Of a stretch of 36,062 bases of DNA, positions 1 through 36,062 are shown in pieces. Position numbers and translations under genes: made by a program. Under the pieces are notes generated by a model. It was given only the letters and a program-made list of their open reading frames with translations, did not search any database and was not told where the DNA came from. How positions within the stretch are numbered: position 1 is the first letter of the stretch; each line of letters opens with the position of its first letter. Source of the stretch: a virus; IMG/VR virus record IMGVR_UViG_3300023178_000137, positions 1-36,062 of that record, one strand, 5' to 3'.

Positions 1-68
1 ATGCCACCGCCAAGCATATTATAAATGTAATCAAATATATCTTGTCTTGCTGCTCGTAGGTCCTTCAT
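1..68 (-). CDS. N-terminus of a divergent gene, possibly neck protein gp13 (partial)
   Basis: Only the first 22 codons are in the window, starting MKDLRAARQDIFDYIYNMLG and running off the left edge. The ATG at 68 has a good Shine-Dalgarno (AGGAG) about 8 bases upstream and a late-promoter core (ATAAATA, 92 to 86) just before it, so the start is well supported. The gene is transcribed away from the gp14 gene. In T4-like phages the neighbour of gp14 is usually gp13, and the short helical N-terminus ending in a YNMLGGG-type turn recalls marine gp13 proteins, but 22 residues cannot prove this. The divergent orientation would itself be unusual for gp13/gp14. Confidence 0.6.
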   Translation of the reverse strand, partial: MKDLRAARQDIFDYIYNMLGGG

Positions 69-85
69 AAATATTCTCCTACTTG

Positions 86-92
86 TATTTAT
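86..92 (-). promoter_or_regulatory. late promoter core ATAAATA (leftward)
   Basis: ATAAATA on the minus strand, 18 bases upstream of the ATG at 68. It matches the T4-type late -10 element (TATAAATA; NATAAATA in marine relatives). It forms one arm of a perfect 10-base inverted repeat with the rightward core at 103-109. Confidence 0.6.
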
Positions 93-102
93 TTCTATAG
101 CG

Positions 103-109
103 ATAAATA
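103..109 (+). promoter_or_regulatory. late promoter core ATAAATA (rightward)
   Basis: GATAAATAC on the plus strand, 26 bases upstream of the gp14 start codon. It is the mirror image of the leftward core at 86-92: arms 83-92 and 103-112 are exact reverse complements around a 10-base spacer. Confidence 0.6.
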
Positions 110-134
110 CAATAAATCTTTAAAAGGAATCGTT

Positions 135-1310
135 TTGCCCAGACTAAGTTTATACAAACCCGAACGTGGGAAAGATTATCAGTTTATTGACGATAGAATC
201 TTTGAGATGTTTACTGTTGGTGGGACTGATGTAAATTTACATTTACTGTTAGGAACAACTAATCCAACAGATGAGGATGCTACTGCTACAACACCTCAAT
301 ATGATGAAATGAGTGTAACAAATATTCAAGACTTATTATTTTTAGAAAATAGAGATAGAAAGTATGAAGAAAATATTTATACCATTCGTGGGATTTATAA
401 TTTACAAGATTTAGAATTCAACTTATCCCAGTTTGGTATGTTCCTAAGTAACGACATGCTGTTTCTAACTATTCATATGAATAGTACAGTAAAAACATTG
501 GGTAGAAAAATTGTTATAGGTGATGTTGTAGAACTTCCACATTTGCGAGATGAGTATGCGCTAAATGATTTTCAATATGCTCTTAAAAACTTTTATGTAG
601 TTGAGGATATTACACGCCCAGCAGAAGGATATTCGCCAACTTGGTTTCCGCATTTATATAGACTAAAGCTGAAACAAATAGCAGCAGGGCAAGAATTTAA
701 AGATATTGATGCTGACTCTACTAGAGAAAAAGAACTTGCTATCAACGAAGCTATTGTACAAGATGCTGAAGCAAATGCATTACTGAGTGGTTATGAGACT
801 CAACATTTCTTTACATTACAAGTTAATGCTAACGGAGAGCCTGAACTCGTTAGAGCTGATACAACGATGATTGATGCCAGTACACACAAATTAAGTGGAT
901 CTATTGATCATGTTATGAGAAATCCAGTAAAAGAAGGATACATGGGTTACTTGTTAGGAGACGGAATCCCACCAAATGGATTGCCTTTTGGGTGTGGTAT
1001 ATCATTTCCACCTACAGGTATTGACGGTGATTATTGGTTACGAACAGATATGATTCCTAATAGACTGTTTAGATATGATGGAAAACGTTGGATGAAATTT
1101 GAGGATAATGTGAGAATGACATTGACACCACGTGAAGATAGATATACACAAAAAGGTACATTTATCAATAACACAAATTCTACAGAAATTTGTGGCGAGG
1201 ATATTCCAGAACGGCAAAGTTTGAGTAAGGCATTACGCCCTAAAATAGATATGCCACATTTAGATAACCCTGAGGAATGCGATAGTAATACACCAGGGAG
1301 GCGCAAATAA
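135..1310 (+). CDS. gp14: T4 gp14-like neck (head completion) protein
   Basis: A structural protein of 391 residues that in T4 joins gp13 in the neck, sealing the filled head and forming the tail docking site. The start is TTG, supported by an AAAGGA Shine-Dalgarno 5-6 bases upstream and by the conserved-looking N-terminus PRLSLYKPERGKDYQFID. The middle (about residues 92-190) carries gp14-like elements: an L.QFG turn, NDMLFLTIHMN, a GDVVELP strand and a P.LYRLK element. T4 gp14 is 256 residues; the extra C-terminal part (about 270-391) holds a GDYWLRTD....LFRYDGKRW unit resembling modules in the fibre proteins of this window. The stop codon overlaps the gp15 start (TAATG), so the two are translationally coupled. 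Assignment is by pattern recall and gene context. Confidence 0.75.
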   Translation: MPRLSLYKPERGKDYQFIDDRIFEMFTVGGTDVNLHLLLGTTNPTDEDATATTPQYDEMSVTNIQDLLFLENRDRKYEENIYTIRGIYNLQDLEFNLSQFGMFLSNDMLFLTIHMNSTVKTLGRKIVIGDVVELPHLRDEYALNDFQYALKNFYVVEDITRPAEGYSPTWFPHLYRLKLKQIAAGQEFKDIDADSTREKELAINEAIVQDAEANALLSGYETQHFFTLQVNANGEPELVRADTTMIDASTHKLSGSIDHVMRNPVKEGYMGYLLGDGIPPNGLPFGCGISFPPTGIDGDYWLRTDMIPNRLFRYDGKRWMKFEDNVRMTLTPREDRYTQKGTFINNTNSTEICGEDIPERQSLSKALRPKIDMPHLDNPEECDSNTPGRRK

Positions 1311-2791
1311 TGCAATGGTTTTATGATGCACAGATACGGCGTTATATTTTACAACTAATAAGAATGTTGAGCTATCTTACATATAAAGATGGCGATGGAG
1401 AGCTTATACAAGTTCCTGTAATGTATGGTGATCCATCAAGATCCGCTGCTTTTATAATCAAAGACGGTAGTGAAAATATGGCGCAGTCTGCCCCAAAGAT
1501 TGCTTTGTATATTACAAATTTAGAGATGGATCGTGAGAGATCATCAGATAGTACATTTGTTAGCAAAGTCCAAATTAGAGAGCGAGCTTTTGATAAAGAT
1601 AATCAACAATATTTGCACAAGGAAGGACGTAACTATACTGTAGAGCGTCTTATGCCTACGCCATATAAATTATCAGTCAATGCTGATATATGGACAACTA
1701 ATACAGATCAAAAGTTACAACTAATGGAACAGATTCTAATGCTGTTCAATCCAAGTTTAGAAATACAAACAACAGACAATTTTGTTGATTGGACATCACT
1801 TACTGTCGTAGAGCTAGACTCTATTACATTTAGTAGCCGATCAGTAGGTGGTGGTAGCACAGAAACAGAAATTGATATTGCTACATTAGGGTTTTCAACA
1901 CCAATATTCATATCACCCCCAGCTAAAGTAAAACGATTAAATGTAATTCATAATATTATTACATCTATATTCAATGAGCAACACGGATCTGTTGAGCGTG
2001 GTGAGACTATGCCTGAGATGTTAGCATATGCTTCTAACAGAGCATATTTGTCTGATACAAAAACTCGTCCAGTTATAAATGAGGATGGAACATTAGGTAT
2101 GGCAAGTGAAGGTATGAGAGCATCGCGCCCAGAGCCAAATACAGTAGCTTGGTCCACTACATATAAAAATTATGATTTGTTAGTCCTAAATGATAAACTA
2201 ACATTTATTGATAACAGAGATGAAGGCATACTTCCTTGGCGAGATTATATTAAAGCACACCCTAAAGGTGATTGTTATGAGCCGCATCTAACACAAGTAA
2301 AATTATATCGCAGTGATTTTGAATCTCCACTAGCAGGTTATGTTCATATCAATCCTGACAATGAATATGAGATGCTTGTAGATTGGGATATGGATACATT
2401 ACCAAGCGATACAGTTCTTACAGGACCGTTAGGCGACAATACTAAAATAGATTATATTATAGATCCATTCAAAGTAGATGTTACTAAATTGAATAGAGTT
2501 GGGATGCGGATTCTAATTCTAAATGAGGATATTGGCAATAAAGATAATGAAGATGGTCCGGATGCTTGGAAAAATTATGATGGATCAGATTTTGTTGCTA
2601 GTGCTAATGACATTATTGAGTGGGACGGACAGCGATGGTGGATAGTATTTGATGCTGATTTACATTATAATGATCAGACTGTATATACTACAAATCTAAA
2701 CACTGGCATTCAATACAAATATGATGGAGCTGAATGGCTATTGAGCTATGAGGGAGAATACTCAAATGGAACTTGGGCACTAGTGTATTAA
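1310..2791 (+). CDS. gp15: T4 gp15-like tail sheath stabilizer / tail terminator
   Basis: A protein of 493 residues. The T4 counterpart (272 residues) is a hexameric ring that caps the tail tube and sheath and joins the tail to the neck. The first ~220 residues match the family pattern: WFYDAQIRRYILQL at the N-terminus, an IQVPVMYGDPSR strand, APKIALYI, MPTPYKLSVNADIWTTN, an EQILMLFNP helix and a final strand near FISPPAKVKRLNVI. Residues ~270-493 are an added C-terminal region with two aromatic units, IIEWDGQRWWIVFD and YKYDGAEWLLSYEG, which look like the small W-rich modules of the fibres. The ATG overlaps the gp14 stop and is preceded by GGGAGG. It is followed after 13 bases by the Nudix gene. 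Confidence 0.82.
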   Translation: MQWFYDAQIRRYILQLIRMLSYLTYKDGDGELIQVPVMYGDPSRSAAFIIKDGSENMAQSAPKIALYITNLEMDRERSSDSTFVSKVQIRERAFDKDNQQYLHKEGRNYTVERLMPTPYKLSVNADIWTTNTDQKLQLMEQILMLFNPSLEIQTTDNFVDWTSLTVVELDSITFSSRSVGGGSTETEIDIATLGFSTPIFISPPAKVKRLNVIHNIITSIFNEQHGSVERGETMPEMLAYASNRAYLSDTKTRPVINEDGTLGMASEGMRASRPEPNTVAWSTTYKNYDLLVLNDKLTFIDNRDEGILPWRDYIKAHPKGDCYEPHLTQVKLYRSDFESPLAGYVHINPDNEYEMLVDWDMDTLPSDTVLTGPLGDNTKIDYIIDPFKVDVTKLNRVGMRILILNEDIGNKDNEDGPDAWKNYDGSDFVASANDIIEWDGQRWWIVFDADLHYNDQTVYTTNLNTGIQYKYDGAEWLLSYEGEYSNGTWALVY

Positions 2792-2804
2792 GATAACTAT
2801 TTGT

Positions 2805-3236
2805 ATGAAAAAAGTTATCTGTAGCGGGGCATTATTTTATGCTCTATCATCTAATAGATTCTTATTTTTACATCGAGCTCGCAGTAAGCATTCTGATACA
2901 TGGGGGCTTGTGGGAGGTGTAAATGAGGAAAAAGAAACTCCTTGGAATGCTCTTGAGCGAGAAATTGTAGAAGAAATATCACCTACTGAAATCAAAAAAA
3001 CTATTCCTTTAGAAACTTATGTAAGTAATGATAACTTTTTTACTTTTCATACATATCTTTGTTTAGTTGAAAAAGAATTTATTCCTGTGCTAAATGAAGA
3101 ACATGATGGATATGCTTGGGTAAGTTATAAGAAGTGGCCTCGACCATTACATCAAGGCCTAAAAAATACTCTAAATAATCGTATCAATCAAGTTAAATTA
3201 GATACTGTGATGAATCTAATCAATCTTATTAGTTGA
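2805..3236 (+). CDS. Nudix hydrolase
   Basis: A protein of 143 residues with a Nudix box at residues 38-58: GX5E is G38...E44, followed by the RE.VEE element R52-E57, which supplies the metal-binding glutamates. The usual glycine after EE is replaced by serine, a tolerated variation. The family hydrolyses nucleoside diphosphates linked to another group, such as ADP-ribose, dinucleoside polyphosphates, GDP-mannose or oxidised nucleotides; the substrate cannot be told from sequence. Marine T4-like phages sometimes carry Nudix genes near the neck genes. No clear Shine-Dalgarno precedes the ATG, and translation may depend on gp15. The last 8 bases overlap the end of the convergent fibre gene at 3229, with no terminator between them. 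Confidence 0.88.
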   Translation: MKKVICSGALFYALSSNRFLFLHRARSKHSDTWGLVGGVNEEKETPWNALEREIVEEISPTEIKKTIPLETYVSNDNFFTFHTYLCLVEKEFIPVLNEEHDGYAWVSYKKWPRPLHQGLKNTLNNRINQVKLDTVMNLINLIS

Positions 3237-4296
3237 AGGTGTAAGTTACATCAGTACCAGATTCTTCTCTAACAATACGTGGATCTGGATTTCCTGTATC
3301 AACCATATTTCCATTTTGTGTTAGTGTACCTAAAAAGTCAATACTTCCTGTTACATATAAATCATCTACAACATATGTCATACCACTAGCTGAGTCTAAC
3401 TCTAGGTTTCCAGTAGTTGTGTCAATAGTATTGCCATCAACTATACCAATTTGAAGATTACCAAATGTAAAACCTGCCGCTGAACTACTACTCCAAGTAT
3501 GCATTCCTGCTCCATCAGTGTGTAACAGTTGTCCAGAAGTTCCTTCCATAATATTAAAATCTGCTAGTGTTTGTGGTGGTGTTACAAATGATACTGTACC
3601 GCTGCCATTAGTTGTTAGCACTTGTCCAGTAGTTCCGTCTGTAGTTGGGAATGTATAGTTACCATTAAAATTAACACTGCCCATAACTGTTACAGTACCG
3701 CCTACTGAACTTACTGTTAAGTTTCCTGAGAGTGTGTTTATGTTATTTGTTGTGGTTGCAAGACTATATACATTTCCCCAGGTATTAGTTGTTGCTCCTA
3801 AACTGTAAACAGCACTAATAATAGGTGCAATTGAGCCTGTAATATTTACATTTCCTGATGCAGTTATATTACCAGATGCAGAGTCGAGAATCAAAGTACC
3901 CGAAGTTGTGTCAATCTTTAGGTCGGAATCAACACCAATTCTAATATTACCAAAGGTTCGTGTTGGATCTGCAAAGGACACGGTGCCTGAGCCATCTGTT
4001 TTTAATATCTGCCCAGCAGTTCCATCAGCTCCAGGAAGTTCATAGGAACTGTTGATTTTATATCCTGTTGTGATGAGATCGGCTGCTAATACAACATTCC
4101 CAGTAGCTCCTAATACTAAATCTCCTGAGGAGGTATCAATAGTGTTGTCAGTTGTTACGCCTACTTGAATATTATCTACAGTTTGTTCGCCTGTAGTTTC
4201 AGCAATAACATTCCATACAGTGCCATTATATTCCCAAGTAGTTCCGCCTTCTGAATATTGTTGCCCACTTGAGGGCGATGCGGGAAAACTAATCAT
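3229..4296 (-). CDS. modular tail fibre / adhesin protein
   Basis: A protein of 355 residues and last gene of the minus-strand array. Residues 1-30 are the array's N-terminal module (MISFP.....G..YSEGGTTWEYNGTVWN). It continues with repeated beta-rich units: three copies of the DNIQVGV....ID..SGDL.L.A.GN type, two of DGT.GQ.L.T.GSGTVSF, and a SLGATTNTWGNVY unit of the kind that marks fibre shaft joints in marine T4-like phages. The C-terminus, RIVREESGTDVTYTFN, closely resembles that of the 15260-17530 gene. The start has AAAGGAAGGAG upstream and its own late promoter at 4318-4325. Probably a virion fibre binding the cell surface; ligand unknown. Confidence 0.75.
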   Translation of the reverse strand: MISFPASPSSGQQYSEGGTTWEYNGTVWNVIAETTGEQTVDNIQVGVTTDNTIDTSSGDLVLGATGNVVLAADLITTGYKINSSYELPGADGTAGQILKTDGSGTVSFADPTRTFGNIRIGVDSDLKIDTTSGTLILDSASGNITASGNVNITGSIAPIISAVYSLGATTNTWGNVYSLATTTNNINTLSGNLTVSSVGGTVTVMGSVNFNGNYTFPTTDGTTGQVLTTNGSGTVSFVTPPQTLADFNIMEGTSGQLLHTDGAGMHTWSSSSAAGFTFGNLQIGIVDGNTIDTTTGNLELDSASGMTYVVDDLYVTGSIDFLGTLTQNGNMVDTGNPDPRIVREESGTDVTYTFN

Positions 4297-4317
4297 AGTT
4301 TGCTCCTTCCTTTACAA

Positions 4318-4325
4318 TATTTATC
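4318..4325 (-). promoter_or_regulatory. late promoter GATAAATA
   Basis: GATAAATA on the minus strand, 22 bases upstream of the ATG at 4296. Its first bases are part of the TGA stop of the 4324-5061 gene (TGATAAATA), so stop codon and -10 element are fused. Confidence 0.65.
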
Positions 4326-5061
4326 AGTCTAGGATTTTATTTTTGAGGTGATGTTCTACTACTTCGTTAGGACAGTTGATGTATAAGGCTTCCATCTCAT
4401 CTAGCCAATTGAGTAAGTGTCTAATAGTAGGTGCTTTTCCTGCCTCAAATAATTCCTCAACAGTTTGAATATATTCTAAACAGTGCCGTCTTGCTACTAG
4501 TGGATGGATTCCGCTCCATTCTAAACTCTCTTGGATTCCTCTAGGAATAGTTCCTGTGGCTTGGAATTCCTCAATAGCTCTCCTAAATGCTCCGCGGATT
4601 TTTTCACGCTTATCATTCTCACGAACCATCTCGGGTGGAATTTCATCTGGAAGATTAAAGTTTTTTCGTAGTGCATCAATTTGATCTTGATAGCTTTGTA
4701 ATTCTTCCATTGCGTTACGAATAGCAGTTCTAGAACTTTCAAGTCCTGCTTCAAGTTCCTCTGCTTTTAGTTGTGCCATAGGATCATTGATTTTCATACG
4801 ATATTGTTCTATTCGTAATTCATTTTTCTTATGTCTAAACCAAGTTTCTCGTAAAGCGTTCAAACGGTTTTGTTGTTGCATGGCGCATTGTTGTAACCAT
4901 ACAAGAGGTGTTTGTCCTGAATATTGTAAATCAGCAATAGTTGTTTCTGCGTTTTTAGAAACAATAAGTTCATCAATTTGTTTTTGTACTATAGGCAGGG
5001 TTGCTTCAAGTTTTACAGCGATATCATTTGGTACTTGTCTAATATCAATTTCTGTTGTCAT
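4324..5061 (-). CDS. hypothetical helical / coiled-coil protein
   Basis: A protein of 245 residues that I do not recognise. Unlike its neighbours it is strongly helical and charged: long heptad-like stretches run from about residue 65 to 145 (QNRLNALRETWFRHKKNELR, then an alternating E/L/R helix with SYQDQIDALRK). It ends with a helical domain holding two cysteines (RRHCLEYIQTVEELF and YINCPNEVVEHHLKN). It has no signal peptide, membrane segment or fibre module. An AGAGGA Shine-Dalgarno lies 6 bases before the ATG, and it follows the Kelch-like gene by 11 bases in the same operon. Position and composition fit an assembly chaperone or connector for the adjacent fibres, but that is inference. 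Confidence 0.7.
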   Translation of the reverse strand: MTTEIDIRQVPNDIAVKLEATLPIVQKQIDELIVSKNAETTIADLQYSGQTPLVWLQQCAMQQQNRLNALRETWFRHKKNELRIEQYRMKINDPMAQLKAEELEAGLESSRTAIRNAMEELQSYQDQIDALRKNFNLPDEIPPEMVRENDKREKIRGAFRRAIEEFQATGTIPRGIQESLEWSGIHPLVARRHCLEYIQTVEELFEAGKAPTIRHLLNWLDEMEALYINCPNEVVEHHLKNKILD

Positions 5062-5072
5062 AATCCTCTATA

Positions 5073-6104
5073 TTATATGCCAGAGCTCACAGCTCCTTCA
5101 GTTGAGTTGCTCGCTAGACTGTTACTTGTAGTTATTATTTCTATCATATCCTCGTGACGAATATGGTTTATTCTGCTTATAGCGTCACCGTCACCTATCA
5201 AATCATGTCCGCCAGCGCCCATAATAACATCGCCATTGGAGCAGGTTTGAACTTCCTTTGTGGCTGTTGCTAGTGTTATTGATAAAGTAAGAACATAATC
5301 GTCATATCTTAATTTTCTAATTTGATTCCAATTAGCACTATAATCTGGTTCTTCCCCGCCAACTAGCACAATACAATTTCCTCCAGATGCTCCGTTAACA
5401 TCGTTTCGTGCTGTTAAATATGAATCCATAGAGGATACAAATATAGAAGTAGAGGATGATCCTGCCATACGATATTTTTCATATGATGCTGTGGCAGCTC
5501 CTGCTATAATTCCATCTCTTGCTTCGTCACTCCAACCTTGGCAAACAAAAGCATCTTCTCCATTGCCTGCTACAGTATGATGCCATCGTGCTACTGTAAA
5601 ACTTGGATAAGTTGTTGCTGCTGCCGAGTCATCATTTCTTAGTCTGTCTGGAGCGTTTATTACGGTGAACATTCCCGATCCCGCATTTCTACCACCAAAG
5701 AAATATTGTTCTGTAGCGGTTCCAGTTCCCATCAGTCCAGTTCGTGCTGAGGTTAGATTATTATTTGTAATAGTTACTGATGCTTCTGATGAGATTTGAA
5801 ACTTTTCTACTGCTTGTCTGTATCCACCAGATCCTCTACCCTGTGCTACATATATATTTGTTCCATCAGATGTTGAGCAGTGATGTCTTCTATCTTCAAC
5901 CATAGTAGTTGTTGATGTTGTAACTACCACACTATCATCAAATCTTATTTTTTGTAATGAATCTGTTTGAGAGCCTGGTATTGACGGACGCCCGCCATTG
6001 TATATAGCAACATCAGCACACCCGTGCCCGTCAATTATAACTGCATCAGCTAAATCAGATGTTGTAATATCAAAAAATCCATCGGCAAATATAATGGCTG
6101 CCAT
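5073..6104 (-). CDS. Kelch-like beta-propeller fibre protein
   Basis: A protein of 343 residues made of about six divergent repeats of ~50 residues. Each has a strand ending in GG or a variant (VAIYNGG, QYFFGGRN, IVLVGGEE) and later a basic-aromatic-DD element (KIRFDD, RLRNDD, KLRYDD). This is a Kelch-like propeller pattern without catalytic residues. The N-terminus MAAIIFADGFFDI followed by a DGHG element also occurs in the 13145 gene. An upstream in-frame ATG at 6125 gives a longer frame; I prefer 6104 because GGAGGA lies 8 bases before it and the ATG overlaps the previous stop (TAATG). Coupled to the 6104-7312 gene and followed by the helical 4324 gene. Probably a virion adhesin. Confidence 0.75.
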   Translation of the reverse strand: MAAIIFADGFFDITTSDLADAVIIDGHGCADVAIYNGGRPSIPGSQTDSLQKIRFDDSVVVTTSTTTMVEDRRHHCSTSDGTNIYVAQGRGSGGYRQAVEKFQISSEASVTITNNNLTSARTGLMGTGTATEQYFFGGRNAGSGMFTVINAPDRLRNDDSAAATTYPSFTVARWHHTVAGNGEDAFVCQGWSDEARDGIIAGAATASYEKYRMAGSSSTSIFVSSMDSYLTARNDVNGASGGNCIVLVGGEEPDYSANWNQIRKLRYDDYVLTLSITLATATKEVQTCSNGDVIMGAGGHDLIGDGDAISRINHIRHEDMIEIITTSNSLASNSTEGAVSSGI

Positions 6105-7312
6105 TAGCTTATTCCTCCACCACAAGCGGCTTGTTTTGCTTCTTGTAGTCTTGTAGAAAGTATTTGACAGGCGGCGCTATCATCAAATTTCATTTTTTGT
6201 ATAACATCGTTTCCTATTCCGCTCTGAGAACCAGCAGAAGTCCAACCATTAGATACATACGCACTTCCGTCAGCATAATCTCCTGCGCTTACATGGCCGG
6301 CTGCTCTAGTAGAGGTTCTATATGTTAGAACTGTGGAAGTAGTTGGATCATCATATTTGAATTTCCAAAAGGACCATGTAGAATAACTCACAACATCGCC
6401 ATTATATTCTAGCATAGTTCCATTAGTGATAGCATTATAATTGGCTGTTGTTACTGCAGCAGCATCATCCGCATATCTGTGTTTCTCTCCAGATATTCCA
6501 GTTATGGAATTACTCATTCCTGGAACTCTACCACCTACTCTTAAGTAATCATATTCCTGTCCTACGGTGCTAGCTCTATAATATGTTTGTGACATTGGGT
6601 TTGCTGCAACTGCAACAACATTAGGGTCATCCCATCGATATTTGTCTATATCAGTTTGATAGAGATATCCTCCACTGCCACCAATAAAATCAAATTTTTC
6701 CATTGCTACATTATGAATATCAGTATAATTAGATACTAAATTTCCTGTTGCAGAGCTTTCGATGCCGCTGGTAGTCGTAGCACCATATCCAACTTTCCAA
6801 TTGGTTCTATTAAATGATCCAGACCAATTTGCGGTTCCGTTTGTACGAAAAGCAGCAACATCATAATTTCTTGTAACTGAGGCGGTAGTAGTAAATGCAT
6901 TATCTTCAGCAGGAATAGTACCAACTTTATGAGCCAAATCATCGAATTTGACTTGATCTATATGATCAAGATAATTTGGGATTGGAGTTCCATCTTCATC
7001 AAAGCCCAAGGGTTCTCCTCTTCCTCCCATTACTATTATAGAAATATTTCTTGGATATAGCTGGTGGATATAAGGAAGATTGAGATATTTTAAGGCGCTT
7101 ATATAAACTAATTTATTTGTAGTTGGGCATTTTACTGCGTCTAATACTGCATTAACTGGTTTGCCTTGGGTAATGTCTTGTCCTGCAACTTGAACAGGTC
7201 CTCGATTCATATATGTCGTAAAGTCAGACGAGTTTGCGATTCTTGATAATTGTATTGTTGTTGGGTAAGTTTCTTTTGATTTTACACTAAAAAATCTAAA
7301 TGTCGTTGCCAT
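6104..7312 (-). CDS. Kelch-like beta-propeller fibre protein
   Basis: A protein of 402 residues, first of a coupled Kelch-like pair. Residues 1-90 form a distinct N-terminal domain (MATTFRFFSVKSKETYPTTI..., then LYPRNISIIVMGGRGEP). The rest carries propeller-type repeats marked by QVKFDD, KYRWDD, HRYADD, KFKYDD and KMKFDD, with strands such as YLRVGGRV between. It begins a transcription unit: a late-promoter core lies at 7337-7344 and a perfect hairpin at 7351-7374 separates it from the upstream gene. An AAAGAGAG Shine-Dalgarno precedes the ATG. The stop overlaps the next ATG. It is probably a surface-binding fibre or its partner; no enzyme motif is visible. Confidence 0.73.
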   Translation of the reverse strand: MATTFRFFSVKSKETYPTTIQLSRIANSSDFTTYMNRGPVQVAGQDITQGKPVNAVLDAVKCPTTNKLVYISALKYLNLPYIHQLYPRNISIIVMGGRGEPLGFDEDGTPIPNYLDHIDQVKFDDLAHKVGTIPAEDNAFTTTASVTRNYDVAAFRTNGTANWSGSFNRTNWKVGYGATTTSGIESSATGNLVSNYTDIHNVAMEKFDFIGGSGGYLYQTDIDKYRWDDPNVVAVAANPMSQTYYRASTVGQEYDYLRVGGRVPGMSNSITGISGEKHRYADDAAAVTTANYNAITNGTMLEYNGDVVSYSTWSFWKFKYDDPTTSTVLTYRTSTRAAGHVSAGDYADGSAYVSNGWTSAGSQSGIGNDVIQKMKFDDSAACQILSTRLQEAKQAACGGGIS

Positions 7313-7336
7313 TAGCTCTCTTTAAATATTATAGTG

Positions 7337-7344
7337 TATTTATG
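7337..7344 (-). promoter_or_regulatory. late promoter CATAAATA
   Basis: CATAAATA on the minus strand, 25 bases upstream of the ATG at 7312 and just downstream of the 7351-7374 hairpin, so a terminator-then-promoter boundary. Confidence 0.6.
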
Positions 7345-7350
7345 CAGAAA

Positions 7351-7374
7351 TGTCAAGCTCCAAAGAGCTTGACA
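7351..7374 (-). terminator. terminator-like hairpin
   Basis: A perfect 10-bp inverted repeat, TGTCAAGCTC / GAGCTTGACA, with a 4-base loop, 11 bases after the stop of the 7386 gene. On the minus strand it is followed by TTTCTG, a short T-run, so it is a weak or partial rho-independent terminator. Confidence 0.65.
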
Positions 7375-7385
7375 TATATGGATTA

Positions 7386-9077
7386 TTATAGAGGCTGGAT
7401 CCAGTTTCCTACGCCTGTGCCGGAATCTACGACCCAAATATAAAGAATACCTGAGTTGCGATCCAACCACATCATGCCCTCATCTGGAGAGGCAGGTGCT
7501 GCGGTATCAACTGTACAAGCTCCGCCAACTTTTACGCCATCAACATACAAGTCGTTTCCTTGTACTGTCAATGGAATATTTACTGCTGGAGTTGCAGGAT
7601 CAACCATGTGAATGGTTTGAGCATAAATGTTAGTCCAGCGAAGAGCTGCTCCGCCCAAGTCCCATGTCAAATCAGCGTTTGGGTTGATAGTATCGGCAGC
7701 TACACCAGCAAGTGAGCTTGCGCCAATTACACCAAGTGTTCCGCCAACTGTTGCGCCGTTTGTCACAGCCAATGTATCACCAGCAGTTACCGCACCAGTT
7801 ACAGCCAAAGTTGAACTCAATGTTGCTGCGCCTGTTACATTCAATGCATCACTAAGTGTAGCCACTCCAGTTACGTCCAAAGTTGATGACATTGTAGCTG
7901 CGCCAGTTACGCCCAAAGTTGAGCTTAGTGTAGTTGCTCCAGATACAGTGGTAGCTCCGTTGATACTAACGTTGCCACTATTTGAACTTAAAACCAAATC
8001 ACCAGTAATTGTGTCAATAGTTTGATCATCTGTTACAGCAATTTGGATATTACCAAAGTTAGTGCTTGGAACTGTCAAGTTGTTAACTGTAATGGAGTCA
8101 AAATAACCATGGTTCCACATCGTCAATTCATGGCCCAAGTCGTATGTTTTGTCTGCTGATGGCATAACATGACCTGAAAAGTCAGCGCCACCAAATGCTA
8201 CGTTGCCCAGTGTTCCTGAGAAAACTTCGCCTGTGTTAGTTGCGTCTGGCATAAAGGTAAATTTCTGAACTGAGCGATCAAAGCCAAAGAAACCAACCTT
8301 TGCTGCTGTGCCGTCGTGCCATTGGTACTCAATACCGCGATCCAATCCGTCGTTTGTAGTAGGAGCAGTGTCGCCACCCAGTGTCATAACGGGATCATCA
8401 AGTGTTACAGTAGTTGAATTTACTGTAGTTGTAGTTCCATTTACAGTCAAGTCACCTGTAATAGTTACATTACCAAGTGTGCTTGTTCCACCAGTTGTGG
8501 AGCCTGTAATCAAAATGTTACCAGCAATAGTTACATCACCGCCATCACCACTTGGGGAAGGATCAATAACAATAGCATTGGTTGCTGAACTAATAGTGTT
8601 GTTTGAGCCATCAATTGTCAAATCACCAAGAACTACTTTGCTACCATAAATGTTATTCCAAACATTAGAAGCAGTACCTAAATCGTATGTAGCAGTAGCC
8701 AATGGAGTAATAGTGTTTGAGGAAACAACGCCATTCAATGTAGTAGCGTCTGTAACAGCCAAAGAATTACCAAGTGCTGTAGCGCCAGTTACAGTGAATG
8801 TTCCACCAACAGAAGCGTCAGTTGTAAATGTTGAAATACCTGTAACATCTAATGTGCCAGTTACAGCCAAGTTGTCATCAACTTGTGTATTACCAGTTGC
8901 AGAGTCTAAGATCAAGTCTAAAGTCTTAGTGTCAATCTCGTTGTCTGCTGTAATTGAGAGTTGAACATCACCGAAGGATGGTTGAACATTCCATACAGTA
9001 CCGTCCCATTCCCAAGTAGTCGCGCCGTAGGTATATAACTGTCCTACAGTAGTTGCGCTCGGAAAAGCAAAAGCCAT
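7386..9077 (-). CDS. modular tail fibre protein
   Basis: A protein of 563 residues that holds most of the array's modules in order: the N-terminal MAFAFPSATTVGQLYTYGATTWEWDGTVWN unit in divergent form (1-30); DVQLSIT..NEIDT...DLILDSATGN; LAVTGTLDVTG-type repeats; a TYDLGTASNVWNNIYG unit; the NSTTVTLDDPVMTLGGD module with RGIEYQWHDGTAAKVGFFGF (~205-290); a second TYDLG unit; about eight ATLSSTLAVTGA-type 12-residue repeats (~375-460); and a C-terminal W-rich unit (EGMMWLDRNSGILYIW...NWIQPL). AAAGGAG precedes the ATG. The repeats point to a trimeric beta-structured fibre shaft. It is followed by a terminator-like hairpin. Confidence 0.8.
   Translation of the reverse strand: MAFAFPSATTVGQLYTYGATTWEWDGTVWNVQPSFGDVQLSITADNEIDTKTLDLILDSATGNTQVDDNLAVTGTLDVTGISTFTTDASVGGTFTVTGATALGNSLAVTDATTLNGVVSSNTITPLATATYDLGTASNVWNNIYGSKVVLGDLTIDGSNNTISSATNAIVIDPSPSGDGGDVTIAGNILITGSTTGGTSTLGNVTITGDLTVNGTTTTVNSTTVTLDDPVMTLGGDTAPTTNDGLDRGIEYQWHDGTAAKVGFFGFDRSVQKFTFMPDATNTGEVFSGTLGNVAFGGADFSGHVMPSADKTYDLGHELTMWNHGYFDSITVNNLTVPSTNFGNIQIAVTDDQTIDTITGDLVLSSNSGNVSINGATTVSGATTLSSTLGVTGAATMSSTLDVTGVATLSDALNVTGAATLSSTLAVTGAVTAGDTLAVTNGATVGGTLGVIGASSLAGVAADTINPNADLTWDLGGAALRWTNIYAQTIHMVDPATPAVNIPLTVQGNDLYVDGVKVGGACTVDTAAPASPDEGMMWLDRNSGILYIWVVDSGTGVGNWIQPL
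8214..8450 (-). repeat. fibre module repeat, copy 1 (TLGGD module)
   Basis: About 235 bases coding for NSTTVTLDDPVMTLGGD through FMPDATN. Near-identical stretches, such as CAATACCGCGATC and TCCGTCGTTTGTAGTAGGAG, recur at 19726-19957, and a more divergent copy lies at 22427-22656. A likely substrate for recombination between fibre genes. Confidence 0.7.
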
Positions 9078-9110
9078 ATCTTATCTCCTTTAAAAATCAG
9101 TAGCTTTATA

Positions 9111-9117
9111 TATTTAG
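9111..9117 (-). promoter_or_regulatory. possible late promoter variant CTAAATA
   Basis: GCTAAATATA on the minus strand, 34 bases upstream of the ATG at 9077. It differs from the ATAAATA core at one position; the same variant precedes the 29492-29992 gene. Lower confidence than the exact cores. Confidence 0.35.
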
Positions 9118-9122
9118 CAATA

Positions 9123-9353
9123 TTACATTATTCTTGGTTGCACCCAAGTATCTTGTGTTCTAAAATACAGTTTGCCATTTTCTGTATTCAACCACCTATT
9201 CGCTTCAATTACATCCTCAGGTTCAGTATCTTGAGCAAAAATAGTCTTTTTATTTTTTGTAACCCACTGTCCACCATTCCAAGCCCAAGTTCGTCCTTCG
9301 TGCTCAAATAGTTCTCCTACAGTAGTTCCAGTGGGAAAAGCAAATGCTGCCAT
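9123..9353 (-). CDS. mini fibre protein (two-module)
   Basis: A stand-alone protein of 76 residues consisting of just the two short modules that elsewhere are parts of large fibres. Residues 1-33 are the N-terminal module (FPTGTTVGELFEHEGRTWAWNG), and residues ~44-76 the W-rich module (ANRWLNTENGKLYFRTQDTW). An AAGGAGA Shine-Dalgarno lies 6 bases before the ATG. It follows the 81-residue paralogue at 9367 by 13 bases in the same operon. It could be a small adaptor, a decoration unit or a competitor for the fibre attachment site; nothing in the sequence decides this. Confidence 0.75.
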   Translation of the reverse strand: MAAFAFPTGTTVGELFEHEGRTWAWNGGQWVTKNKKTIFAQDTEPEDVIEANRWLNTENGKLYFRTQDTWVQPRIM

Positions 9354-9366
9354 TTAAGTCTCCTTA

Positions 9367-9612
9367 TTATGTTGGCTGATAGGCAGAGCCCATTTGTACC
9401 CATGCCCCTGAAGTGTCATAGAAATACATTCTGCCGTTTTCTGTGTTAAACCAATAGTTACCTGTTATTGGTGTTGGAGTTGTTGGGAGAGTATCTTGTA
9501 CATACACTTCGTCACTGTATAATCGGTCCCAAGCAGTTCCATTATACTCCCAAGTGTTATCTCCTTCAGTATATAAGTTGCCTGCAGAGCCTGCAGGAAA
9601 TGTAAGTGCCAT
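9367..9612 (-). CDS. mini fibre protein (two-module)
   Basis: A protein of 81 residues, paralogue of the 9123 and 11819 genes. It has the N-terminal module (FPAGSAGNLYTEGDNTWEYN) followed by the W-rich module (TGNYWFNTENGRMYFYDTSG, then AWVQMGS). AAAGGAG lies 8 bases before the ATG, and an exact TATAAATA late promoter at 9631-9638 starts the operon. It is too small to be a fibre on its own and is likely to act as an oligomer, an adaptor, or a trans-acting copy of the fibre head module. Confidence 0.75.
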   Translation of the reverse strand: MALTFPAGSAGNLYTEGDNTWEYNGTAWDRLYSDEVYVQDTLPTTPTPITGNYWFNTENGRMYFYDTSGAWVQMGSAYQPT

Positions 9613-9630
9613 TCATATTCTCCTTTATAA

Positions 9631-9638
9631 TATTTATA
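9631..9638 (-). promoter_or_regulatory. late promoter TATAAATA
   Basis: An exact T4 late -10 element on the minus strand, 19 bases upstream of the ATG at 9612. The TAA stop of the 9634-11808 gene lies inside it (TATAAATA), so the promoter uses coding sequence of the upstream fibre gene. Confidence 0.75.
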
Positions 9639-11808
9639 CAGTTGTCCAAGGTTTAGCCATAGCTTCCGCTGGTGGTAATGCACCAGGACTAGATGATCCC
9701 AGCCATTCAGCATTAAATCCAGCAGGATTAGTGCCTATGTGTGTTGGTTGGATTATAGTGGCTGGATTTGACAATAAGGATATATGTTCTCCATCATCAG
9801 CTACGCCAACAAAAAACAGTCTTGAATTAGCAGCAGCTATTGATTCATACTGTCCAAGATATCCTGGAAATCCTGGTATTTGTACTTCATTAGTATCTGG
9901 ATTCATACCCATTATAGCCCAACAAGGATATACAAATGAATTATCAGGGAAGGATCTTGCATAAATCAACATACCATAATAGGATATGCCTGCTCTTAAA
10001 TTAGGTACAGTTGTTGATCCATTCTCATTAACAAATTGATTAGTATCCGAATCCCAACTTGTAGTTATTGTTCGAGGAATATTTTGGGAAGCTCCTATAT
10101 TAACAGCCCCTAGATTGTTTAGTCTTACCCGCATGAGTCTTGCTATTGTTGTTGTATTAGCATCTGATCCTGTTGAATATCCAACAAATGGGAATGTCTG
10201 CTCTGTCGTATTTTCTACATTGAGGGTAGTCATATTATCTGTTGAGACTGTACTATAAAACGAATCTATTCCTGCTATAATATTGGGTTCAAAAACATAA
10301 GCAGCTCCTGAGTCAGTTTGGGCATCACTAGATTCTTCACCGTATGCCCCGGCGATAGCATATGATTCACATATAGCTACTTGCTCCGCAAATCTATCTG
10401 TTCTTCCTGTGCTTTGTAAATTAGGATTGTCTACTGTATCAAGTAACTTTCCTGTTGCTGGATCAAAGACGTATGCTTTGCCAGAGTAGAGATCCGACGA
10501 AGTATGATTCTCATTAGGAGCACCAACTATAGCATACGATTCACATATATCAACACCATAACCAAACTGATCACTTGCTGTTGTAGTAAGAGCATTTGGA
10601 TTGTCTAGTGTATGAAGTAGAGCACCTGTTGCTGGGTTGTAAATGTATGCTTTACCAGACCATAATCCTGTACCACCACCTGGGTTACTTGATCCATCAT
10701 CTTCTCCATGTGCACCAACTATAGCATACGATTCACATATAGCAACAGCATAACCAAATAGATCATTATCAGCTACGTCAAATACATTTGGATTGTCTAG
10801 TGTATAAAGTAAATTTCCTGTTGATGTGTCGTAAATATATGCTCTACCAGAGTTGGCTCCTCCTTGATCTTCATATGGTGCGCCAACTATAGCATACGAT
10901 TCACATATATCAACCCGGTATCCAAACCTAGGGGTAGTACCACCAGAGGTTGGATTGTCTAGTGTATAAAGTAAATTTCCTGTTGATGTGTTGTAAATAT
11001 ATACTTTACCAGAGTCGGCTACTGCTCCTTCATCTGCATGAGGAGCACCAACTATAGTATATGAATCAGAAATAGCAAGACCCCAGCCAAATCTAGCAGT
11101 GGTTTCTGGATTTGGGTTATTTAATGTACGAAGTAAATTTCCGGTTGATGTGTCGTAAATATATACCTTGCCAGAAGCAGTTCCGCCAGTATCACTTTCT
11201 CCATATGCACCAATTACGGCATAAGATTCAGATATATCAACACAATAACCAAAAAAATCATCTGCTGATGTGCCATCAACATTAGGGTTGTCTAGTGTAT
11301 AAAGTAAATTTCCTGTTGATGTGTCGTAAATATATGCTTTACCAGATTTATTTCCGCCAGCATCCTCTTCCCAATATGCTCCAACTATAAAGTATGAATC
11401 AGTGATACCAACACCCCAGCCAAATCGATCACTAAGTGCATCACCATAAACATTAGGATTTTCTTTTGAGTATTTTAGGTGCAGGCTTATTGATTCTCTC
11501 CATGTCATTGGTCGCCCAATAGGATTGACTCCCCAAGCATTTTTTGCGACAGCTTTATCAGTTTCAGCTGATGCAGTCGTAAATACTGACCCTTCGTTAA
11601 TCCATTGCCCATCTAAATATGTATAAAGCCTGCCATTATCAGTATCAGTCCAATGTTGGCCCTCAACTGCTACTGTTGGAGCATCAGCTTGAAAGTAAGT
11701 TTTTGACGGGTCTAAATATTCCCATCCAGTTCCGTTATACACCCAGGTTGAAGTTCCATCTGTATATGTTTGCCCTACAGTGGTTGCTTCTGGGAATGCT
11801 ATTGCCAT
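9634..11808 (-). CDS. FG-GAP seven-bladed propeller fibre protein
   Basis: A protein of 724 residues. Residues 1-33 are the N-terminal module (FPEATTVGQTYTDGTSTWVY) and ~38-75 the W-rich module (GQHWTDTDNGRLYTYLDGQW). Residues ~125-510 hold seven repeats of about 50-60 residues with the FG-GAP pattern: FG..V.I..SY.IVGA (RFGWGVGITDSYFIVGA, LFGYAVAICESYAIVGA), then SGKAYIYDTSTGNLLYTLDN. This is the integrin-alpha type blade. Residues ~520-724 are a different C-terminal domain with no motif I recognise, probably the tip. AAGGAGA precedes the ATG. The gene follows the 11819 mini gene by 10 bases. The blades lack the DxDxDG calcium loop of integrins. Likely function: receptor binding at a fibre tip. 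Confidence 0.82.
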   Translation of the reverse strand: MAIAFPEATTVGQTYTDGTSTWVYNGTGWEYLDPSKTYFQADAPTVAVEGQHWTDTDNGRLYTYLDGQWINEGSVFTTASAETDKAVAKNAWGVNPIGRPMTWRESISLHLKYSKENPNVYGDALSDRFGWGVGITDSYFIVGAYWEEDAGGNKSGKAYIYDTSTGNLLYTLDNPNVDGTSADDFFGYCVDISESYAVIGAYGESDTGGTASGKVYIYDTSTGNLLRTLNNPNPETTARFGWGLAISDSYTIVGAPHADEGAVADSGKVYIYNTSTGNLLYTLDNPTSGGTTPRFGYRVDICESYAIVGAPYEDQGGANSGRAYIYDTSTGNLLYTLDNPNVFDVADNDLFGYAVAICESYAIVGAHGEDDGSSNPGGGTGLWSGKAYIYNPATGALLHTLDNPNALTTTASDQFGYGVDICESYAIVGAPNENHTSSDLYSGKAYVFDPATGKLLDTVDNPNLQSTGRTDRFAEQVAICESYAIAGAYGEESSDAQTDSGAAYVFEPNIIAGIDSFYSTVSTDNMTTLNVENTTEQTFPFVGYSTGSDANTTTIARLMRVRLNNLGAVNIGASQNIPRTITTSWDSDTNQFVNENGSTTVPNLRAGISYYGMLIYARSFPDNSFVYPCWAIMGMNPDTNEVQIPGFPGYLGQYESIAAANSRLFFVGVADDGEHISLLSNPATIIQPTHIGTNPAGFNAEWLGSSSPGALPPAEAMAKPWTTV
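10500..11345 (-). repeat. DNA-level tandem repeats encoding FG-GAP blades
   Basis: Imperfect tandem repeats of about 160-190 bases. The segment GATTGTCTAGTGTAT recurs near 10599, 10791 and 10952 (with a variant near 11287), and ACTATAGCATACGATTCACA recurs in three consecutive units. The near-identity of DNA, not only protein, suggests recent duplication or ongoing homogenisation of blades. Confidence 0.75.
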
Positions 11809-11818
11809 TTATTTCTCC

Positions 11819-12055
11819 TTATATTGAAACAGCCGTTTTTGCTTGTATCCAAGCTCCGCCCATATAAAAATACAATTTGCCTGTATTCATATCATACCAA
11901 GTATTGCCGTCGATTGGATTTGCAGGTGCTGTAGCAGAGGCAAATAATTGATCCGCACTTACCGTTGCCCAACCAGTTCCATTCCACTTCCAAGTAGTTC
12001 CTCCTTCAGTATAAAGTTCACCAACTGTTGTACCTTGTGGAAATGATATTGGCAT
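11819..12055 (-). CDS. mini fibre protein (two-module)
   Basis: A protein of 78 residues starting MPISFPQGTTVGELYTEGG. It contains only the N-terminal module (to about residue 32) and the W-rich module (GNTWYDMNTGKLYFYMGGAW). The frame is open to an upstream ATG at 12088, but that codon lies upstream of the TATAAATA promoter at 12073-12080. The ATG at 12055 has AAAGGAAA before it and matches the start of all paralogues, so 12055 is the start. It leads the FG-GAP fibre gene by 10 bases and is probably made in concert with it, perhaps as its attachment or folding partner. Confidence 0.8.
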   Translation of the reverse strand: MPISFPQGTTVGELYTEGGTTWKWNGTGWATVSADQLFASATAPANPIDGNTWYDMNTGKLYFYMGGAWIQAKTAVSI

Positions 12056-12072
12056 AAATGTTTCCTTTATGT

Positions 12073-12080
12073 TATTTATA
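12073..12080 (-). promoter_or_regulatory. late promoter TATAAATA
   Basis: An exact late -10 element on the minus strand, 18 bases upstream of the ATG at 12055. It decides the start of that gene, since the alternative ATG at 12088 would not be in a transcript initiated here. Confidence 0.75.
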
Positions 12081-12097
12081 GCATTCAACCTATTGTA

Positions 12098-13126
12098 TTA
12101 AGTTGTAGCTTTTTCTAATTCTTCGACTCTTTTGGTTAATTCTTTTACGGCTTGAAGAAGTATTGTAGTCATTCTAGCATAATCTACAGTCAAATAATCT
12201 TGTCCAGAAAGACTCTCGCCATGTGCGCCTTCATCCATTTCAGATAATCTTACAAGTTCAGGAAATTGTTTTTGCACTTGTTGGGCACTCATACCATATT
12301 CTTCGCCTCTATTTTTTACACCTAGCGATTCAGCTAGTGCGTTAGGCGTATATTTGAATGTGGTTAGTTTTGATATTTTATCTAATACTTTGCCTAAATT
12401 GCCTGTTCTTGTTTTCAATCTGTCGTCTGAGGTTGTTGGGGGGACCATTGAAGTAGCTAATCCATGTGACATAGAATAGCCTGGCTGGATCCAAGATCCG
12501 CCTGCGTAAATATAGAGTCTAGCATTGTTTGTGCTAAACCACATATCACCTTCAACCATTGTAGCTGGAGGTGTGTTGCCTACATGAGTTGCGTTATTGT
12601 CAATTTGAACTCCATTGACATACAAGTTGCCTTTTATATTTACATTGCCTGTAGCACTTGTAACAGTTAAATCTCCTACGGCTGTATCTAATTGGTTTGG
12701 ATTTGTAACCCCTAATTGTACATCGCCGCCAATAACACCTTTACTTACAAAAGCATTTCCGTTTATGTAAGCATTATTCATTGCTGTGATATCTTGTGCT
12801 ACAGAAACATAACCTGCGTTAAAAGTTCCGTTATCACCAAACAAGTATTGTCTTGTTCCGTTATAGTGTAGAGCTAATTTTCCATTTACTGTTCCGTTAG
12901 CATCTAGTTGAAAGCTCCATTTGTGTGCATATGTTGATTCGGTGATACTTTGGACATACGATTGCGCTTCGCCTAAAACGTCAAAGTCAGTTTGAGGAGT
13001 TCCAGTTTTTACACCAATTCTTTGTTCTGAGACATCAAAGTATAAAAGATTATACTCAAATGCTAAGTCTTCACCATTACTTCTTGTAAGGTTACTTTTT
13101 AAATTTTCACCTGCTACCTTTAACAT
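12098..13126 (-). CDS. tail fibre with C-terminal peptidase S74 chaperone
   Basis: A protein of 342 residues. Residues ~1-110 are a fibre domain (LKVAGENLKSNLTRSNGEDL, YLFGDNGTFNAGYVS); then come VQLGVT..NQLDTAVGDLTV and NVNIKGNLYVNGVQI repeats and a W-rich unit (GDMWFSTNNARLYIYAGGSW). Residues ~232-342 are an intramolecular chaperone of the peptidase S74 family. Its catalytic S233-D234 pair lies in TSDDRLK, followed by EEYGMSAQQVQKQFPELV, the YLTVDYARM strand and a C-terminal coiled coil (AVKELTKRVEELEK). In the family this domain trimerises the fibre, then cleaves itself off before the serine. GAGGA lies upstream of the ATG. This is the only S74 domain I see in the array. Confidence 0.88.
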   Translation of the reverse strand: MLKVAGENLKSNLTRSNGEDLAFEYNLLYFDVSEQRIGVKTGTPQTDFDVLGEAQSYVQSITESTYAHKWSFQLDANGTVNGKLALHYNGTRQYLFGDNGTFNAGYVSVAQDITAMNNAYINGNAFVSKGVIGGDVQLGVTNPNQLDTAVGDLTVTSATGNVNIKGNLYVNGVQIDNNATHVGNTPPATMVEGDMWFSTNNARLYIYAGGSWIQPGYSMSHGLATSMVPPTTSDDRLKTRTGNLGKVLDKISKLTTFKYTPNALAESLGVKNRGEEYGMSAQQVQKQFPELVRLSEMDEGAHGESLSGQDYLTVDYARMTTILLQAVKELTKRVEELEKATT

Positions 13127-13144
13127 TATTTCAAAGTCCTCATT

Positions 13145-14149
13145 TTAATATCCCGAAACCGACACTGCATCATATACTGAATTTGATAGATCATTACTAT
13201 GTATAGTATTAGCATAATCATCAAATTTAATTCTTTGTAATACTACTGTGCCTATAGTTCTTAAACTAGATAATCCTCCAGCAATCAATCCTTCTGTACT
13301 GTTGGTTGACATTGTCATCCAATATCCTGGATTTGTAACAGTTGTAGTCAATGTTATTGTATCTACAAGATCATCAAATCTAAGTTTTTCTACAGTATCA
13401 TATTCAGCAGCAGTTCCAGGATTCTGTCCGCCAACAATAATTGCTTCTTTTCCGTTTGAGCAAGCATCACCTTTTGATCTTCTAGTAGGAAGTGTTTTAT
13501 CCATAACCATTACAGCAATAGTGTCTGCTAATAGAACCTTTTCGTTATTTGGGATTGCATTGCCTGAAGCATTCTCACCTTCAAATATAATGGCTGATTC
13601 TCCATTTCCTGCAACTGCAGCATGATTTCTATTAGTGTTTAGGCTATTTGATGCTACTACTACTGATCCAGTATCATCATATGCTATTCTTCTTGATGTT
13701 GCTAATAATCCTGTTGTGCCTTCTCCAGCTATAAACCATATATTAGATTTGTTTCCTGTTGCATGATGATGTCTAATTCCTAATCCTATATTGGTTGACA
13801 TTGTTGTTACAACCGTAGAGTCATCGATTCTCATTTTTTCAGCACTACTTAAATGGGTAGATGTTGTATTTTCTCCGCCACCCATTACAGCATCATAGTT
13901 ATTTGATGCTCCGCCGTGTGCTTTTCTACTAGTGTTTAACGAATTGGTGTGAATAACTGTTGCCATATCATCGTTAAATCTAGCTCTTTCTATGTCAGCG
14001 GTAGGAGTATCAGTGCTAGTAAGAGAACCTCCAACCATAATTGCTTGATTGCCAGCACCATGCCCATCTAAACAGAATACATAATCTGCTAGTTCTCCAA
14101 CACTTATTCCATCCAATGAATCGGCAACTATAATAATATCTTTTGGCAT
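13145..14149 (-). CDS. Kelch-like beta-propeller fibre protein
   Basis: A protein of 334 residues, second member of a coupled Kelch-like pair with 14151. After a short leader (MPKDIIIVADSLDGIS and the DGHG element) come six repeats of ~50 residues. Glycine-rich strands (AIMVGGS, AVMGGGENT, IIVGGQNPG, GLIAGGLS) alternate with a DD element (RARFNDD, KMRIDD, RIAYDD, KLRFDD, RIKFDD; the fourth is degenerate as LLAD). The C-terminal half-repeat (SNDLSNSVYDAVSVSGY) can close the ring against the first. The ATG lies one base after the upstream TGA, with AAGG before it. Its best likeness in the window is the 5073 gene. Probably a virion adhesin. Confidence 0.77.
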   Translation of the reverse strand: MPKDIIIVADSLDGISVGELADYVFCLDGHGAGNQAIMVGGSLTSTDTPTADIERARFNDDMATVIHTNSLNTSRKAHGGASNNYDAVMGGGENTTSTHLSSAEKMRIDDSTVVTTMSTNIGLGIRHHHATGNKSNIWFIAGEGTTGLLATSRRIAYDDTGSVVVASNSLNTNRNHAAVAGNGESAIIFEGENASGNAIPNNEKVLLADTIAVMVMDKTLPTRRSKGDACSNGKEAIIVGGQNPGTAAEYDTVEKLRFDDLVDTITLTTTVTNPGYWMTMSTNSTEGLIAGGLSSLRTIGTVVLQRIKFDDYANTIHSNDLSNSVYDAVSVSGY

Positions 14150-14150
14150 A

Positions 14151-15260
14151 TCAATAACCTTGGGCGCTCGCTAATCCATATTTTGATTCTGATAGTAAAT
14201 TTGTATGTATTGCGTGAGCACTATCATCAAATTTTACAGATTCAACTGTATCTGTTGTATCCCCTGAATGTAAATTTCCTCCTGCTATCAATAATCCATC
14301 AAAACCATTTGATTGTGCAGTAGCACTATGAACTGCTTGGGAATAGGTATTTACAAATACTGATGTAAAAACAGAATCATCAAATCTTGTTTTCTCAAAT
14401 AGTGGAGAATTAGTTGCACTATCACTATCACCAGTAAATATCATTTCAAATTCTGTTGATCCTCCAGATAATCTATTTCTAGGAACAGTTAAGGAATTAG
14501 ATAGTGTATAAGAGGGTACAACATCGTCATATCTAAATCTTTCTATGCTTGATAATTGCCCTGCAGAAGAGTTAACACCGCCAGCAAAACAAATTTGATT
14601 CCTATCTGATCCTGCAGCACAATAATGTCTACCTACAGAAAGTCCGTTAGTCATAACTACCATAGCAGAATCATCAAATTTAACTTTATCAATTGCTGAT
14701 ACATCTGTTACACCGCCACCAAATAGTGCTTCTCCAAAACTTGCAGCGCCTGCTAATCCTCTTTTATTTGTTGATAATCTATTGGTAAATTGAACTGCAG
14801 GTATGCTATCATCAAATTTTAGCTTTTGAATTAAATCAGCAGCACCACTTCCTCCCCCAAATACAGCCTGTCTTCCATCTGATGTGCCTGCTAGATAGTG
14901 TTTTCCATTATTCAAATCGTTTGTATGAACAATAGTTGGTATAATATCATCATACCTTAATCGCTCAACTGTGCTACGACGTCCAGTACCACCTCCGCCA
15001 AATCCGCCACCAAACACAATTTCTGTGTAGGATCTTTTTACAATAGCTGGGTGTCCTGAAAAAAATAAATCTTTTAAATAAACTTTCTTTGTCATATCCG
15101 AAGTCATGTATGCGTCAGCAATTACAACACGATCCTTTCCTGTAATTGAATCACCCGATGGAACTCCAACAACTAGTCCCAAGTCCATTGCATAATCGTC
15201 TTCGATTGCAAATTCATTCGTTGGGTTTTTTGTTTTTTCTAAATGCAACTTTACTGTCAT
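14151..15260 (-). CDS. Kelch-like beta-propeller fibre protein
   Basis: A protein of 369 residues. Residues 1-80 are an N-terminal domain (MTVKLHLEKTKNPTNEFAI..., then VYLKDLFFSGHPAIVKRS), likely the attachment part. From ~85 come six clear Kelch-like repeats with FGGG or AGG strands (EIVFGGGFGGGG, AVFGGGSG, ALFGGGVT, ICFAGGVN, LLIAGGNL) and DD elements (RLRYDD, KLKFDD, KVKFDD, RFRYDD, KTRFDD, SVKFDD). The C-terminal strand (LSESKYGLASAQGY) can complete the first blade, the usual propeller closure. The start overlaps the stop of the 15260-17530 gene (TAATG), and the stop is one base from the next ATG, so three genes are coupled. Confidence 0.8.
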   Translation of the reverse strand: MTVKLHLEKTKNPTNEFAIEDDYAMDLGLVVGVPSGDSITGKDRVVIADAYMTSDMTKKVYLKDLFFSGHPAIVKRSYTEIVFGGGFGGGGTGRRSTVERLRYDDIIPTIVHTNDLNNGKHYLAGTSDGRQAVFGGGSGAADLIQKLKFDDSIPAVQFTNRLSTNKRGLAGAASFGEALFGGGVTDVSAIDKVKFDDSAMVVMTNGLSVGRHYCAAGSDRNQICFAGGVNSSAGQLSSIERFRYDDVVPSYTLSNSLTVPRNRLSGGSTEFEMIFTGDSDSATNSPLFEKTRFDDSVFTSVFVNTYSQAVHSATAQSNGFDGLLIAGGNLHSGDTTDTVESVKFDDSAHAIHTNLLSESKYGLASAQGY

Positions 15261-17530
15261 TAGTTAAACCTATAAATAACCTGAGTAGCCGTTTCTTCTC
15301 TAGATATTCTTTGTGATGTTGCTAAATCATACATATCTTTTATAACAAATTCATTATTAGCAAAGTCCCATTGTAATATCTCTCCATTGATTGCTTCTGA
15401 AGATTCACTTGGTACTGTCAAACTAAATCCTGCTTGAAATTCATAAGAGCTAGTAGCAGCATTATAAGTTAGGATATCTCCATCGGTTGTAGTTCCAGAT
15501 ACATCATTTAAATCAGCAATACTAGCGGCAGCTATTCTAGCATCAGCTTGAGCATCTGTATATCCTGTTGCTGTGCCTGGTACCCATGCTGAAGTTCCAG
15601 AATCATATACTAGTGCTTGTCCATCACTTGGAGTTCCTATGGTTGTATCTGTTAAGTCTGCTAAAGTAGTTGATCCACCACCTCCGCTTGAAACAGTAGC
15701 TGGAATCCATTTATTAGAAGAACCATCCCATGTAAGAACATCGCCAGTATTCGGTGATCCTGCATCTACATTGTTAAGATCATCCAATACTTTCTTTTGT
15801 GGAACCCAAGTATATCCTGTTCCTGCACCATTTACAATCATCTGATTTCCAGCAGTAAGTGAACCTGGTGCATTTACATTACCAATATCTGTAAGAAGTG
15901 CTACGGTGGTACCACCACCACTAGATACAGTTGTAAATGAAAAAGTACCTGCGCCATCAGTTGTTAATACTTGTCCAGCAGCACCGTCTATAATAGATAA
16001 ATCAGTCAATACAGTAGGAATGACAGGAGGAGTATAGGTAAAGACACCTGTTGAATTGTCATATGCCAATGTTCCTGTACCAGATGCGCTATTTTGGGTT
16101 ACAGATAAATTAGTTAGTGCAATACCTCCGTTGCCTGGTATCCATTTTGAAGTACCAGAATCATATACTAGTGCTTGTCCGTCACTTGGTGATCCTGCAT
16201 CTATGTCATTAAGATCGACTAATAGTTTCTTTTGTGGAACCCAAACATAACCTGTTCCTGAAGAGTGTACTACTAGTTGATTTCCAGCATTAGTTGATCC
16301 TGCAATAGCTACATCGCCAATATCTGTAAGAGACGCTACGCTAGTCAAATAATTAGAGTCATTTGTAAAGGTGCTAACATTTGTAGGAATGCGAGCATCA
16401 ACTCTAGCATCTGTATAATAAAGATTTGTAGATCCTTCAGTTAGATTATCTGTTGTTTTGGTATTGAATCTAGAATCAAACCTTCCGTTAGTGTAATATA
16501 AATTAGAAGTATGTTCAGTTACATTTGAAGTATCTAATGTGACAACGCCTGTTTTTCCAGCAACGGATGTAACTAAATTAGTATCATCTAATAAAGCTGA
16601 CAAATCCATTGTAAAAGTAGTTCCATCGTCTCTAGTAAATGTAACAATGCCTGTGCCTGAGTCTAATGTTCCTGAGGCTATTGAGCGAGAATCTTCATCT
16701 AATAATCCTGACAAATCTATGTTAGTAGTATTTCCGTTTTCATCACTATATGATAAAGTAGTTGTGCCTGCAGTGTATGAAAGTGCTGTTGGTTCTTTTG
16801 ATCCTGGTATCCATTTATTAGTAGAGTTATCCCATTGTAAAAATTGTCCATCTGTTGGTGATCCTGCATTTACGTTATTAAGATCATCTAATACTTTCTT
16901 TTGTGGGACCCAAGTATATCCATCTCCTGTTCCATTTACTACCATCATATTTCCAGCGGTAGTTGATCCAGGAACATTTACATTGCCAATATCTGTAAGG
17001 ATTGCTGCGCTAATTCTTCCATCAGCTCTAGCATCTGTATAATAAAGATTTGATGAGCCTTCAGCTACATCGTCAGTTGATTTAGTAGCGAGTCTTGTAT
17101 CAAAATCTGTATTGGTCCTTGCTGTAGTATAATACAGATTTGTTGAACCTTCGGATACATTGTCAGTTGTTTTAGTGGTAAGCCTTGCGTCAAAATCTGT
17201 GTTAGCTCTAGCTGTTGTATAATAAAGATTTGTTGTTCCTTCTGCTAGATCATCTGTTGATCCTATAGCAGAGCCTGAAGTGATAGGAACCCATTTGCTA
17301 GTTGCGCCATCAAAACTTAAAAGTTGATTATTAGTAGGCGCAGTAGAAAAATCTACATCAGCCAAACCTTCGATGGTTCCGGATGCTACTGTCTTGATAT
17401 TATTTAATGTATCTTTTACAAAAATTTTGCCATCGGCTAAGTTTAAGGCTACTTCGCCTGTTTGTAACGAAGATGGAGCAGGGACTGCTCCAGGAGTTGA
17501 AGAAGATTTTAGTTTTATTACGGTTGCCAT
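15260..17530 (-). CDS. large repetitive tail fibre protein
   Basis: A protein of 756 residues. The N-terminus (MATVIKLKSSSTPGAVPAPS, then LQTGEVALNLADGKIFVKD) is typical of fibre attachment domains of marine T4-like phages. The body is built of three repeat types: about five TT.NL.EGSTNLYYT.AR.D..F units of ~30 residues; about six DIGNVN.PGST.AGN..V..GTGYTWVPQKKVL units with a following LNNVDAGSP.DGQ.L.WD..TNKWIPG; and ENGNTTNIDLSGLLD pairs. It ends SREETATQVIYRFN, a tail shared with the 3229 gene. Its Shine-Dalgarno (GAAGGA) lies in the stem of the hairpin at 17537-17599, whose loop is a late promoter. It leads the operon that includes a Kelch pair and the S74 fibre. Confidence 0.82.
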   Translation of the reverse strand: MATVIKLKSSSTPGAVPAPSSLQTGEVALNLADGKIFVKDTLNNIKTVASGTIEGLADVDFSTAPTNNQLLSFDGATSKWVPITSGSAIGSTDDLAEGTTNLYYTTARANTDFDARLTTKTTDNVSEGSTNLYYTTARTNTDFDTRLATKSTDDVAEGSSNLYYTDARADGRISAAILTDIGNVNVPGSTTAGNMMVVNGTGDGYTWVPQKKVLDDLNNVNAGSPTDGQFLQWDNSTNKWIPGSKEPTALSYTAGTTTLSYSDENGNTTNIDLSGLLDEDSRSIASGTLDSGTGIVTFTRDDGTTFTMDLSALLDDTNLVTSVAGKTGVVTLDTSNVTEHTSNLYYTNGRFDSRFNTKTTDNLTEGSTNLYYTDARVDARIPTNVSTFTNDSNYLTSVASLTDIGDVAIAGSTNAGNQLVVHSSGTGYVWVPQKKLLVDLNDIDAGSPSDGQALVYDSGTSKWIPGNGGIALTNLSVTQNSASGTGTLAYDNSTGVFTYTPPVIPTVLTDLSIIDGAAGQVLTTDGAGTFSFTTVSSGGGTTVALLTDIGNVNAPGSLTAGNQMIVNGAGTGYTWVPQKKVLDDLNNVDAGSPNTGDVLTWDGSSNKWIPATVSSGGGGSTTLADLTDTTIGTPSDGQALVYDSGTSAWVPGTATGYTDAQADARIAAASIADLNDVSGTTTDGDILTYNAATSSYEFQAGFSLTVPSESSEAINGEILQWDFANNEFVIKDMYDLATSQRISREETATQVIYRFN

Positions 17531-17536
17531 TATGGT

Positions 17537-17599
17537 ATATCCTTCGTCATAATTCTATAAAAGTATTTATCTTTATATAGAAATCGTATCGAAGGATAT
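17537..17599 (-). promoter_or_regulatory. hairpin sequestering the RBS of the 15260-17530 gene
   Basis: The outer arms 17537-17546 and 17590-17599 are exact 10-base reverse complements (ATATCCTTCG / CGAAGGATAT). The inner arms 17553-17563 and 17571-17582 pair over 11 bases with one bulge. The 7-base loop, 17564-17570, is exactly the ATAAATA promoter core. In mRNA read from upstream, the downstream outer arm contains the Shine-Dalgarno GAAGGA and would be paired. mRNA starting near 17558 lacks the upstream arms and leaves it free. The paired arms are seen; the silencing role is inferred from T4 late genes such as e and soc. Confidence 0.75.
17564..17570 (-). promoter_or_regulatory. late promoter core ATAAATA in hairpin loop
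   Basis: AGATAAATAC on the minus strand, 34 bases upstream of the ATG at 17530. It occupies the loop of the 17537-17599 hairpin. Initiation about 6 bases downstream would start within the inner stem. Confidence 0.65.
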
Positions 17600-17601
17600 T
17601 A

Positions 17602-18405
17602 TTAGAAACTAGCCGCCTCCCAAACTATCCCATTCCCAGATAAATCAAATTCTGTGACTGATACTGGGCCATCTATTTCTAAAAAGTAACCGTTAGTGCC
17701 AAATCCACCCGTGTATGGTATTGCGCCAATATTTCCATTTGAGTCTGTGCTTATAAAGCTACTTGGATTTGGGAAATCGCCTTGATCGCCATCAATCATA
17801 TAGCAGCGCCAAAAATTCATTCCTCCACTGTATGGTGTCATTGAGCCAGCATTATTTCCTATATAAGCTCCAATAGTATGCGTAATTTGTTCGCCTGTTG
17901 ATGAAGTATTTGCATTAAATGCTTGATAAGTGTGCTGATTTGAGAATAAGGAAGTCCAAGCGGTTACAGGTCCAATTATTGCTACACCGTCTCGATAGAT
18001 AGTGACTGTTTGATCTGTTATATCAGCTGAATTTCTATAATGATTAACTTGTATATGATACCATTGCCCTGCTACCATACCTGACGCAGTAGATAGGTCT
18101 ATATTATATCCTGAATCATTATTGTGTTGCCAATAATGTAGAGAGCCATCGCTTCTTATCATAAGAGCAGATGATCGAGCAGCACTGCCTTGATATGCTG
18201 CTCCTGCAATTGCTCTATTTTCTGTAAAGTCAGGTATATTGACCCACATTGATAAAACAAAAGAGCTTCCTAAATTATTAGCAAATGAACCGCCTGTTGA
18301 TCTTGGAAATTTTAAAAACTGATTAGTCCCAAGAGAACTACCTGTTGGCATAGTTATTGCAACAGGTGGTGTTTTATTTGTTTGGCTTATCAGCGGAAAG
18401 CTCAT
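17602..18405 (-). CDS. LamG/ConA-like lectin fibre-tip protein
   Basis: A protein of 267 residues resembling the concanavalin A-like jelly-roll fold of LamG or Laminin_G_3 domains. From about residue 28 come FLKFPRSTGGSFANN, SFVLSMWVNIPDF, a SDGSLHYWQHN strand, the typical GQWYHIQVNHYRNS strand, then QTVTIYRDGVAI and IGAYIGNNAGSMTPYSGGMN. These domains bind glycans or act as beta-sandwich decoration; no glycosidase residues are evident. The start overlaps the stop of the 18402 gene (ATGA), so the lectin is coupled to a short fibre and is likely its tip in a separate chain. It is the last gene of its operon; the stop is 2 bases from the regulatory hairpin. Confidence 0.77.
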   Translation of the reverse strand: MSFPLISQTNKTPPVAITMPTGSSLGTNQFLKFPRSTGGSFANNLGSSFVLSMWVNIPDFTENRAIAGAAYQGSAARSSALMIRSDGSLHYWQHNNDSGYNIDLSTASGMVAGQWYHIQVNHYRNSADITDQTVTIYRDGVAIIGPVTAWTSLFSNQHTYQAFNANTSSTGEQITHTIGAYIGNNAGSMTPYSGGMNFWRCYMIDGDQGDFPNPSSFISTDSNGNIGAIPYTGGFGTNGYFLEIDGPVSVTEFDLSGNGIVWEAASF

Positions 18406-19064
18406 GTTAAGGATCCTGAAGAGGCTACAAGCACATCAGTTCCATCAGTAAAATATGCTAACCAATAAATACCAGCGTTTCCATTGATTGCTGATAAATC
18501 GTTGGCTGATATTTTTACATTAGTTCCTTGTGTAACTCCGTGCCCTCCACTGTTATCAAAATATATAGATCCAGATTGTCCATTTACTAAATTTGAAAAG
18601 CCTATAGTTATAGCTCCTGCAGGAGTGCATTTGAAATTAGTTCCTGCAGACATATCAAATGTTCCAGTAGTTTGTAATACTACTGCTGTAGATCCACCAA
18701 ACGATGAGGTTCCGTCTGTATTAACAGTTGCTACATCAGTTCCATTATAGTTAAAAATCAGTTGATTACTGGCATTTACTGAAAATGTCCATTTGGTTGA
18801 GCTTATAAAAGATGCTTGAATACCAATTGGTCCATAAAAATCACTTCCTGATTTGTCAGCTTTATTCATAGACAAGCCGGCATCAACTGAATTTAAATTT
18901 TGTATAGCAGTATCTAGTTTCTCCAAACTTTGAACTACTGAATCTCCGCTAGAAATTGTCCCAGGTGATCCAGATACATTAATTGAGCCTGAGCTTGGAT
19001 CAATTCCTATACTTGAATTAGTAAGGGCCAGCTGGTTACTGACTGAACTTAGTGAAATTGCCAT
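18402..19064 (-). CDS. short tail fibre protein
   Basis: A protein of 220 residues. Residues 1-75 are a helical or coiled N-terminal part (MAISLSSVSNQLALTNSSIG... and SVVQSLEKLDTAIQNLNSVD). Residues ~88-125 are a module also found in the 20290 and 12098 genes (KWTFSVNASNQLIFNYNGTD...NTDGTSSFGG). The C-terminal domain (~135-220) has TGTFDMSAGTNFKCTPAGAI, then GQSGSIYFDNSGGHGVTQG and NAGIYWLAYFTDGTDVLVAS, a pattern I recall from marine T4-like fibre tips. AAAGGA lies before the ATG. Overlap with the lectin gene suggests the two chains assemble together. Confidence 0.75.
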   Translation of the reverse strand: MAISLSSVSNQLALTNSSIGIDPSSGSINVSGSPGTISSGDSVVQSLEKLDTAIQNLNSVDAGLSMNKADKSGSDFYGPIGIQASFISSTKWTFSVNASNQLIFNYNGTDVATVNTDGTSSFGGSTAVVLQTTGTFDMSAGTNFKCTPAGAITIGFSNLVNGQSGSIYFDNSGGHGVTQGTNVKISANDLSAINGNAGIYWLAYFTDGTDVLVASSGSLT

Positions 19065-19075
19065 TTATAATCCTT

Positions 19076-20275
19076 TTATAAAGTTTCCTGTGCAGAAATG
19101 TCGCCAGCTGCTAGAACATTACCTGCTGTTGTAATCTTGAAAAGCGTAGAAGTTCCATGCTTAATAACTACATTCCCATCAACATCTTGTTCCATAGCCC
19201 AACCGCCAGCACCAACTGACAAAGTTTTAGTTGCAAAATCTTGCGTATTATCTCCACTGATGTTAGCCTTGTTAGGAAGTTCTGTTACAGTTACTGCAAG
19301 ATTTACATCAGCAGTACCGTCCAATGTTACGCTACCTGTAGTATCTCCACCTAATGTAATAGTTCTAGCAGTTTTCCATTTCTCTGCTCTTTTGACATTT
19401 AGTTTGATATCTGGCTTATTGGCTGTGCCATCGAATCCTACTGATCCAACAACATCACCTAAATTAGCTTCGTCGTCAATATATGTAACAGTAATAGGAT
19501 TAGTCCATTTGTCAGCTTGCAGAGCTGTTAGTGTTACATCAATGCTTCCTTCGTTACCAGTAAAAGCACCTGTTGAACCTGTAGCATATGTGCCAATAAA
19601 ATTTACAGTCAAAGAATTTTCTAGTTGAGTAGCAGTATCAGCATTGCCACCAACTGGTCCAACAAAAGAATTTGCTGTTACAGTATTGAATGTTCCATCA
19701 TTTACTACAATGTTGCCTTTCATTCCGCTAAATGATTCGCTAGTGTTCGTAGCGTCAGGAATAAATGTAAAAGCATTATCGGCTCGGCTAAAGCCAAAAT
19801 AACCAATTTTTGCACCAGCTCCATCATGCCATCGGTATTCAATACCGCGATCTAATCCGTCGTTTGTAGTAGGAGCTATATCACCACCTAGTGTCATAAC
19901 TGGGTCGTCAATTGTAACTTGTTGTGAATTGACAGTTGTAGTTGTACCGCCTACAATCAAATTACCAATAACCGTTAGATTACTGCTGAAGGTTGAAGGT
20001 TGAGCCACAGTCAAAGTATTGCTTAATGTTAGTGGTGAAGCAATAGTTTGTCCAGTAGCTCTGGTTTGTGATACTGAATCAACTTTAATATTTTCAACAC
20101 TTGTATCCATGTTGGAAAGACCCGTCATCAAAGGAACATTTGTTCCAAGATGTGTGCCTGTTACTGTTGATGATCCGCCAGCAAAAGTTCCTCTGTTGGC
20201 GCCTGTTGTTTCCATTCCAAAAGCGGCTAGGCTTTTTTCATAGTCGGTATTTAATTGATTTAATGAAACTGCCAT
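19076..20275 (-). CDS. long-tail-fibre-like modular protein
   Basis: A protein of 399 residues with an N-terminal domain of its own (MAVSLNQLNTDYEKSLAAFG), a SNTLTVAQPSTFSSNLTVIG repeat zone, and the NSQQVTIDDPVMTLGGD module with RGIEYRWHDGAGAKIGYFGF (~120-190). Next come phage fibre repeats of the NADTATQLENS...AEKWKTARTITLGGD.TGSVTLDGTADV type (~215-335), widespread in long tail fibres of T4-like phages. The C-terminal strand zone (GNVVIKHGTSTLFKITTAGN) resembles the end of the 20290 gene. AAGGAG precedes the ATG, and it lies 15 bases after 20290 in the same operon. Likely a host-recognition fibre shaft. Confidence 0.8.
   Translation of the reverse strand: MAVSLNQLNTDYEKSLAAFGMETTGANRGTFAGGSSTVTGTHLGTNVPLMTGLSNMDTSVENIKVDSVSQTRATGQTIASPLTLSNTLTVAQPSTFSSNLTVIGNLIVGGTTTTVNSQQVTIDDPVMTLGGDIAPTTNDGLDRGIEYRWHDGAGAKIGYFGFSRADNAFTFIPDATNTSESFSGMKGNIVVNDGTFNTVTANSFVGPVGGNADTATQLENSLTVNFIGTYATGSTGAFTGNEGSIDVTLTALQADKWTNPITVTYIDDEANLGDVVGSVGFDGTANKPDIKLNVKRAEKWKTARTITLGGDTTGSVTLDGTADVNLAVTVTELPNKANISGDNTQDFATKTLSVGAGGWAMEQDVDGNVVIKHGTSTLFKITTAGNVLAAGDISAQETL
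19726..19957 (-). repeat. fibre module repeat, copy 2 (TLGGD module)
   Basis: Second copy of the module seen at 8214-8450. The runs TCAATACCGCGATC and TCCGTCGTTTGTAGTAGGAG are identical in both. The high DNA identity in two genes 11 kb apart points to gene conversion or recent duplication. Confidence 0.7.
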
Positions 20276-20289
20276 TTATATACTCCTTA

Positions 20290-21675
20290 TTATATAGTTA
20301 CATCGGTTCCGCTCTGGAAGACACCAGTAGAATCCATTTTAAACATTACAGTTCCGCCAATAGAGAATAATATATCATTACTGGCGTTTGTTTGAATAGT
20401 CCAGTTGCCCAAATATACTGTGTCAGTAATTTTAGCTGAACCTTGTATTTCGATATTGTCATTTATTTGTACTGTTCCCCCAGCTGAATCTATTATTAAA
20501 TTGCCAGCGTCAGTATCAATAGTGTTGCTAGTTGTTACAGCAGTTTGGATATTGCCAACTGCTGTATTTTGAGAAAGTAATCCACCAATATAAGCATACT
20601 GCCAATAAGTAGATGGAGATCCTAAAGATCGAGCTAAATCTGTGTCTGGCACAATATCAGAGTTTACGAGACCATATATTGCTACTCTATCATCTGAATT
20701 ATTGCCAAGATAGTTTTCTGCTCCTGCTGCTATAAATGTTCCAAGGAATGTTGATTGTCCTACTACCGCTAGTTGAGCTCCTAATGTAGTATCTCCGGTT
20801 ACAGTAAGCGTTCCGTCTAAACCACTATTACCTACTACATTAAAACCGCCTGTCACTGTAGTAGTGACTAAATTACTAGCACTTAAGACTGTCAAAGCAC
20901 CGTCTATTTGCGTAGCGCCTGTAATACCAGCAGTTCCAGAAACAGACAAATTGTTGTTTATATTAGTAGCTCCTGTAACACTAAGAGTATTTCCTAATGT
21001 AGTAGCTCCCGTAACACCTAATGTTGAGCTTAGTGTAGTAGCTCCAGAAACTCCTAAAGTTCCGCCTATAGTAGTGTTTGAAGTAACACCTAATGTTGAG
21101 CTTAGTGTAGTAGCTCCTGCAACTGATAGTGTTCCTAGCAAAGTAGAATTTTCATCAATCTGTAAAGTATCAATAGTTGCTTTTCCGTTGATGTAGAGAT
21201 CTTTCCATTGTTGTGTTGTGCTTCCAAGATCATATGTATCATCTACATCTGGAATAATATTTGATGTAATGTCAGCAGCAATAGTCAATGTATCTGTAGC
21301 AGCATCACCAGCATTGGAATTTCCGCCAATAGTAATATTTCCTGTCAAATCAAAATTGCCGCCTACTGCTAAGTCTCCACTAATAGTAAGAGAAGAAATA
21401 GATGGGCTTGATGTAAATGTTAATACACCTGCTCCGTCTGTTTGTAATACTTCTCCTGGATTACCTACTGTAGGTGGTAGCGTTAGCTTAATATTTGATG
21501 CTACTTCTGCTCCAACTATTTGTGTTGAGAATGAGTTAGCTGAGTTATTGACATAAAAACCGCCTCCTTCTCCTGCATCTCCTCGCAATAAGAAAAAATC
21601 ACCTGGTGCTAGTTCGCCTAAGGCAGTTACTATTCCAGACGTTTTAATTGCTTTTACTAATTCAACTTGTGCCAT
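20290..21675 (-). CDS. repetitive tail fibre protein
   Basis: A protein of 461 residues. The N-terminal domain (MAQVELVKAIKTSGIVTALG, then GDFFLLRGDAGEGGGFYVNN) lacks the FP..TTVG module and may attach elsewhere. Next come a VLQTDGAGVLTFTSS unit, a DDTYDLGSTTQQWKDLYING joint, and about ten ATTLSSTLGVTGAT-type repeats of 12 residues, often paired as 24 (~165-310). A second joint (LARSLGSPSTYWQYAYIGG), an IQTAVT..NTIDTDAGNLII unit and a C-terminal ILFSIGGTVMFKMDSTG strand pair follow. AAGGTG lies before the ATG, which is 2 bases from the previous stop. Likely a trimeric shaft fibre. Confidence 0.8.
   Translation of the reverse strand: MAQVELVKAIKTSGIVTALGELAPGDFFLLRGDAGEGGGFYVNNSANSFSTQIVGAEVASNIKLTLPPTVGNPGEVLQTDGAGVLTFTSSPSISSLTISGDLAVGGNFDLTGNITIGGNSNAGDAATDTLTIAADITSNIIPDVDDTYDLGSTTQQWKDLYINGKATIDTLQIDENSTLLGTLSVAGATTLSSTLGVTSNTTIGGTLGVSGATTLSSTLGVTGATTLGNTLSVTGATNINNNLSVSGTAGITGATQIDGALTVLSASNLVTTTVTGGFNVVGNSGLDGTLTVTGDTTLGAQLAVVGQSTFLGTFIAAGAENYLGNNSDDRVAIYGLVNSDIVPDTDLARSLGSPSTYWQYAYIGGLLSQNTAVGNIQTAVTTSNTIDTDAGNLIIDSAGGTVQINDNIEIQGSAKITDTVYLGNWTIQTNASNDILFSIGGTVMFKMDSTGVFQSGTDVTI
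21011..21117 (-). repeat. exact 35-base direct repeat, 72-base period
   Basis: The segment at 21011-21045 is repeated exactly at 21083-21117, an offset of 72 bases or 24 codons. Both code for the LSSTLGVT fibre repeat; a similar stretch lies near 7901-7941 in another fibre gene. Slippage or recombination here would change shaft length in frame. Confidence 0.8.
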
Positions 21676-21677
21676 AT

Positions 21678-21893
21678 TTAATTCACCTTAACTTCTGTTT
21701 CGCTGCCATCCCAGTTTGTAAATGGTACGTTACCAGCTCTATTTAAACATATTGGGCTAAATGCTCCGTCAGTTCTATAAAATGGAAATACTGTCAATGA
21801 TATAAGCCAATTGTTGTTAGCTAAATCTATATAATCTATATCATCGTTACCAAAAGTTCCAATATACTCTAGATTAGTTTCTTCTCGGATCAT
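21678..21893 (-). CDS. small hypothetical protein of the fibre operon
   Basis: A protein of 71 residues starting MIREETNLEYIGTFGNDDID, with an aromatic middle (NNWLISLTVFPFYRTDGAF) and ending WDGSETEVKVN. I do not recognise a family. The start overlaps the previous stop (ATGA) and the stop is 2 bases before the next ATG, so it is translated with 21890 and 20290. It has no signal peptide or membrane span. The residue mix fits a small beta-rich structural subunit, and the context makes an accessory virion role plausible. Confidence 0.68.
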   Translation of the reverse strand: MIREETNLEYIGTFGNDDIDYIDLANNNWLISLTVFPFYRTDGAFSPICLNRAGNVPFTNWDGSETEVKVN

Positions 21894-22234
21894 GCTACAT
21901 CCTCAAGTATAGATGCTAGTGCATCTAATGTTGCAAAGTTTGAGTATAGATGTATTTCATCTCCAAGATTCAATACTATTTTTTGTCCTGAAATAATCTT
22001 TAGGGTTCCTTTTACTGGAACTTCTGCATCTTTTACAATATGATATTGGGTACCTGCGCTAACATCATTTAGCAATACAGTAACATTCGCAATGTTTGTA
22101 CCTACGTTAGCAATATCTAATTCTAATAAGATTGAATTTACAGGCGTTCCGTTATTGGCAGTATATAATACTGTTGGGTTAGATGGATCAGTTGATATTC
22201 CGTTTGTGCCTGCATTCTTGAAATTATTTGCCAT
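21890..22234 (-). CDS. small beta-sandwich virion protein
   Basis: A protein of 114 residues. Its second half (HIVKDAEVPVKGTLKIISGQ, then KIVLNLGDEIHLYSN and a final helix ALASILEDV) is a pattern I recall from small structural proteins encoded beside fibre genes in marine T4-like phages. The 28031 gene has the same layout (LAPEETFTFDTEKIVLGEGD), so the two are probably paralogues. AAGGAT precedes the ATG, and it is the first gene after the late promoter at 22257-22264. Role inferred: a decoration or adaptor subunit. Confidence 0.72.
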   Translation of the reverse strand: MANNFKNAGTNGISTDPSNPTVLYTANNGTPVNSILLELDIANVGTNIANVTVLLNDVSAGTQYHIVKDAEVPVKGTLKIISGQKIVLNLGDEIHLYSNFATLDALASILEDVA

Positions 22235-22256
22235 TTATAATCCTTATCTCTACTAT

Positions 22257-22264
22257 TATTTATC
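22257..22264 (-). promoter_or_regulatory. late promoter GATAAATA
   Basis: GATAAATA on the minus strand, 23 bases upstream of the ATG at 22234. The TGA stop of the 1280-residue fibre gene is fused to it (TGATAAATA). Confidence 0.65.
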
Positions 22265-25200
22265 AACCAAGTGCAATCGCCATCACTAGGGCAAATTCTT
22301 CTGTCGCTATAGGTAATTCTCTTAGCGTTCCTGTTTCAGCTATTTGAATGTCTTTTGTTGTAATCATTTCTGTAGCGTCAATATTTGTAGCATCAATATC
22401 ATTTACTATAATATCACCTGGTAATCCACTAAATTCTTCAGCTATATTGGTGGCATCTGGGATAAAGGTAAATGCTTGTGCTGATTTGTCCCAACCAAAA
22501 AATCCTAGCTTTGGATCTGTGCCATCGTGCCATTGATATTCAATACCGCGATCCATTGTATCCGCCACTGTTTGTGGCTCGTCTCCGCCCAATGTAAATA
22601 TTGGATCGTCAATAGTAACAGTAGTTGAATTGACTGTTGTAGTTGTGCCTTGTACTGTTAAATCTCCACCAACTACTACACTACCAGACACACTCAAGTC
22701 ATCATCTACAATAGTTTGCCCTGTAGCTGAGTCAAGTATGAGATCCATGCTAAGTGTATCTATTTCATTATTTGCTGTTACCGCTATTTGCAAATCTCCT
22801 ACTGTAAGTGATCCTGGAATAGATGACCCAAAGTTAAATTCACCATTTCCATCGCTCAATAAAAACAGTCCTTCAGTAGTCAAAGGATCATTTGTTACAG
22901 TATCTAAATCTACCATTAGTCTCAACTCAGGATAGATAAAATCATAAGTTGCATCGCCATTTGACACTAACATTAATCCTGGTATGGCTGTCGATGAAGG
23001 CGGTAGTAATGGATTGATTGGGTCTGCGTATGTCCTATCTGCTTTGACAGTAGTTCCAACGGATTGTGTTACAGTAGTATTGACATCATACATATTATCA
23101 AGTCTAGTCATCCAATCTGATGGATTTCTAAAGTTGAATCCACCCATTCCATCAGTAGTTAATACAAGACCCATTACAGTTTGATAGTCATCAATACCAT
23201 CAGGTGTAAAGTCAATATCAGTTAGCCCAACAAGTGTTTTTGTAATAAGAGTGTTTGGTTCTACAAAATTATACGCACCTCCGCCTCGGCTTGTTAGAAC
23301 ATAGTCAGCGTTGGTTGCGTCTGTAAAATCTACATCAGTTGCGTATTCAAGTTCTTGATCTACAAATTTATAATAAGGATCTGTTGCGTTACCAGTGCCT
23401 GTAGATATCATAATCTTATTAGCAGTAGTCTTTGGATCATTAGTAATTGTATCTACGTCTGGTAAGTTATTGAACTCGTTGAATGTGCTAAAATGATATG
23501 TTCCGTCACCCTTACTTGTCAATACCAAATTAGGAACAATGTCTGGATTATTTGTTGAAGCGTCTAAGTTACGCAGGTTTTGAATGCGTGGCTCAGCCTC
23601 TTTGAACATATAAGTTCCATTTGTTCCAGTGCTTGTTAGCACAAGGTTCTCTGTTGTTTTAGGATTATTAGTTGTGTCATCTATATCAACTAAAAAGTCT
23701 AAAGTAGGAAACTTGAAGCTATATGTTTCATCTCCGTCTGTTACAAATACTAGATTAGGTGTAGTAGTTGGGGCATAAGTTGTGCCTGTTACAGGATGAA
23801 CTGTAGTGTCATAATCAAAGTCTTCCCATCGTCTGTTGAACAAGTTGTTAGCAATATCTTTAAAGCTAAAAGTGCCATTACCGTTACTTGCTAGTACCCA
23901 ATTTATCTCGCTGCCAGCAGTTGTTCCATTTGTAACATCCTGTAATGTTCTCATCAAAGGTTGTATAAATGAGAAGTTATCACTACCGTCTGTAATCATT
24001 ATATAGCCAGCACCAGCGCCTGTAGTTGTTACTGAAGCAAATGAATCAAAGTCTAGTCTTTTGAATCCAAATGTGCCATCGCCACGTGATGTCATAACTA
24101 AATCATCTACGTTACGTGGATCATTAGTTAGTGTATCAACATCTTCTGTAGTTTTTAGAAGTGGCTGTTTAAAGCTATAAGTTCCGTCTCCGTCGCTTGC
24201 CAAACTCCAATTATTTTGTGTGCTGTTAGCATAATCAATATTCAATAAATGATTGAAGTTTATATTTTCAAATGTATAATTACCCGCTGTATCACTCATT
24301 AATACAGTGTTTGGTGTTACAGCATTGCCTACATTTACATCGTCTAGTCTAGCTACAGATGGCATTTCAAATTGGAAGTTACCTGCGCCTGTGACAGTTA
24401 ATACTGCTCCTATAGCATTATCATTGACTGGGTTCCAGCCTACAATATAATCTGTAAGTATGTTAGGAAGTTGGAATTCATATTGATCTGAACCCATTCC
24501 TAAACTTGTAAGAACTAGTCCTTGTGTAGTAATAGGATCTAGTGCAGTTGGTGTTTGTACAACATCTAATAGTCCTCTTACAGTCTCAATAGGCTCTACA
24601 AATTCGCATATACCTGCTGCGGTTGTTTTTAGAATTAGATTTGGTGTTCTGAATGTTGTAGCATCTACATTTACATCTTCTAATACTTCCAAGCGTCTTT
24701 GTACTGCTTTCCATTCGTAGTTTGTTCCTGTGCTAGTTAGCACTAAATCAGGACCAATACTTGTGGACCAATCAATGTTTGTGATAGTTCCTGTAGGTGA
24801 AAAATCTACAGTTGCTCGTTGCCAATCATACTCGCTACCGCCTTTGGAAGTTAGCACTAACCCTGGCATTGACTGTGGAGTGTTAGTAGCAAAATCTATG
24901 CTAGTAACTTGATTGAAGTCTGCATATTCCCAACGGAATGATTGAACTCCTGTTGTAGAATCAATGTGTGATGTTAGATGAACTCCGTCTGTTGCGTATG
25001 GATTTGTAGTAGCCCAGTCAATTAAGTTGATGCCAGTAGGGGCAAAATCAACAGTAGGAACTCTCCAATTATAAGTTTCATCACCGTTAGATGTCATTAC
25101 TAATCCGTCAATATTGTGCGGATCATTTGTAACAAAATCTATATTATATAAGTCGTTAAAGTCAGCAAAGGACCATCGAAATGAGTGTGCGCCAGTATTA

Positions 25201-26105
25201 GGATCAATATAAGATGATAAATGTAATCCTGAGAATGTATAAGGATCATTAGTAATCCAATCAAGTCCTGTTATGTCTTTCAAATCACTTGAGGGTGTTT
25301 GCCAAGTAAATTCATTTGGGTTAGGCCCTGATGTTAAAACTTTTCCTGCTGTTGTAAGAGGATCGTTTGTGTACCAATCAATCCCTGTTAAGTTAGTAAA
25401 TTCTGAAGTAGGAACTTGGAATTGATATAACCCGCTGCCAATAGTTGTAAGCACAAGTCCAGGTGTAACTGTTGGATCTGGTGAGGCTCCCCATACAATG
25501 CTAGTAAGGTTATTGAAGTCTGCTGTTGGTATTTGGAAATTGAATCCGCCTACTCCATCTGTAGTTAGAACAAGTCCTGGAGTGTCTGTTGGATCATTTT
25601 CTTTTAGTATATCCTGTGCTTCAAGGCTTACATCAAATAATTTTTTTAGTTCTGGTTGTTGCCATTCCCATATACCTGTTCCAACATCTGTTAGAACAAA
25701 TCCGTTGTTACCTGCTGTTGTATGATCTATATCTTTTAGATGAGAAAATAATGTATCTCTAAAACTATAAGTTCCGTCACCATCACTAATCAATACAGTG
25801 TCTGTGATAGCAGCATTAGAAAAATCAATATCAACTAATTCATCTAATTGCATATTGAGCGAAGAGGTAGGAACAAATCTAAATGTTTCGTCACCTTGAG
25901 ATTGTAACAATAATAAAGGAGTTACTTTTGCGTCATCTCTATTAGGAATGTCATATAAATGCTCAATAGCATTTATAGGTTCCATTGTAGAGAATGAATT
26001 TATAACCTCGCCTGTTTCAGATAATGTTACGGAAGACTGATCTCCATAAGCGAATTTTAAGTGATTGTCATTATCTAAAGATACCGACCATTTATTTTTT
26101 GCCAT
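22263..26105 (-). CDS. giant repetitive tail fibre protein (1280 residues)
   Basis: The largest gene here. After a short N-terminal domain (MAKNKWSVSLDNDNHLKFAY) come more than twenty repeats of about 40 residues covering ~40-1080, with the pattern L.DVD..TNDP.T..NLVLTS.GDGTYSFK.P. Variants are F.WQ or F.FQ in place of YSFK, and DFN.LT.IDW in place of DVD. The C-terminal ~200 residues switch to array modules: LQIAVTANNEIDTLSMDLIL, then NSTTVTIDDPIFTLGGD with RGIEYQWHDGTDPKLGFFGW. GAGGAA lies upstream of the ATG. The regular repeats suggest a very long beta-solenoid or triple-stranded shaft. No enzyme motif is visible. It is coupled by a short spacer to the FG-GAP gene 26118. Confidence 0.8.
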   Translation of the reverse strand: MAKNKWSVSLDNDNHLKFAYGDQSSVTLSETGEVINSFSTMEPINAIEHLYDIPNRDDAKVTPLLLLQSQGDETFRFVPTSSLNMQLDELVDIDFSNAAITDTVLISDGDGTYSFRDTLFSHLKDIDHTTAGNNGFVLTDVGTGIWEWQQPELKKLFDVSLEAQDILKENDPTDTPGLVLTTDGVGGFNFQIPTADFNNLTSIVWGASPDPTVTPGLVLTTIGSGLYQFQVPTSEFTNLTGIDWYTNDPLTTAGKVLTSGPNPNEFTWQTPSSDLKDITGLDWITNDPYTFSGLHLSSYIDPNTGAHSFRWSFADFNDLYNIDFVTNDPHNIDGLVMTSNGDETYNWRVPTVDFAPTGINLIDWATTNPYATDGVHLTSHIDSTTGVQSFRWEYADFNQVTSIDFATNTPQSMPGLVLTSKGGSEYDWQRATVDFSPTGTITNIDWSTSIGPDLVLTSTGTNYEWKAVQRRLEVLEDVNVDATTFRTPNLILKTTAAGICEFVEPIETVRGLLDVVQTPTALDPITTQGLVLTSLGMGSDQYEFQLPNILTDYIVGWNPVNDNAIGAVLTVTGAGNFQFEMPSVARLDDVNVGNAVTPNTVLMSDTAGNYTFENINFNHLLNIDYANSTQNNWSLASDGDGTYSFKQPLLKTTEDVDTLTNDPRNVDDLVMTSRGDGTFGFKRLDFDSFASVTTTGAGAGYIMITDGSDNFSFIQPLMRTLQDVTNGTTAGSEINWVLASNGNGTFSFKDIANNLFNRRWEDFDYDTTVHPVTGTTYAPTTTPNLVFVTDGDETYSFKFPTLDFLVDIDDTTNNPKTTENLVLTSTGTNGTYMFKEAEPRIQNLRNLDASTNNPDIVPNLVLTSKGDGTYHFSTFNEFNNLPDVDTITNDPKTTANKIMISTGTGNATDPYYKFVDQELEYATDVDFTDATNADYVLTSRGGGAYNFVEPNTLITKTLVGLTDIDFTPDGIDDYQTVMGLVLTTDGMGGFNFRNPSDWMTRLDNMYDVNTTVTQSVGTTVKADRTYADPINPLLPPSSTAIPGLMLVSNGDATYDFIYPELRLMVDLDTVTNDPLTTEGLFLLSDGNGEFNFGSSIPGSLTVGDLQIAVTANNEIDTLSMDLILDSATGQTIVDDDLSVSGSVVVGGDLTVQGTTTTVNSTTVTIDDPIFTLGGDEPQTVADTMDRGIEYQWHDGTDPKLGFFGWDKSAQAFTFIPDATNIAEEFSGLPGDIIVNDIDATNIDATEMITTKDIQIAETGTLRELPIATEEFALVMAIALG
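22427..22656 (-). repeat. fibre module repeat, copy 3 (TLGGD module)
   Basis: A third, more divergent copy of the module at 8214-8450 and 19726-19957, here near the C-terminus of the host gene. It keeps ATTCAATACCGCGATCCA and the GTTGAATTGACTGTTGTAGT stretch. Confidence 0.6.
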
Positions 26106-26117
26106 TCATCATTCCTC

Positions 26118-28031
26118 TTATATAATTCCAGTAACTGTTTTCTGATTTAGATATATCAGTGTAATTCTCAAGTTATTGACATCAAAGTCAAAGTCTATCT
26201 TTATTGTTCCATCAGGATTTCTTATTTTGGTAACTGCGGCTGTATTAAGTGGTTCAGCAAATTGTATAAAGGTACCTGTTCTTCTTACAAGTCCGTTACC
26301 TCTACCTTTGCCAGTAATTTCGTGAATGTAAAATGCTCCACTACCGTTGCCTCCTAATATATCATCTTCTTCATATGCGCCTACAATAGCAAACTCGCCA
26401 TCAGCAGCCAATGAGGATCCATATCTATCATTATCTCCGCTACCTATTACATTTGGATTTAGAATATCATTAATTCGTTCACCATCTGCTGTGTCAAATA
26501 CATAAACTCGTCCAGTATCAGTTATGCCAGCAATATCTTCTTGATGAGCTGATGCCATAAAGAAATAATCTGAAACTGCAACCTTATAACCAAAAAAGTC
26601 GTTTGCGTCTGGCACATAAGCATTTGGATTTACTATCTCGTATATTGGAACATTAGGCCTATGTCCTTTGATATCATAAATATAAATCCTACCTGATCCA
26701 GCTCCAGTAGGTGTCTCATAATTTGGAGCACCAATAATGGCAAATTCATTTGACATATCCATTGACAAACCAAACATATCTGTGTTATTATTATTTGGGT
26801 TGTTAATTGTAAATAAGTGATCGCCAGTAGCAACTTCAAATACATATACTGCATCTTGTGTATGTGTTCCTACCATAACATATACATCATTTATAGATAC
26901 CACATCACCAAAGTCTTGTCCTGTTGCTACTGGATTTTCTAATATCCAACGCGGTTTTGACAAGTCTGCCAAATCATATATGTATGCTTTGCCAGTAGGG
27001 TCTGCTTTAGGAGCGCCTACTACTAAATGAGTTTCTGATAGAGCTACACTATACCCAAACCAATCCTCAGCATCTCCAATGGATATATCTGGATTAGTAA
27101 GAGTGTTAGTCGGGGCTCCTGTCATTGCTGTGAGGCTATAAACATATGCTCTACCTGATTTGTTCCCCGTAGCTACTGCATCATCATCTCTCCAAGATCC
27201 AATAGCAACCCAATTACTGTTTATTGCTACGCTAGCTCCAAAGTGATCGTCTTGTGCATCACCCACTGCTCTTGGATTGACTATTTTTTGTATTTGTGTT
27301 CCTGTTGAGTCATATAGATATGCAGATCCAGCACTTGCTTCACCCGATGCTGATGCTTCTTTAGGGGCGCCTATAATGCTAATACCGTTAGCAACATCTG
27401 CCGAGTACCCAAAGTTATAGCCTACCATGCCTGGTGTTGGGTTAGGTACTTGTGCTGTTGTCGTAACAGTAGTTGTATAGTTAGCTACAAATATTGTCTC
27501 TTCATCTGAGTTTCCAGATCCTAATACTGTAAAGTCTGTATTACCAGTTTGAATAATCTGATATTCAACACCTTTTACAATTCTATTAGCAGAGACTTCT
27601 TCGCCTATTCCTACTTCTGTTGGATTGCTAATAAAAGTATAATCTTGATTTGGTGTAAAGAATCTTTGATCGACAAACACCAATGTATTGTTTGGATCTA
27701 GTTCGTTATCGCCATCATCAAGTATATCAGTTAGTGGTCCAAACATTACATCTTGTTTATCAAATCCACTATAGAATACTTCGTTGGTGATAAAAGTTGG
27801 TTGATCATATCCGTTTAGCCTCCATACACCATCTTGGAAGAACTCAAAGTTCATTAAGTCTGTATTATAACGAACGTATCCTTCAACACCTATTGGACGC
27901 TCTGCTGTAGTGCCTCTTGGTACAAGCATTACAGTTCCATCAAATGAGGTGATTTGGGTTAATGGATCATACTTCAATCCTTTACCTGTAATAACACGAG
28001 CATTTGTTGTTTGATTTTTGATTAGTCTCAT
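26118..28031 (-). CDS. FG-GAP propeller structural protein
   Basis: A protein of 637 residues. The N-terminal ~200 residues form an attachment region (MRLIKNQTTNARVITGKGLK, then VEGYVRYNTDLMNFEFFQDG and VWRLNG, a relative of the W-rich module). Residues ~205-590 hold seven FG-GAP repeats: NFGYSADVANGISIIGAP, HFGASVAINSNWVAIGS, WFGYSVALSETHLVVGAP, then FG-D, MFGLS, FFGYK and RYGSS units, each followed by an AYVYDL-type strand. The end (TKIRNPDGTIKIDFDFDVNN, then LRITLIYLNQ) is a separate domain. It is the second FG-GAP protein of the window, much more diverged between blades than 9634. The start overlaps the stop of 28031 (TAATG), with GGAAG upstream. Confidence 0.8.
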   Translation of the reverse strand: MRLIKNQTTNARVITGKGLKYDPLTQITSFDGTVMLVPRGTTAERPIGVEGYVRYNTDLMNFEFFQDGVWRLNGYDQPTFITNEVFYSGFDKQDVMFGPLTDILDDGDNELDPNNTLVFVDQRFFTPNQDYTFISNPTEVGIGEEVSANRIVKGVEYQIIQTGNTDFTVLGSGNSDEETIFVANYTTTVTTTAQVPNPTPGMVGYNFGYSADVANGISIIGAPKEASASGEASAGSAYLYDSTGTQIQKIVNPRAVGDAQDDHFGASVAINSNWVAIGSWRDDDAVATGNKSGRAYVYSLTAMTGAPTNTLTNPDISIGDAEDWFGYSVALSETHLVVGAPKADPTGKAYIYDLADLSKPRWILENPVATGQDFGDVVSINDVYVMVGTHTQDAVYVFEVATGDHLFTINNPNNNNTDMFGLSMDMSNEFAIIGAPNYETPTGAGSGRIYIYDIKGHRPNVPIYEIVNPNAYVPDANDFFGYKVAVSDYFFMASAHQEDIAGITDTGRVYVFDTADGERINDILNPNVIGSGDNDRYGSSLAADGEFAIVGAYEEDDILGGNGSGAFYIHEITGKGRGNGLVRRTGTFIQFAEPLNTAAVTKIRNPDGTIKIDFDFDVNNLRITLIYLNQKTVTGII

Positions 28032-28408
28032 TATACTTCCAAATAGCTTATCATCACACCTAAATCTGTTAACATCTGGTTACCAGGAACTAAACTAGGG
28101 TCGTCTAGTACGCCGGGTTGAGAAAATAAAACAACTTTATCACCTTCACCTAATACAATCTTTTCCGTATCAAATGTAAAAGTTTCTTCAGGAGCTAAAG
28201 TAAGATTATTGATAACTTTGGTAGCATTTGGATCATTTTGCCCAGCACTAACTGGATCGCCTGCTCCAACAATATGCAAATCAAAACTTGAACTTTCAGT
28301 TGAGTTATTATTACATACCGTAATAGTTGTAACTGCCAGAGTTTGTCCTGGTTGTGCAACTAATAATTCCAAATTCTCATTTCTTAATCTAACACTCTTA
28401 ACCGCCAT
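28031..28408 (-). CDS. small beta-sandwich virion protein
   Basis: A protein of 125 residues (MAVKSVRLRNENLELLVAQP ... LTLAPEETFTFDTEKIVLGE ... LTDLGVMISYLEV). The arrangement of strands with a KIVLGEGDKVVLFS element and a C-terminal helix or strand matches the 114-residue product of the 21890 gene, so they look like paralogues. AAGGAT lies before the ATG. The stop overlaps the next ATG. It occupies the same position as its paralogue, next to a large fibre gene, which fits a small subunit shared by fibre or baseplate complexes. Confidence 0.72.
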   Translation of the reverse strand: MAVKSVRLRNENLELLVAQPGQTLAVTTITVCNNNSTESSSFDLHIVGAGDPVSAGQNDPNATKVINNLTLAPEETFTFDTEKIVLGEGDKVVLFSQPGVLDDPSLVPGNQMLTDLGVMISYLEV

Positions 28409-28417
28409 ATTTTATCC

Positions 28418-29446
28418 TTAAAAAAGCATACTAAAAATCAGTGAACGATTCCTGCTTATAATCTCATCTCTTGTTTCATGTCTGTTCACGTAGTATATTC
28501 CTGTGTCACCTGGTCCTTCCTCTGAGGTATATAATCTTACACCTTCTGTGGGTCTTGTTGGTGTATTACCAGGTACTATTTCTTGTATTTCTATAACGTG
28601 ATCCACTACAACTACACCACCGTTTATGGCAGTTAGTTCTAAATTGCCTCCTGCCATAGCAGGGTGAATATTATTTTCAGTAAATTGCAATCCTCTTGTA
28701 GTAATGTGATCGTTGTCAAATGTCATTTTAAGATCACCATCTACAGTAACTTCAACTCTGCTTGGATCGCCATCAAAGTCAAAATCATACGCAATGACTG
28801 AAGTATCGTAAGTAGAAATAATACTACCTGTGCCAATATTAGCAAAGGCATAATACATATAATCTACTAGAGCACGAACATTAGGAATATTATCATCATC
28901 AAGAATGGCGTCATTGCCATTATCAACAATATCAGCACCCACGTAATTGAAACACTTTCGTTCATAATCAATGCTATTAGTAACACTGATAACTTCGTTA
29001 CCAACATCGATAAAAAGTGTTCCAGGCGATTTAATACCATTGATATAAATTGGTAGCGTACCATATCCAAGATCCTCAAATCTAAAAGTTCCTTGTCCTT
29101 TATCGCCTCCCATTTCCCAAGCAATAGCTTCATCCCAAACCATTCTTACTCGAGATCCGTTGAACCCTCTATCAATCTCAATACCTGATTGTCCTTCAAG
29201 AACTGTGCTAATTCCTGATCCATCTTTGTATTTGTTTAGCACAATGATATTATCATTAATATCTAAATCTGTTGAGTTGATTGTAGTAGTTTTACCTTTT
29301 ACTTCTAACTGTCCATTGATAATAACTTTACCAATAAGCTCGTTATCCGTATTGACTTGTCCTCTAGATGTATCTAGAATAATATGTTCACCAGGTTCAA
29401 CCTTAACAATGTAATTACCGTTTTCTACATTTAATACTTTTGACAT
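28418..29446 (-). CDS. structural / fibre base protein
   Basis: A protein of 342 residues. The N-terminus (MSKVLNVENGNYIVKVEPGE) leads into the VIINGQLEVKGKTTTINSTD...NDNIIVLNK module (~42-75), a version of the NSTTVT module common in marine T4-like structural proteins. Then come SGIEIDRG, RVRMVWDEAIAWEMGGD and a long domain with SIDYERKCFNYVGADIVDNG and VRALVDYMYYAFANIGTG. It ends GIYYVNRHETRDEIISRNRS, not a fibre repeat, so it may join baseplate and fibres. AGGA lies 8 bases before the ATG. It is the first gene of the operon that includes 28031, 26118 and 22263. Confidence 0.75.
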   Translation of the reverse strand: MSKVLNVENGNYIVKVEPGEHIILDTSRGQVNTDNELIGKVIINGQLEVKGKTTTINSTDLDINDNIIVLNKYKDGSGISTVLEGQSGIEIDRGFNGSRVRMVWDEAIAWEMGGDKGQGTFRFEDLGYGTLPIYINGIKSPGTLFIDVGNEVISVTNSIDYERKCFNYVGADIVDNGNDAILDDDNIPNVRALVDYMYYAFANIGTGSIISTYDTSVIAYDFDFDGDPSRVEVTVDGDLKMTFDNDHITTRGLQFTENNIHPAMAGGNLELTAINGGVVVVDHVIEIQEIVPGNTPTRPTEGVRLYTSEEGPGDTGIYYVNRHETRDEIISRNRSLIFSMLF

Positions 29447-29460
29447 ATTTGGTCCTATAA

Positions 29461-29479
29461 TAGGGAGACTTCCTCCCTA
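29461..29479 (-). promoter_or_regulatory. stem-loop at the predicted 5' end of a late mRNA
   Basis: TAGGGAG / CTCCCTA, a perfect 7-bp stem with a 5-base loop, beginning 7 bases after the late core at 29486-29492. It would form at about +1 of the transcript. No T-run follows, so a terminator role is unlikely; 5'-end protection or RBS control is more plausible. Confidence 0.6.
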
Positions 29480-29485
29480 ATATAA

Positions 29486-29493
29486 TATTTATT
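29486..29493 (-). promoter_or_regulatory. late promoter AATAAATA
   Basis: AATAAATA on the minus strand, 40 bases upstream of the ATG at 29446. The TAA stop of the 29492-29992 gene overlaps it (TAATAAATA). Confidence 0.6.
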
Positions 29494-29992
29494 AGAGCTT
29501 ATCTTCTTCTACTTGTGCTTCCATTTTTACAGGCTCAGACTCTTCAGATGATCTTGTAACCTTTTCTTTGATTTGCTCAAACATTGTTTTCTCTTCTTTT
29601 TTAGCCGCTGGTGCTGGCTTTGGTTCAGCTTTTGCGTTTGGTGCTGTAAATCCTGGATTAGTATCAAAGCTCCAAGGTTGTCGAGTTCCGTGGAGTTTTG
29701 GGTCAGAGGAAACAATAGTCATTACTTTATTTTTGAGTGTGCCAACTTGTACTAGTGATCCGTCTTTTAGTTTGACATTAATAATCATCTGTCCTTCTGT
29801 TAGTGAGCTCATTTGTCGAACTTCATTTTGGACTAGATGGCATACTGCTCGATTTCCGTTAGCGTCTTGACATCTAAATTTACGATTCCCAATCTTTCGA
29901 ATGATCCATCCTTGAACGCTCTCTTGTCCATTGTGGAATTGACATTTGATTGGGTTGTCTGCTAGCTTTGATACGCCTAGTGGGCCTGACAT
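29492..29992 (-). CDS. hypothetical protein, possible head or tail accessory
   Basis: A protein of 166 residues in two parts. Residues ~1-95 are a compact beta-rich domain (LADNPIKCQFHNGQESVQGW, RKIGNRKFRCQDANGNRAVC, GQMIINVKLKDGSLVQVGTL) with three cysteines, suggesting an SH3-like or decoration fold. Residues ~105-166 are a low-complexity tail rich in A, P, K and E (APNAKAEPKPAPAAKKEEK), ending in charged helix. I do not recognise the family. AGGAG lies 8 bases before the ATG, and a 12-bp hairpin and a CTAAATA core lie upstream. It is a monocistronic unit between the iscU group and the fibres, which suggests high or separate expression. Confidence 0.72.
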   Translation of the reverse strand: MSGPLGVSKLADNPIKCQFHNGQESVQGWIIRKIGNRKFRCQDANGNRAVCHLVQNEVRQMSSLTEGQMIINVKLKDGSLVQVGTLKNKVMTIVSSDPKLHGTRQPWSFDTNPGFTAPNAKAEPKPAPAAKKEEKTMFEQIKEKVTRSSEESEPVKMEAQVEEDKL

Positions 29993-30012
29993 TTTTTTCT
30001 CCTAATATAGAT

Positions 30013-30043
30013 ATTATGACTCATCACCATAATGAGTCATAAT
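30013..30043 (-). promoter_or_regulatory. 12-bp perfect stem-loop in the 5' leader of 29492-29992
   Basis: The arms 30013-30024 and 30032-30043 (ATTATGACTCAT / ATGAGTCATAAT) are exact reverse complements around a 7-base loop. The stem lies between the CTAAATA core at 30053-30059 and the Shine-Dalgarno, and starts about 10 bases after the core. It has no T-run. It may protect the mRNA 5' end, or be a protein-binding dyad. Confidence 0.65.
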
Positions 30044-30052
30044 GTGTTACTG

Positions 30053-30059
30053 TATTTAG
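30053..30059 (-). promoter_or_regulatory. possible late promoter variant CTAAATA
   Basis: GCTAAATAC on the minus strand, 61 bases upstream of the ATG at 29992. One base off the ATAAATA core. The gene otherwise has no visible promoter. Confidence 0.35.
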
Positions 30060-30076
30060 CCGTATATTAGAAATGA

Positions 30077-30214
30077 TTATTTTGTTTTTTTGTGAGGTTG
30101 AGGTTTGAGTTGTTGTTTTGCCCAGTTAGGCAAGTCTTTGTAGCGGTACTGAGTCATACCAATTGTGTCATTTTCGTCTAGGTTCCATTCGGGTAGAGGA
30201 TCAGGTTGTTCCAT
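30077..30214 (-). CDS. small 45-residue ORF downstream of iscU
   Basis: An ORF of 45 codons, MEQPDPLPEWNLDEND... then MTQYRYKDLPNWAKQQLKPQ and a lysine-rich end (HKKTK). It starts inside the last 14 bases of iscU in another frame and fills most of the gap to the next gene. The composition (P, W, N, K, Q) looks like a real small protein and codon use matches its neighbours. There is no strong Shine-Dalgarno, only a purine-rich stretch, so translation would depend on reinitiation after iscU. Function unknown; it might bind IscU or regulate it. Confidence 0.55.
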   Translation of the reverse strand: MEQPDPLPEWNLDENDTIGMTQYRYKDLPNWAKQQLKPQPHKKTK

Positions 30215-30596
30215 TTTCAGTGCATTGCTTTCTTCTATAGTCGTCTATTGCTTGTTTGATGGCGTCTTCTGCCAGTACAGAGCAATGAATTTTTACTGGA
30301 GGTAGAGAGAGTTCGTCAACTATGTGTGTGTTTTTGATTTCCAACGCCTCGTCCACTGTCTTACCTTTAATCCATTCTGTAGCTAGGCTTGAGGATGCAA
30401 TCGCAGATCCACATCCAAAGGTTTTGAACTTTGCGTCAGTTATTTTTCCGTCTTCAACTTGTATTTGTAGCTTCATCACATCTCCGCACTCTGGTGCTCC
30501 TACTAGGCCTGTGCCTACATTAGGTGCGGTTTTGTCTAGAGATCCGACGTTGCGTGGGTTGTCGTAGTGATCAATTACGCCTGTTGAGTATGCCAT
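30201..30596 (-). CDS. iscU: IscU Fe-S cluster assembly scaffold
   Basis: A protein of 131 residues, full length for the IscU family, which holds nascent [2Fe-2S] clusters made by the cysteine desulfurase IscS and passes them to apoproteins with HscA/HscB help. All key residues are present: C37 and D39 in GAPECGDVMKLQI, C62 in FGCGSAIASSS, H104 and C105 in VKIHCSVLAEDA, and the HscA-binding LPPVK motif (98-102). The N-terminus (MAYSTGVIDHYDNPRNVGSL) is typical of the bacterial family. It should therefore work with the host's Isc machinery. The ATG overlaps the stop of the lipoprotein gene (TAATG). A phage copy beside the capsid genes is unusual and was probably taken from a bacterial host. 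Confidence 0.93.
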   Translation of the reverse strand: MAYSTGVIDHYDNPRNVGSLDKTAPNVGTGLVGAPECGDVMKLQIQVEDGKITDAKFKTFGCGSAIASSSLATEWIKGKTVDEALEIKNTHIVDELSLPPVKIHCSVLAEDAIKQAIDDYRRKQCTENGTT

Positions 30597-31726
30597 TACT
30601 TGTTGCCTTTATTGTTGCCATTGTTGTTTTCGTTCCCATTGCCATTACCATTAGAGTTCCCATTGCCATTGCTAGCATCACTATCGTCATTATCATCATT
30701 ATTTCCATTATTATTGTCATTCCCGTTATCATCGTCAACTATATTAACCTTTAATTCTTCATTTGTATAGCTACTAGTTCCATTAGTAATGTTATCAATA
30801 TTTATCAATATGTTCTCATTACCATTAGAATCATTAACATTATCGTCAATTGCGATTATAGTAATATAATTACTTGTTCCGCCAGCTAAAATGTCAATCC
30901 AGCTTGAGGATATTGAGTAGTCTTCTCCTGCTGCAGCTGTTCCTGTAACTTTTAGTGTAACTCTTACATCTACAGTTGTAACTTCTGACAAGGTTGCGGT
31001 TACAGTTACATTGTCTTGATTTGCTTCTTTGATGTTATCCCCAGATATAGTTACAGTTACAATAGGAATTACTGGAGGAGGTTCTTCTTTAGGTTCTTCT
31101 TCCTCTTTGCCATACTCTTGTAGCGTAGTAGAAAGAACTTTTAGCTCTTCGTTGTCAGCAATATGCTCTGCCAATCCTTCTGATGATAGGGTTTGATGTA
31201 GGTGATCCAGTGCGTCTTCTGCTGTAACCATTGTCTTTCCTACAGTTGCAGTTACAACGGCTGCTTCTTCAGCAAACGAATCTACAGGTACGTCAAACTC
31301 TACAGACTCATACTTTAGTTTTTCTCTTGTGTTTGATGCGATTGTGATGCCATTTGACGGATCTCCGTCAGCATCTAGTGTCTGTAATAGTCTAGATAGG
31401 TTGATTACTTTGTTATCTGCTGTACCAGAAGCGCCCATTACCTCTACTGGTGTTAGGGTAGGACCGGCTGTTGTAGTGCCTAAGTCAATATTACCTAGCT
31501 GAAAGGATACAGTGTCGCCCGGATTATACCAAAATCTACCTTGTTCATCTGTAATACCACCAAGTCCTGAGGAGGTTTGGTAATCTACGCCAGCTACTTC
31601 TGAGTCTTTGAATACGCCTGGTGTGCCTTCTCGTATCACATCATCCACAGTTAGGATTTCATCTTCGCTCAATGGGGCGCAGGATACAAGTAATAAGGGT
31701 ATGAGTACTTTAGAAAGGTGAGACAT
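30596..31726 (-). CDS. phage-encoded lipoprotein with Calx-beta-like domain
   Basis: A protein of 376 residues with a lipoprotein signal (MSHLSKVLIPLLLVSC, lipobox LVSC, lipidated C16; +2 is Ala, which favours outer-membrane sorting). Residues ~35-205 resemble a domain of bacterial surface lipoproteins (GVDYQTSSGLGGITDEQGRF, NPGDTVSFQLGNIDLG, then LSRLLQTLDADGDPSNGI). Residues ~222-330 look like a Calx-beta domain (VTVTISGDNIKEANQDNVTV ... TAAAGEDYSISSS ... IDDNVNDSNGNENILINI ... VNIVDDD), a calcium-binding beta-sandwich. The end is Asn/Gly/Asp-rich low complexity. No clear Shine-Dalgarno precedes the ATG. It lies between the gp23 terminator and iscU. It could be a superinfection-exclusion or cell-surface protein, or an odd virion component; the lipobox argues for the former. 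Confidence 0.78.
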   Translation of the reverse strand: MSHLSKVLIPLLLVSCAPLSEDEILTVDDVIREGTPGVFKDSEVAGVDYQTSSGLGGITDEQGRFWYNPGDTVSFQLGNIDLGTTTAGPTLTPVEVMGASGTADNKVINLSRLLQTLDADGDPSNGITIASNTREKLKYESVEFDVPVDSFAEEAAVVTATVGKTMVTAEDALDHLHQTLSSEGLAEHIADNEELKVLSTTLQEYGKEEEEPKEEPPPVIPIVTVTISGDNIKEANQDNVTVTATLSEVTTVDVRVTLKVTGTAAAGEDYSISSSWIDILAGGTSNYITIIAIDDNVNDSNGNENILINIDNITNGTSSYTNEELKVNIVDDDNGNDNNNGNNDDNDDSDASNGNGNSNGNGNGNENNNGNNKGNK

Positions 31727-31739
31727 TATTGCAGTCCAT

Positions 31740-31766
31740 AAAAAAAGGAGCCAATAATTGACTCCT
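31740..31766 (-). terminator. rho-independent terminator after gp23
   Basis: A stem of 7 pairs, AGGAGTC / GGCTCCT (one G-U), with a 7-base loop, followed on the minus strand by a run of six to seven Ts. It lies 26 bases after the gp23 stop. A late core sits immediately upstream, so mRNA initiated there would begin with this hairpin. Confidence 0.8.
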
Positions 31767-31771
31767 AATTT

Positions 31772-31779
31772 TATTTATC
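31772..31779 (-). promoter_or_regulatory. late promoter GATAAATA
   Basis: GATAAATA on the minus strand between the gp23 stop and the terminator. The predicted start, about 6 bases after the core, falls on the first base of the terminator stem (31766). It would drive the lipoprotein-iscU unit. Confidence 0.6.
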
Positions 31780-31791
31780 GACTTTGCAGTA

Positions 31792-32961
31792 TTACATAAA
31801 GGAAATGGTACTATCCTTAATACCAATTTTTCCTAAGTAATCAGCAGCATTACCAAGAGATGATGCAGTGTTTGTCAGCTCTACGTATCCGTATCGTGTC
31901 ATAAACGAAACGACTGGCTCGAAGGTAGCTGGATCAAGCACAACGCCTGAACTCATCAATGGAATGTATGGACAGTAGAATGCAGGAGCATCGCTTTCAG
32001 ATGTACCTTTGTATCCGATCAATACAGGAGCATCGTCACGAGCATATGTATCTACATAAATCTTCATGGAGTTATTCAAAGTTCCTACAAACTTGGTGTT
32101 AGTTGGAGCTTCAAATGTTCCTTCTGTTGTGCGAGCGAATGCACTTGTAGTTGCGCTCTGTAGGATTGTAAGTGTAAGAGGACTTACAACGGCCCAGTTA
32201 GCAGCACCACGTCGTGTTCGCTGAGCGATTACGTTAGCAGCACGGTTAATCAATACTGCCAAAGCGGCATGCTCGTCACCAACGAATGTAGCATCGCCTG
32301 AAGTCATTGTTTGATCGAATTCAAACAAAGGTGATCCGCCAAGAACCTTCAAACTTTGAAGAACTTCTTGATCAATTTCAACTGTAATTTCTTGTGCAAG
32401 AGCAGCCATTATTTCTGCTTCAACATCAATTCCGTGCATAGCTTGAGCATCTTGAGCTGCTTCAAAGGTCCAACGAGCACTTAGCTTTCGTGTCTTTGCT
32501 TCAACTGTTTGCTTCAAGATTTGAATTGACATCTTGCGTCCAGCGATACCTTCCATTGACGCTGTTGGGAGTGGCTTTCCATCAGGATCAGTTCCACCAC
32601 CGGAGTAGGAAGTAGCAATTTTCCATGGTGTCAATGCTTCTTCACCTGCTGTTACGTTATCGTATGTATCTGCATAACGTACACGCAATGTATGAATCTG
32701 TCCTACCGGGCCGGTAAGAGGTTGAACACCAATAATTTCGTTAGCAATAACGGTAGGCATAACTCTTCGAATAACGGGAAGAATTACACGGTTCAATGTG
32801 GCAATATTACCAGCTGAGGTTGTTCCAGCGGAAGCACTCTCAATAAGATGCTTTCGTGTGTTCTCAAGTGTAGTTGCCATTACGCTTTTCTTAATACCTT
32901 GCAAGCCTTCAAGAAGTGCTCCTTTGGTATCCTGCCAGCGACTTTCTAACAATTCTGACAT
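31792..32961 (-). CDS. gp23: major capsid protein gp23
   Basis: The HK97-fold shell protein of the T4-like head, 389 residues. Conserved elements: IIGVQPLTGPVGQIHTLRVR (~77-96), a GMxAQEITVEID-like helix (ALAQEITVEIDQEVLQSLKV), TRRGAANWAVVSPLT, and the C-terminal FMTRYGYVELTNTASSLG followed by NAADYLGKIGIKD. T4 gp23 is 521 residues, so this form is about 130 shorter and probably lacks much of the insertion domain. A likely gp21 cleavage site follows E41 (HLIE/SASAG), matching the L/I-X-E rule, which would release the scaffold-facing peptide. AAGGAG lies 7 bases before the ATG. It follows gp22 by 11 bases and is closed by a strong terminator. Confidence 0.93.
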   Translation of the reverse strand: MSELLESRWQDTKGALLEGLQGIKKSVMATTLENTRKHLIESASAGTTSAGNIATLNRVILPVIRRVMPTVIANEIIGVQPLTGPVGQIHTLRVRYADTYDNVTAGEEALTPWKIATSYSGGGTDPDGKPLPTASMEGIAGRKMSIQILKQTVEAKTRKLSARWTFEAAQDAQAMHGIDVEAEIMAALAQEITVEIDQEVLQSLKVLGGSPLFEFDQTMTSGDATFVGDEHAALAVLINRAANVIAQRTRRGAANWAVVSPLTLTILQSATTSAFARTTEGTFEAPTNTKFVGTLNNSMKIYVDTYARDDAPVLIGYKGTSESDAPAFYCPYIPLMSSGVVLDPATFEPVVSFMTRYGYVELTNTASSLGNAADYLGKIGIKDSTISFM

Positions 32962-32972
32962 TTAATTTCTCC

Positions 32973-34073
32973 TTAATTAAGTCCTGCAAGTCTGCGAATG
33001 TCGATGACATTATCCCTTGCACCTGTTTGTTGTGTTTCGTCTTTTACTTTCTTGTTGCCTGTTATTTCTTTGCCTTCTGTTAACGTTGCCTTTTTAGTTT
33101 TTGGTTTTGAGTCTTCATTCAATACAGTCGGTAGGTATTTGTCGAAGGAAGATTTTAGTCGATCAGTTTGAACACTTTCTAACAAGTCCACCATAATAGT
33201 CTTTTGTGATTTGTTTAGTGGGTCAACCAATTCGGCGATAATTTCTTTTCGACTTACACTTTCTGTAATTTTCTTCAAATCTTGATTGCGTTTGCTAATC
33301 ATTTGTGTTGCTTTACTCATCTTTACTCGAGCTTCGTCAAGTTGCTTGTCTTTGAGAGCTACTATCCTCATAAGTTTTGAAGTTTCGCTCTTCTCATTCA
33401 AGTAACTATTCATATACTCAGTTGAGAAAGCTTCAAACAATCTGCGTCCAAAATCATTTTTGCGTGCCGTTTCAATATCTTCGCGAAGTTGTCCAATTTC
33501 TTTTGACAGAACTCGTTCAACCATTGTAGATACTTTAGATGCACTTTTCTTTACGAAGTTAGATTTCAGCTTGCCATATTGTGTTTTGGCTTCACGTACC
33601 AATCTAACTTTTGTCTCCGCCAAGTCTTTCTTATCAACTTGGAACTCTGTAATTTCTTTTGCTAGTGAGTCAACAACAAATTCTTCCAGCATACGGAACT
33701 TTTTTGCCATTTCCCTTTGATCTGAGTGTAGTTCAGTAACCTCCTGCTTCAACATCTCATTTACAAAGGATTTAAGTACAGTGCCTTGTGAGTGAAGTCC
33801 TTTGACATACTTTGCTTTAGCATCAATAAGTTGTCGCCTATCTTCTGCTAGCTCTGCCATTTCTTCTTCTAGTCGCTCATTAACCATGTTGTCAATAGCT
33901 TCTACCATCACAGTTTTATCATGCTCGTACTTTTGGGCAAATTCTTCTCGAAGCATAGCGGTTACTTCCTGTCGGTTTTCTTTAACCTTTGCGTTCCATG
34001 CCTCTTCAATTTCTTGCTTGACACTTTCAGAAACTACATCGTTTTCTAATAGTGTTTTTAGAGCTTCCAACAT
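32973..34073 (-). CDS. gp22: prohead scaffold core protein gp22
   Basis: A protein of 366 residues (T4 gp22 is 269). It is almost wholly helical and charged: MLEALKTLLENDVVSESVKQ, then long coiled-coil stretches (VNERLEEEMAELAEDRRQLI, EITEFQVDKKDLAETKVRL) and a region RRLFEAFSTEYMNSYLNEKS that recalls the conserved part of gp22. The C-terminal third includes KEIIAELVDPLNKSQKTIMV and ends in a K/T-rich tail and NVIDIRRLAGLN. In T4 it forms the inner core on which gp23 assembles, and gp21 then cuts it to peptides. CAGGAGA precedes the ATG. Position between gp21 and gp23 supports the call. Confidence 0.88.
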   Translation of the reverse strand: MLEALKTLLENDVVSESVKQEIEEAWNAKVKENRQEVTAMLREEFAQKYEHDKTVMVEAIDNMVNERLEEEMAELAEDRRQLIDAKAKYVKGLHSQGTVLKSFVNEMLKQEVTELHSDQREMAKKFRMLEEFVVDSLAKEITEFQVDKKDLAETKVRLVREAKTQYGKLKSNFVKKSASKVSTMVERVLSKEIGQLREDIETARKNDFGRRLFEAFSTEYMNSYLNEKSETSKLMRIVALKDKQLDEARVKMSKATQMISKRNQDLKKITESVSRKEIIAELVDPLNKSQKTIMVDLLESVQTDRLKSSFDKYLPTVLNEDSKPKTKKATLTEGKEITGNKKVKDETQQTGARDNVIDIRRLAGLN

Positions 34074-34087
34074 TCTTGTATCTCCTG

Positions 34088-34699
34088 TTATTGGAGTCTG
34101 CTGATTATATTAACCAGCGATTCTTTTAAGTGTTTTTGTGCCTTTTTATCTTTTGCTATTTCTAGTGCCTTGTAACCGCCTTTATTATTCATCAAATGTT
34201 CGTATATTGGTGTTGGGTATGCTCCAGGTGCGGAAGGTTGAGCTACGACATCAACTGTGATAATTTCAAAATCACTTACATTACCACTGCCGTCTTCTGA
34301 TACGTTTCCTGAGCCTCTTGAGCTTACGCCTAGCTTTACACCATTTTCTAACATTGTTCGAACTAATCCTCCCATTGGGGTAGGTAGAATTTTTAGTTTG
34401 CCGTAGCCATTTGGACCATCCATCCACACCTCTGTAATCATGTGGGATACACGGTCCAAATTGACTGTAAGGCCATCCGGATGATCAACTTCACCGAGAA
34501 CACTGTAACCTCCTGCAATCTGTTCGCTAAGGGTTTTAACAGCCCTACCAATTTCGTTTACAGGATACACTCGCTGATTAGCGTTACGGACTCCGCCTTG
34601 TATACAAATTCCCTTCATATACAAGTCTTTGCCCTCATTGGCACCCTCAACGACAACTCTTGCCTGATCGAAAGTTAGGTGTTCACGTAGTAAATTCAT
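34088..34699 (-). CDS. gp21: prohead maturation protease gp21
   Basis: A serine protease of 203 residues (T4 gp21: 212) that cleaves gp22, gp23 and other core proteins after L/I-X-E during head maturation. Visible catalytic elements: His73 in GEVDHPDG and the serine of GVSSRGSG (S126/S127). The fold markers GICIQGGVRNANQRVYPVNE and TVDVVAQPSAPGAYPTPIYE match the herpesvirus-type phage protease pattern. The C-terminus is a lysine-rich helix that may be removed on activation. AGGA lies 7 bases before the ATG. It sits between the acidic core gene and gp22 as in T4. Confidence 0.92.
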   Translation of the reverse strand: MNLLREHLTFDQARVVVEGANEGKDLYMKGICIQGGVRNANQRVYPVNEIGRAVKTLSEQIAGGYSVLGEVDHPDGLTVNLDRVSHMITEVWMDGPNGYGKLKILPTPMGGLVRTMLENGVKLGVSSRGSGNVSEDGSGNVSDFEIITVDVVAQPSAPGAYPTPIYEHLMNNKGGYKALEIAKDKKAQKHLKESLVNIISRLQ

Positions 34700-34715
34700 C
34701 CTTTAGTCCTATTCC

Positions 34716-36062
34716 TTATTTGGCTCTTTTTGGTGCGCCATTGAGTGGGCTTTGCTTATTCACTCCACCATCTTCACTTGACATAGAACCTTTCTTCTCT
34801 GCTCCGTGTCCTTTTGGATTGTTCTTATAGAAGCTCTTGGCTGCACTAGCTCCTGGAACATTTACATTACCAGTATTCATATCCTTTGGGGATTGTGACA
34901 AATGTCCATTACCTTGAACTTGTCCGCCTTTTCCAATTGTGTTGGTTTCTTTTGAAGTTCCAGCATTTAGGATGTTAGCAGTTGTCCCGCCCATGTCGTT
35001 TTTACCAGCTACTGGGGATTTGGTATAAGCACCGTCGTCACCTAGCTTGCCAGTATACTGATGATAATGTTCTCCGCCAATTTTATTCACGTATTCGCGC
35101 ATTTGCTGAGCAGCCGACTTTGGCTCATTGCTCACCTGCTCATATTGAAAATTTTCTTCAGGCATCTCCTCGTCGTCCATGTCGCCTACAGGCTCTTCCA
35201 TGTCGTCGTCTCCCATATCGTCGTCGCCCATGTCATCCATGTCATCGTCGCCGCCTTCGCCGTCTGCCATTAGTTCTTCAAATTCAGCTTTCAAGTCTGC
35301 AAGTTCTGCTTCCAAGTCAGCAATCTGATCTTGTGTCACTTCGCCGCCTTCGTCACCAGCATCCATGTCATCCATGTCGTCGTCGCCCATGTCCATAGAC
35401 AAATCACCTTCTGGATCTCCGCCCATTTCCAAATCGTCGTCGGCTTCGTCATACATGCCTTCATTATCAGATGCTAAATCAACACTTTGATCTACTTCAT
35501 CAATTGCTGCTTCAATAGCTTCAATTGCGTCATCATCAGCGCCTACACCAGCAAGGTGTTGTGAGAAGATTGCAGCAACTTCTGGATTGTCCGCTGTTGC
35601 CTCGCCAAACTCACCGTCTTCTGTTGGAATGCTAACTGATGTACCATGATCTCCAAATTGGACTTCATTTGTACCTTGTCCGCCAGTCCAGCTATAATCT
35701 ACGCCACCTGGTGTTGAACCTTCGTGTCCAGACTGATAATCTTGATCGTTGTCATTGGCATCTTGGTATGGGGTTGTTTCGTATTCGTCAAGCTCGTCCC
35801 ATTCGTCAAGCTCGTCGTCCTCGTCGAGGTCCTCGTCGTCTTCGTCAATCTCGTCATCTTCGTCAACTTCTTCATCATCCTCGTCAACTTCTTCGTCTTC
35901 GAGAAGATTCTCGTAAATTGAGCGTGACTTAGCTACTACAATTTCGTGGAATAAATCTTCTGCTTTTGCGCGATCCTCATTTACAAGGTACTCAAGCATT
36001 CTTTGGAATTTATCTGCAGATTCTTTTGTAGATACTTTTTCCTCTGCGTGTGGATCTGCTCC
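34716..36062 (-). CDS. gp67: acidic prohead core protein, gp67-like (partial at right edge)
   Basis: The frame is open to the window edge; an internal ATG at 35999 lacks a Shine-Dalgarno, so the true start is probably outside. The segment MLEYLVNEDRAKAEDLFHEI, then VVAKSRSIYENLLED, followed by a D/E run, matches the layout of T4 gp67 (80 residues: short helix, then acidic tail), placed in T4 just upstream of gp21. Here the protein is more than five times longer. After the acidic zones come an Ala/Glu helix (AAIFSQHLAGVGADDDAIEA), a coil (QIADLEAELADLKAEFEELM), D-D-M repeats, and a Gly/Asn/Lys-rich basic end (GNGHLSQSPKDMNTGN, NGAPKRAK). It likely fills the prohead core and is cut by gp21. Confidence 0.75.
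   Translation of the reverse strand, partial: GADPHAEEKVSTKESADKFQRMLEYLVNEDRAKAEDLFHEIVVAKSRSIYENLLEDEEVDEDDEEVDEDDEIDEDDEDLDEDDELDEWDELDEYETTPYQDANDNDQDYQSGHEGSTPGGVDYSWTGGQGTNEVQFGDHGTSVSIPTEDGEFGEATADNPEVAAIFSQHLAGVGADDDAIEAIEAAIDEVDQSVDLASDNEGMYDEADDDLEMGGDPEGDLSMDMGDDDMDDMDAGDEGGEVTQDQIADLEAELADLKAEFEELMADGEGGDDDMDDMGDDDMGDDDMEEPVGDMDDEEMPEENFQYEQVSNEPKSAAQQMREYVNKIGGEHYHQYTGKLGDDGAYTKSPVAGKNDMGGTTANILNAGTSKETNTIGKGGQVQGNGHLSQSPKDMNTGNVNVPGASAAKSFYKNNPKGHGAEKKGSMSSEDGGVNKQSPLNGAPKRAK
35160..35910 (-). repeat. low-complexity codon repeats (Asp/Glu/Met)
   Basis: Blocks near 35175-35250, 35360-35400 and 35785-35905 are runs of GAC/GAT/GAA/GAG with ATG, coding for acidic D-D-M and DEDDE repeats. 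Such triplet tracts can change length in frame. Confidence 0.7.

Follow-up and report, generated by a model that had tools for sequence, protein, structure and literature searches.

The locus considered here raises the question of what a late promoter does when it lies in the loop of a hairpin that covers the ribosome-binding site (RBS) of the next gene. The window, that is, the whole stretch of 36,062 nucleotides of virus record IMGVR_UViG_3300023178_000137 that was analyzed, encodes a T4-type major head protein, a head maturation protease, and a tail sheath, and is therefore a fragment of a T4-like myovirus; its source is a marine T4-like phage. The hairpin separates a lectin-like gene from a fibre gene, the N-terminus of which is common to the long tail fibre distal subunits of Acinetobacter and other T4-like phages. 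The genes upstream of the fibre gene are structural and presumably late, and a NifU-like Fe-S assembly gene (phrog_8429, E 8.6e-41; window 30201-30596, minus strand) also lies among the structural genes. A scan for sigma-70-like promoters gave 71 against 62 in shuffled sequences, which is the chance level. The features of the locus are as follows:

15260-17530, minus strand: 756-residue fibre gene, N-terminus like that of long tail fibre distal subunits of T4-like phages
17602-18405, minus strand: lectin-like gene (Laminin_G_3) upstream of the fibre gene, stop codon at 17604-17602
17537-17599, minus strand: whole RBS-masking hairpin
17590-17599, minus strand: 5' outer arm ATATCCTTCG, present in readthrough RNA only, 2 nt after the lectin stop codon
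17571-17582, minus strand: 5' inner arm TTCTATATAAAG, with one bulged base (from the fold)
17564-17571, minus strand: T4-type late promoter octamer GATAAATA (from positional motif enrichment), its bases 17564-17570 forming the loop
17558, minus strand: transcription start (+1) predicted by the spacing of T4 late promoters
17553-17563, minus strand: 3' inner arm CTTTTATAGAA (from the fold)
17537-17546, minus strand: 3' outer arm CGAAGGATAT, including the Shine-Dalgarno sequence
17540-17545, minus strand: Shine-Dalgarno sequence GAAGGA of the fibre gene (from the sequence)

The geometry is compact. The two 10-nt outer arms are 100% complementary and form 10 perfect pairs, the inner stem adds 11 pairs with one bulged U, and both are nested and centred on the late promoter: the first base of the octamer (17571) is paired, and the remaining seven make up a 7-base loop that is exactly ATAAATA (AUAAAUA in RNA). 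The Shine-Dalgarno sequence, read from 17545 to 17540 and situated 9 nt before the ATG at 17530, is held in the helix of the predicted fold. The first-pass annotation of this DNA had given the outer-arm positions, the 11 inner pairs with one bulge, and the loop, and had placed GAAGGA in the downstream outer arm; all of this was correct. The minus-strand segment 17528-17610 folds at -19.2 kcal/mol (z -4.05), and 5 of 5000 dinucleotide shuffles were as stable. A reading of the hairpin as an intrinsic terminator was rejected, as no T tract follows the stem and ATATACCATAATG is found there instead; the hairpin was also absent from a terminator scan, and no Rfam family matches it.

The late promoter is recognized by its placement rather than its frequency. 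ATAAATA occurs 16 times in the window against 15.9 expected by chance, so there is no excess; but of the 11 copies on the minus strand, 8 are found 15-64 nt before a start on that strand, a range that takes in only 4% of positions (P ~1e-9). The late promoter of marine T4-like phages has been given as NATAAATA (PMC2984593). Judged by motif placement, the promoter in the loop is real in its context, and it would be active in infected cells. As the T4 late TATA box precedes the start by roughly one helical turn (PMC2988020), transcription is expected to begin near 17558.

Folding with and without the bases upstream of 17558, as the first-pass annotation had proposed, separates the two RNAs clearly: readthrough RNA needs 12.0 kcal/mol to expose the Shine-Dalgarno sequence, and RNA that starts near 17558 needs 0.14 kcal/mol. 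The exact start matters little, since transcripts beginning anywhere from 17554 to 17561 would lack the 5' arm, and opening costs only 0.14-0.18 kcal/mol in each of them, according to sequence and folding. When the upstream bases alone were shuffled, none of 300 sequences was as strong as the native one.

Gene e of T4, used as a positive control, has the same layout, with promoter TATAAATA over loop AUAAAUAC and AGGAGG in the 3' arm, and its Shine-Dalgarno sequence requires 12.9 kcal/mol to open. In both phages the Shine-Dalgarno sequence is in the 3' arm, the late promoter is in the loop, and RNA initiated at the promoter lacks the 5' arm, at comparable cost (12.9 versus 12.0 kcal/mol). Computation shows the arms, promoter, Shine-Dalgarno sequence, and energies of the fibre-gene hairpin, and its equivalence to T4 gene e. 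In a blind scan of Shine-Dalgarno opening cost at 105 late promoters, taken from T4 and five marine phage records, T4 e (67017) ranked first, a T4 gene of 258 residues at 45637 second, and the fibre-gene site third. The second of these is, by its sequence, probably I-TevII.

The logic of such hairpins has been described for T4 e, soc, 49, and I-TevI (PMC3014915, PMC2988022). Long transcripts of T4 e are reported to form the hairpin and to yield approximately 100-fold less lysozyme, whereas those initiated at the internal late promoters are without the 5' part and are translated well (PMC3014915). Hairpins with late or middle promoters at T4 I-TevI, I-TevII, I-TevIII, and segB and at Aeh1 mobE likewise sequester the RBS in readthrough RNA, with the promoter so placed that its own RNA cannot fold; these are, however, homing endonuclease genes in early or middle units, and there are no fibre genes among them (PMC2988022). 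The known cases concern late genes on transcripts shared with early and middle genes (PMC2988022). In f1 VII/IX and MS2 coat/lysis, a hairpin also covers the downstream RBS and has its 5' part where upstream ribosomes terminate, but a promoter inside the hairpin has not been described there (PMC12548453).

The present hairpin differs from that of T4 e in being larger, with nested inner and outer stems, and above all in its setting. In T4 e, masking falls on an early transcript and on a lysis gene; in the present case a tail-fibre gene is masked, and its upstream neighbour is lectin-like and part of a structural array. The hairpin is one of T4 type that masks an RBS, but it stands in new surroundings, with a structural and presumably late gene on either side. 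The distinction between long and short mRNAs and the comparison with T4 that the first-pass annotation drew are well supported by the energies and by the geometry of T4 e, but the exact fit of promoter and loop, which it had found striking, is not without precedent, as T4 e also has its promoter in the loop. The purpose does not carry over as readily: T4 silences an early or middle polycistron, whereas the genes upstream of the fibre gene seem to be structural and late, which leaves no evident early RNA for such silencing to act on.

By analogy, and also by energy, a switch mechanism for the fibre gene is probable. Readthrough RNA from the lectin operon would fold over 17537-17599 and hide the fibre-gene Shine-Dalgarno sequence, and RNA begun at the loop promoter, near 17558, would lack both upstream arms and be open to ribosomes. 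The fibre operon would in this way be expressed mainly from its own late promoter and not by readthrough, which might separate its dose and timing from those of the lectin genes. That 17537-17599 is a T4-type cis-acting translational switch of this kind, repressing readthrough RNA in cells so that the fibre operon is expressed mainly from its own promoter, is the reading we consider likely.

How widely this arrangement occurs was examined in other sequences. The locus is present on three other metagenome contigs, identical in this stretch, and these uniform copies show no variation in the arms. A search with the lectin gene returned these copies only. Of 80 loci with a homologous fibre N-terminus, three were the phage's own copies, and the promoter and hairpin were found in none of the other 77; on the sequences compared, the hairpin does not travel with the fibre gene family. 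An exact-arm pattern scan of the viral collection gave no small promoter-centred hairpin over a start beyond the phage's own three contigs.

Within the same phage, by comparison, a second site stands out. Its longest contig (76.6 kb) has 18 late promoters in front of ORFs, and at two of them 0 of 300 shuffles matched the native value: the fibre-gene site and a GCTAAATA promoter located in the 3'-terminal part of a UvsX-like gene. The latter sits in a 10-pair stem, TCCTCTTGAG/CTCAAGAGGA, that covers the Shine-Dalgarno sequence of a 70-residue gene without assigned function (L361:900-1003; G001:7565, minus strand). In relative L365, the 70-residue product of which is 91% identical, the stem is kept and the loop is changed. 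A weaker candidate also lies in the window:

29996-30073, minus strand: GCTAAATA promoter (30053-30060) between arms TTTCTAATATA and TATATTAGGAGAAA, preceding the gene that starts at 29992

Shine-Dalgarno opening at this candidate costs 5.9 versus 0.7 kcal/mol (shuffle P 0.02-0.05), and a 12-pair terminator-like hairpin (30013-30043) is nested inside it.

Related forms were found in relatives, whose loci were reached via the major head protein (76-85% identity). At one of their junctions, a small virion protein ending in ..HNFDK is followed by a fibre-like gene starting with M..GRISG; this junction was not found in the phage's own contigs. Across 64 distinct junction sequences, a recurrent feature is a late promoter within or abutting a hairpin that involves the Shine-Dalgarno sequence or start codon, and it takes three forms. 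In form A, the promoter overlaps the stop codon and lies between CTTTGACA and TGTCAAAG(GAG); in form B, TTCCTATA/TATAGGAG overlaps the promoter; and in form C, CTGTAT/ATACAG or CAGTATC/GATACTG holds the Shine-Dalgarno sequence in its loop and starts just past the promoter, so that little of the 5' arm would remain in RNA initiated at the promoter.

The junction analysis is exploratory. A first masking statistic, with one representative per leader cluster, was not significant (Shine-Dalgarno pairing 0.44 versus 0.43), partly because one hairpin type holds the Shine-Dalgarno sequence in the loop, and the folding z-scores, arm retention, and swap test were adopted after that null result. Folding z averages -1.96 in the readthrough junction segment and -0.77 at 28 other late promoters in these loci; for RNA initiated at the junction promoter the mean is +0.14. 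Form A retains at least 7 of its 8 arm pairs in 25 of 26 junctions and all eight in 17, against roughly 2 of 26 that reach the observed pairing when the leader outside the Shine-Dalgarno sequence is shuffled, although these are counts of related, non-independent sequences and not P values; the pairing is kept across ten different loop tails. A native-versus-swapped test over 17 clusters gave a modest P of 0.017, and roughly a third of the 64 junctions have no structure by this measure. A universal rule of Shine-Dalgarno masking at late promoters was rejected: over 66 late promoters of relatives, masking was 0.533 against 0.520 in shuffles (P 0.76), with no excess. Some junctions use the device, but it is not general. 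It is possible, and we propose it only tentatively, that marine T4-like phages mask RBSs by promoter-in-hairpin elements inside structural operons, setting fibre-gene dose, and that these have been built repeatedly with different arms.

The main rival to a T4-type switch is translational coupling, in which the ribosome terminating on the lectin gene covers the 5' outer arm and opens the Shine-Dalgarno sequence, with the internal promoter serving as an uncoupled extra supply. At the lectin-fibre boundary, the site of upstream termination does overlap the inhibitory structure. A terminating ribosome is taken to cover approximately 12 nt, counted from the start of the stop codon, as toeprints indicate; with the arm only 2 nt past the stop, 8 of its 10 bases would be occupied, and the cost of opening would fall from 12.0 to 0.63 kcal/mol. 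This qualifies the claim of the first-pass annotation that readthrough mRNA would fold and hide the RBS: the silence of that mRNA is uncertain, since a ribosome ending the lectin gene would leave the Shine-Dalgarno sequence open. The 5' arm at the relatives' junction also lies in the last codons or just past the stop, and coupling through RNA unfolding by upstream translation is established (PMC12548453). Against this, T4 e is similarly laid out, with its 5' arm 8 nt after the nudE stop and hence less overlap with a terminating ribosome than here, and its long transcripts still give about 100-fold less lysozyme (PMC3014915); the hairpin may also refold after termination and stay mostly closed. 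We regard coupling as unlikely to be the principal explanation, but it may coexist with the T4-type switch and act jointly with it.

Two further explanations carry less weight. The hairpin could have arisen by chance, from a 10-base repeat that happens to lie in an AT-rich promoter region, and have no part in regulation; it is true that the window holds ten inverted repeats of at least 10 nt, that late promoters as a class show no masking excess, and that relatives with varied arms are absent. The dinucleotide shuffles, the shuffles of the upstream bases alone, the nesting of inner and outer arms around the promoter, energies like those of T4 e, and the independent recurrences in the same phage and in relatives all speak against chance, which we consider improbable. 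Still less probable, to the point of being very doubtful, is that the inverted repeat works in DNA, or as an RNA processing or stabilizing element, and not as an RBS mask. Several late promoters do lie beside or inside terminator-like hairpins (window 7337-7388 and 31746-31766; L096:3733), but the missing T tract means that the present hairpin is no intrinsic terminator, Rfam offers no match, and the 3' arm coincides with the Shine-Dalgarno sequence. With these weighed, the T4-type switch remains our preferred reading.

Reviews record such hairpins, with a late promoter inside, in T4-type phages for genes of lysis, head decoration, recombination, and homing endonucleases, and describe them as keeping late products out of early RNA (PMC3014915, PMC2988022). 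What is new in the present case is that the masked gene encodes a fibre and belongs to a structural operon, and that the arrangement recurs at another fibre-type junction; a tail-fibre case in a structural array, together with related forms at that junction in many environmental phages, suggests that the device may also set adhesin dose within late expression. The cost of opening the Shine-Dalgarno sequence with versus without the bases upstream of a late promoter is, moreover, a cheap sequence signature, which recovers T4 e blind and is applicable to environmental phage genomes.

Other arrangements of late promoters were observed in passing. Directly after the major head protein gene (window 31746-31778, minus strand), late promoter GATAAATA is followed immediately by an intrinsic terminator (AGGAGTCAATTATTGGCTCCTTTTTTT; terminator-like hairpin 31746-31766), upstream of the next start. 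In L096, a close relative (head protein 83% identity), the terminator after the major head protein holds a late promoter within its own stem, AAAAGCTCTATAAATATTTTTATAGAGCTTTTTTTTT, followed by GGAG and ATG (L096:3721-3775). At window 7337-7388 (minus strand), a CATAAATA late promoter comes directly after a 24-nt inverted repeat (GTCAAGCTC..GAGCTTGAC) and precedes by 25 nt the gene that starts at 7312. Finally, in L106, L108, L110, L143, L158, and L173, apparently divergent late promoters overlap (TATAAATA..TATTTATA), so that each transcript would start inside the leader of the other.
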